Of a stretch of 64,000 nt of DNA, positions 1 to 64,000 are shown piece by piece. The position numbers and the translations under genes were made by a program. The DNA is taken from NCBI GenBank assembly GCA_027451745.1, contig DAIDIP010000001.1, positions 186,001-250,000 on the forward strand. The letters are read 5' to 3'. Each line of letters starts with the position of its first letter. Position 1 is the first letter of the stretch. The notes beneath the pieces are model-generated. The model had not been told where the DNA came from and did no database searches. It worked only from the letters and a program-made list of their open reading frames with translations. Source of the stretch: Candidatus Melainabacteria bacterium. Its GTDB lineage: Bacteria > Cyanobacteriota > Vampirovibrionia > Obscuribacterales > Obscuribacteraceae.

Positions 1-1
1 T

Positions 2-556
2 CTATTAAAGTTATTTCCTGTTTTGACTGGTTTATTGGCGATATCAGCCGCGGCTCTGCATGGGTCGATTTTTTTATATCTCAAAACGGAAGGCGATTTG
101 CGATCTAAAGTCAGAAGCTGGATTTGGAATACGTATACTTTGTTTTTGTGTTTTTATATGGTCACTACTATAGTGACACTTATAAAAGTGCCTACTGCCA
201 TAGTGAATTTACAGAAATATCCAGCATTATGGGTAGTGGTTGTGCTCAATGTAGTAGCAATAGCTACAATACCTCGCATGCTAATTCTCAAAAAGCCAGG
301 CTGGGCTTTTGTTGCGTCAATGTGTACTTTGAGCGCACTAGCCGCATTATTTGGAATAGCAATGTATCCAAATTTAATAGTCTCTAGCGTGAGTCCTGCT
401 TACAATCTTGATATTTTTAACGCTGCATCATCTCCGGCAACATTAGCAATTATGCTTACAGTAGCCTGCTTAGGGTTACCGTTTGTTTTAGCCTACACGT
501 TCGTTGTTTATTGGGTATTCCACGGCAAAGTAGAATTAGGCAAGTTTAGTTATTAA
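2..556 (+). CDS. cydB: cytochrome bd ubiquinol oxidase subunit II, C-terminal part (5' end outside window)
   Basis: This is the C-terminal 184 residues of a membrane protein whose frame is open to the left edge, so the start lies outside the window. About five hydrophobic segments are visible. The segment HGSIFLYLKTEGDL and the final block LGLPFVLAYTFVVYWVFHGK match the end of CydB, subunit II of the cytochrome bd quinol oxidase, which transfers electrons from quinol to oxygen in the inner membrane. CydA would be expected just upstream, outside the window. The gene converges on proS with about 20 bases between the stops. Family assignment is firm; the exact oxidase subtype (CydB or CioB) cannot be decided from this part. 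Confidence 0.85.
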   Translation, partial: LLKLFPVLTGLLAISAAALHGSIFLYLKTEGDLRSKVRSWIWNTYTLFLCFYMVTTIVTLIKVPTAIVNLQKYPALWVVVVLNVVAIATIPRMLILKKPGWAFVASMCTLSALAALFGIAMYPNLIVSSVSPAYNLDIFNAASSPATLAIMLTVACLGLPFVLAYTFVVYWVFHGKVELGKFSY

Positions 557-576
557 TTTGCCTGACCACAAATTGA

Positions 577-2310
577 TTACGATGATGGAGCAGTTGTCGT
601 TGCGCTTACAACTTTAGTTACAGAATCAATAGGAATCATTTTTAACGATTGATCTGCGCGTGTACGTAATTCAACTTCGCCTTTGTCTATAGATTTACCA
701 ACGACTAATCTATAGGGAATGCCTATAAGGTCGGCGTCTTTGAATTTTACTCCTGGTCTTTCATCTCTATCATCAAGCAAAACATCAATACCAGCGGTGT
801 TTAATTCATTATAGATATTTGTCGCAATTTCCATTTGTTTTTGATCTGTATTATTTACTGGTGTTATGACAATAGAAAATGGAGCGATAGATAGTGGCCA
901 AATAATGCCATTATCGTCATGATAAAGTTCCACAGCTGAAGCCATAATACGCTCAACACCAATTCCATAACATCCCATTATGATTGGATTTGAACTACCA
1001 TCAGGTAAAAGAGCATTCGCCTTAAAAGCTTCGGAGTATTTAGTACCAAGTTTGAAAATGTGTCCTATTTCAAGACCTTTGAACATCTCAAGCTTATGAT
1101 CGCAATTGATACATAGAGCATTTTCTTTTACTACGTGAATATCAGCCCATTCGTCTACTTTAATGTCGCGATCAACTGAAACACCGCGCCAGTGAACATC
1201 GTCTATATTTGCGCCTGTTACCATATTTTTTCGTGATTTTAAGTGAGTATCAGCAATGATTTTTTTTATCTTTGGATGACTTTGTTTGCTAACATTTACT
1301 GCACCCAAAGAGCCCGGCAAAGCACCCAGAGCATCTTTTATTTCATGCTCCACAGCAGGGCGAATTTCATTTGTGCCCAATACACTTTGTAATTTTGCTT
1401 CGTTTAACTCATGATCACCACGCAATAGAATTATTACTAATTCACTGTTCGTCAAATAAACCAACGATTTAATCTGTTTTTGCGCACTGGCATCTTTATT
1501 GAATTTAGCTAATTGTTCTATAGTTCTTATTCCAGGGGTGGGGAATTGCTCAAGTGACAATGTCTCATTGCCATTATCTTCGTGCAAAAGTATTTTAGCT
1601 ACAGCCTTTTCAATATTCGCCGCATAGTCACATTTATTACAAAGAACAATTTTGTCTTCGCCAGCTTCTGTCCGAACCATAAATTCGGTTGATTCATTTC
1701 CGCCCATAGCTCCTGAGCTGGCTTGTACTGGAATAAATGTTAGCCCACAACGTTCATATATTTTGCTATAGGCTTCAAAATGAGCCTGATAGGATTTGTC
1801 GAGTCCTGTTTGATCAATATCGAATGAATAGGCATCTTTCATTGTAAATTCACGTACACGCAAAAGTCCAGATTTGGGACGTGCTTCATCTCTAAACTTA
1901 GTTTGTATTTGGTACCATATTTGGGGCAATTGCCTATAAGAATTAATACTTTGACTAGCAATTTGAGTAAAAGCTTCCTCATGAGTCAAACCAAGAGCCA
2001 TAGGGGCATCTTTTCGATCTTTCAAACGAAACATGATGTCACTCACTACGTCCCAACGCCCAGACATTTGCCAAAGTTCAGCTGGCTGCAGAGCAGAAAA
2101 AACAAATTCTTGACCGCCAATACGATTCATTTCTTCGCGGATAATTGCAATAACTTTCAGTCGGACTCTTTGGGCAAGCGGCAAAAGAGTATACACCCCA
2201 GCAGTTAATTGCCGAATGAAACCACCCCGCATCAAAAGCTTGTGGCTAATAGCTTCAGCACCAGCAGGATCTTCTCTTAAAGTAGGTATAAAAGCCTGAG
2301 ACCAACGCAC
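577..2310 (-). CDS. proS: prolyl-tRNA synthetase, bacterial type
   Basis: Charges tRNA-Pro with proline in the cytoplasm. The 577-aa length is that of the bacterial class II enzyme with an inserted editing domain. The N-terminus RWSQAFIPTLREDPAGAEAI and the segment MRGGFIRQLTAGVYTLLPLA are typical, TMKDAYSFD lies in the core, and motif 3 is recognisable as GCYGIGVERI. The middle part, roughly residues 225-390, corresponds to the YbaK-like editing insertion. I chose the GTG at 2310 because AGGAGA lies six bases upstream; an in-frame TTG at 2331 would add seven residues but has no ribosome binding site. The gene is divergent from htpX. Confidence 0.96.
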   Translation of the reverse strand: MRWSQAFIPTLREDPAGAEAISHKLLMRGGFIRQLTAGVYTLLPLAQRVRLKVIAIIREEMNRIGGQEFVFSALQPAELWQMSGRWDVVSDIMFRLKDRKDAPMALGLTHEEAFTQIASQSINSYRQLPQIWYQIQTKFRDEARPKSGLLRVREFTMKDAYSFDIDQTGLDKSYQAHFEAYSKIYERCGLTFIPVQASSGAMGGNESTEFMVRTEAGEDKIVLCNKCDYAANIEKAVAKILLHEDNGNETLSLEQFPTPGIRTIEQLAKFNKDASAQKQIKSLVYLTNSELVIILLRGDHELNEAKLQSVLGTNEIRPAVEHEIKDALGALPGSLGAVNVSKQSHPKIKKIIADTHLKSRKNMVTGANIDDVHWRGVSVDRDIKVDEWADIHVVKENALCINCDHKLEMFKGLEIGHIFKLGTKYSEAFKANALLPDGSSNPIIMGCYGIGVERIMASAVELYHDDNGIIWPLSIAPFSIVITPVNNTDQKQMEIATNIYNELNTAGIDVLLDDRDERPGVKFKDADLIGIPYRLVVGKSIDKGEVELRTRADQSLKMIPIDSVTKVVSATTTAPSS

Positions 2311-2336
2311 TTGATTTCTCCTGTGAAACAAACAAA

Positions 2337-2366
2337 TTGACTTTAATCATACCTTAATACAGAATA
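2337..2366 (+). promoter_or_regulatory. candidate sigma70-type promoter for htpX
   Basis: TTGACT (2337-2342) is followed after 17 bases by CAGAAT (2360-2365), a 5/6 and 4/6 match to the -35 and -10 consensus. It lies in the 141-base divergent gap between proS and htpX and points toward htpX. Assigned by eye only. Confidence 0.3.
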
Positions 2367-2451
2367 CGGATGGCCGCCTATTTAAGCGGGAATAAGATTT
2401 ATAACCACCGCCTTGGATTGAATTAGGCTATTAGCTTTGTGAGGGACGTTT

Positions 2452-3345
2452 ATGCAAATTGCCAAAAGAATATTGCTCTTTTTAGCCCTAAATATATTAG
2501 TAATGACCACCATATCTATTTTGCTGGCGGTTTTTCATGTTCAACCTTATTTAAATGAATATGGACTAAGCATTCCTAATTTGGCTGTTTTTTGTTTAAT
2601 CTGGGGTATGAGTGGTTCTTTAATTTCGTTAGCAATGTCCAGAGCTATAGCCAAATGGTCATATGGCGTGCAATTGATTGATCCTGATAATTGCGGTGAA
2701 AAAGGGCGCTGGTTGGTCGATACTGTCGGTCGTTTGTGTCGGCAAGCTGGCATTGAAACTATGCCAGAGATTGGTATCTATCAATCAGAAGAAGCGAATG
2801 CTTTTGCCACCGGTCCTACTAAATCAAGGGCATTAGTAGCTGTTTCAAGCGGGCTTTTCAATCTAATGAATGCTGAAGAAATAGAAGGTGTATTGGGACA
2901 CGAGATTAGCCACGTTGCAAATGGTGACATGGTTACAATGACACTAATTCAGGGCGTGGTAAACGCTTTTGTCATGTTTGCTTCGCGAGTTATTGCCTAT
3001 ATCCTTACCAGAGATTCAAAATCAGAAAGAAATGGAACTGCTTATTATTTAGTTTCTATATTACTGCAATTTATTTTTCTTATCCTTGGTTCTATACTAG
3101 TTGCTTACTATAATCGCCATAGAGAATGTAAGGCTGACGATGGGGGAGCTCAATTAGCTGGCAGAAATAAAATGATTGCTGCCTTAGAAGCATTGCAGCG
3201 TACTTATCCAGCAATTGATGTTCATGCCCAACCATCAGCACAAACAATGAAAATATCTGCTCAACCAATGGGAATTTGGAGACTTTTCTCAACGCATCCG
3301 CCCTTGGCGGAGCGCATAGCTCGTTTACGCAATCAAGTAGGTTAG
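2452..3345 (+). CDS. htpX: membrane zinc metalloprotease HtpX
   Basis: Inner-membrane M48 protease involved in quality control of membrane proteins. Two N-terminal membrane segments (about residues 7-27 and 43-62) precede the zinc-binding motif HEISH at residues 150-154. Two further hydrophobic stretches lie near 161-185 and 197-220. The third zinc ligand is probably E225 in the block RECKADDGGAQLAG. The C-terminus ends with the typical STHPPLAERIARL. The length of 297 aa is usual for the family. The start has GAGGG about eight bases upstream. It converges on the SDR gene with two bases between stops. Confidence 0.95.
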   Translation: MQIAKRILLFLALNILVMTTISILLAVFHVQPYLNEYGLSIPNLAVFCLIWGMSGSLISLAMSRAIAKWSYGVQLIDPDNCGEKGRWLVDTVGRLCRQAGIETMPEIGIYQSEEANAFATGPTKSRALVAVSSGLFNLMNAEEIEGVLGHEISHVANGDMVTMTLIQGVVNAFVMFASRVIAYILTRDSKSERNGTAYYLVSILLQFIFLILGSILVAYYNRHRECKADDGGAQLAGRNKMIAALEALQRTYPAIDVHAQPSAQTMKISAQPMGIWRLFSTHPPLAERIARLRNQVG

Positions 3346-3347
3346 TT

Positions 3348-4526
3348 CTACGAAGTAGCTCTTATTAACGTTTTAGCTTCAGAATTTTGACTTTTGCCAA
3401 ATAGCTGTTCTTTATTCTTTTTGAGGAAAGTCTGAGCACGCTGTGATTGAGCAACAAAATGATCTTGGCAAACGCGTACAGTATCTATGGTGACGTCTCT
3501 AAATTTAAGTCCAGTAGATCGCAGTTGATCTAGGGCAGCTGTTTGAAATTGCCAGGGATGGGCCGCAATATCATTATTAACGGCGGTAAAGTCTAGCCAC
3601 ATTTTCATTCTGCGATCTATACCTGTAGGTGGTACTTCGCTTGGATGGCAATAATAATGTACTTCATTGACATTCCATATGCTTCCCCACTGTTTAACAA
3701 CTTCAGCAACAGTTGGCAAAGTCTCATGACGAGAAGTTAGATGAACTATAGAACCATTAGGCAAATCATTACAAGCTGCAACAAATCCAGCTTTAAAGGC
3801 ATCTTGATGAATCATATGTAATTTAACCATAGGGGCGATGAAGTGGAGAACGCTTCTAGAGTGTCCACATATAAATTTTTCAAATGCTGCCCAGAACTGA
3901 TAAAGCCCATAAGCTTTCCCGTTATAATGCCCTTTGCGACTATCGCCAATTACAATGCTTGGTCTAATGATCAAAAACGGTAGACCGCTATTGCTAATTA
4001 GCAATTCAGCTTCACGCTTAGAGCGGGTGTATTCAGTAGGATCTGCTTTTGGTGGTATTTTATGCAACATTTCATGCACTAATCCGTCAACAAAGCCACT
4101 ACTGAACGCAGTCGATAAATAAACAAAACGACTTATATCTAGACGCTTTCCCAGCTCGATAAGACTATTAGTCAGATCTATATTTACTTCTTTTAGTTTT
4201 TCAGTATCAAAATAATCTACGCTACCAGCACAATGAATAATTTCGGTTATACCTAAATCTTTCAATAACTCTGATAAATTTGGTACTTCGTTGACTGGAG
4301 GCAAGGAAATTGTTTCCAGCAAATCAAAATCTACTTTATCAATAATACCCTCAGCCAATAGATCCAATTTTATTTTTTCAATTACACTGGCTCTAGTATG
4401 TGGCTCACGCAACGGAGTAACAAGTCTGCGCCCCTGGCATAAAAATCCAGCTGCAACCAAACTACCAAGATATCCGGTAGCACCTATCAATAGCGCTTTG
4501 TTTTTTTCTATCATTGTATTAGACAC
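3348..4526 (-). CDS. NAD(P)-dependent SDR, thioester-reductase / fatty-acyl-reductase-like
   Basis: Extended short-chain dehydrogenase/reductase. The Rossmann motif GATGYLG lies at residues 15-21, YLSTA at 136-140, and the catalytic Y166-x3-K170 in the block EYTRSKREAE. The fold resembles the NAD_binding_4 group (fatty acyl-CoA reductases and the thioester-reductase domain of carboxylic acid reductases), which reduce acyl thioesters to aldehydes or alcohols. Its start overlaps the stop of the upstream degenerate ADO-like gene by eight bases, so translation is probably coupled; an ATG at 4514 is an alternative to the GTG at 4526. Being last in an operon led by an ADO-like oxygenase, it may supply fatty aldehyde. 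Substrate and direction are inference; a sugar epimerase or a 3-beta-HSD-like role is the main alternative. Confidence 0.72.
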   Translation of the reverse strand: MSNTMIEKNKALLIGATGYLGSLVAAGFLCQGRRLVTPLREPHTRASVIEKIKLDLLAEGIIDKVDFDLLETISLPPVNEVPNLSELLKDLGITEIIHCAGSVDYFDTEKLKEVNIDLTNSLIELGKRLDISRFVYLSTAFSSGFVDGLVHEMLHKIPPKADPTEYTRSKREAELLISNSGLPFLIIRPSIVIGDSRKGHYNGKAYGLYQFWAAFEKFICGHSRSVLHFIAPMVKLHMIHQDAFKAGFVAACNDLPNGSIVHLTSRHETLPTVAEVVKQWGSIWNVNEVHYYCHPSEVPPTGIDRRMKMWLDFTAVNNDIAAHPWQFQTAALDQLRSTGLKFRDVTIDTVRVCQDHFVAQSQRAQTFLKKNKEQLFGKSQNSEAKTLIRATS

Positions 4527-5166
4527 CCATTAAAGCACTGGTTAAATACCCTACGATTTTTCTTCGTTCCATTCCCAAATTTGTACAAGTTAGTACCAAT
4601 TCGGCTACAAAACTACCCATAAGATCAGAAAAGCTAATATCAAATTGCTCGCTAAAATGCTGGTCTAAGCTTTCGCCCAAAGCATCTAGTCGCAAAATCA
4701 CTGGCTTGGATATGTCTATGAACGCAGAATAAATTTGCTCAGCGGTACCGATTCTTTCTTTAATTGCTGTGGTAATTTTGGTACCAATTGAATCTTGGGC
4801 TTTTAATCCCACCGAACAAAGATGATGCGTAGCCGCAGTAAACGATTCGCTATCTTTAAATGTATCGTAAATTGTTTTGCCCAGCACCTCTAGCAATAGC
4901 CCCTGTATTAAGAGCGTGTCTTTCTCAGAAGAACTAGTCGCTGCATCAAGCAATGCTTTTACTGGCTGGTCCAGACTAGTATTTTCCATAGCTTTATTAT
5001 CTGGTACACGTGAGAACAATAGACTTACTAGTTCTTTCTTTTCTGGAGTGGCCAAAGCAGAACAAAATTTTTCATATTGACTTAGAGCCAAAGCTTCAAA
5101 GTTATGAAGTACGGTCCATAATAATATTTCGCTATCAGTTAATTGGGCAGTATCACTTGCAAGCAT
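4519..5166 (-). CDS. degenerate paralog of the ADO-like di-iron protein
   Basis: An all-helical 215-aa protein that lines up by eye with its upstream neighbour. NFEALALSQYEKF (22-34) matches the first metal helix, LLIQGLLLEVLGKTIYDTF (85-103) matches the third, and NLGMERRKIVGY near the end matches the neighbour's VGFEQRRATKHV. Two ligand-type glutamates are kept (E24 and E93). The two ExxH pairs are lost: the position of ExxH in helix 2 reads PDNK (55-58) and that in helix 4 reads QDSI (124-127). It therefore probably cannot hold a di-iron centre and could be a partner or regulatory subunit. It starts 14 bases after the ADO-like stop and overlaps the SDR start. Homology is inferred from pattern alignment, not from a search. 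Confidence 0.6.
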   Translation of the reverse strand: MLASDTAQLTDSEILLWTVLHNFEALALSQYEKFCSALATPEKKELVSLLFSRVPDNKAMENTSLDQPVKALLDAATSSSEKDTLLIQGLLLEVLGKTIYDTFKDSESFTAATHHLCSVGLKAQDSIGTKITTAIKERIGTAEQIYSAFIDISKPVILRLDALGESLDQHFSEQFDISFSDLMGSFVAELVLTCTNLGMERRKIVGYLTSALMGV

Positions 5167-5180
5167 GGGAATGTCTCTAA

Positions 5181-5918
5181 TTATTTGGTTTTTTCGCCTC
5201 GACGATATTTGTGGAAAAGAGGCATAAACATATTCACAACATGTTTTGTAGCTCTTCTTTGTTCAAAGCCGACTTTCTCTAATAACTGCGTATATCCGTC
5301 CATCATAGCACCGGCACAATCTGCACCAGACATGCCAATTTTGTCCAAATACTCAGCAATATTCATCATTGTGCCGCCAATACAATCAATACCTTGGATA
5401 TTGGCATATTCAGCCAGCTTTTGAAATTCTTCATGAGCATCGAAAAAGCGCAAACGCAAATAACGTAAAATCCAGTCAACATGATAATTTTCTTCATCAA
5501 GAGCTTTTTGGAAAACTTCGTGAGTACCTGGATATTTATGAGCTATTGGAAGAAAAGACTCATAAGTAGCTATTGCTAGACTTTCAACAATGAAACCTTG
5601 AACAATAGCTAAAGCTTCGAAATTTTTATCAGCATAATGTTGGTCTACTTGAGAAATAAGATATCCCAATTCATTATCAGCAAATTCTTTATCCGGCTCA
5701 ATGCCATTTTTTCGGCTAGCATCAAGGAACCAACCGCCATGTTGAGCCTCCATTCGGGCAAACTTTGTTAATAAAGGGGCAAATTCTTCTTTAAGGTCGG
5801 CCATCAAAAGATAAATCTTAGATGCAACCTTTTCTCCAAAAACGGCTAATCCCATGAGCTTATTGATCGATTCTTGCTCAAGTAGTGGCACCGCTGCACA
5901 GTCCGCAACCGATTGCAT
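5181..5918 (-). CDS. ADO-like ferritin-fold di-iron oxygenase (aldehyde-deformylating oxygenase family)
   Basis: A 245-aa helical protein with a full set of di-iron ligands: E29 (FGEK), E57 and H60 (ARMEAQH), E112 (FIVESLAIATY), E143 and H146 (EENYH). The spacings of 28, 55 and 31 residues nearly equal the 28, 55 and 29 I recall for cyanobacterial aldehyde-deformylating oxygenase, which turns C(n) fatty aldehydes into C(n-1) alkanes using O2. The segment FLPIAHKYP matches the family's YIPVAD region, and VGFEQRR near the end matches its C-terminal helix. AGGGGAGG lies four bases upstream of the ATG at 5918, which fixes the start; a longer frame to 5939 lacks this. It leads an operon with a degenerate paralog and an SDR. 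Family membership is strong; substrate and reaction are inference. Confidence 0.8.
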   Translation of the reverse strand: MQSVADCAAVPLLEQESINKLMGLAVFGEKVASKIYLLMADLKEEFAPLLTKFARMEAQHGGWFLDASRKNGIEPDKEFADNELGYLISQVDQHYADKNFEALAIVQGFIVESLAIATYESFLPIAHKYPGTHEVFQKALDEENYHVDWILRYLRLRFFDAHEEFQKLAEYANIQGIDCIGGTMMNIAEYLDKIGMSGADCAGAMMDGYTQLLEKVGFEQRRATKHVVNMFMPLFHKYRRGEKTK

Positions 5919-5943
5919 AACGCCTCCCCTATTACCCAAAGAA

Positions 5944-5970
5944 TTTATAATAGCAGCATTGGGTGGTCAA
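5944..5970 (-). promoter_or_regulatory. candidate promoter of the ADO-like operon
   Basis: On the minus strand TTGACC (5970-5965) is followed by TATAAA (5949-5944) with a short spacer of 15 bases. A second TATAAT lies at 5982-5977 without a good -35. Either could drive the operon starting at 5918. Weak evidence, by eye. Confidence 0.3.
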
Positions 5971-6198
5971 AAAAGTATTATATAGAGGGACTATTCTTAT
6001 CTCTACACATTTCTCTTGATAAATATACTAGATTCTTCTAACATCACTTGTTTAAAGTTGTCAAGCGTCCCTTGATTAGTTAGTGAATGTCGGCAAAATA
6101 TGATTGATAAAAATATTTTGACACTACTATTGGTATCAAAACGCAATTTATCTACAATGATCTTTAAAAGCATTTCTTTTTGCACTCGAATTTCACCG

Positions 6199-6232
6199 AA
6201 GTATTTTTGATATTTCCGTATCAAAAATACTT
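6199..6232. repeat. 14-bp perfect inverted repeat, probable operator
   Basis: AAGTATTTTTGATA (6199-6212) is repeated as its exact reverse complement at 6219-6232 with the six-base loop TTTCCG. It lies between divergent transcription units and has no gene end nearby to terminate, so an operator is likelier than a terminator. The binding protein is unknown. Confidence 0.6.
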
Positions 6233-6262
6233 ATACGTAATTGATAAAATAAGGATAGTATT

Positions 6263-6278
6263 AGCCTTATAAAAGGCT
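6263..6278. repeat. 6-bp inverted repeat upstream of ndvB
   Basis: AGCCTT (6263-6268) pairs with AAGGCT (6273-6278) around the loop ATAA. It overlaps a TATAAA sequence that could be a -10 element for ndvB, so binding here could block the promoter. Confidence 0.35.
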
Positions 6279-6310
6279 CAGCCAACCATAGGTTTTGCTG
6301 TAAGCATATA

Positions 6311-6327
6311 AAAAGGATATTCCTTTT
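6311..6327. repeat. 7-bp inverted repeat in the ndvB leader
   Basis: AAAAGGA (6311-6317) pairs exactly with TCCTTTT (6321-6327) around TAT. One arm looks like a Shine-Dalgarno sequence but lies too far from either TTG start. It could be an operator or a leader hairpin influencing translation of ndvB. Confidence 0.35.
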
Positions 6328-6357
6328 CATCGTATTGTATAGTTGGGGATAGCAAAT

Positions 6358-9300
6358 TTGAGAGGCAGTAGCCAGAATCTATTAACGAACCTATCACAAT
6401 TATTATCGTCTTCTGGCAAGAGCGCGATACATAGCTTGCCACAGAAGTTCATTCTTGACGATCCTCCACTTAGATCCGAGCTTTTTAGCGCTGATCAAAT
6501 GGAGCAGTATGGCAAAAAACTTGCTGCATCGCATCGATTAAGCGCCGAACGGTATCCAGACCAACTTCTAAAACGATTATCTGAAAACGAAACTGTGCTT
6601 ACTGAGGGTTTGCACCTGCTCACAGTGGCAGTAAGAGAAGGTCGGCGCATAACTCCTGCTGAAGAATGGCTTGTAGACAACTTTTATTTGATAGAAGAAC
6701 AGATTCGGCTAGCCAAAAGACATCTGCCAAAAAATTATAGTAAGCAATTACCACGTCTAGAAGGTGGGCGTTCTGCAGGACTTCCTCGTGTATATGATAT
6801 AGCTCTGGAAATAATTTCTCATGGCGATGGACGCATTGACCCTGACAGTCTTAGTCGTTTTATAGTCGCTTATCAAAGCGTTCAACATTTAAAACTAGGC
6901 GAATTATGGGCTATACCAATTATGCTTCGCTTAGCTTTAATCGAGAATTTGCGAAGAATTGCAGGACGCGTGGCAAGGAATAGAATTGAGCGAGACCAGG
7001 CTGATTTTTGGGCGCAGCAAATGATTGAGATTGCTGAAAACGATCCGAAAAATCTAATTTTAGTTATTGCTGATATGGCTCGATCAAAGCCACCTATGGG
7101 AGGGTCTTTTGTTGCTGAGCTTGTACGTCGCTTACAAGGACAAAGTGCTGCTTTGGCTTTAGCCCTACCTCTAACTTGGATTGAACAATGGCTTTCTGAA
7201 TCCGGGTTGACTATCGCCCAGTTGATACATTCTGATTCACAACAGCAAGCGATAGAGCAGGTTTCAATAAGTAATTCGATAGCCAGTCTGCGATTTTTAG
7301 AGTCAATGAATTGGCAAGATTTTGTAGAGAGCAAAAGTATTGTCGAACAAACTTTACGACAAGATCCAACTGGCACATATGCAAATATGGATTTCGCTAC
7401 GCGAGATCATTATCGTCATGTAATAGAAAAGATGGCCAAGCATACACGGTTACCAGAGGCTAGATTAGCACAATTAGCTATCAAGCTAGCTCAAGACGCT
7501 ATGCATTCTAACGGAAGAGATCTACAAGCGGGGCATGTTGGCTACTACTTAATAGATGATGGTTTGCTACAACTCCAGAAGGCTGCCGGAATTCAAAATC
7601 CTATCGGAGCAATCTTAGAGATCAATCATTATCCTATCCATTTAGTTATATATGTAGCATTTATTTTATTAATCTCCATTCTTTGTACACTGCCTCCGAT
7701 TCTATACCTATACTCACTCAGTGTACGTGTATGGATTTTGATAGCCGTTAGTGTCAGTTTATTCATCGGCATAAGCCAATTTGCAATAACTATAGTTAAT
7801 TGGTTGGTTACTCTAGTAGTGAAGCCACATGCTTTGCCTCGAATGGACTTTAGCGAAGGAATACCTTTAGATTGCCGTACATTGGTTGTTATACCGAGCA
7901 TGCTACTTAATGCACCGCATGTCGAAGAATTGGTGGCTGCATTAGAAGTTCATTATTTAGCAAATCAGGACAGTAATTTACACTTTGGACTGCTCACTGA
8001 TTTTAAAGATTCCAAACAAGAAAAAACCCCTTCCGATGACGCACTTTTGGCGCTATGCAAAAAAAGAATTGATGCTTTAAATGAAAAATATAGTAATGGC
8101 ACAGATAACACATTTTTCCTTTTCCAAAGGCCGCGAAAATGGAATGCGAACGAGCAACTTTGGATGGGATACGAACGTAAACGAGGCAAACTTGGTGATT
8201 TAAACGCCTTACTCCGTGATTATGCTGAAGATCGTTTTCTTCTTATAGCAGGTAAGACTAGAATTCTATCTGGAGTCAAGTATGTCATTACTCTTGATAC
8301 GGATACCCGATTACCACGTGACGAGGGAAAACAGCTTGCCGCGGCAATGGCTCATCCGTTAAATCACCCTCGAATTGATAACAGAAAACGCATTGTGATT
8401 AAGGGTCATGGTATTCTTCAGCCCCGTGTTTCAACAGCTCTACCAGACAGCAATAGATCGTTTTATGCTTTTTTCAATAGTAGTGAAGCAGGCATTGATC
8501 CTTATACACGCGCAGTATCAAACGTTTATCAAGACTTGTTTGATCAAGGATCGTTTATTGGCAAGGGTATTTATGATGTCGATGCTTTTGAACATGTGCT
8601 TAAAGACCGCTTTCCAGAAAATCGTATCCTTAGTCATGACCTCATAGAAGGTTGTTATATAAGGTCAGGATTACTAAGTGATTTGGAGCTTTACGAGAGT
8701 TATCCACTATCTTATATAGTAGATAACTTACGACAACAACGCTGGATCCGTGGTGATTGGCAATTAATAGGATGGCTTTTACCCACGGTATTGAACGCTA
8801 AACTGCGGCGTGATAAAAACCCCTTATCCGCTCTTTCCAAATGGAAACTTTTGGACAATTTGCGACGCAGCCTAGTTATGCCCTCACTTTTTTTCATACT
8901 GGTACTTTCTTGGTGCTTATTGCCGCCGACCAGATTATGGACAATCATTGTTTTGGCAATTATTTTCACACCGCTTTTTTTCATGTCTTTATTTAGGCTT
9001 ATTCGCAAACCAGAAAATGTGCCACTTATTCAACACTGGTCTTCAATTAGATCTGCTGCACAAAGGCAGTTGATCCAGGAAATATTTGCTCTTGCAAATC
9101 TTCCTTATGAGACTGTGTCCAATTTAAGTACTATTGTTCAGACTATTGTACGTGTTGTCTTTACTCATAAAAAACTTTTACAATGGAGTACAGCACGTCA
9201 AACTGAAGATCAAGGACAAAGTCATATCTTTGCCTTCTACCAGCGCATGTGGTGTGCTCCGATTCTCACAATACTATTGGCATTTTATTTAGCCATAGCA

Positions 9301-12300
9301 AAAAGTTATGCTATCGTATCTACCTATCCTATTTTGGTTCTATGGTTTGTATCTCCTGTACTTGCTTGGTGGGTTAGTCAGCCCCGCAAAGTACGGATAT
9401 ATGAGCTAAGTGCAGCACAGAAGTTGTTTCTTCGTACTCTGTCCCGTAAGACATGGTTTTTCTTTGAAAGTTTTGTTAACGCTGAAGAGAATTGGTTGCC
9501 TCCCGATAATTATCAAGAAAATCGACCAATCGCCGTTACCCATCGGACTTCTCCAACTAATATAGGCTTAGCTTTATTATCAAACTTATCAGCCTATGAT
9601 TTTGGTTATATTTCAATGGGCCGACTGGTAGGACTCACCGGCAATACTTTGCGTACCATGGCTTCCTTAGAACGCTATCGAGGACATTTTTACAACTGGT
9701 ATGATACCCAAACTCTTCAACATCTCTTTCCTGCTTATGTTTCAACAGTAGATAGTGGCAATTTAGCCGGAAGTCTTCTTACTTTAGAATTTGGTCTTAA
9801 TAGCCTGCCGAGTGACCAGATTATAAACAGTCAATTATATGAAGGACTTTGGGACACCTTGGTCCTGCTAGATAATTCGTTGAATCATTCAAAATTAAAA
9901 AGCATAGCCCAAATCAAAGATCATCTTGAATTGGCTAAACAAAAACCACCATCAAACATAAAAGCAACTAAATTGTTGTTAGAACAGCTCACGAAGCTTG
10001 CCCAAGATATTACTAACGATATAGATATCCACACTCAAAGTGATGAATATTTATGGGCAAACGCATTAATGCAAGAATGTGCAGAAGCGCTTGAAGAATT
10101 GAAGATGTTGATGCCTTGGACGACTCTCAATGAATTACCAATTGATTTAAGTGGTTTTCCTGATTTAGATACTATTCCTACCTTAAGACAATTGGCAAGC
10201 TTTGAAGAACAATTGCCGCAAAAAATTTCTGATATTGACAACAGCGAGCAATATTGCCCTGTGACAGAAAGAGATAAGCCGTATCTTGAATTATTCCGAA
10301 CAATTCTCCAGGGCAGTAGGCTAGCGAAAGAAAGGATCAGTACTATACGTTTTCTGGCGAATATAGCCGCTGAATTGAGAAGTTTTAACTATGATTTTCT
10401 GTTTGACAAAACCAGACGACTTTTATCTATAGGTTATAACGTCAGCGAACATAGACTAGATCATAGCTATTACGACCTCCTTGCTTCCGAAGCTCGACTG
10501 ACATATTTTTTGGGTATTGCTCAAGGACATATTCCCAAAGAAAGTTGGTTCGCTCTTGGACGTTTGTTAACTAACACAGGTGGTGAACCTGTCCTTGTTT
10601 CATGGAGCGGCTCTATGTTCGAATACTTAATGCCGCTTTTATTTATGCCAAGCTATGAAAATACGCTGCTTGATGAAACCTGTCGGGCAGCTATTAAAAG
10701 ACAAATTGAATATCTAAAAAATCGTAATATTCCCTGGGGAATTTCAGAGTGTGGTTATAATATTGTCGACTTGCGTGCCAACTATCAGTATAAAGCTTTT
10801 GGTGTCCCTGGGCTTGGACTCAAGCGTGGCTTAGCTGAAGATACAGTCATTGCTCCTTATGCCAGTGTCTTAGCGCTTATGCTGGAACCAGAAGAAGCAT
10901 ATTCCAATTTATTGAGATTATCTGCCGATAACTTTATGGGTAAATATGGTTTTTATGAGGCCATAGACTACACACCTTCTCGCCTTTCTCGCGGCCAAGC
11001 GTTTGCTATCATCGAGTCTTTCATGGCTCACCATCAGGGCATGAGCTTTCTTGCTTTAAATCATTTGCTTTTCAATAAGGCTATGCCAAAAAGATTTGGG
11101 CTTGATCCTTCAGTTCAGGCGACTACTCTTTTGCTGCATGAACGCGTGCCAGTAACAGAAATAGCTGAGTTGCGTACAAGTGAGGCAGCCGAAATACGCC
11201 CTGAGACTCATGAAGGACCAGTACCGGTCAGAATTTTTGATACACCCAATACAAATGCTCCAGAAATACAATTACTTTCAAATGGGCGTTTTCACCTAAT
11301 GGTCAGCAATGCTGGCGGAAGTTATAGCGCCTGGAAAGACTTGGCTGTTACTCGCTGGTATGAAGATAGTACTCTCGATAATTGGGGAACCTTTTGTTAT
11401 ATACGCGATGAAGAAACATCTGAATTCTGGTCGATTGCCTATCAGCCGACACATCAAAAGCTTGAAAGCTATGAAGCAATTTTTTCTCCTGCTCGTGTGG
11501 AGTTCCGTGGTTCTAAGAATGACTTTGACGCTCACTGTGAAATAACAGTTTCTCCTGAAGATGACATTGAGGTGCGCAAGATACGCATTACCAATCGGGG
11601 ACGCAGAAGTAGAACTATATGTATTACCAGCTATGCAGAGGTTGTTTTGGCAACAGCTATCTCTGATGCAATACACCCTGCTTTTAGTAATCTTTTTGTA
11701 CAGACTGAGATAATCAAAGAACGTCAAGCAATCCTTTGTCAACGTCGGCCACGATCTCGGTCCGAGCAACCACCATGGATGTTTCATTTAATGGCTGTTC
11801 ACGGAGCGCAAATTAAAGCTGTTTCTTATGAAACCAGTCGAGCTAAGTTTATCGGTAGAGATCGTCATATTGATCATCCTCAGGCAATAAGAACTTCTGC
11901 TCCTCTTTCAGGCTCAGAAGGTTCCGTACTAGATCCCATAGTAGCTATTCGATATCTTATAACAATTGGTCCAGAAGAGTCTGCTCTTATAAATATCGTC
12001 ACAGGTATTGGTGAAACCAAAGAATTATGCCTGAGTCTGGTAGAGAAATATCAAGATTGGCATTTAGCCGAGCGAGTCTTCGATCTTGCAGTGACGCATA
12101 GCGATGTAGTGCTTCGGCAACTTAATGCTAGTGAAGCGGATGCTCAATTATACGCAAAACTTGCCAGTTCTATTGTTTATCCAAATGCCAATCTGAGAGC
12201 CGAAGCTACTATTATTGCCAAAAATCGCAGAGGACAATCGGGACTTTGGGGTTACGCAATATCTGGTGATCTACCAATAGTGCTTTTGAAGATTCAAGAT

Positions 12301-15087
12301 GCAGCAAATATCGATCTGGCACGGCAAATGATACAAGCTCATGCGTATTGGCGATTAAAAGGACTAAAAGTAGATTTAGTTATCTGGAACGAGGACCGTG
12401 CTGGTTACAGACAATTATTACAAGAACAAATATTGGGACTGATAGCAGCAGGAGCGGAAGCCAACTTAATTGATAAACCGAGTGGCATCTTTTTGAGATC
12501 CGCAGAACAAATTTCTACTGAGGATCGCATATTATTCGAATCTGTGGCGAGAATTATTATTAACGATGTGGATGGACCCTTGTCCCAGCAAACTACTAAA
12601 CGTGTAACGATAGATACTAGATTACCTCGCCTTTCTCCTGTTAAAAGTCATATTCAGGAACAAGCACCGCTTAATTTACCGCATCGTTCTGATCTGATTT
12701 TCTTCAACGGTTGCGGTGGGTTTACGGCAGACGGACGTGAATATGTAATAAGCACAATGTCAGGGCATAGTACACCGGCTCCTTGGTCAAACGTATTAGC
12801 CAATCCAATGTTTGGCACAGTAATAACTCAGAGCGGTTCAGCTTATACCTGGCGTGAGAATGCCCATGAATACCGTCTTACGCCTTGGCACAATGATCCA
12901 GTTAGCGATCTGTCTGGTGAGGCTATTTATATTCGCGATGAAGAGACTGGATATTTTTGGTCACCTACGCCTTTACCAACTCCTAGCAATACGCCTTATA
13001 CAAGTCGACATGGTTTTGGTTATTCCGTATTTGAGCATAAAGAAAACGGTATAAGTTCGGAACTTTGGGTGTATGTAGCTTTGGACGCTCCGATAAAATT
13101 TTCGGTGCTAAAGATCCGCAATGAATCACAAAGGCCAAGACGACTATCTGCTACCGGCTATGTAGAATGGGTGCTTTCAGATCTTAGGGCGAAATCGGCA
13201 ATGCACATAGTAACCGAGTTAGATCCTAAAAGTGGGGCTCTATTTGCTCGCAATCCATATTCTATGGAATTTCCCGATCACATTGCATTTTTTGATGTTG
13301 ATGATGTTAACCGCACCGTAAGCGGTAATAGAACAGAGTTTTTAGGACGAAATGGTACACTTTCCAATCCTGCCGCAATGAGTTCTACGCGCTTATCGGG
13401 AAAATTAGGCGCAGGGCTTGATCCTTGCGCAGCAATTCAAGTACCGTTCGAACTTGATGTTGGTGAAGAATACCAAGTTACTTTCAGACTTGGGGCTGGA
13501 TATGATACTGAAGACGCTACGGCTGTAGTAAATCGTTTTCGCGGGACGCAAGCTGCGCACACCGTTCTCTCTTCGATATTTGAATATTGGAAACACACTC
13601 TGGGCTCGGTATATATTGAAACGCCAGATCAATCTTTAAATGTTCTAGCTAACGGTTGGCTTTTATACCAAACTATTGCTGCACGACTTTGGGCTCGTAG
13701 TGGTTACTATCAATCTGGCGGTGCTTTCGGTTTTCGTGATCAACTTCAAGATGCAATGGCGCTTATTCATTCCGAGCCTATGCTATTGCGTGAACATTTA
13801 CTTTTATGTGCATCCCGTCAGTTTAGAGAAGGAGATGTCCAACACTGGTGGCATCCTCCCTCAGGTAGAGGTGTGCGCACACATTGCTCTGATGATTATC
13901 TTTGGTTACCACTTGCTACCTGTCGCTATGTATTGCACACCGGTGATACAGGTGTACTAGATGCCCAAATTCACTTTTTAGAGGGACGCCTTTTAAATCC
14001 CGAGGAGGATTCTTATTATGATTTACCAATTCGCTCGGATGAAGTAGCTAGCTTATATGAGCATTGTGTCCGATCTATACAAAAGGGCCTAGATTTTGGT
14101 GAACATGGCTTACCTTTAATGGCTGGTGGCGACTGGAATGACGGTATGAATCTAGTGGGCTACAAAGGCAAAGGCGAAAGTGTTTGGCTTGCATTTTTTC
14201 TTTATGATGTATTGAAACAATTTGCTAAGGTTGCTTATTTGCGCGGGGACGAAAATTTTGCCAAACATTGCCAAGAAAAAGCTAGTCAATTACAGGGCAA
14301 TATAGAAAAGCATGCTTGGGATGGAGAATGGTATCGTCGTGCCTATTTTGATAATGGTATGCCCTTAGGCTCTAAGTCCAATCCAGAATGTAAGATTGAT
14401 TCAATATCGCAAAGTTGGTCCGTGCTATCTACTGCAGGAGATCCAGAAAGACAATACCTAGCGATGCAATCAGTTGACAATCATCTAGTCAGGCGGAAAG
14501 AAAAATTAATTCAACTTCTCGATCCGCCTTTTGATAAATCAGATTTAGATCCGGGCTATATAAAAGGGTATGTGCCTGGGGTAAGAGAAAATGGCGGACA
14601 GTATACGCATGGTGCTATTTGGACTGTAATGGCCTTTGCTGCTTTAAAAAATAATGACAAGGCGTGGGAGTTATGGTCGATCATAAATCCGGTTAATCAC
14701 GGTACTTCGCAAGAAGAAATATCAACGTATAAAGTTGAGCCATATGTTGCTGCAGCGGACATTTATGCCATCTCCCCCCATATTGGACGCGGTGGCTGGA
14801 CATGGTACACAGGCTCAGCTGGTTGGATGTACCGTTTGATTACAGAATCTCTTCTAGGGCTTACTTTAGACATAGACAAACTATCATTTGCGCCTTGTTT
14901 ACCATCGCACTGGAATGAATTTAAATTGCATTATCGTTATAGGGAGACTACATATCATATAAATGTATTTCCAAAAGCTAGCAAGCAGACAAGTGTCGTT
15001 GTGGATGGGGTTGTCCAGACGGATGGCTTAATTCACTTAGTAGATGATCGGCACGATCATAATGTGGAAATCAAATTACCTTACTAA
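6358..15087 (+). CDS. ndvB: cyclic beta-1,2-glucan synthase (NdvB/ChvB type; GT84 + GH94)
   Basis: A giant inner-membrane protein of about 2,909 aa, close to the length of rhizobial and Brucella cyclic glucan synthases. These use UDP-glucose to build and cyclise periplasmic beta-1,2-glucan. Membrane segments lie near residues 424-490, 840-885 and 970-1010. Between the first two is the glycosyltransferase domain with DTDT (647-650) and QQRW (793-796). A glycoamylase-like middle region carries NWYDTQTLQHLFP. The C-terminal part has two beta-rich halves and a GH94 phosphorylase domain with GDWNDG (2591-2596), the part thought to set ring size. There is no ATG for the first 50 codons. I prefer the TTG at 6358 (GGGGA eight bases upstream) over the TTG at 6343. 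It is monocistronic and divergent from the ADO-like operon. Confidence 0.92.
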   Translation: MRGSSQNLLTNLSQLLSSSGKSAIHSLPQKFILDDPPLRSELFSADQMEQYGKKLAASHRLSAERYPDQLLKRLSENETVLTEGLHLLTVAVREGRRITPAEEWLVDNFYLIEEQIRLAKRHLPKNYSKQLPRLEGGRSAGLPRVYDIALEIISHGDGRIDPDSLSRFIVAYQSVQHLKLGELWAIPIMLRLALIENLRRIAGRVARNRIERDQADFWAQQMIEIAENDPKNLILVIADMARSKPPMGGSFVAELVRRLQGQSAALALALPLTWIEQWLSESGLTIAQLIHSDSQQQAIEQVSISNSIASLRFLESMNWQDFVESKSIVEQTLRQDPTGTYANMDFATRDHYRHVIEKMAKHTRLPEARLAQLAIKLAQDAMHSNGRDLQAGHVGYYLIDDGLLQLQKAAGIQNPIGAILEINHYPIHLVIYVAFILLISILCTLPPILYLYSLSVRVWILIAVSVSLFIGISQFAITIVNWLVTLVVKPHALPRMDFSEGIPLDCRTLVVIPSMLLNAPHVEELVAALEVHYLANQDSNLHFGLLTDFKDSKQEKTPSDDALLALCKKRIDALNEKYSNGTDNTFFLFQRPRKWNANEQLWMGYERKRGKLGDLNALLRDYAEDRFLLIAGKTRILSGVKYVITLDTDTRLPRDEGKQLAAAMAHPLNHPRIDNRKRIVIKGHGILQPRVSTALPDSNRSFYAFFNSSEAGIDPYTRAVSNVYQDLFDQGSFIGKGIYDVDAFEHVLKDRFPENRILSHDLIEGCYIRSGLLSDLELYESYPLSYIVDNLRQQRWIRGDWQLIGWLLPTVLNAKLRRDKNPLSALSKWKLLDNLRRSLVMPSLFFILVLSWCLLPPTRLWTIIVLAIIFTPLFFMSLFRLIRKPENVPLIQHWSSIRSAAQRQLIQEIFALANLPYETVSNLSTIVQTIVRVVFTHKKLLQWSTARQTEDQGQSHIFAFYQRMWCAPILTILLAFYLAIAKSYAIVSTYPILVLWFVSPVLAWWVSQPRKVRIYELSAAQKLFLRTLSRKTWFFFESFVNAEENWLPPDNYQENRPIAVTHRTSPTNIGLALLSNLSAYDFGYISMGRLVGLTGNTLRTMASLERYRGHFYNWYDTQTLQHLFPAYVSTVDSGNLAGSLLTLEFGLNSLPSDQIINSQLYEGLWDTLVLLDNSLNHSKLKSIAQIKDHLELAKQKPPSNIKATKLLLEQLTKLAQDITNDIDIHTQSDEYLWANALMQECAEALEELKMLMPWTTLNELPIDLSGFPDLDTIPTLRQLASFEEQLPQKISDIDNSEQYCPVTERDKPYLELFRTILQGSRLAKERISTIRFLANIAAELRSFNYDFLFDKTRRLLSIGYNVSEHRLDHSYYDLLASEARLTYFLGIAQGHIPKESWFALGRLLTNTGGEPVLVSWSGSMFEYLMPLLFMPSYENTLLDETCRAAIKRQIEYLKNRNIPWGISECGYNIVDLRANYQYKAFGVPGLGLKRGLAEDTVIAPYASVLALMLEPEEAYSNLLRLSADNFMGKYGFYEAIDYTPSRLSRGQAFAIIESFMAHHQGMSFLALNHLLFNKAMPKRFGLDPSVQATTLLLHERVPVTEIAELRTSEAAEIRPETHEGPVPVRIFDTPNTNAPEIQLLSNGRFHLMVSNAGGSYSAWKDLAVTRWYEDSTLDNWGTFCYIRDEETSEFWSIAYQPTHQKLESYEAIFSPARVEFRGSKNDFDAHCEITVSPEDDIEVRKIRITNRGRRSRTICITSYAEVVLATAISDAIHPAFSNLFVQTEIIKERQAILCQRRPRSRSEQPPWMFHLMAVHGAQIKAVSYETSRAKFIGRDRHIDHPQAIRTSAPLSGSEGSVLDPIVAIRYLITIGPEESALINIVTGIGETKELCLSLVEKYQDWHLAERVFDLAVTHSDVVLRQLNASEADAQLYAKLASSIVYPNANLRAEATIIAKNRRGQSGLWGYAISGDLPIVLLKIQDAANIDLARQMIQAHAYWRLKGLKVDLVIWNEDRAGYRQLLQEQILGLIAAGAEANLIDKPSGIFLRSAEQISTEDRILFESVARIIINDVDGPLSQQTTKRVTIDTRLPRLSPVKSHIQEQAPLNLPHRSDLIFFNGCGGFTADGREYVISTMSGHSTPAPWSNVLANPMFGTVITQSGSAYTWRENAHEYRLTPWHNDPVSDLSGEAIYIRDEETGYFWSPTPLPTPSNTPYTSRHGFGYSVFEHKENGISSELWVYVALDAPIKFSVLKIRNESQRPRRLSATGYVEWVLSDLRAKSAMHIVTELDPKSGALFARNPYSMEFPDHIAFFDVDDVNRTVSGNRTEFLGRNGTLSNPAAMSSTRLSGKLGAGLDPCAAIQVPFELDVGEEYQVTFRLGAGYDTEDATAVVNRFRGTQAAHTVLSSIFEYWKHTLGSVYIETPDQSLNVLANGWLLYQTIAARLWARSGYYQSGGAFGFRDQLQDAMALIHSEPMLLREHLLLCASRQFREGDVQHWWHPPSGRGVRTHCSDDYLWLPLATCRYVLHTGDTGVLDAQIHFLEGRLLNPEEDSYYDLPIRSDEVASLYEHCVRSIQKGLDFGEHGLPLMAGGDWNDGMNLVGYKGKGESVWLAFFLYDVLKQFAKVAYLRGDENFAKHCQEKASQLQGNIEKHAWDGEWYRRAYFDNGMPLGSKSNPECKIDSISQSWSVLSTAGDPERQYLAMQSVDNHLVRRKEKLIQLLDPPFDKSDLDPGYIKGYVPGVRENGGQYTHGAIWTVMAFAALKNNDKAWELWSIINPVNHGTSQEEISTYKVEPYVAAADIYAISPHIGRGGWTWYTGSAGWMYRLITESLLGLTLDIDKLSFAPCLPSHWNEFKLHYRYRETTYHINVFPKASKQTSVVVDGVVQTDGLIHLVDDRHDHNVEIKLPY

Positions 15088-15149
15088 CATACCGAATAAT
15101 ACAGGCTGTATGCACAAAGCCTTCTTAGTGTGCCTGCTAATACCAGTCT

Positions 15150-16268
15150 CTAATTACTAAAGATTATTTTTTCTAGATGTTCTGCTGTGCGCGTCCAAGT
15201 CAGCTCAGACAATTTATTTTTGGCAGGCAATTTCTCTACTTTGTCATCAATAATCAGTCGAATTATTTCACAAAGCTCATCGTAGTCTGGTTCCCACCAG
15301 TGTGCGCCGGCAAAAAATTCTCCGGTTGCCGGATCTCCTGGTAACTTTGCCTCAACTGGTTTTGCCGAAATAAGATGAGCAATATTATCGTGTAAATAAT
15401 CCAGATATGCCGAGTGCCGCGGCGCGATAAGCTGCAATCCACTTACACCGGCTTCAAGCATGGGCAAATCGAATCCTTCGCCATATGAAGTACTAATATA
15501 ATGGGTTGCTGAAGTATAAAGTCTAGGCATATCAATTGAGCTAAAAATTTGGCCTATATACAAAATAGGAGCAGCTTGACTAAAAGATTTGCCAGTGAAT
15601 TTTTCCAATCGCATTAAATTTTCTCGAAAGTTTTCTTTAGTACTTTGGGTATAAAATCCCGGTTTAAGGATTAGCAAGGCGTCATCTTCCGCGCTGGTTA
15701 CTGTTAGCCAGGCTCGTAATAATCCAATTATATTTTTGCGATCGCTTGCTTCAGAAATATTCAGGAATCGTGTTTTGAAATTGCTAACCGACCTTCCATC
15801 TGACGCGTAAAGTAAATGAGGTTCTATGTCCGGGTTGAACAATTTGCTATCAACACCAAGCGGACAAACTATTAACTTCTCTTCCGGCACACCGCTATCA
15901 ATCCATGCCTGTTTGCAAAAATTAGCTGGAACAATAATGAGATCATGCTCCTCGCTGTGTCTAACCCAGAGTGCAGGGATACGATCGGCCTCAAACATCG
16001 TATAATTTATTATTCTCTCTCCTTTCTTAGATTGAACCTGATGCGGCATGGAGAAAAACAAATGTGTGTCTGCATCTATAGATCGTTGCAATTGTTCAAA
16101 CCATTGATCCTGCAGCAGCAATGGTAGTTTTGCCGGACTCCATTCAGGTAAATCAGTAAGCCCCACTTCAAGACCAGCTTTATATAACGCTTTTACAATA
16201 TAGCGGGTGTGATTGTCGTACCCTGTGATTCCTTTATATGGTCCGGTTATTTTTAGCTTTCTTCTCAT
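15150..16268 (-). CDS. glycosyltransferase family 4 (group 1)
   Basis: GT-B fold glycosyltransferase, probably cytoplasmic and part of the polysaccharide cluster. The N-terminal half opens with KITGPYKGITGYDNHTR, a typical acceptor-side start. The hinge has VCPLGVDSKLFNPD, and the donor-binding half has the EGFDLPMLE motif (E-x7-E type) followed by GVSGLQLIAPRHSAY. I chose the ATG at 16268 because homologous sequence begins there and it lies 19 bases after the stop of the Stealth gene; the frame extends to an ATG at 16325 that overlaps that gene by 38 bases and adds an atypical N-terminus. It probably forms an operon with the Stealth gene. The sugar donor cannot be read from the sequence. Confidence 0.85.
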   Translation of the reverse strand: MRRKLKITGPYKGITGYDNHTRYIVKALYKAGLEVGLTDLPEWSPAKLPLLLQDQWFEQLQRSIDADTHLFFSMPHQVQSKKGERIINYTMFEADRIPALWVRHSEEHDLIIVPANFCKQAWIDSGVPEEKLIVCPLGVDSKLFNPDIEPHLLYASDGRSVSNFKTRFLNISEASDRKNIIGLLRAWLTVTSAEDDALLILKPGFYTQSTKENFRENLMRLEKFTGKSFSQAAPILYIGQIFSSIDMPRLYTSATHYISTSYGEGFDLPMLEAGVSGLQLIAPRHSAYLDYLHDNIAHLISAKPVEAKLPGDPATGEFFAGAHWWEPDYDELCEIIRLIIDDKVEKLPAKNKLSELTWTRTAEHLEKIIFSN

Positions 16269-16287
16269 ATCAGCTCTGAAGAGATAT

Positions 16288-17343
16288 TCATTTTTCGAAA
16301 CTTGATGGGTTTGGAAAATAATCATTGAGGAATTTTTGCACTACTATATATTTATCTTTTGGGTCCTTATGCCAATTATCATTAATTGTAAAAAACTGAG
16401 GGCGGTCTCGTTTGATTTTTTCTAGTTCTTGTACCGCTAGCTCTAAAGGTTCTTTGATCATGACGAACGTACAATTTTCTGAAACTTCCTCAACTAATTC
16501 GACTCTTTTTGCAAACGCCTCATAGTGAGGATACAGCACATAGAGGGCTGCTGAATTGGGGGTTCTGAATCGCATAGCAGAACCGTTAAGAAATTCAGTT
16601 TTCCATATTTCTTGAACTTCAATTATGCTGTGTCGGTCAAATAAGCAAGGCGCGTGAGAAAGCATAACAAATTTAAAATCTCCAAAATAATTTTTGAGAA
16701 GAACATGGTTAAAAGCTAACCATTTAAAGGTCAGGTCACTTTCCTCACTAAATTCTGGCAATATCCATGCTTCAACTCTTATCTTTGGCTTGCCGTCGGT
16801 AGAAATAAAATCTGCACGAATAGTTTTTTTACCGAGGAACATATCATCGTTAAAATATAAGAAACGTTTAGACAATCCTTTGATTCGATGCAAATGTGTC
16901 TCAATTGCTAAAGAATTGAAAGTAGGCAAATGAGATTGATCGGGGAAAATCTCTGAATGCTTTACTAAGCTCAGACGCGGATGTTTCACATTTAACCAAG
17001 ATGGAACTTGCCCATTAGTAACTAAGAAGATGCGATTAATCCAAGGAGCATTTATTTCTAGTGATCTCAAGGAATAACGTAATTCTTCGCTATCGCGATA
17101 ACGATGTTGATGATAATTAAGAGGATCTCCAGGCGGATTCTCTAAGTCATAATATTTATCAAAGTCTTTTGCAAATTGTGTATCAGCGCTATCAACCCAA
17201 GTATAGACAGCGTCGATATCGTCAAGACGCGGTTGTAAACCTTTCTCAGCACTTTGCAATGCACCACGACAGAGTGATTTAACTCTAGAGCTTAATAACG
17301 AAGTTATTTGATAGATCTTGTTTGTCCAATTGTCACGTGTCAT
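16288..17343 (-). CDS. Stealth-family sugar-phosphotransferase
   Basis: All the early conserved regions of the Stealth family are visible. CR1 is DIDAVYTWVD (42-51). CR2 is the block from RYRDSEELRYSLRSLEINAP to NGQVPSWLN (81-118). CR3 is LPTFNSLAIE to YFNDDMFLGK (139-172). A CR4-like C-terminus follows. Stealth proteins transfer hexose-1-phosphate units and include capsule polymerases and the eukaryotic GlcNAc-1-phosphotransferase. The protein probably adds phosphodiester-linked sugar to the surface polymer made by this cluster. It is first in a two-gene minus-strand unit with the GT4, and divergent from the FkbM gene. Confidence 0.88.
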   Translation of the reverse strand: MTRDNWTNKIYQITSLLSSRVKSLCRGALQSAEKGLQPRLDDIDAVYTWVDSADTQFAKDFDKYYDLENPPGDPLNYHQHRYRDSEELRYSLRSLEINAPWINRIFLVTNGQVPSWLNVKHPRLSLVKHSEIFPDQSHLPTFNSLAIETHLHRIKGLSKRFLYFNDDMFLGKKTIRADFISTDGKPKIRVEAWILPEFSEESDLTFKWLAFNHVLLKNYFGDFKFVMLSHAPCLFDRHSIIEVQEIWKTEFLNGSAMRFRTPNSAALYVLYPHYEAFAKRVELVEEVSENCTFVMIKEPLELAVQELEKIKRDRPQFFTINDNWHKDPKDKYIVVQKFLNDYFPNPSSFEK

Positions 17344-17480
17344 TTTTTTGACTCAAGCAAAAGACTGTTAATGGAGGGACTAAAAATTATAATGCGTTTT
17401 GATAAGTATTAAACCGAATTCAAGGGCGGATTTTGCGATATCATTCTTTGCGCGTGTAGTCCACCGAGGCAGCAGAGCAA

Positions 17481-18335
17481 ATGCTTGAAGAAAAATCACA
17501 AGTTACTGATGAAAAAATTATGCTGGCAAGCACTAATGAAGGACTCTTTTTCATTGATTTGCAGGATAAGTATATTGGTCATAGTATAGCCAAATATGGT
17601 GTATGGGAAGCAACTGAAACTGCTTGGTTTAAAAGTATACTGCGCAGTGGTGACTGCGTAATAGATGTCGGTGCTAATCTTGGCTGGTACACAATAGTAG
17701 GTGCTCGCCTTGTTGGCCCGGAAGGGAGAGTATTATCTTTTGAACCTGATCCCTACAATTTTGGTCTTTTAAAGGATAACGTTACTAAAAATGGATTTTT
17801 AGAGCGTTGCTATTTATTTCAAGTAGCGCTTCTAGAACAATTGGGTGTTTGCAGGCTGGAACTCTGTCCAAACAATCTAGGGGATCATCGGGTGCGTTTT
17901 TGTTTGCCAAACGAGGGTGATGAAAACCTATTTGTTGAAGATCAAAGATCTACAATCGCAGTCAAGTGTGATTCACTTGATGCTATTCGGCGTCAAGCAG
18001 GACTTGAGGACAGACCGACACGTCTTTTGAAGATGGATTGTCAGGGGGCGGAGATAGCTGTTTTGAAAGGTGCCAGTCAAACCCTTGCCACAACAGATTA
18101 CCTTCTTACGGAATATTGGCCGTATGCTATTCACAGATCGCCCTATAGTGCCGGTGATCTTGTAGAGTGTGTCACCGAATCCTTTTATGAATTTGGCAGA
18201 CTCAGCGAAGGAGATATAATTTATCAGCCTATAGATAAATTGGCCAGTGATCTCACTAGACCGATGAGTGTACATAGTGGAGTGCATGCTTACACTATGT
18301 ATATCTTTCGGAAGAAAATGCCGGATTCAGTATAA
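17481..18335 (+). CDS. FkbM-family SAM-dependent methyltransferase
   Basis: A 284-aa protein with the SAM-binding motif VIDVGANLGWYT (60-71), the acidic residue after strand 2 in SFEPDPYNF (86-93), and the FkbM core ending near LLKMDCQGAEIAVLKGA. FkbM enzymes usually O-methylate sugars or polyketides; inside a glycosyltransferase cluster a sugar methylation role, perhaps capping a polymer, is likely. A TATAAT at 17388-17393 could be its -10 element, with only a weak -35. The ribosome binding site is weak. The next gene starts 42 bases downstream on the same strand, so they may be co-transcribed. Confidence 0.88.
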   Translation: MLEEKSQVTDEKIMLASTNEGLFFIDLQDKYIGHSIAKYGVWEATETAWFKSILRSGDCVIDVGANLGWYTIVGARLVGPEGRVLSFEPDPYNFGLLKDNVTKNGFLERCYLFQVALLEQLGVCRLELCPNNLGDHRVRFCLPNEGDENLFVEDQRSTIAVKCDSLDAIRRQAGLEDRPTRLLKMDCQGAEIAVLKGASQTLATTDYLLTEYWPYAIHRSPYSAGDLVECVTESFYEFGRLSEGDIIYQPIDKLASDLTRPMSVHSGVHAYTMYIFRKKMPDSV

Positions 18336-18377
18336 ACGCTACACTTCCCCAATCTTGTCAGTCTTCACGTTAACCAT

Positions 18378-20468
18378 ATGCATAGTATCACTTCCATAAA
18401 CTTGGATACCGCAAATAATACCATCGCCATACTTGAGGGGAGCGTTAATCTAAATTCGGAAACTATCAGTATTATCCTTTCAGCTTTGGCAGGTTACCAC
18501 AATCTAGATTCTGTTATTGCTTCGCTAACAGCTGTATTACTTTTGGCTCCGGATTTAGCCAGTCATATTCCAGCGTCAATTCTCGATCACTGGCGTATAC
18601 AGCAATCACCAGTTATTTGGGAGAGCCTTGCCATTCTCTTGCTTCATTCAGAGCTGAGACCATCAATAGTTAAGCACCTGCAAGCCAAAATACTTCATTC
18701 TAAAAATTGGACATTCTCAATTAACTTTTTAAGACATATCTTTGATTGGTTCCCTGAAGAATTGAGCCTTGATTTATTGCGCTCCTTGTCCAAAGAGATT
18801 TGTTATAGTGAAATAGGCGCTGAGTTGCTTGAGCGGCAAATGCTTCGAAAAGGAATTATCAATCAGACAGCAGGCGATCGTAATAACCCTCTTTTCCATA
18901 TGCAATACAATTATTCTCGCTTGCTTGTGATACACAATATTGTTGATGGTCAAGGTGATGAGATTGTCCGATTGCATGCACTTCTGCAGGCACTTTTAGA
19001 CGGATTTCCAAATCTTGAAGTCATGCTTTTTACCGATAGATGTTATCTATATGATCACCCTCGGGTGCAGACAACTTCCATCTCGGACAATGAATCTTTC
19101 GCGCGTGCTCTTAATCAAAAATGGGACGGCATACTTAACTTTTTCGAGCCATATTTGCCCTCTAATAGCTACAATACAGTTATCGAGTCAGCACTGGCAC
19201 ATTATTTGCACAAAAACTTTCCGCCTTTCTATCTTTGGGCAAGGAAGGACATCAATCATTTTACTTTTGAAACCGTTATCATCGAAAGTTGTGATTTTAC
19301 TCAGGAGTGGCAAGTAAATCGACGCCGCCTTAAACTTAATTACGAAACAACAATGCGCCTTATCGCAAAATTAGGTTTGCCAATTCGCATTGGCGAAGAT
19401 AAGCCTGTATCGCCGCTTGCTACCGCAAATTCACAACCAAATATAGAGACATTATGGCAAAAATTAAATGAAGATTTTCGCACTAAATGCGATGGCAAAG
19501 AACGATCAATAGCAATCGTCAATGTTTTCGGTGGATATCAACCGATGAAAGGATTTGAGTCTGCTAATTTCGGGCAAGTCGCTCAGATTTTAATGCACCT
19601 TTCCAGCGAGGGCTATAACACAGTGTTGGTTCCAAATGGCGAAAGCTGGGGAGGTTTGGAACAAATAGAAGCTATTCGCGCATGCCTGCCCGAAAGGCTT
19701 CGTAAGCATGTAAGCGCTGCTCCTCTGCCTGCTGGGCATACTGCTCAAGAAGCGATGCGAATCATAAAATATTTTGTTGCTTGGGCTGACTTGGTGGTAA
19801 CGGTTGAAGGATGGATGGCGCATCTTGCTTACACTCTTGGCCAACCATACCTGCTTCTCATGGCACCCTACTCATACACATCGGAATGGCAACCACATGG
19901 CTGTAGCTCTAATCAGAAACGATGGATTCCAAAGAGAGATAAAGTACGCCGATTGGAGCTTACTTTTCCTGTTGAAAAATCTCTGAAGCCACCGATTTTG
20001 CACTATCCGGAAAAGGCTCTTTTGCAAGCATCCCTTGAAATCTGGGCGCTCACCGGCACCAGACAGCTTGGAGAGCGCCTTCAATATTGGCTTGGCAGCC
20101 CAGACAAAGATATTCGTAGAATGGCTATAAACACCATTGCCCAAATAGATACCCTTTATTTCAGAAAAGATTTGATAGGGACATTAGACGATAGTAACCG
20201 AGAAGTACGGGCAGCTGCCGCCAGTGCCTTAATTAGAAGCGGGCAAGACCTCGCATTGCATTTTGGACCAAACTGGAGAAAAATCTTGCTAGCTTACCAA
20301 CTTATAGGTGACTTTCGCTTTCAAGATCTCCGTCCACTTGGTGAGGCTGCTTATCCTGCGCTCAGAGCATGCGTAAGGGGCGATGATGCTCATGTCTCTC
20401 GTGACGCAAAAATAATAGCTGAAGCAATACAGTTACCGGGACTTGAATCAGTCGATGTCATGTGCTAG
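18378..20468 (+). CDS. GT9-like glycosyltransferase with C-terminal HEAT repeats
   Basis: A 696-aa protein with three parts. Residues 1-170 are helical and unrecognised. The middle (about 177-530) resembles heptosyltransferase-type GT-B enzymes: it begins LLVIHNIVDGQGDEIVRLHA, like the LVI..GLGD..RLTP start of GT9. Later VVTVEGWMAHLAYTLGQPYL, followed by a tryptophan-proline segment, matches the GT9 donor-site block in which the usual D before GWxAH is E here. Residues 560-690 contain HEAT-like repeats such as DSNREVRAAAASALIRSG. The fusion of a glycosyltransferase to HEAT repeats is unusual and suggests protein-protein docking. It sits between the FkbM gene and the GT2-GT4 gene on the plus strand. 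Confidence 0.68.
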   Translation: MHSITSINLDTANNTIAILEGSVNLNSETISIILSALAGYHNLDSVIASLTAVLLLAPDLASHIPASILDHWRIQQSPVIWESLAILLLHSELRPSIVKHLQAKILHSKNWTFSINFLRHIFDWFPEELSLDLLRSLSKEICYSEIGAELLERQMLRKGIINQTAGDRNNPLFHMQYNYSRLLVIHNIVDGQGDEIVRLHALLQALLDGFPNLEVMLFTDRCYLYDHPRVQTTSISDNESFARALNQKWDGILNFFEPYLPSNSYNTVIESALAHYLHKNFPPFYLWARKDINHFTFETVIIESCDFTQEWQVNRRRLKLNYETTMRLIAKLGLPIRIGEDKPVSPLATANSQPNIETLWQKLNEDFRTKCDGKERSIAIVNVFGGYQPMKGFESANFGQVAQILMHLSSEGYNTVLVPNGESWGGLEQIEAIRACLPERLRKHVSAAPLPAGHTAQEAMRIIKYFVAWADLVVTVEGWMAHLAYTLGQPYLLLMAPYSYTSEWQPHGCSSNQKRWIPKRDKVRRLELTFPVEKSLKPPILHYPEKALLQASLEIWALTGTRQLGERLQYWLGSPDKDIRRMAINTIAQIDTLYFRKDLIGTLDDSNREVRAAAASALIRSGQDLALHFGPNWRKILLAYQLIGDFRFQDLRPLGEAAYPALRACVRGDDAHVSRDAKIIAEAIQLPGLESVDVMC

Positions 20469-20570
20469 CATACATTACTTGATCCGGGTAAGTTTACTAG
20501 TCACACAGATTAGAACCTGGGACACTAAAGCGGCTCCATTAATGATAAGTCTGGTTGGATAAATATTTAA

Positions 20571-23126
20571 GTGTGCGCTGTAAACCTAAGAGAACCGGCA
20601 GCATCTATTTTGTTACCTGTGCGCAACGGCAAAGGATTCTTGAGCCTTGCTATAGAATCTGCGTTATCCCAAAATTTTGAAGATTTCGAATTATTGATTT
20701 CAGACGATAATTCATCTGATGGGTCAGAAGAAATTATCGCGCATTATGCAAGCCAAGATAAACGTATTCGTTGGTGGCGTAATCACGAGGCTCTTGGGCT
20801 TTTCGCCAACTACAATAGATGTCTTTCTCAAGCTCAAGGGACATACATAAAACCTTTTGCCCAAGACGATCTTTGGGCAGCATCGCTTCTATCCCAACAA
20901 ATAAATTTTTTTAGAGAACGTCGTGATGTAGCTCTCGTATCTGCTCAACGAATATTTATTGATGCGGTCGGTCGCTCGCTAGCTGCCTCCTCCAATGGTT
21001 CCACCATTGTCGATTTGCTTGGAAGGCTGGATGTCTATCAACCACGAGAAGTCGTCAAAGCTTGTTTGTTCCCCATCACCAATCTTATTGGTGAACCATG
21101 TACGGTGATGTTTCGCAGAGAACATTACGGCTCGGGATTCTCACCAGTGTTTCAACATATGGGTGACCTGGAATACTGGTTGCGCATTCTTAGACATGGC
21201 AAACTAGGCATGATACATGAGCCGCTTGTATATTACCGCCACCATCCCGAAAGTACTACGCAAAGAAATCTTAGAAAGCTTTTTGTGCACACGGATATCA
21301 TCCATATGGCTGAAGCTATAACTGATCTGCTGAAAGACTTTAATTGTTCGCATCAAGAGTTTATTACACAAAACCTGACCAGAACATCTGCAGATATTAT
21401 CCGTTTGCAAAATGGAAACCCAGATCTGGACGCACTTATGGGAGCGGATGACTATCAGCTTTCAGACATAATAGCTCTAAAAAAGTCCTTCGTCTATCTT
21501 TTGAATATAGTTGGTGCAAAAGCCGGTGTCACTCCCAAAATCACCAAAGAAGAACAAAAAATAATTGCCTATTTGAAAATAATAAAAGTGGCAGAGGCAA
21601 GACTGCACAAAATACTCGACAGTTTTTCTTGGCGAATAACACGACCGTTTAGAGAGATTAATAAGTTCCTGCTCAAGACAGACGAACAAACTTATGAATT
21701 GCGGAAGTACGATGACTTTGATTCTTTAACTCAACATGAAGCATATCTGGACTATCTAAACAAAACAATTCAGAAAATATTCGAGAGTCGCTCTTGGCAG
21801 TTTACCAATATTTTGCGAAAAGATGATTTAGCCTGGTCGATGCCGACGCAATTAATTGTCCAGCAGAAAAAAGAAAACCATCAGCTCATTAAAACAGGAC
21901 ACGAGCATCCAACTGCAATAAATGGCAGCCAGTGGCAAATTTCTTCCCATCCGTATATTTTACCTGCTGACAAGAACTCAGTCCTAGATCGTCGCTATGA
22001 TCTTGTATTAGCTGTTCACGATGCGACTCGGACGGGAGCTCCGATGCTTGCCTTGACTTTATGTAAGCAGTTTACGCGACGCGGTTTCAATTGCCTGGTT
22101 GTGCTCAAGTCGGGCGGGCCTCTGGTTGCTGAATTTACTAATTACTGCGATACCCTCAATCTTTCTCAGGCAGCCGCCACGGACGATTTCCTTAATTCTG
22201 AGCTTGAGCGCTTGCTTGGCTCTGGTAAATTATTAGCCAGCACTCCCGTTTTCCTTAACACAGCTGAATTTCATGATTTAAGCCACATATTCAAACGCCA
22301 TGGTTTTTACGTCATTTCACTCATTCATGAATACCTCAGTAATTATCCAAAGATTGCCAGAGATGAAATTCTATGGAACTCAGATATAACAGTCTTTTCA
22401 GCAAAAGCTACATATGATGATGCTCACAAACATGGCAGCTTTATTTCTGGCGCTAAAATTATTCCGCAAGGCTTGCTTAATCCCGATTTTGGTTCTACAA
22501 GCAAAGAAGAAGGAAAGCAATTTCTTCTTGAAAATTGTGGTATCAGCGAACATAGCTTCGTGATTTTAGCGTGTGGAACTAGCGATCAAAGAAAAGGCAT
22601 TGATTTATTCACACTCGTCGCTCTCAATACGCTTAACTGTATTGACAAACAGAATGTCCATTTCATTTGGATTGGCGGACATACTCCGAATACTTTTGAT
22701 TCATTCTGGTGGGCTAAATACGATACCAAACAAAGCGGTATAGCTAGTCGGGTTCATTTTGTTGGCGCGCAAACAAACCTTGAACCATACTTTGCAGGCT
22801 CCGATCTCTTCCTGATGTGTTCCCGGCAAGATCCCATGCCGTGCGTATTACATATGGCGCAAGCAACCGGTCTGCCGGTGGTTGCATTTCAAGGCAGTGG
22901 TGGGGCCGAAGATGTACTTCAGCATGGGGGTGGCAAACTAGTTGGCTACGGCGATATCAGAGCTATGTCTAATGCAATTCAATACTATTTTGCAGATAAG
23001 TCATTGCGGAGTCATGATGGTGCTGTCGGTAAAAAGATAGTTTCCACAACTTACAATATAGATACTTATGCCGAACAACTTCTTCAACTAGCGCATTTGT
23101 CTAGCAGCTTTAGTTATTTGCGTTAG
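20571..23126 (+). CDS. bifunctional glycosyltransferase, GT2 + GT4 fusion
   Basis: An 851-aa two-domain enzyme. The N-terminal GT2 domain (about 10-240) has the nucleotide-sugar residues SDDNSSDGSEE (44-54) and the acidic motif QDDLW (98-102). A helical linker follows with two copies of an SxSWxxT motif, SFSWRITRPFR near 352 and SRSWQFTNILR near 406, a tether seen in other polymer glycosyltransferases. The GT4 domain (about 470-850) starts at RYDLVLAVHDATRTGAPMLA and has the donor-side block GLPVVAFQGSGGAEDV. The start is a GTG at 20571 without a clear ribosome binding site. The order of the two transfer steps is unknown. Confidence 0.85.
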   Translation: MCAVNLREPAASILLPVRNGKGFLSLAIESALSQNFEDFELLISDDNSSDGSEEIIAHYASQDKRIRWWRNHEALGLFANYNRCLSQAQGTYIKPFAQDDLWAASLLSQQINFFRERRDVALVSAQRIFIDAVGRSLAASSNGSTIVDLLGRLDVYQPREVVKACLFPITNLIGEPCTVMFRREHYGSGFSPVFQHMGDLEYWLRILRHGKLGMIHEPLVYYRHHPESTTQRNLRKLFVHTDIIHMAEAITDLLKDFNCSHQEFITQNLTRTSADIIRLQNGNPDLDALMGADDYQLSDIIALKKSFVYLLNIVGAKAGVTPKITKEEQKIIAYLKIIKVAEARLHKILDSFSWRITRPFREINKFLLKTDEQTYELRKYDDFDSLTQHEAYLDYLNKTIQKIFESRSWQFTNILRKDDLAWSMPTQLIVQQKKENHQLIKTGHEHPTAINGSQWQISSHPYILPADKNSVLDRRYDLVLAVHDATRTGAPMLALTLCKQFTRRGFNCLVVLKSGGPLVAEFTNYCDTLNLSQAAATDDFLNSELERLLGSGKLLASTPVFLNTAEFHDLSHIFKRHGFYVISLIHEYLSNYPKIARDEILWNSDITVFSAKATYDDAHKHGSFISGAKIIPQGLLNPDFGSTSKEEGKQFLLENCGISEHSFVILACGTSDQRKGIDLFTLVALNTLNCIDKQNVHFIWIGGHTPNTFDSFWWAKYDTKQSGIASRVHFVGAQTNLEPYFAGSDLFLMCSRQDPMPCVLHMAQATGLPVVAFQGSGGAEDVLQHGGGKLVGYGDIRAMSNAIQYYFADKSLRSHDGAVGKKIVSTTYNIDTYAEQLLQLAHLSSSFSYLR

Positions 23127-23162
23127 ACGCCTGTCAGCCTATTATGACAAGGAAAGCATCTT

Positions 23163-25199
23163 ATGGATAGGACAGATATATCTGTGATCACCACCATGCA
23201 CAGAGAAGGTTCACTAATGAGAGCCTCATTGCTGTCAATCACGACAGCTATAAATGATGCAACTCACCACAATTTAAAAGTTGAGTGGCTTCTTGTTCTA
23301 GATTCCGCAGACGATGATACTCGTAAGTTTCTGCAATCGAATATGCCGTCTGAAGCCCGCTTAATCACATTAGAATGCAAAGATGTGGGTGCGGCAAGAA
23401 ACGCTGCTATGGCTTGCGCAAATGGCAGCTTTATAGCTATTTCTGATGCGGATGATCTCTGGAGTACAAACTGGCTTTCCTCTGCCCACTCCTTTGCTAC
23501 CGCATATGGCAAGCCAGTGATCCTACATCCCAAATGTATGATTCAATTCGGGATAACAGACAGTATTGTATTGACTGTCGATAGTGATTCAATCGATTTT
23601 TCTCCTCTAACGTTTCTAGACATGAATCACTGGTCATCAAATACCTTTACCCAAAAGAGTCTTCATCTTGAGTTTCCGTTTTGCACTAGTTTTGACACCG
23701 CTACCGGATTGGGTTTTGAAGACTGGCACTTCCACTGCGAAACTCTTGCGGCTGGTATTCACCACAAAGCAGTTGACCAGACGTTTCACTGTTACCGAGT
23801 TAAGCGCACTGAAGATTCTTTGTCTGGACGGTCTTTTATGAGCAACCTTTTAGTACCACCATCAAAACTATTTGCATTGCCATACCAAAAACCAAACGGG
23901 TTGATAAAACAGGCTTCAACAGACAATACCTCTCCTAAGCAAATAGATACTGTGTTTTCTGATGTGTCTGAAGTGGACAGATTACGGACACTAATTAATA
24001 ATAGTAGATTATTTGATGAAGATTTCTATCGTACAAATCCTGGAGTCGGCATTATCACAGGCGATCCTATAACTCATTACCTTACGCAGGGTTGGAAACA
24101 AGGATATGAACCAAATGCACTGTTCGACACAAGGTACTACCGCGCACAATACCCGAATCTATCTTCCTTACCAATATGTGCGCTTGTCCATTACCTGCAG
24201 AAAGGCATTTTTGACAGAAAAGAAATCAATGCTCATTTCGATTCTCAGTTCTATTTAAACCGGTATCCAGAAGTAGCACAATGCGGTTTAACTGCGGTTG
24301 CACATTATTTGCACTTCGGTGCTGAAAAAGGCTATGATCCTTCTGCTCGGTTCAATACTTCATATTATCTCTTAAGCAGCCCGGATGTCGCTGAAGCGAA
24401 CATGAATCCTCTGGCTCACTATTTGCACTTTGGTAAATTGGAAGGACGGTCGACCACAGCAATAGATGAAAATCTTATTCGATCTATTACTCAGTACTAT
24501 TCCAGGGCTAAGGAGATTGAGCCTCTATTACAACCATTAGAGCATCTTTGTAACAAGGGACGCCGCCATATACGTCTGTCTTTGGCGGGACCTGCTTATG
24601 GCAAGCTGATTTCTACTCTCTCAGAACCTTTCACTCATTTGTTTTCACTCTCCGGTATCGGCTGGACCATCACAGAACAGAGGGCTCTCGACTTCGCCCG
24701 CCAACTTAGAAAGAAGAACGGTGAGAAATCGGTTCTAGTTGTTTGTACTGACAAGGGCGATCGACTAGTAGCGCAGATGTTTGCGGACCATGCAAGAGTA
24801 GTTTATTTTGACGATCTCGAAGTGCCTCTTGATTATAAAGCAAGAATGATTATGCTAACGCGGCTCGTTTTGCAGGCTAATCCTAAGGTCTTTCATATTT
24901 TTGAGTCCACCATTGGTTGGCTGGCGCTAAAAAGCCATCATCGTCAGTTAAAAAGCGCTCGTTCACAAATTTATGGCTATTTACCAGCAGACAATATCGA
25001 CAACGCTGGTAACCTTAAAGGTACTGCCGTATCGTTTTTTGGCGATTGTGTAGACAATTTGGATGGGGTCATTTTCGATAACAATCAATTATTTTCTGCA
25101 CTTTACCAGCATTGCGGACTGGAACAACGAAATCAGAGTAAATTCATAATGTTGGGATTGGCGTTTGATGAAGTTAAGGGTTTAGATGATTACTGGTAA
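23163..25199 (+). CDS. GT2 glycosyltransferase with FD-x-YY repeats and a partial GT4-like end
   Basis: The N-terminal GT2 domain (about 1-225) has ISVITTMHREGS at the start and the acidic motif DADDLW (95-100). Residues 284-432 hold four tandem repeats of about 35 residues. The C-terminal 240 residues look like the first Rossmann half of a GT-B enzyme, but the usual second half with the E-x7-E motif is missing before the stop. The protein may thus be truncated at the C-terminus or have a specialised half domain. It follows the GT2-GT4 gene by 36 bases on the same strand and its stop is 12 bases from the convergent GT4 gene. Confidence 0.78.
   Translation: MDRTDISVITTMHREGSLMRASLLSITTAINDATHHNLKVEWLLVLDSADDDTRKFLQSNMPSEARLITLECKDVGAARNAAMACANGSFIAISDADDLWSTNWLSSAHSFATAYGKPVILHPKCMIQFGITDSIVLTVDSDSIDFSPLTFLDMNHWSSNTFTQKSLHLEFPFCTSFDTATGLGFEDWHFHCETLAAGIHHKAVDQTFHCYRVKRTEDSLSGRSFMSNLLVPPSKLFALPYQKPNGLIKQASTDNTSPKQIDTVFSDVSEVDRLRTLINNSRLFDEDFYRTNPGVGIITGDPITHYLTQGWKQGYEPNALFDTRYYRAQYPNLSSLPICALVHYLQKGIFDRKEINAHFDSQFYLNRYPEVAQCGLTAVAHYLHFGAEKGYDPSARFNTSYYLLSSPDVAEANMNPLAHYLHFGKLEGRSTTAIDENLIRSITQYYSRAKEIEPLLQPLEHLCNKGRRHIRLSLAGPAYGKLISTLSEPFTHLFSLSGIGWTITEQRALDFARQLRKKNGEKSVLVVCTDKGDRLVAQMFADHARVVYFDDLEVPLDYKARMIMLTRLVLQANPKVFHIFESTIGWLALKSHHRQLKSARSQIYGYLPADNIDNAGNLKGTAVSFFGDCVDNLDGVIFDNNQLFSALYQHCGLEQRNQSKFIMLGLAFDEVKGLDDYW
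24012..24460 (+). repeat. four tandem protein repeats (FD-x-YY ... YP ... HYL ... G) within a GT2 gene
   Basis: Each unit starts with F[DN]xx[FY]Y (FDEDFYRTNPG, FDTRYYRAQYP, FDSQFYLNRYP, FNTSYYLLSSP) and ends with HYL..G..[EK]G. The motif is seen attached to glycosyltransferases in other bacteria. It may bind glycan or other cluster proteins; function unknown. Confidence 0.7.
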
Positions 25200-25211
25200 C
25201 CCGAAGTGTGA

Positions 25212-26417
25212 TTACATAAATAATTGCGGCACCATTTCTTCTATTTTAGCGACAGTGTTGTTTTGTATGAAGAACTGATGTCCGCGACTGGCTAAGTTAT
25301 TACGCAACTCATCATTTTCAATTAACCGCAAGCAGCATTCAGCAAAATCCTGTGCGCTGCTGGCAACAAACAACTCATTACCTGCTGTCAACTCAAGCCC
25401 TTCCGCGCCTATTTCTGTTGACACGACAGCTCTCTTATGACTGAATGCTTCAAGGATTTTGATGCGAGTACCTCCTGCGGCTCTCAACGGCACAATCGCA
25501 ATATCACAGTCTTGATAATAAGGACTTACATCATCAACGGTCCCAATGAAACGTAATTCCGGAGAGACCGCAAGGTCATCCATTGCACCAAGTCCGGTGC
25601 CGACTATGTCTACCCTTATCTGCAGCGAACAGCATGATTTTATAACAGGCAATATGTCTTTAGCAAAAAAATTGATGGCGTCGCGATTAGGGTAATAACC
25701 AAAGCTGCCAACATATAGAAAATGCACACTTCCATTTAATATTTTTGGCGGTTGCGGCAGCACACGAGGATAAACATTTGGTAGAACACGCGCATCGATA
25801 TTTGGACAAACATCTATAATTGCCTTCACTTCTTTTTCTGATGATGCAAAAACTCTATCAAAAAAAGGTAGACATTTGCTTTCAACATCTGCATAAGCAT
25901 TAGCTTCAACTGTCAATTGTTCTGCCTTCTTCTCATTGCCAGCTTCGGTATAGATGCGCGCTATGCGGCTACGCGCCTTTGACTCTAACTCATCAGCATC
26001 TAACCATACGCGAATCCCTCGATTAATATACGGGATTACAAATGGAATTAGATACAAACGAAAAATCACAATCAAGTCGGGCTGCAACAATTTTATCGCG
26101 TTAATAATTTTCTCCTGCCATGCAAAATCGAGACTTGCCAATTCAGTGGGCATATTTGTTCTTGGTTGGACGTCAAACGTCATGTTGAGAAGCATATCTG
26201 CTGCATGCTTCGAACCAGGTATCATTTGCCAGGATTTGCAAAGTCTGCCAATTTCCGGCTCAGGCATATCATTTATTGGATAAATGGGAATGACGAGCAA
26301 ATGCACATAAGTTGCCCATGAAGAAAGCAGCTTTAAGGTAGTAGCTGCACGCATAGACAACCCATTTCCACTAAGGGCAGGAAAAGTTGGTGTAATAAGA
26401 ACTACATTGTTGGACAT
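25212..26417 (-). CDS. glycosyltransferase family 4
   Basis: A 401-aa GT-B enzyme. It starts with VVLITPTFPALSGNGLSMRA, a standard GT4 N-terminus with the glycine-rich loop, and the linker contains FLYVGSFGYYPNRDAI. The donor half has FIGTVDDVSPYYQDCDIAIV, then PLRAAGGTRIKILEAFSHKR, in which GTRIKILEA is the E-containing donor motif. It is transcribed away from the Anp1-like gene end with a 57-base gap and is probably co-transcribed with it on the minus strand. Sugar specificity unknown. Confidence 0.88.
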   Translation of the reverse strand: MSNNVVLITPTFPALSGNGLSMRAATTLKLLSSWATYVHLLVIPIYPINDMPEPEIGRLCKSWQMIPGSKHAADMLLNMTFDVQPRTNMPTELASLDFAWQEKIINAIKLLQPDLIVIFRLYLIPFVIPYINRGIRVWLDADELESKARSRIARIYTEAGNEKKAEQLTVEANAYADVESKCLPFFDRVFASSEKEVKAIIDVCPNIDARVLPNVYPRVLPQPPKILNGSVHFLYVGSFGYYPNRDAINFFAKDILPVIKSCCSLQIRVDIVGTGLGAMDDLAVSPELRFIGTVDDVSPYYQDCDIAIVPLRAAGGTRIKILEAFSHKRAVVSTEIGAEGLELTAGNELFVASSAQDFAECCLRLIENDELRNNLASRGHQFFIQNNTVAKIEEMVPQLFM

Positions 26418-26474
26418 ACAGATTATTCATCTCGGGATCTAATCATATTACCTATTCGGCAGCGATGGGTAAGC

Positions 26475-27278
26475 CTAGAGATCGGCATGAATAATTTCCA
26501 AATTTGGCAAACCCCAGCACTGTATGCGCATATCTGCTGCCAAAATGCCCAGCCCTTCGGTCTCTAATTCTCCTAGCTCTCCAGGCATGAAAATATCGCT
26601 ACGCTCTCGTACTTTTGGGTTATGTTTTCCATATAAAAATGGTGGAAATATCAAACCGTCTCGGTGGCAATCTGCTCTCACAAACAACATTGTCCCACCT
26701 ACAGCATCGAGTGGAACAAGTTCCTGTCCATTGCGCATTTCATCCATGCACACTCGTCCGTGATCACCCCAAGCATTACGATCGAAGCTTGGTCCACCGA
26801 GCACTTTCACACAATGTGGATGCAAAATATCTTTTCCGAAAGAAAGGAGTTTTTCAATAATATTTTGTGGAAACTGAATTACGTCTACATCCAGCCAAAG
26901 AACCCAGTCTTCGTCATCGAGCGCATAAAAAAGCAGATGATTGCGAGATCGCGCCAAGATGGCGCGTCGCTTGAATTGAATCATTGGTTCCCAACGAGGA
27001 ATATCTGCTGGTATACGAAAGCCAAAATCCTTTTTAAACAACCGAATATCACGAAACTGCGAACTGTAAGCACTACAGGCTTTGCTGTAAATCTCGTGAC
27101 TATCGTCAATGCTATCGCTTTCCAATATTCCGATAGAGACGAGCCTCTTATCATACGTTAAATTTTGCAATCCCCTGAAATAACTTTCAACATATATTGC
27201 TGCGTCTTTAACCGGTGTAAGTATCAATATTTTCTGGTGTTCGAGGAATTGACTGTTGTGCCTGGTTGGCTGATTCAT
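26475..27278 (-). CDS. Anp1/Mnn9-like glycosyltransferase (GT62 type)
   Basis: A 267-aa protein whose motifs match the fungal Anp1/Van1/Mnn9 family of mannan polymerases. The start is ILILTPVKDAAIYVESYF, then LESDSIDDS, then ARSRNHLLFYAL. The DxD block is WVLWLDVDVIQFP, where the two aspartates should bind Mn2+ and nucleotide sugar. The end GLPNLEIIHAD matches the family's GLPNYEIxH. In fungi these enzymes extend alpha-1,6-mannan; here it probably adds a hexose to the surface polymer. There is no N-terminal membrane anchor, unlike the fungal proteins. Such genes are uncommon in bacteria. Confidence 0.78.
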   Translation of the reverse strand: MNQPTRHNSQFLEHQKILILTPVKDAAIYVESYFRGLQNLTYDKRLVSIGILESDSIDDSHEIYSKACSAYSSQFRDIRLFKKDFGFRIPADIPRWEPMIQFKRRAILARSRNHLLFYALDDEDWVLWLDVDVIQFPQNIIEKLLSFGKDILHPHCVKVLGGPSFDRNAWGDHGRVCMDEMRNGQELVPLDAVGGTMLFVRADCHRDGLIFPPFLYGKHNPKVRERSDIFMPGELGELETEGLGILAADMRIQCWGLPNLEIIHADL

Positions 27279-27368
27279 ATTATCTTCCTAAGACTAGGAC
27301 TAAGTGTCGGGACGTATATGTTTGAAATGATAGCAGAATGCTTATAAGCTAATTCTTGAAGGAATACT

Positions 27369-27565
27369 ATGCCAAAATCTAATTACCTATTTTTACCTCT
27401 TGAAAAGGACAAGGCTCAGTTTTTTGGGTAGGGGTCACAAGTCTGAAGAAGCTTGAAATTGCCAAACCGCTTGAGAAGCAGATCGCCAAATATAGGCGAA
27501 TCGATAGTGGTAATTTGCCCGTTTATACCGACCATTTGCTAGTATTTCCATATGCAAATCATTAA
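27369..27565 (+). pseudogene. small gene split by a frameshift at a T6G run, upstream of and overlapping queH
   Basis: An ATG at 27369 with the strong ribosome binding site GAAGGAA starts a 20-codon frame that ends at TAG 27429-27431. In the -1 frame the coding potential continues from TGG at 27425 to TAA at 27563-27565, ending in [11 protein letters not shown] and overlapping the first 14 bases of queH. The shift point is cag-ttt-ttt-ggg, in which T-TTT-TTG has the shape of a -1 slippery heptamer. The joined product would be about 65 residues with a basic helical middle (KKLEIAKPLEKQIAKYRR). It may be a frameshift mutation, a sequencing error in the homopolymer, or programmed frameshifting. 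The protein family is unknown. Confidence 0.4.
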
Positions 27566-28229
27566 ACCAGTCAAGCATATCGAATTAATTCCTCCAGCAG
27601 GAGAACAACGCGTGCTTATACATAGCTGTTGCGCGCCTTGTGCAGGTGAACTTATGGAGCAAATGCTTGCAAACGACATCAACCTTACGATTTTTTTCTA
27701 TAATCCCAATATTCATCCCCAAAAGGAATACGAGATTCGCAAAGAAGAAAACATTCGCTTTGCCGAAAAAATGAGTATTCCATTTATTGATGCTGATTAT
27801 GATGTAGATAACTGGTTTGCCCGCGCGCGTGGTATGGAGCATGAACCCGAACGCGGAATACGATGTACTGCCTGCTTTGATATGCGCTTTGAACGTACCG
27901 CGCTTTATGCACATGAGCATGGCTTTAAAGTAATAACCAGCTCACTAGGAATTTCGCGCTGGAAAAATATGGAGCAAATTAATGAAAGCGGAATCGGAGC
28001 AGCTTCTCGGTATCCAGACTTAACTTATTGGACTTATAATTGGCGCAAATTTGGCGGTTCAGCGCGTATGTACGAAATAGCCAAACGTGAAGAGTTCTAT
28101 GCCCAGCAATATTGTGGCTGCATCTATTCTCTGCGTGACACAAACACATTGCGGCAGTCTCAAGGCCGAGAAAAAATAGAGATAGGCGAAACTTGGTACG
28201 CGGAGCGCTTGCAAGAAGATCTAAGTTAA
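27552..28229 (+). CDS. queH: epoxyqueuosine reductase QueH
   Basis: Catalyses the last step of queuosine tRNA-modification synthesis, reducing epoxyqueuosine. The 225-aa protein has the family's cysteine pattern: HSCCAPC (C26, C27, C30), [10 protein letters not shown] (C105, C108) and YCGC (C188, C190), which bind a 4Fe-4S cluster and a second metal. [16 protein letters not shown] and [11 protein letters not shown] are further family signatures. No good ribosome binding site precedes the ATG at 27552, and the upstream small frame overlaps it by 14 bases, so its translation may depend on ribosomes from that frame. Other queuosine genes are not in this window. Confidence 0.95.
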
Positions 28230-28433
28230 TTAATCAAAGAGCTTTTGCAGATCCGCAATCAAGCCATCAAGATCCTCTATATGGCACATACTTTCACATA
28301 CTTCTAATTCAGTATCCCAAACGCTTTCGTCACACTCAGCTGGAACATCTACACCATGCTTTTCAAAAACTTTTACAGCATCCGGGCGAGCTGTCAAAAC
28401 GTCTCTTACAGTAGTGTTTTTTGTTATTAGCAT
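28230..28433 (-). CDS. DUF1858 small protein
   Basis: A 67-aa cytoplasmic protein made of one DUF1858 domain: ITKNTTVRDVLTARPDAVKV, then FEKHGVDVPAEC, and a C-terminal IEDLDGLIADLQKLF. The fold is known as a small helical domain also found at the N-terminus of ScdA-type iron-sulfur repair proteins and beside redox proteins; its role is not established. Two cysteines are kept (C34 and C46) and a third lies at C50. AGGATG lies just upstream of the ATG. Its stop abuts the queH stop, so the two genes converge without any gap. Confidence 0.85.
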   Translation of the reverse strand: MLITKNTTVRDVLTARPDAVKVFEKHGVDVPAECDESVWDTELEVCESMCHIEDLDGLIADLQKLFD

Positions 28434-28584
28434 ATCTACATCCTGCTTTCAAAATATTTATCGACGACCCCAGAGCATCATTCTAACAAAATTCATAAAG
28501 TCAGGTGTTGATTCATTTCCATTATCAGCAGCATTCACTGCTTTGAAAGGCTCGATATTGACAAGGCTTCTTTAAAGAATAAAC

Positions 28585-28612
28585 ATGACGGCACCCAACC
28601 CACTTGTATAAT
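28585..28612 (+). promoter_or_regulatory. candidate promoter for the CPBP protease gene
   Basis: A perfect TATAAT (28607-28612) is preceded after 16 bases by ATGACG (4/6 to -35). It is 30 bases upstream of the TTG start at 28642, which leaves a short leader containing the ribosome binding site AGGAA. Confidence 0.4.
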
Positions 28613-28641
28613 GTCCATGGGGTTAGAATTAGGAAATAGTT

Positions 28642-29679
28642 TTGTACGAGTTTTTACTTATTTCGGCACTTGCCATGTTGGCACTTTTGTCGCACTTAGC
28701 TCGTAAGCTTCGGCCAATCGAATATATTTTGCGACTGAGCGTTCTTTCTATTGCAATATTCGAATCTTTGCTCTCTATTTGGCTAACTCAATTCCCTGCG
28801 CTAAGCTATCTTTGTATTACTTATGGGCTTGCCGCTATCAGCACTTTTTTGATTTTGTTTAAACCATGCAGACAATTTATGTCTTGGTTTATAACCGGTA
28901 TCCAGACTCTCATTACAGCTGAAATAATTTATCCATTAATTAGAAAAGATATTGAAGCAAAGAAGTATTTCTATCATAAGCGAATATTTGTTCCAAGCTC
29001 ATTTCCTCATCTAATAGCTTTATTCACTTATATAACGACTTCTTTGTATGTATTAACCAGTGCAGAGCTGAAGAAATTATATCCGTCTTTAATTTCGTTA
29101 ATTGATCCGTTAAAAATGGACCATTTGCTGTCTTGCGGCGGAGTGGCTTTTATAATACTTGCCTTTTGCGGTGTGGGATTTTATATTACCCGCTCTTATA
29201 AACAATGCTTTAGTAGATTACGTTTAGAGAAGCCCACAAAGATTCAAATAGGTATCGGTATTATATTGATTTTTGCTAGTTTTGCTTATGATGCTTATTG
29301 GCTTATGTACACTCATAGCATCGGCGCACAATCAAGTTTGGCAGTTCGGCTTTCACATTATAATAGTGCTTCTTTTGCCGTAGCAGGAGCATTTTTTCCG
29401 TCGGTTATTCTAGCTCTTTTGTTCACAAGCTTTACTGCTGTAGGAGAAGAAATACTAATTAGAGGAGCATTGCAGCCTGTTTTTGGCATACTTCCTTCGG
29501 CTTTATTGCATGCACTTCTGCATAGTCAATTAAATCATGCACCCTTGTTTATATTACAAGTGGCTCTTTGGTCCATATTTATGGGATTCAGCAGAAAGTA
29601 CACTAATACAACCACGGCAATTATTGGGCATGCAGGGTTCAATTTATTGACTGTTTTACTCTATCTTGTTAATCCCTAA
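28642..29679 (+). CDS. CPBP-family intramembrane metalloprotease
   Basis: A 345-aa membrane protein with about eight hydrophobic segments. The CPBP (Abi/Rce1-like) glutamate motif EExxxR is present as EEILIRG (E269, E270, R274), followed by HALLHSQ and, near the end, the conserved GHAGFNLL. Members cleave prenylated or signal-like peptides within the membrane, and some give self-immunity to bacteriocins. The start is a TTG with AGGAA six bases upstream. It may be co-transcribed with the following DUF4239 gene, which begins 68 bases later. Substrate unknown. Confidence 0.85.
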   Translation: MYEFLLISALAMLALLSHLARKLRPIEYILRLSVLSIAIFESLLSIWLTQFPALSYLCITYGLAAISTFLILFKPCRQFMSWFITGIQTLITAEIIYPLIRKDIEAKKYFYHKRIFVPSSFPHLIALFTYITTSLYVLTSAELKKLYPSLISLIDPLKMDHLLSCGGVAFIILAFCGVGFYITRSYKQCFSRLRLEKPTKIQIGIGIILIFASFAYDAYWLMYTHSIGAQSSLAVRLSHYNSASFAVAGAFFPSVILALLFTSFTAVGEEILIRGALQPVFGILPSALLHALLHSQLNHAPLFILQVALWSIFMGFSRKYTNTTTAIIGHAGFNLLTVLLYLVNP

Positions 29680-29747
29680 ATCGTCTTTACAGCTGCCTTG
29701 ATCCGCTAACTGCTAAAACATTGCGATATTTATAAGGACAAATTTTT

Positions 29748-30524
29748 ATGATACCAATCCCTTCAATATATTTATGGAGTGCTGGATCAGCACTATTTGC
29801 TTTTATAGGGATGCTTATTGCCCATCAATTTGTCAAACCAATTAACTTGACTGAAAATCAAGCAGCTTTAGATGCTACGCTAAATATTGTTGGAACCTTA
29901 GTGTCTATACTTTTAGGCTTGCTTGTAGCCTCATCGCTTAACAACTATCAAGCACTTGAGGCAGCAGTCGATGCTGAAGCAACAAGCGTAGCTGAAGTCT
30001 GTCGTTTATCTTTTGGCTTACCTACCGATCAGCGTAGGGAAATACTCACCACTTGTTTAAATTATTGCGACCAAGTAATTTCCGAAGAATGGCCACAGAT
30101 GACTAAGGGACATGTTAGTGAAAAAGTTTATACATGCTATGGAAAACTTTTAAGAAATATAGTCTCATTTAATCCCAAAACTAACGGTGAAACTAATGTT
30201 CAAAGCGCACTTATCTCTGCCATGCAAAGCTGGGGAGATTATCGCAGACAACGTATTCTTTGGTTAGATAAAAGCTGGGATCGCAATTTGATGCCAGTCT
30301 TATTAATGTGCACTTTTATAGTGCTTATTTTTGCTTATTTGTATGTTAGAAGGGGCTCAATTGTTCTGCACAGTTTTCTAATTTGCTTTGTTGCTACAGC
30401 TCTTGGTGCTAATTTAGGTTTGATATTTATGCTTGGTCACCCGTTTAGCAGTGACTGGCAAATCCAGCCAAAAGGGTTTGAACTTAATTCGCAACTAATC
30501 AGAAAATATACGGATATTCACTAA
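29748..30524 (+). CDS. DUF4239 (bestrophin-like) membrane protein
   Basis: A 258-aa protein with four membrane segments in a two-plus-two layout: about 8-26, 47-64, 181-199 and 207-230. It has the family features LVSILLGLLVASSLNNYQAL and a conserved EAxxDAEATSVAEV stretch just after the second segment, a soluble middle domain, and WGDYRRQRI before the third segment. These proteins are distant relatives of bestrophin-like channels but their function is not established. AAGGA lies upstream of the ATG. The gene converges with the LRV-repeat gene. Confidence 0.75.
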   Translation: MIPIPSIYLWSAGSALFAFIGMLIAHQFVKPINLTENQAALDATLNIVGTLVSILLGLLVASSLNNYQALEAAVDAEATSVAEVCRLSFGLPTDQRREILTTCLNYCDQVISEEWPQMTKGHVSEKVYTCYGKLLRNIVSFNPKTNGETNVQSALISAMQSWGDYRRQRILWLDKSWDRNLMPVLLMCTFIVLIFAYLYVRRGSIVLHSFLICFVATALGANLGLIFMLGHPFSSDWQIQPKGFELNSQLIRKYTDIH

Positions 30525-30554
30525 TGCAGTTTTTAATAGCTGCTAATTGAAGAA

Positions 30555-31277
30555 CTATTGAGCACCTGTATATTCTTTAATTTGCGTGATAGCAGACTCA
30601 AGAGTTGCCTGTCCAAGACGAATCAATGTTTGGAATTTTAATGCATAAGCTACTATATGTCGATCGATTCTTCCAGCTTGCACCAAGGCTCTTCCCAGTG
30701 GAATTTTGTTGCTTCGAGCTTGATTAACAAAGGCTTCTATCTCAGTTTCTTGCATTATTTTTGCTGCAACTAAGAGCTCGCCTAATCGTGCATGGGTGCC
30801 CGGAAAACTTATAAAACCCTGTCCTTCCAAAACCGATTCTAGCGCTAGTCCATCAACTGTTTTCTGCGCTCGATCACAAACATATGGATTTTGATCATGG
30901 ACTAATTTATATAAAATTTCAAAAGGTAAATTTGGATCGCTAGCCATAGAGAAGCGAACATCATCATGCTCGTCTTCTGATAGCATCGTAACGATCTCGG
31001 ATGGAGTTGAGGGATTACAAGCCACACAAGCTCGCACCTCAGGATCAGGATCGTTGGATAATTGAGCAAGAACATCAGGTGGACTTGCTAAATTTTCCGC
31101 CAGTTTAAATCTTATTCCTATATCTTTTGATTTTAGAAATTTTCGAAGTTCTTCTATCGACGAAAGCGGATCCGCTGCTTGTATATAATCATTCCGCAAT
31201 TCCATGTTTATATCCATATTAAAAAAGCTCAATTCCTCGCATGCAAACGTAGGTTTGCCTAGTATTGGGCATTCCAA
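30555..31277 (-). CDS. LRV/HEAT-like repeat protein with a MshE-N-like C-terminal domain
   Basis: The N-terminal half has leucine-rich-variant type repeats of about 24 residues (SPPDVLAQLSNDPDPEVRAC, STPSEIVTMLSEDEHDDVRF, LPFEILYKLVHDQNPYVCDR). The C-terminal half, from ARLGELLVAAKIMQETEIEA to PLGRALVQAGRIDRHIVAYAL, repeats the pattern LGxxLVxxGxI....I..AL..Q known from the N-terminal domain of type II secretion and MSHA ATPases, where it can bind cyclic di-GMP. The combination suggests a signalling scaffold. The start is uncertain: ATGs at 31277, 31217 and 31205 are possible and none has well-spaced ribosome binding. Function unknown. Confidence 0.65.
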   Translation of the reverse strand: MECPILGKPTFACEELSFFNMDINMELRNDYIQAADPLSSIEELRKFLKSKDIGIRFKLAENLASPPDVLAQLSNDPDPEVRACVACNPSTPSEIVTMLSEDEHDDVRFSMASDPNLPFEILYKLVHDQNPYVCDRAQKTVDGLALESVLEGQGFISFPGTHARLGELLVAAKIMQETEIEAFVNQARSNKIPLGRALVQAGRIDRHIVAYALKFQTLIRLGQATLESAITQIKEYTGAQ

Positions 31278-31403
31278 TAATTAAAATTAAAAAGCTAAAA
31301 TCTGCCCCCTATTTAATAACATTACATAAGGTTTTACTTGTCCACATCCCACTTACGGGTAATTTTGTCTAGGTTGTCCGTGGGAGCTTTTAAGTCTAGT
31401 AAT

Positions 31404-32279
31404 TTATCCATCTCTCAATACACCAAGTCCACCGACTGCAAATACTGCTATAAATGCTCCAAAGCATTGCATAAGACTCAATCGCTCACCTAAAAATACA
31501 TAAGCTCCTAACAGAGTAAAAACTGCAGGAAGTGCTAAAAATATACTCGTGCGTGCAGCTCCAAGCTCTTTAATTGCAATAAGATACAACCAGAATGGCA
31601 AAGCAAATTGTGTAATGCCGCAAATAATAGCCAAAACATAGTCATAGACAGTGCCCTGATTGCGTGACATAACGCCAAAAAATATACTGGCTAACAGCAC
31701 CGAACCAACTAACACTAAAGCGCTCAATTGATGGAGCGTTAGCAAATATAACGGTTCATCATCTTCTAATTGGTTATGCGAAGCCACTGAATATAGTGCA
31801 GCTAAGACTACATCAATTAGCAATAATATATTGCCTAGCATTACATTTGCTGCTATTGCAGATTGTGGACTAATAGCAAGAAATGTACCGCAAATTCCTA
31901 AGGCAGACAAAGCACAAAGCTGCCAGCTTATACGTTCATGCAGAAATAGCCAAGCGAAAAAAACAATCAAAATGCCTTCGGAAGAGCAAATAATAACCTC
32001 ATTGCTTGCTGAAGTGAGTTTTAGCCCAATAAAACCTAATACATATGCTAGTCCAGGTTGCAAAATACCGGGCAAACTTTTTTTGAAAGCTGATTTACCC
32101 CAAAGATTTAGCTTTAGACCAGAAACCGTCTGTAAAAAGCACAGAAAGCTGATGCTGGATAGGAGCTGCAGCATTAGTAACGCCAAAGGATCCAGGCGTG
32201 ACAAGGCAGCTTTGGTTAATACAGTGGAAAAACCCCAGCAAATAGTACAAGCAAAACCAGATAAAAGGCCCTTATTCAT
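31404..32279 (-). CDS. EamA/DMT-family transporter
   Basis: A 291-aa inner-membrane protein with ten predicted segments in two EamA halves. The first half begins GLLSGFACTICWGFSTVLTK. The second contains LGNILLLIDVVLAALYSVAS and ends ALPAVFTLLGAYVFLGERL, with the typical GERL before the last segment. Drug/metabolite transporters export amino acids, nucleosides or other small molecules; the substrate here cannot be predicted. The gene is alone on the minus strand. Confidence 0.88.
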   Translation of the reverse strand: MNKGLLSGFACTICWGFSTVLTKAALSRLDPLALLMLQLLSSISFLCFLQTVSGLKLNLWGKSAFKKSLPGILQPGLAYVLGFIGLKLTSASNEVIICSSEGILIVFFAWLFLHERISWQLCALSALGICGTFLAISPQSAIAANVMLGNILLLIDVVLAALYSVASHNQLEDDEPLYLLTLHQLSALVLVGSVLLASIFFGVMSRNQGTVYDYVLAIICGITQFALPFWLYLIAIKELGAARTSIFLALPAVFTLLGAYVFLGERLSLMQCFGAFIAVFAVGGLGVLRDG

Positions 32280-32417
32280 TCAATAATTGGAAGAAAACTA
32301 AGTTGATTAAGACAAAAACATGGCAACGCTATTTTGAGCGACGCTTACGAGACCCGTTTTTTATCTTTAGCGGTGTATATACCGATTTCAACTTAAGACC
32401 CCAATTAAAGAACATAT

Positions 32418-32564
32418 ATGCATGATAAGTTATCTTTAGCGATAGTGCAAGCTAAGGATGCTTTGAGTATTGCTTCTGATTCGTTCTTGATTAAATCGTC
32501 CAAACGGCTTGCCAAGATAATAGACAGGAAAAGCAAGCACAGTACAATTAAAAAGAAAGTTTAG
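32418..32564 (+). CDS. small basic ORF, 48 aa
   Basis: ATG at 32418 with AAAGAA five bases upstream, ending at TAG 32562. The product is lysine-rich at its end (RLAKIIDRKSKHSTIKKKV) and helical in character. Its stop overlaps the ribosome binding site of the next gene (TAGGAGATTGAT before the ATG at 32574), so it could be the first gene of a unit leading to the large helicase gene. No family recognised. It may be a chance frame. Confidence 0.35.
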   Translation: MHDKLSLAIVQAKDALSIASDSFLIKSSKRLAKIIDRKSKHSTIKKKV

Positions 32565-32573
32565 GAGATTGAT

Positions 32574-33143
32574 ATGTTAAAAAAAATCGCTATTACTGTG
32601 GCAACAAGTCTAATACTTTTCCCGTCCAGCGGCTTTTGTGCAATTGAAAACGAATTAACTGCAGTTGATAACCAACGGACCGAATTATTAAAACAGTTAA
32701 CCACCGGTCTAGTGAGTGGCAAAATATCAATCGATGATGCTCAGAAAATCAAGACTGACATAGACAATGTAATCAAACTTGAGACTCAAGCTAAAGAAGA
32801 TCCAGTCAGCAGTCCTGAAAAGATAAAACAAATCAATTCTTCTCTTCAACAGGTCAATAGCGAAATATCGAGCGCTATTCATCCTAGAAAAGTGTGGCTT
32901 GGAATAGATGTTCAGGATAAAACACTTGAACAGAAAATCACCAATGCTCTAGATAATAAAAAGCTGACCAAAGAACAAGCAGAGTCATTTAAACAACAAT
33001 TTGATAAATTGCGTCAACGCGAATCAAATGGTGACCCTACTCGTGGTTTTGAATTTACTGATGCTATTGCACTAGCTGTTGATTTGCAAACATTCAATAC
33101 CAAGCTTGATCAAGCTATAGCTGGAAAGCAGTTCGATAATTAA
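32574..33143 (+). CDS. exported helical protein of unknown function
   Basis: A 189-aa protein with a clear signal peptide: KK, then a hydrophobic core (ITVATSLILFPSSGFC) ending in CAIEN. The mature part is charged and helical and seems to hold two related halves: one starting LTTGLVSGKISIDDAQKIKT, the other with ALDNKKLTKEQAESFKQQFD. It has a good ribosome binding site (AGGAG). Its TAA overlaps the first base of the ATG of the downstream helicase gene, so the two are probably translationally coupled although the partner is cytoplasmic. Not recognised; possibly lineage-specific. Confidence 0.75.
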   Translation: MLKKIAITVATSLILFPSSGFCAIENELTAVDNQRTELLKQLTTGLVSGKISIDDAQKIKTDIDNVIKLETQAKEDPVSSPEKIKQINSSLQQVNSEISSAIHPRKVWLGIDVQDKTLEQKITNALDNKKLTKEQAESFKQQFDKLRQRESNGDPTRGFEFTDAIALAVDLQTFNTKLDQAIAGKQFDN

Positions 33144-36100
33144 TGACAGACCAATTTACAACTCGGCTCGAGAGATGGAAGCGTGCTTTAATCGATCTCA
33201 CAAAACGAAATCGATTATTGAATTACAATCCCAGCCGAGTCACCACAATTCAAGTCTTAAGCGATTTGCCTGCTGAAGTATTTCTCCTATTACAGACAGA
33301 TGGCAAAGCGATGAAGTTTTTGCCTGCTCAAAACGGTGATATTACATCCACTATTGGACAGGATCGTTTTTTACATACCCGTCTTTCAGGGGAAAAACTT
33401 AACGATAGCTTGCTGCGGATATTTCGCAAATCTTCAAGTCTTTTCGAAGAACAAGGTATCAGTACGTTGTTTTTGGCTATAGGCATTCTTGAGTGGTACG
33501 AAAGCGAAAGTGAAGACAACCCAGAAACACCTTTTCAAGCACCAATACTGCTTTTGCCAGTAGAACTGTCGCGTAAGGTAGCTTGGCAAGATTTTAGTTT
33601 AAGGGCACATGAAGATGATCCTGTCGTGAACCCTGCCCTAATAGAACAACTTCGTCTAGCCTATAACCTCCTCTTGCCTGAGTTGCCAGAAAATTTGGAC
33701 GAGTTTGATTTAGAAAAATTCTTTACTGATATTGAACAAATAATCGTCAAACAAAAAGGCTGGAAAGTTAAACGCGAAATCTATTTGGACTTTTTCTCTT
33801 TTCAAAAGTTCCTTATGTATAAAGATATGGAAAGATATGAGCAAAATTATCGTGCTAATCATTTAATCCAAGCTCTATGCACTACAACAGGCACAAGGAG
33901 CATATCTTTACCAGAAGAAATTCAAAATGCAGATCTTGATAGAGCACTGGCACCTGAATCAACTTTTCACGTGCTCGATGCAGATTCCTCACAGCAAAGG
34001 GCCATTCTTACGGTCAAATCTAAGTACGATTTGATAATCGAAGGTCCGCCAGGAACTGGTAAATCACAGACAATAACTAATCTTATAGCTGATGCTCTTG
34101 CCGATGGGAAGACAGTGCTTTTTGTCAGTGAAAAGATGGCTGCACTAGAAGTAGTTTATAAACGATTAGAAGCAATAGGTTTGCATGATTTTTGTTTGCA
34201 ATTACATAGCCATAAAACAAATAAAAGAGCTGTTTACGATGAATTTATAAGAGTACTAGATAATTCGCGTCCGGCGGATCATACAAAAGATTCAGACTTA
34301 AACCAGTTAGGACTACTAAAAGATTTACTCAACAAATATGCTCGAGATCTCCATACACCATTCGGCAAACTCGGACAAAAACCTTTTGACATATTTGGTC
34401 AACTGGCATTAGTGCTAGGAAAAACTCCTTTAATGGAAGCATCAATTCACAATATTCAAGATGTTACCGAAATCGATTTTCTGAATACCTGTACTCATTT
34501 ACAAGATCTAGTCAACATATTGTCTGAACTTGGGGACCCAACCAAACATCCCTGGTATGGAAGCGAGTTAAGAACTATTACCAATGCTGACCTCGCTGCC
34601 CTAAACGAAGCATTGAATGCAGCAATTAAAGCATACTCCTCTATAGTTACCAAAGTAGATACTTTTGCTGATCAAGTTGGTTTTGTAAGAGCCAAAACTA
34701 TCTCAGAAATAAATACACTCTGCGAAGCTGCCTTAACCATTAGCACCTCACCAGGGATCGAAGAAACCACTTTAAAAAGTGATAAATGGGATACTTTGCC
34801 TGCTGAAGCTAAAGAATTGATCAATCATGGAAGTAGTTTTGGTTCTTTAAAAAAGGAAATTCTAGAGGCATTCAAGCCCGAAATACTTAATCTAGATTTA
34901 GACGAAGTTTGTATGCGTTTTAAAAATTACAGCAATTCCTGGATTAGGTTTATTAGAGTTGATTATTGGAAAGATAGAAAGTTTCTACTCGACTATCTTC
35001 TTCCCGGATTCCAAAATGTTCCAGCTGGCGAGCTATCGTCGCACCTTAACTCTATTAAGACTTATCATTCCGAAAAAATATTTCTAGAAAAACAAGACAC
35101 TATTGGCCAAGATCTTTTTGGAAAAAGGTGGCATGGTCTTGACTCCAACTGGGATGAATTAAAACGTTATTCAGAATGGCTTGTGCGAATGCGCCAACAT
35201 ATTAATGCTGGCATTCTTCAGGAAAAAGCTATTGATCATGCAATTCATAGAAGCTTGAATATCAAAGTAATTCAAACGACAATTGAACATTTACAACAAG
35301 AGCTTGGTTATCTAGTAGCTAGTCTCCAAGAATTAACAAAGCTTGGCAAATTTGCTGGCAAATATGCTTATTTACTAAATGTAGATGGTCAAATTGAAGA
35401 GGCCCAAACGTGGCTTGGTAGACTATCAGCTAATATCCAGAAATTACATCAGCTAACTTTATACAATGACAAATTGGCTATTTGTTTATTCGGCATAGCC
35501 GGTCCTATGACTAAACGATTTTTAGAAGAAAACCGTGAACCTATTCAACTGGAAAAAACTTTTAAACGCTTCTTTTATGAACGATGGCTAGATTTAGTAT
35601 TCTCCGAACGACCTCGTTTGGCTGCCTTTACTTCATTAATTCATGAACAAAAAATTGGCGATTTTCGAGATTTGGATTTCAAATCTCTTAAACTAGCTCG
35701 CCAGCGTTTACTTCATAAATTATATACAAAGCGTGAAACAGAATTAGTAAATCCAATTCTTAGCATTGAACTTGGAACATTGCAGCGCGAACTTAGAAAA
35801 AAGGCGCGCCATATTCCTTTGCGCAAATTATTTGCCAAAGTGCCAAATATAACTCGAGCAGTAAAACCTTGTTTTATGATGAGCCCTATGTCAGCTGCTC
35901 TTTTTCTTGATCCAAATATTAGTATGTTTGATTTGGTGATTTTTGACGAAGCTAGTCAGGTGCCAACCGAAGATGCTGTAGGCTCTTTGATGAGAGCCAA
36001 GCAAGCAGTAGTTGTTGGCGATCCTAAACAATTGCCCCCGACTAACTTTTTTCAAATGCAGGTGCTACAGGCCGATGAACAAGCTAATGAAGATGAATCC

Positions 36101-37942
36101 ATTCTCGATGACGTTGATAGTGTATTAGATGAGTTTGTGAGTATAGGTTTTCCAAAACAATCATTGCTATGGCATTACCGCAGTCAGCATGAATCGCTAA
36201 TTGAATTTTCCAATAGACATTTTTACAAGAATTTGCTTACTTTTCCAGCACCACACAATGGAGACGAAAATCTTGGGTTGCAGTTCAATTTTGTTGGGGG
36301 TAAATATACAGGACAGGGAGTCAACCCCATAGAGGCAAAGGCAGTTGCTGATGCTGTGTGTGAGCATATTAAAAATTATCCTGACCTTTCATTAGGTGTA
36401 GGCACTTTTAATATGAATCAGCAACAGCTTATTCTAGATGAATTAGAACAGCGTCGTAGAGAAAATCCTGAATTAGAATTCTTCTTTTCTAAAAAGGGTG
36501 AAGATCAATTCTTTGTCAAAAACCTGGAAAACATTCAAGGCGACGAAAGAGATGTAATTTTTATAAGTATTACATATGGCCCAGATGAGACCGGACGTAT
36601 TAAATACAACTTTGGTCCAGTGAATGGAGAAAATGGGTGGCGTCGATTAAATGTTATATTTACTCGAGCTAGACGTTGCCTGAAAGTATTCTCTTCTATG
36701 CGTGGAGATGCAATTGATCCAGTCAAAGTTCAAAGTCAAGGCGCCAGACTATTGCGAGATTTCCTCATTTTTGCTGAAAAAAGACAGAAGGATGTTACCC
36801 TTAATCAGGATCATATTCGAATTGATGCACCTTTAGAACGTTCTATTTATGAAGAGCTTACTAAGCGCGGACTTCAACTCATTCCATCAGTTGGACACTC
36901 TGGTTATCGTATAGATTTCGGGGTAGTAGACCCAGATCAACCCAATCGTTTTCTAGTCGGTTTAGAATGTGATGGTGCAAATTATTACTCCGCATCAACA
37001 GCTCGTGATCGCGATCGCCTAAGACAACATGTTTTAGAGAATCTTGGCTGGAAACTAATTCGAGTTTGGTCAGTTGACTGGTGGCGTGATAAAGATGGAC
37101 AAATTAATCGCGTGCTGCGATTTATAAAAGAAACACACATACAGAATAACCAACTAGCCGAGGACAGGGATGAATCGACTAATTCTGAAAAGAGCAATAC
37201 CGAGGATACAAAGTCAGCTACAAATCTTTCACAAGATACTTTTGATCCGGCAATCCAAGATATAACCGCTCCGACAAAAGCTTTTGGCAAGACCTACACA
37301 GTGGTGCATTCACAGACTGAGGACAAGCTAGCTCCAAGTGTACCTCCTTATAGGTTAACTTTATTGAGTCCTTACGGAAACGCGGAAGATTTTCTTGAGG
37401 CCCCAGATGCCACAGTAAAAGAAGCCCTGTTGCGAGTCTTAGCTCGCGAGGCACCTATTCATGTTAACGAATTAACGAAACGAGTAGCTTCTTATTGGGA
37501 AATTACTCGCCTAAACAAACAAACTAAAGACAAATTAAGCAAGTTAATCGCTGAACTAATAGATAAGCAACAACTTACTGTAAAGGAAGAGTTTGCTTGG
37601 GGCATACCTGAGCCAATGAATATCGTAAGAAACAGATTTGGTTTAGATTATGTTTTTGACCCTGACTCTATTTGCATTGAAGAATATGAGCAAGCGGTTA
37701 ATCTGATTCTTGAATCATATGGTACTCGTATCAAAGAATCGATCGTCCAAGATGTGGCACGCTTGCTCGGTTTCTCTCGAACAGGAAAAAAAATCACCCA
37801 GCGTGTATCGGACATAATCAAAAATCTAATTGACAATAACAAGATTGTGCATGTGGCAACAGGACTAATGCTAGTTAAAGGACCGCAAATAACTGATATG
37901 ACAATTGATACTGTACATGAAGAAATAACTGAATTAACCTAA
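33143..37942 (+). CDS. DUF4011-SF1 helicase-PD-(D/E)XK nuclease-DUF3320 protein (Hhe-like defence protein)
   Basis: A 1,599-aa cytoplasmic protein with domains in this order. The DUF4011 N-terminus carries LTKRNRLLNYNPSR. An SF1 helicase follows, with Walker A GPPGTGKS (301-308), Walker B DEASQ (935-939), GDPKQLPP, and the late motif NIQGDERDVIFISITYG. Then comes a Vsr-like nuclease domain (about 1230-1320) with catalytic-type D1258 (RIDFG) and E1275-C-D. A DUF3320 C-terminus completes it. This architecture is known as a single-gene anti-phage system (Hhe, DUF4011-helicase-Vsr), and relatives occur in defence islands. It starts on the last base of the upstream exported-protein stop. No other recognised defence gene is adjacent. 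Architecture firm; defence role by family knowledge. Confidence 0.88.
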   Translation: MTDQFTTRLERWKRALIDLTKRNRLLNYNPSRVTTIQVLSDLPAEVFLLLQTDGKAMKFLPAQNGDITSTIGQDRFLHTRLSGEKLNDSLLRIFRKSSSLFEEQGISTLFLAIGILEWYESESEDNPETPFQAPILLLPVELSRKVAWQDFSLRAHEDDPVVNPALIEQLRLAYNLLLPELPENLDEFDLEKFFTDIEQIIVKQKGWKVKREIYLDFFSFQKFLMYKDMERYEQNYRANHLIQALCTTTGTRSISLPEEIQNADLDRALAPESTFHVLDADSSQQRAILTVKSKYDLIIEGPPGTGKSQTITNLIADALADGKTVLFVSEKMAALEVVYKRLEAIGLHDFCLQLHSHKTNKRAVYDEFIRVLDNSRPADHTKDSDLNQLGLLKDLLNKYARDLHTPFGKLGQKPFDIFGQLALVLGKTPLMEASIHNIQDVTEIDFLNTCTHLQDLVNILSELGDPTKHPWYGSELRTITNADLAALNEALNAAIKAYSSIVTKVDTFADQVGFVRAKTISEINTLCEAALTISTSPGIEETTLKSDKWDTLPAEAKELINHGSSFGSLKKEILEAFKPEILNLDLDEVCMRFKNYSNSWIRFIRVDYWKDRKFLLDYLLPGFQNVPAGELSSHLNSIKTYHSEKIFLEKQDTIGQDLFGKRWHGLDSNWDELKRYSEWLVRMRQHINAGILQEKAIDHAIHRSLNIKVIQTTIEHLQQELGYLVASLQELTKLGKFAGKYAYLLNVDGQIEEAQTWLGRLSANIQKLHQLTLYNDKLAICLFGIAGPMTKRFLEENREPIQLEKTFKRFFYERWLDLVFSERPRLAAFTSLIHEQKIGDFRDLDFKSLKLARQRLLHKLYTKRETELVNPILSIELGTLQRELRKKARHIPLRKLFAKVPNITRAVKPCFMMSPMSAALFLDPNISMFDLVIFDEASQVPTEDAVGSLMRAKQAVVVGDPKQLPPTNFFQMQVLQADEQANEDESILDDVDSVLDEFVSIGFPKQSLLWHYRSQHESLIEFSNRHFYKNLLTFPAPHNGDENLGLQFNFVGGKYTGQGVNPIEAKAVADAVCEHIKNYPDLSLGVGTFNMNQQQLILDELEQRRRENPELEFFFSKKGEDQFFVKNLENIQGDERDVIFISITYGPDETGRIKYNFGPVNGENGWRRLNVIFTRARRCLKVFSSMRGDAIDPVKVQSQGARLLRDFLIFAEKRQKDVTLNQDHIRIDAPLERSIYEELTKRGLQLIPSVGHSGYRIDFGVVDPDQPNRFLVGLECDGANYYSASTARDRDRLRQHVLENLGWKLIRVWSVDWWRDKDGQINRVLRFIKETHIQNNQLAEDRDESTNSEKSNTEDTKSATNLSQDTFDPAIQDITAPTKAFGKTYTVVHSQTEDKLAPSVPPYRLTLLSPYGNAEDFLEAPDATVKEALLRVLAREAPIHVNELTKRVASYWEITRLNKQTKDKLSKLIAELIDKQQLTVKEEFAWGIPEPMNIVRNRFGLDYVFDPDSICIEEYEQAVNLILESYGTRIKESIVQDVARLLGFSRTGKKITQRVSDIIKNLIDNNKIVHVATGLMLVKGPQITDMTIDTVHEEITELT

Positions 37943-37943
37943 G

Positions 37944-39143
37944 CTAATCAGGCATTTCCAGTAAGTCCCAATGTATGAAAGCACGCAATTCCCTTTGGGC
38001 CTTTTTCTTATACCATTTGAGCGCTTCATTATAATCCTTAGGCTCACCTTTTCCATACTCATACATAAACCCAAGCGCATTTTCTTCAGCCGGATGATCT
38101 TTACTAGATGCTAAAAGGTAATGTTTCATTGATTTATTTATGTCTCTATGAACACCATAACCATATTGGTACATAAAGCCAAGATTGTATTGGGCAGCCG
38201 GTACTCCGTTAGCCGCAGCTTTTGCATATAATTCCACGGCTTTTTTATAATCTTTTGGCACCCCCAACCCCTTTTGATGCATCCAACCAAGATTCGAGGC
38301 AGCATCAAGATTTCCCTGCTCGTATGCTAACTTAAATAATCTAATCGCTTCTTGAGGATTCTTTTGTACGCCAAGACCACGCGCGTACATGAACCCTAAA
38401 TTATTTGTTCCTTCAGGATCGCCAAGATCTGTAGCCTTTTGATAATAACGAACTGCTTGCTTATAGTCCTGGGAAATGCCTGCACCATGTTGATACATAA
38501 AACCAACATTACTACAGGCCGCTGCGTTTCCTTGCTCAGCCGATTTCTTATACCACGTAATAGATTCATGAAAGTCACGCTTTAGACCAAGTCCTTTAAA
38601 AAATAGCGTACCTAGAACACGCTGAGCTTCACTATCGCCTTGAATGGCGTCCGCCTTGATTGTTTCAACAAATCTTTTTAACTCGCTCTTATTAGTTGGA
38701 ATTGGTTTATAGGACGCAAGACGCACTGAAAACTTTGCTTTTCCGCCTTGTCGAGCAGCCATCTTATACCATTTCAAAGCTTCGGCTGAATTTTGTGGCA
38801 CTCCGTATCCAAATTCATACATCTCAGCTAATTCACAACTAGCCTCTACATATCCTTTATTTGCCAATGGGAGCAAGAGTTTGAATGCTCTATCGTAATC
38901 GTGCTCTTTTAGGGCACTTTTAGCAGTTTTAAGGTCCTCTACATCCCCGACAGGCACAGTACTACTTTCTCTATCGGTAGTAGATCGTATATTGGTAACT
39001 GATTGCGATAAATCATTAATAAGCTGTTTAGTTTCATCAATGTTGCCTGCTTGTCCAACAGTTATGCTACAAACTAGTTCAATTGCCAATATAGAAACAA
39101 GCGTCAACTTATTCAAACTAACGACCCTTAAAAGACTTTTCAT
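37944..39143 (-). CDS. exported SEL1-repeat (TPR-like) protein, copy 1
   Basis: A 399-aa protein with a signal peptide (MKSLLRVVSLNKLTL, then a hydrophobic core to VGQAG). It carries a run of SEL1-type repeats of about 36 residues with the pattern A..LG.MY..G.GV..D...A..WY..AA.QG. A lower-identity spacer lies near residues 150-185. It ends FIHWDLLEMPD, the same as its neighbour. The ATG at 39143 is chosen because GGGGGG lies seven bases upstream; the frame extends five codons further. SEL1 proteins serve as scaffolds in signalling or envelope processes. It converges on the helicase gene with one base between the stops. Confidence 0.85.
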   Translation of the reverse strand: MKSLLRVVSLNKLTLVSILAIELVCSITVGQAGNIDETKQLINDLSQSVTNIRSTTDRESSTVPVGDVEDLKTAKSALKEHDYDRAFKLLLPLANKGYVEASCELAEMYEFGYGVPQNSAEALKWYKMAARQGGKAKFSVRLASYKPIPTNKSELKRFVETIKADAIQGDSEAQRVLGTLFFKGLGLKRDFHESITWYKKSAEQGNAAACSNVGFMYQHGAGISQDYKQAVRYYQKATDLGDPEGTNNLGFMYARGLGVQKNPQEAIRLFKLAYEQGNLDAASNLGWMHQKGLGVPKDYKKAVELYAKAAANGVPAAQYNLGFMYQYGYGVHRDINKSMKHYLLASSKDHPAEENALGFMYEYGKGEPKDYNEALKWYKKKAQRELRAFIHWDLLEMPD

Positions 39144-39220
39144 CGCTATACCCCCCAATGTATATAATCGTTGAACATGACTATTGTTTACTCACAAATA
39201 GTTAATTAATTTCAGCAAAG

Positions 39221-40315
39221 CTAATCAGGCATCTCCAATAAGTCCCAGTGGATAAAGCTTCTAGCCTGTTGTTTGGCAGTCTTCTTATACCATTTTAGAG
39301 CTTCGCCGTAATCTTTTGGCACACCATTTCCGTTCTCGTAAGCAGCACCCAGCGCATTCTGCCCCTCAGAATTACCTTGTTGGGCCGCCAGTCTATAAAA
39401 GTGCGTCGCTTTATCGAAATTGATAGGGACACCTATGCCATATTGATATGAATAACCAAGATTGTATTGACCTGCAGCTATATCGTGACTGGCTGCCTCT
39501 TTGTACAATTGAACTGCCTTTGTATAATCTCGGTTTACTCCTTCTCCATTTTGATATAGCCAGCCAAGATTTGACGCTGCTTCCTGGCTACCAAACTTAT
39601 ATGCACTTTGAAATAGATTAGCCGCTTGCTCAAAATCAACTTTTACACCCAATCCTTTTGCGTAAAGAAAACCAAGATTATTTAGAGCATCAGGATCGTT
39701 TAAAGCTGCAGCTTTACTGTAATACTTTCTTGCTTTGCCAAAATCTTGCAAAGTAGCAGCACCGTATTGGTACATATAGCCGAGATTATTATAAGCGCCT
39801 ATATTCTGCTGAGCCGCCGACAGCTCGTAATACTTTAAAGCCTGAGCCAAGTTAAATTCTACGCCGATACCCTTAAAATAGAGATCTCCGAGTGTTCTTT
39901 GTGCATCGCTATTACCATTTTGCGCATTTGTCTTTATGGTTTGAATGAATTTTAGCAACTCTTCTGAATTTGTAGAATTTGGCTGAACCAACGAAATATG
40001 TCCAGATAATTGATTGGGTTGATCGCTCCTTGCAGCCAACTTATACCATTTGATGGCATTCTCGGTGTTTTGTGAGACACCGTAGCCTAATTCATACATC
40101 TGGGCGAGTTTAAACTGTGCCTGCAAATTTCCCGCTTGAGCTAATGGTGTTAACAATTTCAGTGCCATGTCATATCTCTGAGTAGCGATTGCATTATTTG
40201 CTGCTTGAAGCTGCGCCGCTTCGTCAGCCGCCGCGGGGACAAAAGCACAAAACCAACAGAATAAGACAGAGATACCCATTTGCAAGCCTGCAGAACTAGA
40301 TACACGCTTTTTCAT
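39221..40315 (-). CDS. exported SEL1-repeat protein, copy 2
   Basis: Paralog of the downstream gene with the same layout: signal peptide, one N-terminal repeat block, a spacer with TNSEELLKFIQTIKTNAQ, then about six SEL1 repeats and the end FIHWDLLEMPD. The start is uncertain. I prefer the ATG at 40315, giving MKKR and a hydrophobic core ending FVPAAADEA, over the ATG at 40384, which would put 23 extra residues in front of the signal peptide; neither has a strong ribosome binding site. The tandem arrangement implies a local duplication. Function unknown. Confidence 0.8.
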   Translation of the reverse strand: MKKRVSSSAGLQMGISVLFCWFCAFVPAAADEAAQLQAANNAIATQRYDMALKLLTPLAQAGNLQAQFKLAQMYELGYGVSQNTENAIKWYKLAARSDQPNQLSGHISLVQPNSTNSEELLKFIQTIKTNAQNGNSDAQRTLGDLYFKGIGVEFNLAQALKYYELSAAQQNIGAYNNLGYMYQYGAATLQDFGKARKYYSKAAALNDPDALNNLGFLYAKGLGVKVDFEQAANLFQSAYKFGSQEAASNLGWLYQNGEGVNRDYTKAVQLYKEAASHDIAAGQYNLGYSYQYGIGVPINFDKATHFYRLAAQQGNSEGQNALGAAYENGNGVPKDYGEALKWYKKTAKQQARSFIHWDLLEMPD

Positions 40316-40582
40316 AACTTTTAGTGAAGTAATCCTTTTTGATCTAAAATCGATCACAATTGTGTAAGAGGTGGTTTTACTCATTATCGCTCAAATTGTT
40401 GTTACAGATCATTGAATTTAGTTTTTAACGCTAATCTAGACAAAGTTGTACCTGCGTAGCCTTTCGGGCGAGAACAATACAACCTATAAGAAACTCAAAT
40501 CTATTAGAAACATAATCTTGATCAAATACTGCTTCCGTACTAAATTAATCAACTTGCGATATTCAGATGGGTATTATGTCCT

Positions 40583-42040
40583 GTGGAAATCCCAAAGGCA
40601 ACCGATCACAATCCCGACGTATTCTTAATTTTGCTAGTTTTGCTAGTCTATTTTTATGCGCATTGTACGCCAGCGGCTTATTGTGCTGTAACTGGACATG
40701 TCGTCGCGCAAGACTATGTTGAAATCGAAAAAATAACGGACGAGATACTTGCGCTGGAGGCGGAGCTTTATAGAATAAATACCTTCTTCCGCTTAGAAAA
40801 TGGCATACAGCCCGCTGGAAGAAGATGGCGCATGATGTTTTATCAAACAACTAATTATGCATGTACATTTGCTGGCTTATTAGCCAACGTCATTTACAAT
40901 TTCTACTATTATCCTCGCGGTGGACATGCCACTGTAATTGCTCAATTAGGTGCTACGACGCCGCGGTTTGTTGGTAAAGCAGTATACGTTACTGGACTGT
41001 TGGTTGAAACGCCTCTACAAGTTATAGAGCATTACAAAGAAAAGAAGGCTGGGTTCGATGCCCACACCACGTATAAACGTGTTGCAGAAATAAACAAGCA
41101 TTTGCTTGAACTGTTAACAAAGCGAGAGCAGGCTGTATTAGCTACAAAGGAAGCAAATATTTCGCAAGAAGAATACAAAGCTCTTCAAGAGGACGGAAAA
41201 TTACTCCAAGATACTAAAGATCTGGCCGTGCAAGAGTTTGCAATGCTTTATGCTCGTTCTGTCTCTCTTTCGATTCGCAATCGGTTCTTTAACAGCTTAA
41301 CCTTGATAAAAAAGACTGATGCAGATTTTGGAGCTGACCTAGTAAGAATTATAGGCGGTGTTAATCAAAATGGCTTTTTGAGTGCCCCAGCCAGTATGTC
41401 TACAGCTAATTCCGGTTACATGTCAGCGTTTGATCCTAGCATTGAAATGAGCAGTGAGCAAATCACTTACAAATCACGCTATAAAAATGTAGTAAGTAGT
41501 ATGTCGGCATCTAATACTCTCTCAGTTGCTAATTTGGAAAGAGATCTAAGTACTTTTGAAAAAACAACTGCCAATATTGATCTGGAAAAACAACCCATTC
41601 TTTACGCTCTTATGGAACAACATGACCAATTTTATAAAAACGCAGAAGGAGTAGTGGACTCGTTTCAATATTTAAGACACAAAGAGCTCGGGCAAGAACG
41701 ACAGCACGATACTCACAGTCTTGTGTATCATGCAATATATGGTGGCAGTAAGAGCTCTAGAGGCACCTGGCTTATTTATGTGGGCTTTCGGTACTTACAT
41801 GGTTTTGGACATTCGAAACACTCAGCATTGTTGAATGGTTTTGCTGGTATAGATAATTTTTCTGGCGCAACCTATCGAATGGCTGATTTTTCAATTGTTG
41901 ACTACAGAGAAATTAAGAATCGAAAAAAAGATAGGGTCAATAATCGTGCAAATGTAGCCATGGTCAAAAGTAGATTTGATGCTCTTGATGCCATGGAAGA
42001 AAATACAAAAGTTTGCTCAGACGAGATCAAAAAGTTGTAG
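40583..42040 (+). CDS. unknown protein with N-terminal hydrophobic segment
   Basis: A 485-aa protein without a recognised family. The N-terminus holds a hydrophobic stretch (VFLILLVLLVYFYAHC), then a coiled-coil-like helix (DYVEIEKITDEILALEAELY). A weaker hydrophobic patch follows near 95-115, then long charged helices and a low-complexity Ser/Ala/Met region near 270-320. The start is a GTG at 40583. An ATG at 40576 in another frame, with GATGGG upstream, also encodes a signal-like hydrophobic segment (FASFASLFLCALYASG), so the true N-terminus may involve a frameshift. It is followed 76 bases later by another unknown gene on the same strand. Confidence 0.6.
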   Translation: MEIPKATDHNPDVFLILLVLLVYFYAHCTPAAYCAVTGHVVAQDYVEIEKITDEILALEAELYRINTFFRLENGIQPAGRRWRMMFYQTTNYACTFAGLLANVIYNFYYYPRGGHATVIAQLGATTPRFVGKAVYVTGLLVETPLQVIEHYKEKKAGFDAHTTYKRVAEINKHLLELLTKREQAVLATKEANISQEEYKALQEDGKLLQDTKDLAVQEFAMLYARSVSLSIRNRFFNSLTLIKKTDADFGADLVRIIGGVNQNGFLSAPASMSTANSGYMSAFDPSIEMSSEQITYKSRYKNVVSSMSASNTLSVANLERDLSTFEKTTANIDLEKQPILYALMEQHDQFYKNAEGVVDSFQYLRHKELGQERQHDTHSLVYHAIYGGSKSSRGTWLIYVGFRYLHGFGHSKHSALLNGFAGIDNFSGATYRMADFSIVDYREIKNRKKDRVNNRANVAMVKSRFDALDAMEENTKVCSDEIKKL

Positions 42041-42116
42041 GACTTTAGTCATGTAGTGCTCATTTATCTGCCTGCAGGTAATCAAGAGACCAAAAGCGGC
42101 TCAGGGGTCATCTGCA

Positions 42117-42593
42117 ATGGTCACAGGTTTGGCTGCTGCAGGCGGCACAGCTGTGGGATCTATGATAACCAACTCTATGTATGACAATAATAATCAATAT
42201 CTTTATGGCTATGCAGGAGTACCATACGGTCATCCAATATATAAAGAACCAAATGGCCAGTACTATTATGCAAATCAAAATGGCTATCATGTGCCCATAA
42301 CGCCAAATAACACTACAGCACCAGTGTTTGATCAATATAGTCAACAAGCAGCTACCGGGTTTGCAAATCAATCGCAACAACGTACAGTTACCCAAGAAGC
42401 GACAGGTTGTCATGGACAATCATCAACTGTTACACAAAGTCAGTCACAACAAAAAGAAGGACGATTAGGACGACGTCATCGAGGAGATCAGTCCAGCACT
42501 GCTATTGACAGTGATCGGCTGCAAACCAGAGATTCTTCGCAGAAAGCTGGCGAATTAAAGAGTCGTTTTGCTGATCGCAATCGACGTTTTTAG
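42117..42593 (+). CDS. Gln/Asn/Tyr-rich unknown protein
   Basis: A 158-aa protein starting with a small glycine-rich hydrophobic stretch (GLAAAGGTAVGSMI). A Tyr/Asn/Gly region follows (NQYLYGYAGVPYGHPIYKEP), then a Gln/Ser/Thr-rich region and an arginine-rich end (RLGRRHRG and FADRNRRF). AGGGG lies nine bases upstream of the ATG. The composition suggests a disordered or surface protein. It may be co-transcribed with the preceding 485-aa gene. No family recognised. Confidence 0.6.
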   Translation: MVTGLAAAGGTAVGSMITNSMYDNNNQYLYGYAGVPYGHPIYKEPNGQYYYANQNGYHVPITPNNTTAPVFDQYSQQAATGFANQSQQRTVTQEATGCHGQSSTVTQSQSQQKEGRLGRRHRGDQSSTAIDSDRLQTRDSSQKAGELKSRFADRNRRF

Positions 42594-42793
42594 TTAATAT
42601 CTTACGCATTAGCATAAATGAAAACGGTTGTCGGAATCTTAATGGTCTGTTGCGCCCTATTGTCTGAAAAGCTTATGCCTAAGCAATCTTAGCAGCGGTC
42701 GCGATATGTGCATCTAATTTAGATTGACAAAGCTTTAATCACAGCCCAAGATATATTTATGGCAATGTAATTCTCGTAAATGGGGGCAAAGTT

Positions 42794-43138
42794 ATGGCTT
42801 GTAAGACACATCCTAATCATGAACACCAGCACAATCCATCTTGCGGACATATAGCTGTGCATCATGAAGGACACATAGATTACTTACATGATAGTCATTT
42901 ACACCACATTCACGGCGAACACATAGATGAACATACAATAGCCGAGAATGCTAACAATCAAACTGCGTGCACACCAGAGCATTCATGTTCTAGCCATGAT
43001 CAAACACATCAGCATGGACCTGGTTGTGGGCATGAATCCATACTACACGACAAGCATGTAGATTTTCTGGTTGCAGGGCACTTGCATCATCCTTGCCAAA
43101 ATCATTGCGACTATCATGGCAATATTCATAGCGCATAA
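42794..43138 (+). CDS. His/Cys-rich metal-binding protein, internally duplicated
   Basis: A 114-aa protein with 28 histidines and 7 cysteines. It has two copies of a unit with H.H.P.CGH, then H..H.DYL (or DFL), then HLHH. Copy one is around residues 9-50 and copy two around 68-110. There is no signal peptide, so it probably works in the cytoplasm as a metal buffer or chaperone for zinc, nickel or copper; similar short proteins are found beside metal regulators and transporters elsewhere, but none is adjacent here. The ATG follows GGGGCAAAGTT. Confidence 0.72.
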   Translation: MACKTHPNHEHQHNPSCGHIAVHHEGHIDYLHDSHLHHIHGEHIDEHTIAENANNQTACTPEHSCSSHDQTHQHGPGCGHESILHDKHVDFLVAGHLHHPCQNHCDYHGNIHSA

Positions 43139-43189
43139 TAGTACAGTTACTTTTTTACTCTAGATAACCTTAGTTCAGCTTGTCGTTTA

Positions 43190-44053
43190 TTAGCGTACGA
43201 TCTCTACTGAACAACGAGCACGTTTTGTGACTTCTTGCGAAACACTGCCAATCAAAAATTTATCTAGCCCTTTGCGCTTATGAGGATACATAATGATTAA
43301 ATTCGCCTGCCATATCTGAGCGGTTTGCAAGATTGTTTCCACTATATCCATTGCCCCAACCACTTTGCCTTCAATTGTATTAACGGGAAAACGCTGCTTT
43401 AAATAAGCTATTTGATGGTCAACCGAATTGATCATTTCTGTACGTTTTTTCGCTAATTCTTCTAAGAATATTTGAGCGTCTCGCTTAGGATTCTCGCTTC
43501 CATGCTCGATAAAGGGTTCAATAATGTTTAGTACTAAAAAATCGCCCTGATTAGACCAGTTACGACTGGCCTTAAATACCCATGAATCAGTATCACTTAT
43601 GGTATCATCTACACAAATAAGATATTTTTGTTCTTGTCTATAATTACCAGTTGCATCTGTCCTTATAATAGCAACCGAACACAAACAATTCTCTAAAATT
43701 GTTTGTGTAATACTTCCTAAAAAATGATCAGACCATCGTGCTTGAGAATGTGCACCAATAAATAGAATATCTGGCTGCCAGTGCTCCGCTGCTTCAAGAA
43801 TCCTTTCAGCTGGATGTCCCTCAATAACTTCGCTCTCTTTTATATAAGTGCAGCCCGCTAGTTTTTCTAGCCCAGTGTTAATAGATGTCTGTGCTTGCTC
43901 TCTACTCACTTTGTGTCCCATGAGATAATATTCGTTTGGATCATAAACTGAAATCAGACGAACAGTTGTGTCATCTGGATAAGAACGCGCTTTAAGCGTT
44001 TCTATGCAAGCTATTGCATTTGCTGAACCATCTGTAGCTATAAGAATTTTCAC
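43190..44053 (-). CDS. tandem universal stress protein (two UspA domains)
   Basis: A 287-aa cytoplasmic protein with two UspA domains. Domain 1 starts KILIATDGSANAIACIE and has GAHSQARWSDHFLGS, where one of the ATP-loop glycines is replaced. Domain 2 starts YLICVDDTISDTDSWVF and ends KGLDKFLIGSVSQEV. The second loop is also altered, so ATP binding is uncertain. Universal stress proteins respond to starvation and other stresses. It is the last gene of a minus-strand stretch with the efflux genes but 24 bases separate it from the preceding gene, so it could share their transcript. Confidence 0.9.
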   Translation of the reverse strand: MKILIATDGSANAIACIETLKARSYPDDTTVRLISVYDPNEYYLMGHKVSREQAQTSINTGLEKLAGCTYIKESEVIEGHPAERILEAAEHWQPDILFIGAHSQARWSDHFLGSITQTILENCLCSVAIIRTDATGNYRQEQKYLICVDDTISDTDSWVFKASRNWSNQGDFLVLNIIEPFIEHGSENPKRDAQIFLEELAKKRTEMINSVDHQIAYLKQRFPVNTIEGKVVGAMDIVETILQTAQIWQANLIIMYPHKRKGLDKFLIGSVSQEVTKRARCSVEIVR

Positions 44054-44077
44054 GGTTGTTCTAGACTAAATTTAGAT

Positions 44078-44629
44078 CTACTGCTGTTTCAAGGGGTCTA
44101 TATTACTCGGCTGGACACTATTCATAAATGACGAACGGTTACTGAAAGATGATAGATTCTCCACTCCTAAATTTGCTGAGTCAGCTCGAAACGAAGGCGC
44201 TGTTGTAATGGGACTAACTAAGGCGCTTCTAGCAGGCGTACTTGGTAAAGCAGGAGTATAAGATTCAAGGGCCGGATTAGAATTTTCATTTATGAGTCCT
44301 GAATCTAATTTAGGTAATCGAAATGTTTTTATGCTTGATATTTCCGGACTAGAAGGTGATACTTTGAGTGCAGGAGAACTTTCTGAAGTAGGGGCAGTTG
44401 TTCCTATGAATGATCCACCAATCCCTGATTCATTATGTCTGCGATAATGTCTGGTTGAATAATCAGCATTTGAACTACTAGATTGCATGCCATTTAAGCC
44501 AAAATCGCTAAGTTCGCTGGCAGATGGAGCAATAGCACTGCCATTACCAACAGTACTGGTTTGAGCTAATACAGGAATAATTGTTTGAGCACAAACAATG
44601 CCTATAGCCACAATATTACGCAAGTTCAT
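44078..44629 (-). CDS. exported Ser/Pro-rich unknown protein, coupled to the efflux adaptor gene
   Basis: A 183-aa protein with a signal peptide (MNLRNIVAIGIVCAQTIIPV, cut near LAQ) and a low-complexity Ser/Pro/Asn-rich mature part. The first base of its ATG region overlaps the stop of the adaptor gene (TAATG type), so it is translated after the pump adaptor. No domain recognised. Its place suggests an accessory envelope component of the pump, or a passenger. Confidence 0.68.
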   Translation of the reverse strand: MNLRNIVAIGIVCAQTIIPVLAQTSTVGNGSAIAPSASELSDFGLNGMQSSSSNADYSTRHYRRHNESGIGGSFIGTTAPTSESSPALKVSPSSPEISSIKTFRLPKLDSGLINENSNPALESYTPALPSTPARSALVSPITTAPSFRADSANLGVENLSSFSNRSSFMNSVQPSNIDPLKQQ

Positions 44630-45930
44630 TATTCTCCTCCTGCTGAAGTATGCTCAGCAGCAGACTTCAGATCATTTTCATCTGCTAATTTAGCACTAAC
44701 CTTTGTCCCAGTTTTTAACTCATCAGTTGCCTTTACTGCCACAAAATCTCCTTGTTGCAGATTACCGGAAGCCTCAATAAGATTACCCATAGTAAGTCCC
44801 CTTTCTACATTAACGCGTTCAGTTACATTATTCTTAACGCGAATCACGAAAGTGCTTTTTAAGTCTGAATCTACAGCAGAAGATGGCACAAACAATGTGC
44901 TGTAAGGACGAGTTGCTATCCAATGGACTGTGGCGAACATGCCTGGTTCGAGAGTGCCATCGGTATTGTATACGCTAAGTTCAACAGGCATTGTTCTTGT
45001 AGCTTCGTCCAACGCATAAGCTGGGCGAGCGATTATTCCATAGAACTTCTTGCCCATAAAGGCTGGAACAGTAAATTCTATTCGCTGTCCAAGTGTCATA
45101 CCAGAAACACAAGCTTCAGGTACAGCCGCCACAAGACGTAAAATATCCTTCTGCTGAATTCGCAAAAGAGGCAACACGCCCCGAGCCGCATCGACTGCCA
45201 CAATGCTACCGGTATGAACGTTTCTCTCAGTAATTACGCCATCAAATGGTGCTTCTATAGTCAGATAAGAAGTCATAGCCAATAATGAATTTACTACATC
45301 TTCTGCCGCTTTTACATTGTGTTGTTCTGCTACAACAAGATTTTTTGCTGCCGCAACTTCTTGTTTAACAGCTTCTACCCGGGCACGATCTGATTCAACA
45401 GTTTTTTGCTGAATATCTACTTCATTTTGAGCTATGGCACCAGGGGTTTTTGCAGCTATTTGAAGTCGTTGGAAAGTTAAAAGATCAGCATCATATCTTG
45501 CCTGTGCTTCAACTAATCTGGATTCCTCACTATCTTCAGCGGATTGAGCTCGGCGGTAGGCCGATTGCACAGCAGCAAGTTTAGCTTTTCCTTCTTTTGC
45601 TTTTTCATCTAATTCAGGACAAAAGATTGTAATCAGTTTTTGTCCTTTCTTAACTATAGAACCACGATCTACCCCGATCCACTGAATATATCCTTCCACT
45701 TTGGCGTGTATTGGCACATCCTGATAGGCTAATAACTGTCCTGGTAGAGTTAATTCGCTGTTAAGTTGGCGCTTTTCTACTTTGACAATCGGAACAGTAG
45801 TCAGATCATTCTGTTTAGTTGTCTTTTTTTCAGCCTCATCCCCAGCTGTATGTTTATTGCCACAAGACGATAACAGCAACATTAAACAGATACCTATGCA
45901 GCAACCGAGCCTATTTCCTTCAATTAGCAT
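44629..45930 (-). CDS. RND efflux periplasmic adaptor (membrane fusion protein), lipoprotein
   Basis: A 433-aa HlyD/AcrA-type adaptor. The N-terminal lipobox LLSSC puts the lipid anchor at C23. The barrel and lipoyl halves are visible: VEGYIQWIGVDRGSIVKKGQ at about 78-97, the partner half with APFDGVITERNVHTGSIV at about 228-245, and a long coiled-coil hairpin between them. The beta-barrel region has VPAFMGKKFYGII. It links the RND pump in the inner membrane to TolC. The gene lies 17 bases downstream of the pump gene in a minus-strand operon. Confidence 0.93.
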   Translation of the reverse strand: MLIEGNRLGCCIGICLMLLLSSCGNKHTAGDEAEKKTTKQNDLTTVPIVKVEKRQLNSELTLPGQLLAYQDVPIHAKVEGYIQWIGVDRGSIVKKGQKLITIFCPELDEKAKEGKAKLAAVQSAYRRAQSAEDSEESRLVEAQARYDADLLTFQRLQIAAKTPGAIAQNEVDIQQKTVESDRARVEAVKQEVAAAKNLVVAEQHNVKAAEDVVNSLLAMTSYLTIEAPFDGVITERNVHTGSIVAVDAARGVLPLLRIQQKDILRLVAAVPEACVSGMTLGQRIEFTVPAFMGKKFYGIIARPAYALDEATRTMPVELSVYNTDGTLEPGMFATVHWIATRPYSTLFVPSSAVDSDLKSTFVIRVKNNVTERVNVERGLTMGNLIEASGNLQQGDFVAVKATDELKTGTKVSAKLADENDLKSAAEHTSAGGE

Positions 45931-45947
45931 GCCTACTTCACCATTTC

Positions 45948-48900
45948 CTAAGAGTTTTCATACAACTGTCTGTTAATATCTTTATTTTCTTCTTCATTAT
46001 TATCCTCCGGCAATAAAGATACACCTTTACGGCTTGCTTTATTTTGCACCATAGCATATACAAGTGGAAGAACGAGCAGGACTGCGTTTGTCGATACTAA
46101 TAGTCCTCCTATTACAGCTCTTCCTAAAGGAGCAGTACGATCGCCGCCCTCGCTCATGCCTAAGGCCATAGGTACCATCCCTGCAATCATGGCGATACTA
46201 GTCATTAAAACAGGACGAAGCCTGGCGGCCGCACCTGTAATTGCCGCCGACTTTGCCGAAATACCAAGGGCACGTCGTTCTTCTGCAAAAACAACAACCA
46301 AAATGCTATTTGCCACGCCTACACCAGTAGCCATGATTGCACCCATAAATGATTGCACATTAAGCGTAGTGTGCGTCAAAAACAGAGACAGCAATGCGCC
46401 AAATAAAATAGCTGGCACAACTGAAATTATAATAAGCGATAGTTTTATAGATTGAAAGAAAGATACAAGCAACAGAGAAATTGCTACTACGGCAAACACT
46501 ACACCTAAACTGAGAGCGTAGAAGGTTTCATGCATTGTTGGCACTTGTCCGCGAATCGATACTTTAACTCCACGCGGCGGATCCCCAAGTTTAGCTATTG
46601 TCTGCTGTACGTCTTTTGCCGCCCCCCCAAGGTCATCTGTGGCCAGGTTAGCGGAGATAGAAATAGTACGACGCATATTATAGTGATCAAATTCGCCAGG
46701 TGCTGTACCATAATCGACATCAGCTACATCGCGCACAAAAGGACCGGCAAAATTACCTGTTTTGATAGGAATACTGCCAACCGTATGCAAAGAATTGATA
46801 TCACCTTGAGGAACTTGTACCTGTACCTGGTATGACAGACCACTTTTAGCATCACGCCAGTATATTGGCGTGACGAATCTGCTAGAGTATGTGGCCGCTA
46901 CAAGAGCGCGCCCAATCTCTCTTACTGTCACACCAAGTTGACCAGCTCTAATTCGATCTACAATAACGTTTACTGTAGGATAGTCCAGCGGCTGAACTAT
47001 GCCAGCATCACGCAAAGACTTAAGATTTTTTAGCTCGGCCAATAATTTATACGAATATTGTTTGATCTTTTCATAATTTGGACCATCTACATCAACTTGA
47101 ATAGGGGTAGATGAACCAAAATTCATAACTTTATTAACTATGTCCCCAGCTTCAAAAGTAAACTGGCAGTCCTTAAACTGTTCGGCAAATTGCTTACGTA
47201 AACGTTCTTCCAATGATCTTAACTGCACTTTGGCTTCTTCTTTAAAAGAAACGAGCATAATCGCCTCTTGTGGTCCGCTCGTCCACATATAAGCATTACT
47301 GATGGCATAACTTGGTGGCTGAGAACCTACATAACTAATTGAAACCTCAACATTCTCCGGCCCTACGTCTTTAGCGATGGTTTGCAGTACGTCTTTGGTT
47401 ATATCCTCTGTCACTTCAAACCGAGTACCTACCGGGGCTTTAAGACGCAACTGGAAGCCTTTTGGATTGCCGGCAGGAAATATTTCTGTTCCCAAGGTAG
47501 GATATATAAGGAGCGAAGTCAAACACGCCGCTATAAAAACACCTATTACCACTGGCCGAAAATTAAATAAACGTATTAGAACACGCTGATATTTCATTCT
47601 GATTCGCGACATCAAGTCAGGCTTCTGATGTACAGTTTGCGAACCGTGATCACTGGTGTGATGAGCTTTCAACAACCATGCACTCATTACTGGTACAAAT
47701 GTGCCTGACAATATATAAGAAGCAAACATAGCTAACCCTACAGCCAGAGACAAAGGTACAAATAGCGACTTAGTAGGACCTACCATGAAAAAAGATGGCA
47801 TAAATACTGACACCACAGAAAGCATTGCCAGCAATCGAGGTATAACTACCTCTAACGAAGCATCATATATAGAACCAAGCAAACGCCGCCCTTGTCCTAA
47901 ATGACTATGAATATTTTCAATTGTTACCGTCGCTTCATCAACAAGAATACCGACCGCTAGCGAAAGTCCGCTTAGCGTCATAATATTAATTGTTTGCCCG
48001 CTAACCCATAAACCAACAACAGCTGCCAACAACGCAAACGGTATATTCAAAACAACAATTAAAGAGCTGCGCACATCTCGCAAGAAAAGCAATACTACGC
48101 CACCAGTTAACAGAGCACCGATACCACCTTCCATCAACAATCCCAACAATGACTCAGTAACGTATATTGATTGGTCAAAGGCAAATGAAACTTTAATGTC
48201 TTCTGGCAGAAGCGATTGCATATAAGAAACATTTGCTTTAATGCCGTTTACTACAGAAAGAGTGGACGCACTGGCTTGCTTAGAAATTGCCATATAAACG
48301 GTTCTTCTACCATTAACAAGAGCGTATCCCGTTAGAATATCGGTTGTATCTTGCACAGAGGCAATATCTCGTAAATAAACAACTTCTGGTCCAGCCACAT
48401 TTGTCAGTGGTATATTGCCAAGATTTTGAATATTTCCCACAACTGAATTAATAGCGCACATTCTTTGCAGATCGCCAGTCCGCACTATTCCGGAAGGCAT
48501 AATCACGTTTCCATTGTTTATTGCTTGTACAATATCCTCCATTGATAAATGATATTCATTCAATTTTCGAGCATCAACTGTGATAACAATAGAACGTTGA
48601 TTACCACCAAAAGGTGGGGGTGTCGAAACTCCAGGTGTGGTTGAAACTACAGGACGAACACGAGAATATACAAGGTCTTGAATTTCACCCAAATTACGGG
48701 TGGGACTCGAAAATACCAAGAATCCTACCGGTACACTTCCAACGTCATATCTAACTATAAAAGGCGTAACCGTCCCCGGTGGCATATAAGCCCGAGAACG
48801 TTCTACCTGAGCGACGACCTGAGCCATTGCATCTGCCATGTCTGAACCAGGCTGGAAGTATACATCCATAACCGCAGCGCTCTGAATAGAACGCGATGAA

Positions 48901-49139
48901 ACATGATCGACCCCACTTATGTAGAAAAAGTGTTGTTCATAGAAGGTTACTAAATAGCCTTCCATTTGAGATGGATCCATACCACCATAGGGCTGAATGA
49001 CAGTAACACGAGGAAGATCTATCGCAGGAAAGATATCCACGTTCATTCTGGTTATTGCCAGAATAGCGATAAGTACAGTAGCTGCCACAGCTACCATTAT
49101 TGTGACCGGACGGCCCATTGCTAATCTAATCAGCCACAT
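45948..49139 (-). CDS. RND efflux pump permease (AcrB/MdtB-like superfamily)
   Basis: A 1,063-aa inner-membrane proton-driven exporter with the RND layout: one N-terminal segment, a large periplasmic domain, a block of segments, a second periplasmic domain and a final block. LPRVTVIQPYGGMDPSQME follows the first segment, the central segment has GLSLAVGILVDEATVTIENI with the proton-relay type acidic residue, and the second half has GVGVANSILVVVFAEERR. Charged residues in the fourth segment look of the drug (HAE) or undefined type rather than heavy-metal type, but this needs alignment. It starts three bases after the TolC stop. Confidence 0.93.
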   Translation of the reverse strand: MWLIRLAMGRPVTIMVAVAATVLIAILAITRMNVDIFPAIDLPRVTVIQPYGGMDPSQMEGYLVTFYEQHFFYISGVDHVSSRSIQSAAVMDVYFQPGSDMADAMAQVVAQVERSRAYMPPGTVTPFIVRYDVGSVPVGFLVFSSPTRNLGEIQDLVYSRVRPVVSTTPGVSTPPPFGGNQRSIVITVDARKLNEYHLSMEDIVQAINNGNVIMPSGIVRTGDLQRMCAINSVVGNIQNLGNIPLTNVAGPEVVYLRDIASVQDTTDILTGYALVNGRRTVYMAISKQASASTLSVVNGIKANVSYMQSLLPEDIKVSFAFDQSIYVTESLLGLLMEGGIGALLTGGVVLLFLRDVRSSLIVVLNIPFALLAAVVGLWVSGQTINIMTLSGLSLAVGILVDEATVTIENIHSHLGQGRRLLGSIYDASLEVVIPRLLAMLSVVSVFMPSFFMVGPTKSLFVPLSLAVGLAMFASYILSGTFVPVMSAWLLKAHHTSDHGSQTVHQKPDLMSRIRMKYQRVLIRLFNFRPVVIGVFIAACLTSLLIYPTLGTEIFPAGNPKGFQLRLKAPVGTRFEVTEDITKDVLQTIAKDVGPENVEVSISYVGSQPPSYAISNAYMWTSGPQEAIMLVSFKEEAKVQLRSLEERLRKQFAEQFKDCQFTFEAGDIVNKVMNFGSSTPIQVDVDGPNYEKIKQYSYKLLAELKNLKSLRDAGIVQPLDYPTVNVIVDRIRAGQLGVTVREIGRALVAATYSSRFVTPIYWRDAKSGLSYQVQVQVPQGDINSLHTVGSIPIKTGNFAGPFVRDVADVDYGTAPGEFDHYNMRRTISISANLATDDLGGAAKDVQQTIAKLGDPPRGVKVSIRGQVPTMHETFYALSLGVVFAVVAISLLLVSFFQSIKLSLIIISVVPAILFGALLSLFLTHTTLNVQSFMGAIMATGVGVANSILVVVFAEERRALGISAKSAAITGAAARLRPVLMTSIAMIAGMVPMALGMSEGGDRTAPLGRAVIGGLLVSTNAVLLVLPLVYAMVQNKASRKGVSLLPEDNNEEENKDINRQLYENS

Positions 49140-49142
49140 ATT

Positions 49143-50741
49143 TTACTTACCCCTTTGAACACGATTGACTTCGTCAAGGAATGGACGCAGATCACCATGC
49201 ACCGAAGCAACACTCAATAACGCCCGCCAAACTCCTACTTTAGCTATGGCTTCCTGCACACGAGACTGTGCTAATGTTTCATTTGCTTGTGCAACTTGAG
49301 CAATTGAACCAAGACCAGTTTTATAGCGGGCCTCTGCCTGCTTAGTAGCTATTACCGCAGCTTGTACTTGAATTGGCATATTCTCAGCCAAATGCAAAGC
49401 CGCCTGAACGCGATCACGAGACTGAATGTCTTCAGTGCGCAAAGTTTGCATTACGAGATTATAGTCTTGTTGTCGTTGGTAGATACGCTCTAACTGTACT
49501 TTTTTCTCTTGATGTATGCGAATGATATCTAGAAAATTCCAGTTGACAATAAGAGCGACTTGATAGTTAGGAATAGTTGGCATTGTGCCGCTAGCATTAG
49601 CAGATTGATTAGCTCCTGCCACAGTCGGACTCAGTCCTGAACCTCTTAGATTGACACCGCCAAGGAAATGAAGCACCGGATAATATTCTTTATCAAGCAC
49701 TTTTTTCTGGGCAAGTGCAGCACGCAAAGCAGCATTAGAAGCCTGCAAGATTGGCACTTGCTCAAAAACCGGTTGACTTTTCTGAATATTGGCTGGTTCA
49801 TCTTGTTCGGCTATGCCTGTAGGATTTATATCAATCATTGTGCCGCCTAAACCAATTGAGTTAGCTAAATTGGCAAATGAGAGATCTCGAGATAATTCAG
49901 CACGTATCAGGTTATTGCGAGCATTAGCTAATTGGGCTAATGCAAGAGATTCGTCTGCCCCTGGCTTTAATGAAGCATCTACTTGCGCATGCACTACTTG
50001 ATAAAATTGTTCAAAAGAAGCAACGTTCTGTTGAGCGGCTTTTACTTGTTCAAGTGCAATGACTGCATCTAAATAGGCATTTGCTGCTGTTAATCCAATA
50101 TCTAAACTGGTAGAAGCAAATTGTTTGACTGTTTGTTCGGCTAATGCTTTAGCAAAATTTATCCGTGCTTTGTGCAATCCAAAATCTAACGGTGCCCAGT
50201 CAATACTAAATCCTCCTGAAGTAAAAAACACCGGCTCCATAGAAGTGCTGTTGGTTGCCGGACCAGATATAGCAGGAAAAACAGGGCTGCCAAAAAACAC
50301 TTGTGTTAATTTATTGTGACTTGACATAATCTGTTGCCATTGAAACAGCGAGTCAGGCAAATATTCGTTCAATTTTTGTACAGTGACATTTCGTTTTGCG
50401 GCTCTAACTTCTGACTGCCCTTTAAGCATATTTGGATAGTATTTTTCTGCATAATCAACAGCCCCTTTTAGAGTAAAGGGCTTTGCAACAGCTGTTTGTT
50501 CTATTTTGGGATGCAGAACTATTTCGCTTGGTACGCGTGGGGCACTAGAAACACTTTGAACACTTGAGGCAATATTTTCTGCTAAGACATCATTGCCAAC
50601 TATAAGTAAAGCAACCGGGATGCAAACTAATTTAGCAAATGATAAATGAGAGATCTTATTTAGTTCAGATGAGAATCTATGCAATTTAAAACTGTATCCA
50701 ATTAAAGCTGTGTCCAACAATTGTGCACAAAGTGTGATCAT
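49143..50741 (-). CDS. TolC-family outer-membrane efflux protein
   Basis: A 532-aa outer membrane factor with two repeats of the long helical hairpin: LKGAVDYAEKYYPNML near 90, and ALAEQTVKQFASTSLDIGLT and later ARYKTGLGSIAQVAQANETL. The signal peptide (hydrophobic KLVCIPVALLIVGNDVLA) lies about 35 residues after the first ATG at 50741. A start at TTG 50684 would give a more normal signal peptide and would put the TTGTGCACAA box outside the gene. It is first in the efflux operon and the repeated TTGTGCA boxes lie upstream. Confidence 0.9.
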   Translation of the reverse strand: MITLCAQLLDTALIGYSFKLHRFSSELNKISHLSFAKLVCIPVALLIVGNDVLAENIASSVQSVSSAPRVPSEIVLHPKIEQTAVAKPFTLKGAVDYAEKYYPNMLKGQSEVRAAKRNVTVQKLNEYLPDSLFQWQQIMSSHNKLTQVFFGSPVFPAISGPATNSTSMEPVFFTSGGFSIDWAPLDFGLHKARINFAKALAEQTVKQFASTSLDIGLTAANAYLDAVIALEQVKAAQQNVASFEQFYQVVHAQVDASLKPGADESLALAQLANARNNLIRAELSRDLSFANLANSIGLGGTMIDINPTGIAEQDEPANIQKSQPVFEQVPILQASNAALRAALAQKKVLDKEYYPVLHFLGGVNLRGSGLSPTVAGANQSANASGTMPTIPNYQVALIVNWNFLDIIRIHQEKKVQLERIYQRQQDYNLVMQTLRTEDIQSRDRVQAALHLAENMPIQVQAAVIATKQAEARYKTGLGSIAQVAQANETLAQSRVQEAIAKVGVWRALLSVASVHGDLRPFLDEVNRVQRGK

Positions 50742-50882
50742 TCACAGAGCAAGACACTTGCTGCGTAAATAGTATGTTGCTAGTGTACTAGCACTCATCC
50801 TAGATCTTTGTGCAATTATTGTGCAAATTACAAAGTGTTTAAAAGTCTATTGTAAAGTTACAAATTAGCTAGTTTGCACAAA
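50721..50882. promoter_or_regulatory. cluster of TTGTGCA boxes, probable binding sites of the adjacent response regulator
   Basis: The palindrome TTGTGCACAA lies at 50721-50730. TTTGTGCAA at 50807-50815 and TTGTGCAAA at 50819-50827 repeat TTGTGCA with an 11-base period, and TTTGCACAAA at 50873-50882 is the inverted copy. Two TTACAAA copies lie at 50828-50834 and 50858-50864. Direct repeats one helical turn apart are typical of OmpR-family regulators, and the OmpR-type regulator gene is two genes upstream on the same strand. Confidence 0.55.
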
Positions 50883-50889
50883 TAAGTGC

Positions 50890-52131
50890 TCATGTCTTTA
50901 CATTTTGAAGCGGCAAAGAGATTGTAAATTTAGTGCCAGAACCAAGAACACTAAAAACATCAACACTACCGTGGTGAGATTCGGCTATGGCTTTTACAAT
51001 TGATAATCCAAGCCCAGCCCCACCTGACAATCTGCTTCTTGACTTATCTACTCTATAGAAGCGATCAAATATTTGTGTCAAGTTGCTCTGCGCAATACCT
51101 ATGCCAGTATCAGCAATAATAATCTTAAGATCTATTGGGTGACGGATAACTGTAACTGTTACTGAGCCACCTGGTTCTGTGTATCGCAGTGCATTCTCTA
51201 ACAAATTGCTAAGCATAGTATATAAGCTTGCTGGATCACCAAGTATGACTAGATCTGGTATTGCCGAGTACGTTAATAAGATGCCGCGTTGTTCAAACTT
51301 TATAGCAAACTCCTCAATACACTCGTTTAACAGATCAAAGACTTTTACTGGTTCGCAAATAAGACCAGCCTTTATAGGATTTTCAAGCTCTGCTAGCAAC
51401 ATAAGAGCGTCAATAATATGCTGCATACGTTCTGCAGATTTTGATATTGTGTTTACTTCATTTGCTGTGATATCTTGTTTTTTAAGCCTGTGCTCCAACT
51501 TTTCTGCACAAGCATTAATAATACTCAGCGGCGTATTCAGCTCATGTCCGGCGTCTGATATAAATTGTCTTAATAGAGCAATGGTTTTTTGAATAGGTAT
51601 AGTTGCTTTATCAGAAATAAAATAGCTGCAAATACCTAACCCGATTAGTACAATTGGGGCAATCAAAGCCATTACCAAAGCAAATTGTTCTACTGCTCGA
51701 TCTCTTTCTTTTGTTGGAATTTCCAACTGCAAATAACCAACAAAATCATGCCCAGGTACAATCAACGGAGTTGCTCGTATACGCATTCTTTGATTCGCTT
51801 CGCTGGCTTCAGGTTCCTCTAGTATTAACCTGTTAATTCCTGGAGGTCCATAATGCTCGATCAGGCGACCATCACGATCATAAAGCTGAATAGTCGCTAA
51901 TGACTTAGACGGATCTGTTTGAACCACTCGAGCCCACTGTCTAAAATGTGGTTTGTCAGCATATAAATCAACTGCATGCCCTAAGCTGCCAGATAAACTT
52001 TTAAGTTCATGATCTAAAGCGCTAGTAAGACTGAAATAGAAAAAGAAAAAACCTAATATTGTAGGCATTATATAAACAAAGGCTGATAGACCTATGCACC
52101 AAAGCGCAATTTTCTGCCTGACTGTAAGCAT
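50890..52131 (-). CDS. sensor histidine kinase (OmpR-partner type)
   Basis: A 413-aa inner-membrane kinase. Two membrane segments (about 9-35 and 151-171) flank a periplasmic domain of about 115 residues. The phosphorylated histidine is H196 in FISDAGHELNTPLS. The ATPase domain has the N box NLLENALRYTEPGG, the G1 box ADTGIGIA and the G2 box GGAGLGLSIVKAIAESHHG. Only about 25 residues separate the second membrane segment from H196, so a full HAMP domain does not fit. It follows the response regulator gene by 64 bases and precedes the efflux operon by 148 bases, which suggests it controls the pump. Confidence 0.93.
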   Translation of the reverse strand: MLTVRQKIALWCIGLSAFVYIMPTILGFFFFYFSLTSALDHELKSLSGSLGHAVDLYADKPHFRQWARVVQTDPSKSLATIQLYDRDGRLIEHYGPPGINRLILEEPEASEANQRMRIRATPLIVPGHDFVGYLQLEIPTKERDRAVEQFALVMALIAPIVLIGLGICSYFISDKATIPIQKTIALLRQFISDAGHELNTPLSIINACAEKLEHRLKKQDITANEVNTISKSAERMQHIIDALMLLAELENPIKAGLICEPVKVFDLLNECIEEFAIKFEQRGILLTYSAIPDLVILGDPASLYTMLSNLLENALRYTEPGGSVTVTVIRHPIDLKIIIADTGIGIAQSNLTQIFDRFYRVDKSRSRLSGGAGLGLSIVKAIAESHHGSVDVFSVLGSGTKFTISLPLQNVKT

Positions 52132-52195
52132 TCGGATAGTAGATCTCCTATTTTGATCTTGCTATAAATAAATTTGGATAAAACAGAAAAGACGT

Positions 52196-52867
52196 CTAAA
52201 TCATAGTCTTATAGCCAACGCCATGAACAGTATGAATTATCGAGTGCTCTTCATTTTCGCCCAATTTTTTCCTCAATGAACGTATATGAGAACGTATGGT
52301 ATCAGGAGACACAATATTTTCCTGAAGCCATACTGATTTTATTAATGCATCGACGCTCATCACTTGTCCGTTATTGCGCGTAAGGCATTCAAGCAAGGCA
52401 AATTCTTTAGGCAGTAACCCTAACTTCTTACCTCCTCTTGTCACCGTTCTAGCCAAAAGATCTAAGCACAAATCGCCGACAACTAATTTATTCGGTAGAA
52501 GGTTCGCGGGTCTTCGAAGCAGAGCTCTAATACGAGCAGATAGCTCACGCAATTTAAAAGGTTTAGTTAAATAATCATCGGCTCCACTATCTAAGCTCAA
52601 TTCTTTTGTAGACAAGGCGCGCTTTGCAGTCAATATCAATATCGGCGCAGTTCCTCCTCTTTCTCTATAATTACTGCAAATTTCTAGACCATTTCTTGAG
52701 GGCATGTTTAAATCTAGAATAACAACGTCATAGTAATCTAGAGCTAATCGTTTAAGTGCATCTAGCCCGTCGAAAATTTGCTCCACTAGGTAGCCCTCTT
52801 CATACAACCATTCACAAATTATGTCTGACAGCTCTTGCTCGTCTTCAATTAATAGAATTTTTGCCAT
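52196..52867 (-). CDS. OmpR/PhoB-family response regulator
   Basis: A 223-aa two-domain regulator. The receiver domain has the acidic pair E8/D9 (LLIEDEQEL), the phosphorylation site D52 (VVILDLNMPSRNG), T80 and K102 (LTKPFK). The C-terminal winged helix has LLPKEFALLECLTRNNGQVM, then DTIRSHIRSLRKKLG and VHGVGYK, which is the typical OmpR/PhoB recognition helix and wing. It is first in the minus-strand order regulator, kinase, TolC, RND, adaptor. Its probable targets are the TTGTGCA boxes upstream of the TolC gene. Confidence 0.95.
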   Translation of the reverse strand: MAKILLIEDEQELSDIICEWLYEEGYLVEQIFDGLDALKRLALDYYDVVILDLNMPSRNGLEICSNYRERGGTAPILILTAKRALSTKELSLDSGADDYLTKPFKLRELSARIRALLRRPANLLPNKLVVGDLCLDLLARTVTRGGKKLGLLPKEFALLECLTRNNGQVMSVDALIKSVWLQENIVSPDTIRSHIRSLRKKLGENEEHSIIHTVHGVGYKTMI

Positions 52868-53051
52868 GGTTTCCTAACGAGTTAATTTGCAGGCTAATAC
52901 TTTCGCTTCATCAATGGCGGCATCAATCAGCGACTTCGATGTATTAAAGGAGAAATTATCGGGCAAAGACAACTTCTTGGCAATGGTATATGCGCCGACA
53001 TTGTTTAGAATTCGCTAAGCTACTTTTGTTTAGGTAAATTGACTGAATCAA

Positions 53052-53549
53052 CTATTTATTCGTTTTGGATTTCCAAGCACTAGGGTTTGAATGAACCCAA
53101 TTGAATTCTTGCAAATATGATGATCTCTCGTTCTGCGCACTTTGAGGTTGATAGTTGCCACCACTGGTATAACCTTCTGTAGCTTGTCTGTCATTATTTA
53201 CGGCTGCACTTTGACTTTCCAAGTGTCGGTCACCTGCAACGTTTCTTCCCCCACCACTACTTGTGCCACTACTCTGACGATTACCCCCATCACCACTATT
53301 TCCCCAGCCATGATCTTCACTCCAGCCATTATTACCCCAGGCGTGTTCATTACCACCATCTTCCTCCGAATTTTCTCGATTAGAACAATTGCCAGAGCGT
53401 CCTCGTCTACCGTAATGTTCATGTCCTCCTGTAGCTGCATGCGCACGATTGCATGCACGACCACCCTTAGCTTCTGCATTAAATGGAATAGCAGCAAATA
53501 GAAGTAAACTAACCATCGCCGCTAAATAAACATACGCCTGGGATTTCAT
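53052..53549 (-). CDS. exported Gly/Asn/Ser-rich unknown protein
   Basis: A 165-aa protein with a clear signal peptide (KSQAYVYLAAMVSLLLFAAI, cut near AEA). The mature part is low in complexity: Gly/Arg/Asn/His/Trp-rich near 30-100 (HAWGNNGWSEDHGWGN), then Ser/Gln-rich, and a more ordered end LQEFNWVHSNPSAWKS. Only two cysteines remain after the signal (CNRAHA and GNCSN). It may be a surface or matrix protein; no family recognised. Confidence 0.65.
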   Translation of the reverse strand: MKSQAYVYLAAMVSLLLFAAIPFNAEAKGGRACNRAHAATGGHEHYGRRGRSGNCSNRENSEEDGGNEHAWGNNGWSEDHGWGNSGDGGNRQSSGTSSGGGRNVAGDRHLESQSAAVNNDRQATEGYTSGGNYQPQSAQNERSSYLQEFNWVHSNPSAWKSKTNK

Positions 53550-53707
53550 TGTTCTATCCTCTTTGAAATATTAGTGTTCACCCGAGCCGAATCTAATCAA
53601 AGGCCAATAATCATCTGCATCTAATACCGATATAGCAGACGATTTGTGTAAAAATCGTGTATTCTCTCAGTAAGTCAGTTAATGTGTTAGATAACAACAT
53701 AATTTGC

Positions 53708-54253
53708 TTATGCTGGGCTAAAACGCATAAACAAGCTACTTTCATTTTGTAACCAGCGCAATACCAAACTGGCAATTATTTTGGATGTACCAGATGGCCC
53801 GCCATGAACTGGATGCAATTGTTGCCAAACAAATTGATTACGTTCTTTACCCAGCGTTAAAGTAGCTTTTCCTGATGCGTCTGAGAGTCTATCGGCACTT
53901 TGGAATACTAAATCTAAAGCATGATTGCATTCACCATTGTCTATCGGTAATTGTTTGAACTCCATTATAAAAAAATGCTTCCGAAAACGAACACTCGTAC
54001 ATAGTTTGTACTCTAACAAAATCATTTGATCGTCGCGCTCTAAAAATTTATTAGCTTCTAATATGCCTGCGAAAATCCGCGATCTCAATAGGGCATATTC
54101 AATATTGGCCTGTATATTCAACAGACGATTATCTCCGCGACGCTTAATTTCATCTGTATAACTAAGTGGACTAACTTTACAAGTTGATTTTTCTGCATTA
54201 AACGAGGAATATAAACTATCAATATCTACCAGATCGTATAACAGCTTATTCAT
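53708..54253 (-). CDS. unknown protein, 181 aa
   Basis: Cytoplasmic in character: no signal peptide or membrane segment. Mixed alpha/beta composition; the middle reads LLEYKLCTSVRFRKHFFIME and the end GTSKIIASLVLRWLQNESSL. The segment LVFQSADRLSDASGKATL has a regular helix pattern. It stands alone on the minus strand between two AT-rich gaps of about 160 and 290 bases. Not recognised; possibly lineage-specific. Confidence 0.55.
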   Translation of the reverse strand: MNKLLYDLVDIDSLYSSFNAEKSTCKVSPLSYTDEIKRRGDNRLLNIQANIEYALLRSRIFAGILEANKFLERDDQMILLEYKLCTSVRFRKHFFIMEFKQLPIDNGECNHALDLVFQSADRLSDASGKATLTLGKERNQFVWQQLHPVHGGPSGTSKIIASLVLRWLQNESSLFMRFSPA

Positions 54254-54542
54254 ATATGATACTTCTACCTATATTGGATATCACCCGATAATAGTAAAAC
54301 ACAAAGGCATCAAATACGATACCCAAATTTTATTCATTTCAGCGCCAAAGCGCACTAGCAGCTAATTTCGGGAAGTACATCCTTAGAGGGTTGTATTTCT
54401 GTCAAGTTAAAATCAGCCTTAAGACAGTTGATAAGCGATCGATTCGGTAGATGCCATTAATAAGAATAAAGTCAAATTATTAAGACAGATCAGCAATTCC
54501 TCTTACAATAATTAAAACCGTAAACTGAGAAGGAATTAGGTA

Positions 54543-55223
54543 ATGTTCAAATTAATCGCTGGACTTCATCAATTCAAAACAGAAATTCACGCCAACAATG
54601 AAGAGTTCTTCGATCGCTTAGCTATGCATCAAGCACCAGAGGCTTTATTTATTACTTGTTCGGATTCAAGAATAGATCCCAATCTTTTGACGCAAGCTAA
54701 TCCTGGTGAACTTTTTATTTTGCGCAATGCTGGAAATATTATTCCGCCTCATAGCGATCAGATTGGTGGCGAAGAAGCAACAATTGAATTTGCTATAGTT
54801 GCTTTAGGAATTAAAGATATTATTGTTTGTGGGCATTCTCAATGTGGCGCTATGAGGGGTCTACTCAATACAGATTTAATTAGAACAATGCCAGCAGTGT
54901 GTGCCTGGTTAGATCATGCCCAGGCAACAAAACAGTTAGTTCAATCCAAATATCATAATTTCGATGAGAAGTGCAGGCTAGAAATTGCGGTACAAGAAAA
55001 CGTTCTAGTGCAATTAGAAAACCTCAGAACTTACCCTAGTGTCGCTGAACGATTAGAACGAAATGAAATAGCTATACATGGATGGGTTTATGAAATTGAA
55101 AGTGGCGCCGTGCATATATATGAATCTGACTATCAGCAATTCTTACCGTTAGCATATGAAGATGGACACTACCATCTAGACTGCAGAACGGTTAATGAAA
55201 CAGCTGCTAATCAAGCAAAATAG
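54543..55223 (+). CDS. beta-class carbonic anhydrase
   Basis: A 226-aa zinc enzyme that interconverts CO2 and bicarbonate. The zinc ligands are C39, H98 and C101, with the D41-R43 dyad (ITCSDSRIDP) and the block FILRNAGNIIPP, then IEFAIVALGIKDIIVCGHSQ just before the last ligand. AGGAATTAGG lies upstream of the ATG. The length and motifs match the plant-like/cyanobacterial CcaA-Can type. It converges on the aconitase gene with 13 bases between. Bicarbonate supply for carboxylations is the likely role. Confidence 0.94.
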   Translation: MFKLIAGLHQFKTEIHANNEEFFDRLAMHQAPEALFITCSDSRIDPNLLTQANPGELFILRNAGNIIPPHSDQIGGEEATIEFAIVALGIKDIIVCGHSQCGAMRGLLNTDLIRTMPAVCAWLDHAQATKQLVQSKYHNFDEKCRLEIAVQENVLVQLENLRTYPSVAERLERNEIAIHGWVYEIESGAVHIYESDYQQFLPLAYEDGHYHLDCRTVNETAANQAK

Positions 55224-55236
55224 CCTTACCGAGCAA

Positions 55237-57504
55237 TTATTTTTCTTGTTGCTGTTTAATAAGATTGAGAGCAGAACCAGCCTTAAACCAATCAATCTGT
55301 TCAGCAGTCATTGTATGTTTTGCTTTGACAGTTTCTGATTTGCCATCTTTGTGTTTAATGATTACATCGACTAATTTGGCTGGAGCAAGATCTTTTAAAC
55401 CTACTATACTCAGTCGATCATATTCTTGAACTTTGTCATAGTCCTTAGGATCAACAAAAGTTAGAGCAAGGATGCCTTGTTTTTTCAAATTGGTTTCGTG
55501 TATACGAGCAAAACTCTTCACTAAAACAGCATTACAACCAAGAAAACGTGGCGACATTGCCGCATGTTCACGGCTAGATCCTTCACCATAATTTTCATCA
55601 CCTACAACTATCCAATTAGTATTGTGGTCTTTATAGTAGCGAGCAACTTGTGAAAAAGAAGCTGTGTCACCGGTTAACACATTTACTCCAGCTCCAGGAG
55701 TTTTAGTAAATGCGTTCATTGCCCCAGAAAACATATTGTCGCTTATTTTGTCTAAATGACCACGATACTTAAGCCATACCCCAGCAGGCGAAATATGGTC
55801 CGTTGTACATTTACCCAAGGCTTTTAACAAAACTGGGAGATCGATAAAATCTTCTCCATTCCAAGATGCGAAAGGCTCTAATAACTGCAATCGGTCGCTA
55901 TCTCGTTTTACTACCACACTTATTTGCTGTCCGTTATGAGCTGGAGCGATATACCCAGAATCCTCGCTCACAAATCCCTTGGTTGGTAAATCATCGGCAG
56001 CAGGTGGTTCTAATGTAACTAAAGAACCATCTTCTGCTTTTAATTTATCCTTGCAAGGATTAAAGCTTAACGAACCAGACAAAGCATAAGCTGTAACAAT
56101 TTCAGGTGAACCAATAAAAGCCAGTGTTTGCGCATTGCCATCATTACGTTTTTGAAAATTACGATTAAAAGAAGTAATAATCGAATTGGTTTCACCGGGT
56201 GTTATATCTTGACGCTTCCATTGCCCTATACAGGGGCCACAAGCATTTGCCAGCACAGTTCCCCCAATAGATTCCAAAGCCTCAAGCTGTCCATCTCGCA
56301 TAATTGTTTTATGAATTTGCTCAGACCCAGGAGTGATTAAAAATCCGCATTTTACTTTTAGACCTTTTGCTTTGGCTTGTTTGGCAATATTGGCAGCCCT
56401 ACTCATATCTTCATATGATGAATTAGTACAACTGCCAATTAAGGCATAGCGCAATTGTTCTGGATAAGATTGTTCTTTTACATCATTTGCTAATTGAGAT
56501 ACTGGTCTAGCTAAATCAGGAGTATGTGGACCAACTATAAATGGCTCCAGTTTATCAAGATCAATTTCTACTACTCGATCAAAAAATTTGTCTGGACTAG
56601 ATTCAATTTCCGGATCAGCAGTTAAATATTTCACATATTTATTAGCCTCTTGGGCGATCTCTTCCCGTCCAGTAGCATATAAATATTTGAACATATGATC
56701 GTCATAGGGAAAAACAGAAGTAGTAGCACCCAATTCTGCTCCCATATTAGTTATTGTCGCTTTGCCAGTGCAACTAATGGACTTAGTCCCTGGTCCAAAA
56801 TATTCGATAATACAACCTGTGCCACCAGATACGGTTAATATGCCAGCCAATTTTAAAATTACATCTTTCGCAGAGGTCCAACCATGTAATTTTCCTGTAA
56901 GCTTAACACCAATCAATTTTGGCCAAGTAACTCCCCAAGGTAAACCTGCCATAACATCGACAGCATCTGCACCACCCACACCAATTGCTAACATACCTAA
57001 TCCACCAGCATTTGGTGTATGAGAGTCTGTGCCTATCATCATGGCACCTGGATAAGCATATTTTTCAAGTATTACTTGATGAATGATTCCAGCTCCCGGA
57101 GCCCAAAAGCCTATGCCATGCTTATTGGTAGCCGAGCGCAAAAAATCATACACTTCTTGATTTTCATTCATAGCTTGAGCTAAATCAGAATCAGCCCCAA
57201 CTCGTGCCTGAATAAGATGATCGCAATGTACGGTTGTAGGCACTGCAACTTGTTTTAGTCCGGCCTGCATAAATTGCAATAATGCCATCTGAGCTGTAGC
57301 ATCCTGCATGGCTACACGATCAGGATTAAACATTGCATAAGTTTGCCCTCTTGTAGGCGCCACTTTCATGCAATGAGCAAAATGTGCGGCCAAAATCTTT
57401 TCGGTTAATGTCAATGGTCTGCCGAATAATGTAAAAGCTTGCTCATAACTAGCTGGCAAAGCGCTATACATTTTCTTTACTACTTGTGGATCTAAATATT
57501 GCAT
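55237..57504 (-). CDS. acn: aconitate hydratase, mitochondrial (AcnM-like) type
   Basis: A 755-aa 4Fe-4S enzyme that isomerises citrate to isocitrate in the TCA cycle. Its length and sequence follow the mitochondrial rather than the bacterial AcnA/AcnB layout. The cluster cysteines are C359 ([10 protein letters not shown]), C422 and C425 ([11 protein letters not shown]). The N-terminal domain has [16 protein letters not shown] and [20 protein letters not shown]. The swivel domain has [14 protein letters not shown]. No mitochondrial targeting sequence is present and none is expected. It is divergent from the MFS gene. Confidence 0.95.
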
Positions 57505-57606
57505 AGTTATACTCTCGATTATTGCTACAGTTATATTAACCTGTTCAGAAAACTCGTACCAGCCTTTAAGCCAGTAAGCATCCCGATTGTTATAACTTTT
57601 GTTTTT

Positions 57607-58881
57607 ATGATGTCATCCCTCAAACAACATAACTATTCATCTCAAGCTAAGTTATGGGTTCTTAGCCTTTATTTTATTGAGGGCTTACCATTTTCGCTTG
57701 TCAATACCGTCTCGACAGTTTTGTTTAAGACATTACAAATAAGCAATACCGAAATAGGCTTCTATACAAGCCTATTCTATTTGCCTTGGGCAGCAAAATT
57801 TATTTGGGCACCAGTTGTAGACTACACCGGACAAAGAAGGGGTTGGATCATTACAACACAAATAATTTTGGCTATTGTTAGCCTTATCTTGTCATTATGC
57901 ATCCTGTTTAGCCAATCGTTTGTACTTTTATGTGCACTTTTTTTTCTAATGGCTTTTACCTCAGCAACATATGATGTAGCTTGCGATGGTTTTTATTTAG
58001 ATAAACTAGATAAAGCAGAACAATCCTTATATATAGGTTGGCGAAACTCGGCCTATAAATTAGCCTGGTTATTTGCTGCCGGTTTTTTAGTTTACGCTGT
58101 CGGCGAAATTGCTACGAACAGGTTCGCTAGCAATTTTGCTCACAATAATATTGCCTGGTGTTTTTCTTTTGCATTTACTGCTTTCATCTTTGGCACAGCT
58201 GCCTTGTTGCATATTTTTATTTTGCCGTCTGAAATAACGACAAATAAAGAAAATAACAAATTGCTCTTGACCTTTGGTAATGCATTTTTTTCTTTTTTTC
58301 AACAACCAAAAATACTGTTGATATTACTCTGGATTTTACTTTTTAGAGCCGGAGACGCAATGCTGTTAAAAATGGCTCAACCATTTCTTTTAGACGAATC
58401 AGTCAAAGGCGGACTCGGGCTTTCTTTACAAACAGTAGGCATTATATATGGAACATTAGGGATAACCTGTCTTTTACTGGGTGGTATTTCTGGAGGTTGG
58501 TTAGTATTTAAATATGGCCTTAAAAAATGTTTGTTGCCTTTTGCTCTTTTACAGAGCATTACGTTACTTTTATACTGGGCACTTGCAACATTTAAGCCAG
58601 AATTATCATTAGTTATTTCAGCTAATGCTTTCGAACAATTTGTTTATGGCTTAGCAACCGCAGCTTATACGAGTTACTTATTCACTATTGTTAAGGATAA
58701 ATTTTTGGCCAGTCATTACGCTATTGCAACTGGGTTTATGGCTCTTGGTATGATTCTACCTGGAGCTGTAAGCGGCTGGTTGGTAGATTTATTTGGGTAT
58801 AAGCTTTTCTTCTTAATAAGCTTTGCTGGTTCGATACCTGGAATAATCTGTACTTTCAATTTACCTTTTACTGAAAAATAG
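57607..58881 (+). CDS. AmpG-like MFS transporter (PAT family)
   Basis: A 425-aa inner-membrane carrier with about twelve segments. The first half starts [20 protein letters not shown] with the segment [20 protein letters not shown], the signature loop of AmpG-type peptidoglycan-fragment/acetyl-CoA transporters. The AmpG-like [13 protein letters not shown] follows in segment five. AmpG imports anhydromuropeptides, which suits cell-wall recycling, but the substrate here is inferred. I chose the ATG at 57607 (or the one at 57610); the open frame reaches 57499 and would overlap the aconitase start with an atypical N-terminus. The aldo/keto reductase gene starts 19 bases after the stop. Confidence 0.85.
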
Positions 58882-58900
58882 CTGTTAATTGAGGATAAAA

Positions 58901-59869
58901 ATGGAATATCGCAAAATTGGTAAATGGGGAATTAGAGTTAGCGAAATCGGTTTGGGAAGCTGGCTCACGTATGGCCAAAGTGTAAGCGAGTCCGAATCAG
59001 CCAAACAAATAGAGTATGCCTATCAGTATGGAATTAACTTTTTTGATACCGCAAATGTTTATGGCCTTGGAAGTGGCGAAGAAGCAGTTGGCAAAGCATT
59101 GCATAAGTTTCGTCGTGACTCATATGTATTAGCGACCAAGCTCTTCTTTCCGATGGGGGATGGACCAAATGACAGAGGTCTATCACGCAAACATATTTTC
59201 GAGCAATGTGAGTCTAGCTTAAGAAGGCTAAAAACTGATTATATAGATATCTATCAATGTCATAGGTATGACCCAGACGTTCCCTTATTTGAAATTGTTC
59301 GAGCTATGGATGATTTAGCTCGACAAGGAAAAATCTTATACTGGGGAGTTAGTGAATGGTCATCAAAGCAAATTGAAGCTGCAGTGGACACTGCAAAAGG
59401 GATGAACGCGTTACCACCCATATCCAATCAACCTCGATATAATATGTTGCAACGAGACATTGAAGAAGAAGTTATACCCACTTGCAAAAAACTTGGCTTA
59501 GGGCAAGTTGTATTTTCGCCATTAGCGCAAGGGGTCTTAACTGGAAAGTATGCCATAGATAAACCTTTACCAGAACATAGCAGAGCAGCCGATAATCGCT
59601 TGTCAGGATTTATACGTCAGAGCTTAACGAGAGAAAATCTGCTTTTGGTAGAAGAGTTAAAAGCAATAGCCAATGAGCTGAATATTTCGATGGTTCAACT
59701 TGCTTTAGCCTGGTGTTTGCGATTACCCGAAATTTCCAGCACCATCATTGGTGCCACATCAATAAACCATATAGAAGACAACCAAAAAGCAAGTGGTCTT
59801 AAAATTCCAAGGGAAGTTTTAGATAGAATATCCGACTTCCTCAATAACAGGGTAATGAGCCACAAATAA
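58901..59869 (+). CDS. aldo/keto reductase, voltage-gated K+ channel beta-subunit-like
   Basis: A 322-aa cytoplasmic NADP-dependent (beta/alpha)8 oxidoreductase. The catalytic tetrad is D49, Y54, K80 and H121 (INFFDTANVYG, ATKLF, YQCHRYD). The cofactor end has SPLAQGVLTGKY and IIGATSINHIEDN. The similarity to the Kv-beta/YghZ group (RYNMLQRDIEEEV) points to reduction of small aldehydes such as methylglyoxal. The ATG at 58901 has GAGGA five bases upstream; the open frame begins with TTG at 58889. Co-transcribed with the MFS gene by spacing. Confidence 0.92.
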   Translation: MEYRKIGKWGIRVSEIGLGSWLTYGQSVSESESAKQIEYAYQYGINFFDTANVYGLGSGEEAVGKALHKFRRDSYVLATKLFFPMGDGPNDRGLSRKHIFEQCESSLRRLKTDYIDIYQCHRYDPDVPLFEIVRAMDDLARQGKILYWGVSEWSSKQIEAAVDTAKGMNALPPISNQPRYNMLQRDIEEEVIPTCKKLGLGQVVFSPLAQGVLTGKYAIDKPLPEHSRAADNRLSGFIRQSLTRENLLLVEELKAIANELNISMVQLALAWCLRLPEISSTIIGATSINHIEDNQKASGLKIPREVLDRISDFLNNRVMSHK

Positions 59870-59883
59870 GATCCACTTATTTC

Positions 59884-59907
59884 AGGAAGTATGAATTCAT
59901 GCTTCCT
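59884..59907. terminator. 24-base near-perfect palindrome after the aldo/keto reductase gene
   Basis: AGGAAG (59884-59889) pairs with CTTCCT (59902-59907), and the inside is ATGAATTCAT with one T-G mismatch pair. As RNA it folds into a continuous hairpin. It lies 15 bases after the gene, so it may end the MFS-AKR transcript, but no T-run follows. A protein-binding site is the alternative. Confidence 0.4.
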
Positions 59908-60038
59908 AACACTCAGATACCATCTTGCTCAATACTTTTTTCCAGAACCAGCAACACCCATGATTAATAAAACAACAGATTGGGAAGACAAGTATTTATC
60001 CTCGGTATATAAATAAAGAGTGCCAAATTTTCCTGAGA

Positions 60039-61127
60039 ATGTTAATGCTTAAAAAGCCTGTTATAACTCTCATAAGCCTATCATTAATATATACAAGCAT
60101 TTTAGGAACTTCTTTTGGCGCCGAAAAGGAGCAGGTGTCTGCGCCAAATTTGGGTGCGTCGAAAGCAGTCCCCGCTAGTACCAATAGCCGTTCGTCTACA
60201 ATGCTCTATGGTCGTATAGAACAAATCGCTGGAAGTACAGGAGCACAATTTCCTATAGAGCTCAAAGCACAAACAGCCAAATTAGACACTCGCGAACGAA
60301 TAAAAATCACCCAAAGTGGTCAAGCTAGTGTTTTTTCAGGATCAGTCGTCCGCTCTTTTCCTCAGCAATTTACTGGGGTGTGGGGAGGACATCTAAAAAT
60401 TTGGTCTTCTCAAATAGATCCCATATGCTGGCAGATTGATGCAGATGAAGCAAATCGTACTAAGCAGCTTATGGTCCCAGGAAGAGAAGGTACGGTTAAT
60501 TTTGATTTTGCTCAATCTACCGCCGGTAAAATTGATTTAGAACCAGCTCAAGTTGTTTTCATGGTACCTATGAAAGAGACACATATGCAAGAGCAGTTAA
60601 ACAGTATGCTAGGAGCTGGTGGTCTAGGTCAGGCTAGTGGACTTACCTTGCCAGGTATGGACTCAACACAAATAGCTTCAATGATGCAAAGGATAACATC
60701 CACTATGAATGTTCCAATAATGGTCAATTTTGGCGCAATTAATCGAACAGACGTAGAAGGGGTTTCCGGTAATACTATTAGAGCCACAGTTTTACGCAAT
60801 ACTATAAGACAGCTCGGTCCAGGAGTGCTTGAACAACAAATAATTACCCAAGAAAATCAACGCAATAATAAAACAGGCAAAGCCCGCCAAGAGTATTCTG
60901 AAACTGTAATAAGATTTACTAGCCAAACTGCAAACGATCTATACGTACAAGCGGCAGCTGTGAACTATACATCTAATAGACAATTCGAACGAAAACTTAT
61001 CCTATATGGCTCAATAAGAAGAGGGGAAGTAATGCAGGATGCCAGTAATCCTCTTGGCGGTTTGAATTCACAATTTCCGCAACTACCTGGCGGACAAAAT
61101 CCTTTTCAAAATTTATTGCCCCATTAG
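60039..61127 (+). CDS. exported unknown protein
   Basis: A 362-aa protein with a signal peptide (MLMLKKPVITLISLSLIYTS, cut near SFGAEK). The middle is beta-rich with repeating short strands (YGRIEQIAG and later ATVLRNTIRQLGPG). The end is Gly/Pro/Gln-rich and short (PGGQNPFQNLLPH), and PGMDSTQIASMMQ lies in a Met/Gly region near 190-215. A start two codons later at 60045 is possible. No family recognised; it may be lineage-specific and envelope-located. The HEAT gene follows on the same strand after 22 bases. Confidence 0.7.
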   Translation: MLMLKKPVITLISLSLIYTSILGTSFGAEKEQVSAPNLGASKAVPASTNSRSSTMLYGRIEQIAGSTGAQFPIELKAQTAKLDTRERIKITQSGQASVFSGSVVRSFPQQFTGVWGGHLKIWSSQIDPICWQIDADEANRTKQLMVPGREGTVNFDFAQSTAGKIDLEPAQVVFMVPMKETHMQEQLNSMLGAGGLGQASGLTLPGMDSTQIASMMQRITSTMNVPIMVNFGAINRTDVEGVSGNTIRATVLRNTIRQLGPGVLEQQIITQENQRNNKTGKARQEYSETVIRFTSQTANDLYVQAAAVNYTSNRQFERKLILYGSIRRGEVMQDASNPLGGLNSQFPQLPGGQNPFQNLLPH

Positions 61128-61149
61128 CGCTTAAAAGTGAAACAAAAAA

Positions 61150-61728
61150 ATGGAACTTAAAGACTTAGAAGACGCAGTCGAAAATATGATCTTGCAACAT
61201 GACTACCCAGGTTATGAAGCTCGCTCTTTACGTATAGCTTTGCCGGCAGCTTTCAATAATGTCTCAGCTACTATTTACCGTCAGGCGCTAAGCAGCAAAA
61301 GTGTTTTTGTGCGTTTAGCAGCTTTACGCTGGTTGCAAACAAAATCTGGTTTGGCGAAAAAATACGCTTTGTCAATAACACCTCTCTTCGCAGATGCAGA
61401 CCCTTGGGTACGAAGTGAATCTATTAAGACTCTTGACCTTGGTAGGGTTAGTGAAGAAGCTGTACTTACAAAACTATTGCCAACACTAAAAGATACTGAT
61501 CCAATGGTAAGAAAAGAAGCTGCAAAAGCTCTGGGTAATTTGGCTAAGGGAATAAAAGGACCAGCTTTGACAGGTAAAAACAAAGCTACAAATGAAGCTA
61601 ATATTCAAAAAGATTCTGTACATGCACAAGTCATAACAGCTCTACATGAAGCTACCGAGGATGACGTTCTGGACGTGCGCCGAAAAGCGATAAAGTCTTT
61701 GCGTAAACTGGGAGCATTCAGTACTTGA
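61150..61728 (+). CDS. HEAT-repeat protein
   Basis: A 192-aa cytoplasmic protein of about four HEAT-like helical pairs, for example ALSSKSVFVRLAALRWLQTK, ITPLFADADPWVRSESIKTL, LLPTLKDTDPMVRKEAAKAL and DVLDVRRKAIKSLRKLG. These resemble phycobilisome-lyase-type HEAT proteins but lack the recognisable lyase end. A scaffold or adaptor role is likely. It follows the exported protein gene and its 3' end overlaps the convergent next gene by 11 bases. Confidence 0.8.
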   Translation: MELKDLEDAVENMILQHDYPGYEARSLRIALPAAFNNVSATIYRQALSSKSVFVRLAALRWLQTKSGLAKKYALSITPLFADADPWVRSESIKTLDLGRVSEEAVLTKLLPTLKDTDPMVRKEAAKALGNLAKGIKGPALTGKNKATNEANIQKDSVHAQVITALHEATEDDVLDVRRKAIKSLRKLGAFST

Positions 61729-62146
61729 TCTTAGCTGTATTTTGAAGGATGTCATTCAATCTTTCAGTAAATTTCTGATTTACCAGTTCTAACCAAAAGT
61801 CATGTTCGAAGTATTGTTCGAGATAGTTCAAATTATATTCGGCTGCTTTTAGAAAGCTTTTTAGTTGTTTACTTAGTCTAATATTGATCAGCCTTAACTT
61901 CTGACAATATTCACTAGACAAATTACCATTGCTTGCATTGCACAAATAACTTATTAATTCATTTTCTAATTTGATACATCGATCTAAGTAAACTTGAATT
62001 GCTTTCTCGGCTACAGTCGAACGCTTATCGGTAAGCAATTCAAGCACTTTATTAGCAGCGTTAATTACTACTGTTGAAGATTTTATAGCTTTCAAATGGT
62101 CATTTTGAATTTTGGAAATCTTATTATTTGCCATACTTCCTTGCAT
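61718..62146 (-). CDS. helical unknown protein, 142 aa
   Basis: A mostly helical, lysine/asparagine/leucine-rich cytoplasmic protein without a signal peptide. Helices include STVVINAANKVLELLTDKRS and LINIRLSKQLKSFLKAAEYN, and the end is ERLNDILQNTAKIKY. The start may be the ATG at 62146 or four codons later. It converges on the HEAT gene and lies downstream of the CopG-like regulator and its terminator. No family recognised. Confidence 0.5.
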   Translation of the reverse strand: MQGSMANNKISKIQNDHLKAIKSSTVVINAANKVLELLTDKRSTVAEKAIQVYLDRCIKLENELISYLCNASNGNLSSEYCQKLRLINIRLSKQLKSFLKAAEYNLNYLEQYFEHDFWLELVNQKFTERLNDILQNTAKIKY

Positions 62147-62178
62147 ACTTTCTGCCAGGCCTAATAATAATCAATAAA

Positions 62179-62219
62179 AATAAGAACCGCTTAGCCTGAT
62201 GGTTTAAGCGGTTCTTATT
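62179..62219 (-). terminator. Rho-independent terminator of the CopG-like gene
   Basis: A 15-bp perfect stem with arms 62179-62193 and 62205-62219 (core AAGAACCGCTTA) around an 11-base loop. Read on the minus strand it is followed by ATTTTTATTGATTATT, a U-rich tail. It lies 59 bases past the end of the CopG-like gene on the minus strand. Confidence 0.8.
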
Positions 62220-62277
62220 GTTTAACTTACAGTATCTTTTTGCATGACAATGGCTGCTGTTATTCAGCCTTAATTGA

Positions 62278-62487
62278 CTATGAAGAGACAGCCGATGTTG
62301 TTAGCGATTCAGATGCTTCCACTGTGCTTACTGAAAAGTTCTGTCCTTGTGTGCGTCTAAAGTTATCAAGATAACGTCTTAGGGCCTCGCGAATCAAATC
62401 AGAACGAGTACGGTGCTCGCATTTAGCAATAAAATCAACTTGCTCTAGCATGGCAGGTGGTAAAGCAATTAGTACCTTCTTGGGCAT
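62278..62487 (-). CDS. ribbon-helix-helix (CopG-like) DNA-binding protein
   Basis: A 69-aa protein with a RHH fold: beta strand KKVLIALPPAMLEQVDFIAK, then the helix-loop HRTRSDLIREALRRYLDN, and a disordered Ser/Thr-rich tail. RHH proteins bind DNA as dimers and act as antitoxins or regulators. No toxin gene is adjacent on the same strand, so it is more likely a stand-alone regulator. AGAGGAATTGCCAT precedes the ATG, and a strong terminator follows the gene. Confidence 0.85.
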   Translation of the reverse strand: MPKKVLIALPPAMLEQVDFIAKCEHRTRSDLIREALRRYLDNFRRTQGQNFSVSTVEASESLTTSAVSS

Positions 62488-63040
62488 ATGGCAATTCCTC
62501 TCTAAACGATCAAGTAATTAACAGGTCAGGTGCAGTCATCGGACTCTCAGAGGGTAGGGAACTGAGAGCCTCGTATTTAGCCGTCATCAAATCAACGGAT
62601 AACCGAGGAGGTGTTGTCGCAATTAATCAATCACCTTCAATAGGTGAATACTTTACACATCAAAGGCAATATCGTAAAGGTCTAAAAGGGGCATAAATTC
62701 GTATTTTGAACGAAATGGACATAAAAGGTTTTTACTCTATTACGAAACCAGCCATGGATGCCATTTTTCACTCATAACCCCAATTACACTAAAATTTTCA
62801 TATAGACGACATTATCACTGACAGACATATAGGTACTTGTAATTCGCGAAAACTATGCTAACGAGCAGGAACAAATAACGCATTACAATATACGTGAAGA
62901 TTTTGCTGTATAGTGCAATATACATATTTGATTTTTTATGAGTTCCTTATATAATTCATCACCTTCTGAAAACCAACCCAGCATCACATATGGTGCAAGT
63001 GGTGGCTGTAGAAAACTTATTTTTTGCACAGGGGAACAAT
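62488..63040. other. intergenic region with RNA-like hairpins upstream of xthA
   Basis: About 550 bases without a convincing gene. Two inverted repeats are visible: CTCTCAG (62544-62550) with CTGAGAG (62562-62568) around a purine-rich loop AGGGTAGGGAA, and TCACCT (62631-62636) with AGGTGA (62642-62647). The purine loop could pair or bind a protein. A 79-residue plus-strand frame crosses it and overlaps the CopG gene. The region may hold a small RNA or simply regulatory DNA for two divergent genes. The stretch after 62700 is AT-rich and I see no further signal in it. Confidence 0.4.
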
Positions 63041-63814
63041 ATGATAGTTGCAAGCTGGAATGTAAACTCAATTACTGTCCGATTAGAATCCGTACTTAAG
63101 TGGCTGAACATCGCTCAACCAGACATACTTTGTTTGCAAGAAACCAAATCAGTGGATAATAAATTTCCAGCACTTGCATTCCAGCAAGTCGGTTATCATA
63201 GCGAGTTCATAGGACAACCCTCCTACAATGGCGTGGCAATTCTATCAAAACTACCCCTAACAGATGTTGAAAAGCATTTTGAACCAGAGGAAGTACCCAG
63301 TCAAAAACGCTTTATAAAAGCCGATTATCAAGGTTCAACTATTATCAATACTTATATTCCTAATGGACAAGCATTGGGATCTGAAAAGTTTTCTTACAAA
63401 ATAGATTTTCTAAATACATTCGAAAGATATTTGTCTGCTAAATACAAGCCATCTCAGCCTATTATTTGGTGTGGAGACTTTAACATAGCACCCGAAGGTA
63501 TTGACACTTTCGATATTGCCCAAACTGATGGTCAAATAATGTGTAGTGAGCAAGAAAGAGCATTGTTAGAAAGAATAAAAAGTTGGGGCTTTACAGATAC
63601 TTTCAGACAACATAACAAAGAACCCGGTCAGTTCTCTTGGTGGGACTACCGCGTCGGAGCTTTTCGTCGGAATCTCGGCTACAGAATAGATCATATTTGG
63701 GCAACAGAAACCTTGTCCAAAACGTGCAACCAATCCTGGATTGATATTGAACCAAGAAAATGGGAACGACCTTCAGATCATGCCCCAGTATTAGCTACCT
63801 TTAGGACTATATGA
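63041..63814 (+). CDS. xthA: exodeoxyribonuclease III (XthA-type AP endonuclease)
   Basis: A 257-aa base-excision-repair enzyme of the EEP superfamily. The metal and catalytic residues are visible: N7 (ASWNVNSI), E34 (LCLQETKS), the YIPNGQ block, the CGDFNIAP aspartate, and SDHAPV at the end. It cuts DNA at abasic sites and degrades DNA ends. The ATG at 63041 has GGGGA five bases upstream and starts MIVASWNVNS exactly like family members; a longer frame begins at 62990. It overlaps the convergent partial gene by 24 bases. Confidence 0.95.
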   Translation: MIVASWNVNSITVRLESVLKWLNIAQPDILCLQETKSVDNKFPALAFQQVGYHSEFIGQPSYNGVAILSKLPLTDVEKHFEPEEVPSQKRFIKADYQGSTIINTYIPNGQALGSEKFSYKIDFLNTFERYLSAKYKPSQPIIWCGDFNIAPEGIDTFDIAQTDGQIMCSEQERALLERIKSWGFTDTFRQHNKEPGQFSWWDYRVGAFRRNLGYRIDHIWATETLSKTCNQSWIDIEPRKWERPSDHAPVLATFRTI

Positions 63815-64000
63815 AAACAGAATAGATGCTGGCTCGACTTTTTCCATGCCAGGATATCCTTCTTCCATAATAAGATCAGCAACTTGACCCAGCTGACGAA
63901 AATATTTATCGCTCGCCTTTTCGCCAGTAAGTTTGCGTCGCAAATCTTGGCAAAGAATATCCGTCGCTGCTTGAATAACATTATTGCCGCTCTTGTGAGC
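63791..64000 (-). CDS. C-terminal fragment of a gene continuing past the right edge
   Basis: The minus-strand frame is open to the last base and ends at TAA 63793-63791. It encodes 69 residues with protein-like composition: AATDILCQDLRRKLTGEKAS, then FRQLGQVADLIMEEGYPGME and a short end. The CQDLRRKLTG segment reminds me of the end of some acyl-CoA dehydrogenases, but this is a weak impression. The other minus-strand frame here (63778-63981) is not protein-like. Confidence 0.5.
   Translation of the reverse strand, partial: AHKSGNNVIQAATDILCQDLRRKLTGEKASDKYFRQLGQVADLIMEEGYPGMEKVEPASILFSYSPKGS

Follow-up and report, generated by a model that had tools for sequence, protein, structure and literature searches.

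A candidate divergent ADO-type operon with an ADO-fold pseudo-enzyme and a thioester-reductase-like dehydrogenase in a non-photosynthetic Obscuribacterales genome

Photosynthetic cyanobacteria, in which ADO-based alkane synthesis is known, make hydrocarbons by one of two routes (PMC3903477), and a survey of hydrocarbon genes in metagenomes reported ADO genes of cyanobacterial affiliation (PMC10176705). Among the described systems closest to the locus analysed here is the cyanobacterial AAR-ADO pair (complex 6jzy), in which, as here, an oxygenase gene lies beside the gene for an NAD(P)H-dependent reductase. In the solved complex, the acids E197, E201 and D202 on helix H7 of NpADO bind AAR (review PMC9743570), and in SeADO a hydrogen bond between Tyr21 and Tyr125 seals the tunnel (PMC4286721). 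Bulky insertions in the H4–H5 loop cut SeADO activity to at most half, and ADO activity has been described as low (PMC6469105).

The window, that is the whole 64,000-nt stretch of DNA analysed, corresponds to 186–250 kb of a 281-kb contig from a 3.0-Mb genome, and it contains three minus-strand open reading frames arranged head to tail from 5918 to 3348. Gene 1 (5181..5918, minus strand; ATG at 5918, stop at 5181) encodes an ADO-family di-iron protein of 245 aa, the middle gene (4519..5166, minus; ATG at 5166, stop at 4519) a pseudo-ADO of 215 aa, and gene 3 (3348..4514, minus; ATG at 4514, stop at 3348) an extended, thioester-reductase-like SDR of 388 aa. The close spacing described by the first-pass annotation is borne out: genes 1 and 2 are separated by 14 nt (5167..5180, minus; −1 to 21 nt in relatives) and genes 2 and 3 by 4 nt (4515..4518, minus), while an alternative GTG start of the SDR gene at 4526 would overlap the middle gene by 8 nt. 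Since the 4-nt spacer has no clear ribosome site, coupled translation of the middle and SDR genes is suggested. The motif GGGGAGG lies directly 5′ of the ATG of gene 1, and a promoter and terminator scan gave little above chance, with one promoter-like site (10 of 12 positions) 5′ of gene 1. The reading that we prefer, and that we consider evenly balanced between right and wrong, is that this operon is a self-contained divergent ADO-type pathway, in which a catalytic ADO and a pseudo-ADO would be fed by their own acyl-thioester reductase.

The host is a non-photosynthetic member of the Obscuribacterales, with near relatives named Candidatus Melainabacteria and Candidatus Obscuribacterales. The annotation had seen no photosynthesis genes in the window, and this extends to the whole host genome, in which we found no photosynthetic reaction-centre gene. 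Two haem-copper oxidase genes are encoded, and the organism can therefore live with O2, in line with the published capacity of Obscuribacter for aerobic respiration (PMC4040986). The genome yielded no plant-type ferredoxin, its sole Fer2 match being a hydrogenase/complex-I-type subunit. Bidirectional [NiFe] hydrogenase-like genes lie elsewhere in the assembly (L080, G000:C2 near 11.2 kb), with a complex-I-type Fe-S subunit followed by the small and large hydrogenase subunits.

The product of gene 1 matches PF11266 (Ald_deCOase) with 69.8 bits (E=4e-19; gathering cut-off 28 bits), and the scores for the ADO-like proteins of the window and of the four further genomes of the family in which our search of 60 relatives found one range from 61.7 to 70.2 bits. 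The Rubrerythrin model came second (39.5 bits) and was the sole other family to reach its cut-off. All significant PDB sequence matches were ADOs (best E 1e-15), as were those of a profile built from the five members (best 6e-17). At the Pfam level the protein belongs to the ADO family, as the annotation had proposed. PF11266 exceeded its cut-off in one of 14 control genomes. Weaker PF11266 matches in G004, G025, G118 and G012 were rejected as ADOs, being ferritin-like proteins of ∼390 aa whose next matches were AurF and the ribonucleotide reductase small chain; such an Obscuribacterales protein, with weak ADO, AurF and ribonucleotide reductase matches, is encoded at L018 (1225-2388) and also at L019-L021.

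The six di-iron ligands attributed to the protein by the annotation are all present (E29, E57/H60, E112 and E143/H146) and invariant in the five relatives, and align with E32, E60/H63, E115 and E144/H147 of a 231-aa cyanobacterial reference ADO (L054), whose numbering agrees with that of SeADO. Their spacing equals that of cyanobacterial ADO save for a 2-residue insertion in the H4–H5 loop, and comparison with ten cyanobacterial ADOs showed that the equivalents of Tyr39, Phe67, Gln110 and Tyr122 are kept as well. Identity to these ten sequences is 20–23%, whereas the other nine are 59–80% identical to the first of them, and a comparison of the ADO-like and cyanobacterial ADO profiles gave P=1e-14 over 206 columns. 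In an unrooted tree computed with no outgroup family, the cyanobacterial ADOs form one group (support 100/96) with the ADO-like sequences outside it, and the protein misses the TIGR04059 equivalog cut-off (69.3 vs 222.65 bits). By these sequence measures it appears to be a separate deep branch and, by the NCBI cut-off, is not an orthologue of cyanobacterial ADO. What it has in common with ADO (2oc5, 4kvq, 4rc5, 5ux2) is the fold family, the six ligands and their spacing, the Tyr39/Gln110/Tyr122 set and an aerobic setting; what it has in addition is a pseudo-ADO partner gene, non-photosynthetic hosts and a C-terminal extension (5181-5220, minus). The extension ends in KYRxGEKTK, which is nearly invariant across the five relatives.

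Further departures from cyanobacterial ADO concern the docking face, the lid and the tunnel. The AAR-docking acids are replaced by the invariant residues A199, G203 and A204, the Tyr21/Tyr125 latch is gone in all five ADO-like proteins (I18 and F122), and the tunnel positions F86/F87 have become Glu/Leu. The changes in lid, loop and tunnel suggest a different substrate gate or chain, and with docking face and latch lost and several tunnel positions altered, the substrate may differ from a C16/C18 aldehyde. The same tunnel, lid and docking-face differences lend themselves to another interpretation, namely that the protein is an O2-activating di-iron oxygenase acting not on a free fatty aldehyde but, for example, on a modified lipid or a carrier-bound chain, by hydroxylation, desaturation or N-oxygenation, with the middle protein again a partner subunit and the SDR acting down- or upstream on the product. 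The ferritin-like superfamily is chemically diverse, and the structural matches that come next for the paralogue include PaaC, AurF and CmlI. We nonetheless hold this interpretation to be possible but on the unlikely side: the significant PDB matches are all ADOs, Rubrerythrin scored lower than PF11266, and a thioester-reductase-like SDR as partner fits aldehyde chemistry.

Of the 50 family genomes covered by the search, 5 contain the complete set in unchanged order and none contains any of the genes singly; in all five carriers the three genes are adjacent, with intergenic spacers of −1 to 21 nt. Gene order is thus conserved in relatives, the point on which the annotation had chiefly staked its proposal. 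The middle gene is found in exactly the same five genomes, and in none of 292 genomes sampled across the phylum, the window's own genome apart; in a search with an SDR profile the five carriers each scored above 700 bits and nothing else exceeded 72 bits. Identity to the window proteins across the five genomes is 77–83% for the ADO-like protein, 46–63% for the middle protein and 54–71% for the SDR. In all three genes synonymous sites are saturated or near-saturated and dN/dS, where computable, is 0.05–0.17, so that none of them looks to be decaying; conserved at these levels and with low dN/dS in five genomes, the three-gene set is not a product of chance. No relatives were found in plasmids, phages or viral contigs.

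The flanks vary between carriers: the window and its congener have an M48 peptidase gene and a GH94-type gene, G019 has a histidine kinase gene and G021 a LytR-type gene. The GH94 cyclic glucan synthase-type gene of the window (6343-15087, plus strand; 2914 aa) diverges from the operon; a GH94-type gene also adjoins the operon in L008, lies ∼4 kb upstream in L009 and was not seen in L010 or L011. In G031 a fatty-acid desaturase gene (PF00487; L009 10061-10900, minus) lies just downstream and converges on the SDR gene, a position that hints at acyl-chain metabolism. The genomes are apparently metagenome assemblies (two records are titled MAG), and contamination or mis-assembly could in principle have placed a cyanobacterial gene among them. 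We rejected this explanation and give it practically no weight: the contig spans 281 kb, the set occurs in five separate genomes, two of which share flanking genes, and its identity to the cyanobacterial ADOs compared is too low.

The middle protein had no significant match in searches of Pfam and NCBIfam families. Its AlphaFold2 model (pLDDT 87.6) superposed best, by Foldseek against the PDB, on ADO 4kvq (TM 0.75, rmsd 2.9), with most ADOs, which gave the best full-length superpositions, at TM 0.6–0.75 and PaaC, AurF and ribonucleotide reductase at about 0.4–0.55; the E-values were modest, the best being 4e-3. An hhalign comparison restricted to the five close ADO-like rows gave a match probability of 9%, which rose to 64% (P=6.6e-5) once the cyanobacterial ADOs were included. 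The joint alignment shows that the protein keeps E24, Y31, Q88, E93 and Y100, the equivalents of Glu32, Tyr39, Gln110, Glu115 and Tyr122, while the equivalents of E60, H63, E144 and H147 are missing in all five relatives, leaving two of the six ligands; the first ExxH motif was lost by deletion. The annotation had described a degenerate second copy without four ligands, and both parts of that description agree with the model and the alignment, in which both ExxH motifs are gone throughout. With ADO as the best superposition and four ligands lost in all five members, the middle protein is by its predicted structure an ADO-fold pseudo-enzyme.

In PaaA/PaaC of phenylacetyl-CoA monooxygenase, and in the alpha and beta subunits of bacterial multicomponent monooxygenases, the ferritin-like di-iron subunit that performs catalysis is joined by a paralogue in which metal ligands have been lost. 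The present pair resembles these systems, and PaaAC appears in the Foldseek list, but here both partners would have the ADO fold, and the pairing is deduced from gene neighbourhood. The pseudo-ADO, with four of six ligands lost, would be unable to hold a di-iron centre and is most likely a non-catalytic partner of the ADO-like protein, as PaaC is for PaaA and beta for alpha. It may dock on the H6–H8 face, where cyanobacterial ADO binds AAR, and may gate the tunnel or pass on substrate or electrons. That it is instead a regulator or lipid carrier and no oxygenase subunit would be compatible with our preferred reading and with the rival ones, and would go with its evolving much faster than the catalytic gene (46–63% vs 77–83% identity); its invariable presence with the other two genes and its retention of five ADO core residues speak for a subunit, and we think the regulator or carrier role unlikely.

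The third protein matches PF07993 (NAD_binding_4) with 66 bits (cut-off 20.1) and PF01370 (Epimerase) with 51 bits, and its best NCBIfam match by E-value, in all five members, is the thioester reductase model TIGR01746, although below the cut-off (59.1 vs 213.35 bits). A profile of the five SDRs searched against the PDB placed R domains first (MxaA 6e-11, a PKS R domain 1e-8, AusA 2e-6), the first sugar enzyme following at 2e-4. Invariant are G11, G14 and G17 of the glycine-rich loop, the Y162-x3-K166 catalytic pair and Arg36, which follows beta-2, aligns with the R-domain ‘LVRS’ motif and suggests NADPH use. With NRPS/PKS R domains (TIGR01746; MxaA 4u7w, AusA 4f6c) the protein shares the NADPH-type Rossmann half, the Ser-Thr/Tyr/Lys region and the LVR motif; unlike them it stands alone, falls under the curated cut-off and has an unmatched C-terminal half. 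Confidence in its structure model is low (pLDDT 67), and a Foldseek search with this model did not tell R domains and sugar epimerases apart. The annotation's assignment of the SDR to the acyl-thioester reductase type thus holds for the sequence profiles and for PF07993, while the fold search did not discriminate. Thioester reduction is the likeliest role on the profile evidence, short of proof because the model is weak and the fold search non-discriminating.

Alternatively, the SDR could be a sugar-nucleotide or steroid-type dehydrogenase/epimerase in an operon for envelope polysaccharide or lipid modification, its link with aldehydes being accidental. The PF01370 score, a match to the phrog_540 epimerase, the mixing of epimerases with R domains by Foldseek and the adjoining GH94 glucan synthase-like gene in the window and L008 are in keeping with such a role. 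We consider it quite improbable, as in all five SDRs the top-scoring models are NAD_binding_4 and TIGR01746, the PDB profile search favours the best R domains over the best epimerase by two to seven orders of magnitude, the operon has no GH94 gene beside it in G021 or G019, and Arg36 points to NADPH. Elsewhere in the assembly, a GH3-type acyl adenylase-like gene lies within an SDR gene cluster (L022, G000:C13 near 31-35 kb), possibly a second aldehyde or lipid locus.

The absence of AAR noted in the annotation extends beyond the window: the best TIGR04058 match in the host genome scores 21.8 bits (cut-off 449.7) and none of the 50 family genomes exceeds the cut-off. The SDR itself was rejected as an AAR, hhalign matching the nucleotide-binding loop only. 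With the docking acids lost from the ADO-like protein and AAR absent from the 50 family genomes, neither half of the AAR contact is present. The locus differs from the AAR-ADO pair in that its reductase is an extended thioester-reductase-type SDR, and in its extra middle gene, which is absent from the sampled cyanobacteria.

In the ADO-type pathway that we prefer, the SDR would take the place of AAR, forming an aldehyde from acyl-ACP or acyl-CoA by NADPH-dependent reduction of the thioester. The ADO-like protein, which has the canonical ADO ligand set, would then bind two metal ions and use O2 and electrons to remove C1 of the aldehyde, releasing formate and a Cn-1 hydrocarbon. An acyl chain is the probable substrate, though not necessarily the C16/C18 aldehyde used in cyanobacteria. 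Of the three genes, gene 1 shows the highest conservation, as expected for the catalyst. In favour of this pathway are the nine ADO metal and inner residues that are kept, the ADO-type fold and retained core residues of the middle protein, the AAR contact lost on both sides, the strict linkage of the genes and an O2-capable host, together with the apparent proximity of the SDR to R domains, which reduce carrier-bound acyl groups. Against it, the ADO-like protein is distant from ADO (20–23% identity, the TIGR04059 shortfall, the altered tunnel and lid, the H4–H5 insertion), the SDR lies under the TIGR01746 cut-off and has a weak model, and no plant-type ferredoxin was found. More specifically, and tentatively, with the balance leaning somewhat towards doubt, this heterotrophic sister lineage of cyanobacteria would make hydrocarbons with a heteromeric ADO, composed of a catalytic ADO and an obligate ADO-fold pseudo-enzyme, and a thioester-reductase-type SDR; the system may have its origin in a deep ADO-family branch older than the AAR-ADO pair of cyanobacteria.

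In the open-licence literature we found no paper joining ADO or hydrocarbon biosynthesis with Melainabacteria, and the Obscuribacter and Vampirovibrionia papers in it that mention ‘alkane’ concern other subjects by title and abstract; no earlier report of an ADO/pseudo-ADO/SDR operon was found there. The operon may represent a new way of making hydrocarbons or related products, and enzyme engineering gains from it an ADO sequence far beyond known diversity. An apparently deep ADO branch, accompanied by another reductase and a pseudo-ADO partner and present in the phylum's non-photosynthetic class, allows a direct test of which pathway components are ancestral, and bears on the origin of cyanobacterial alkane synthesis. 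If the proposed pathway is true, it would constitute a source of hydrocarbons in dark habitats that has so far gone uncounted.
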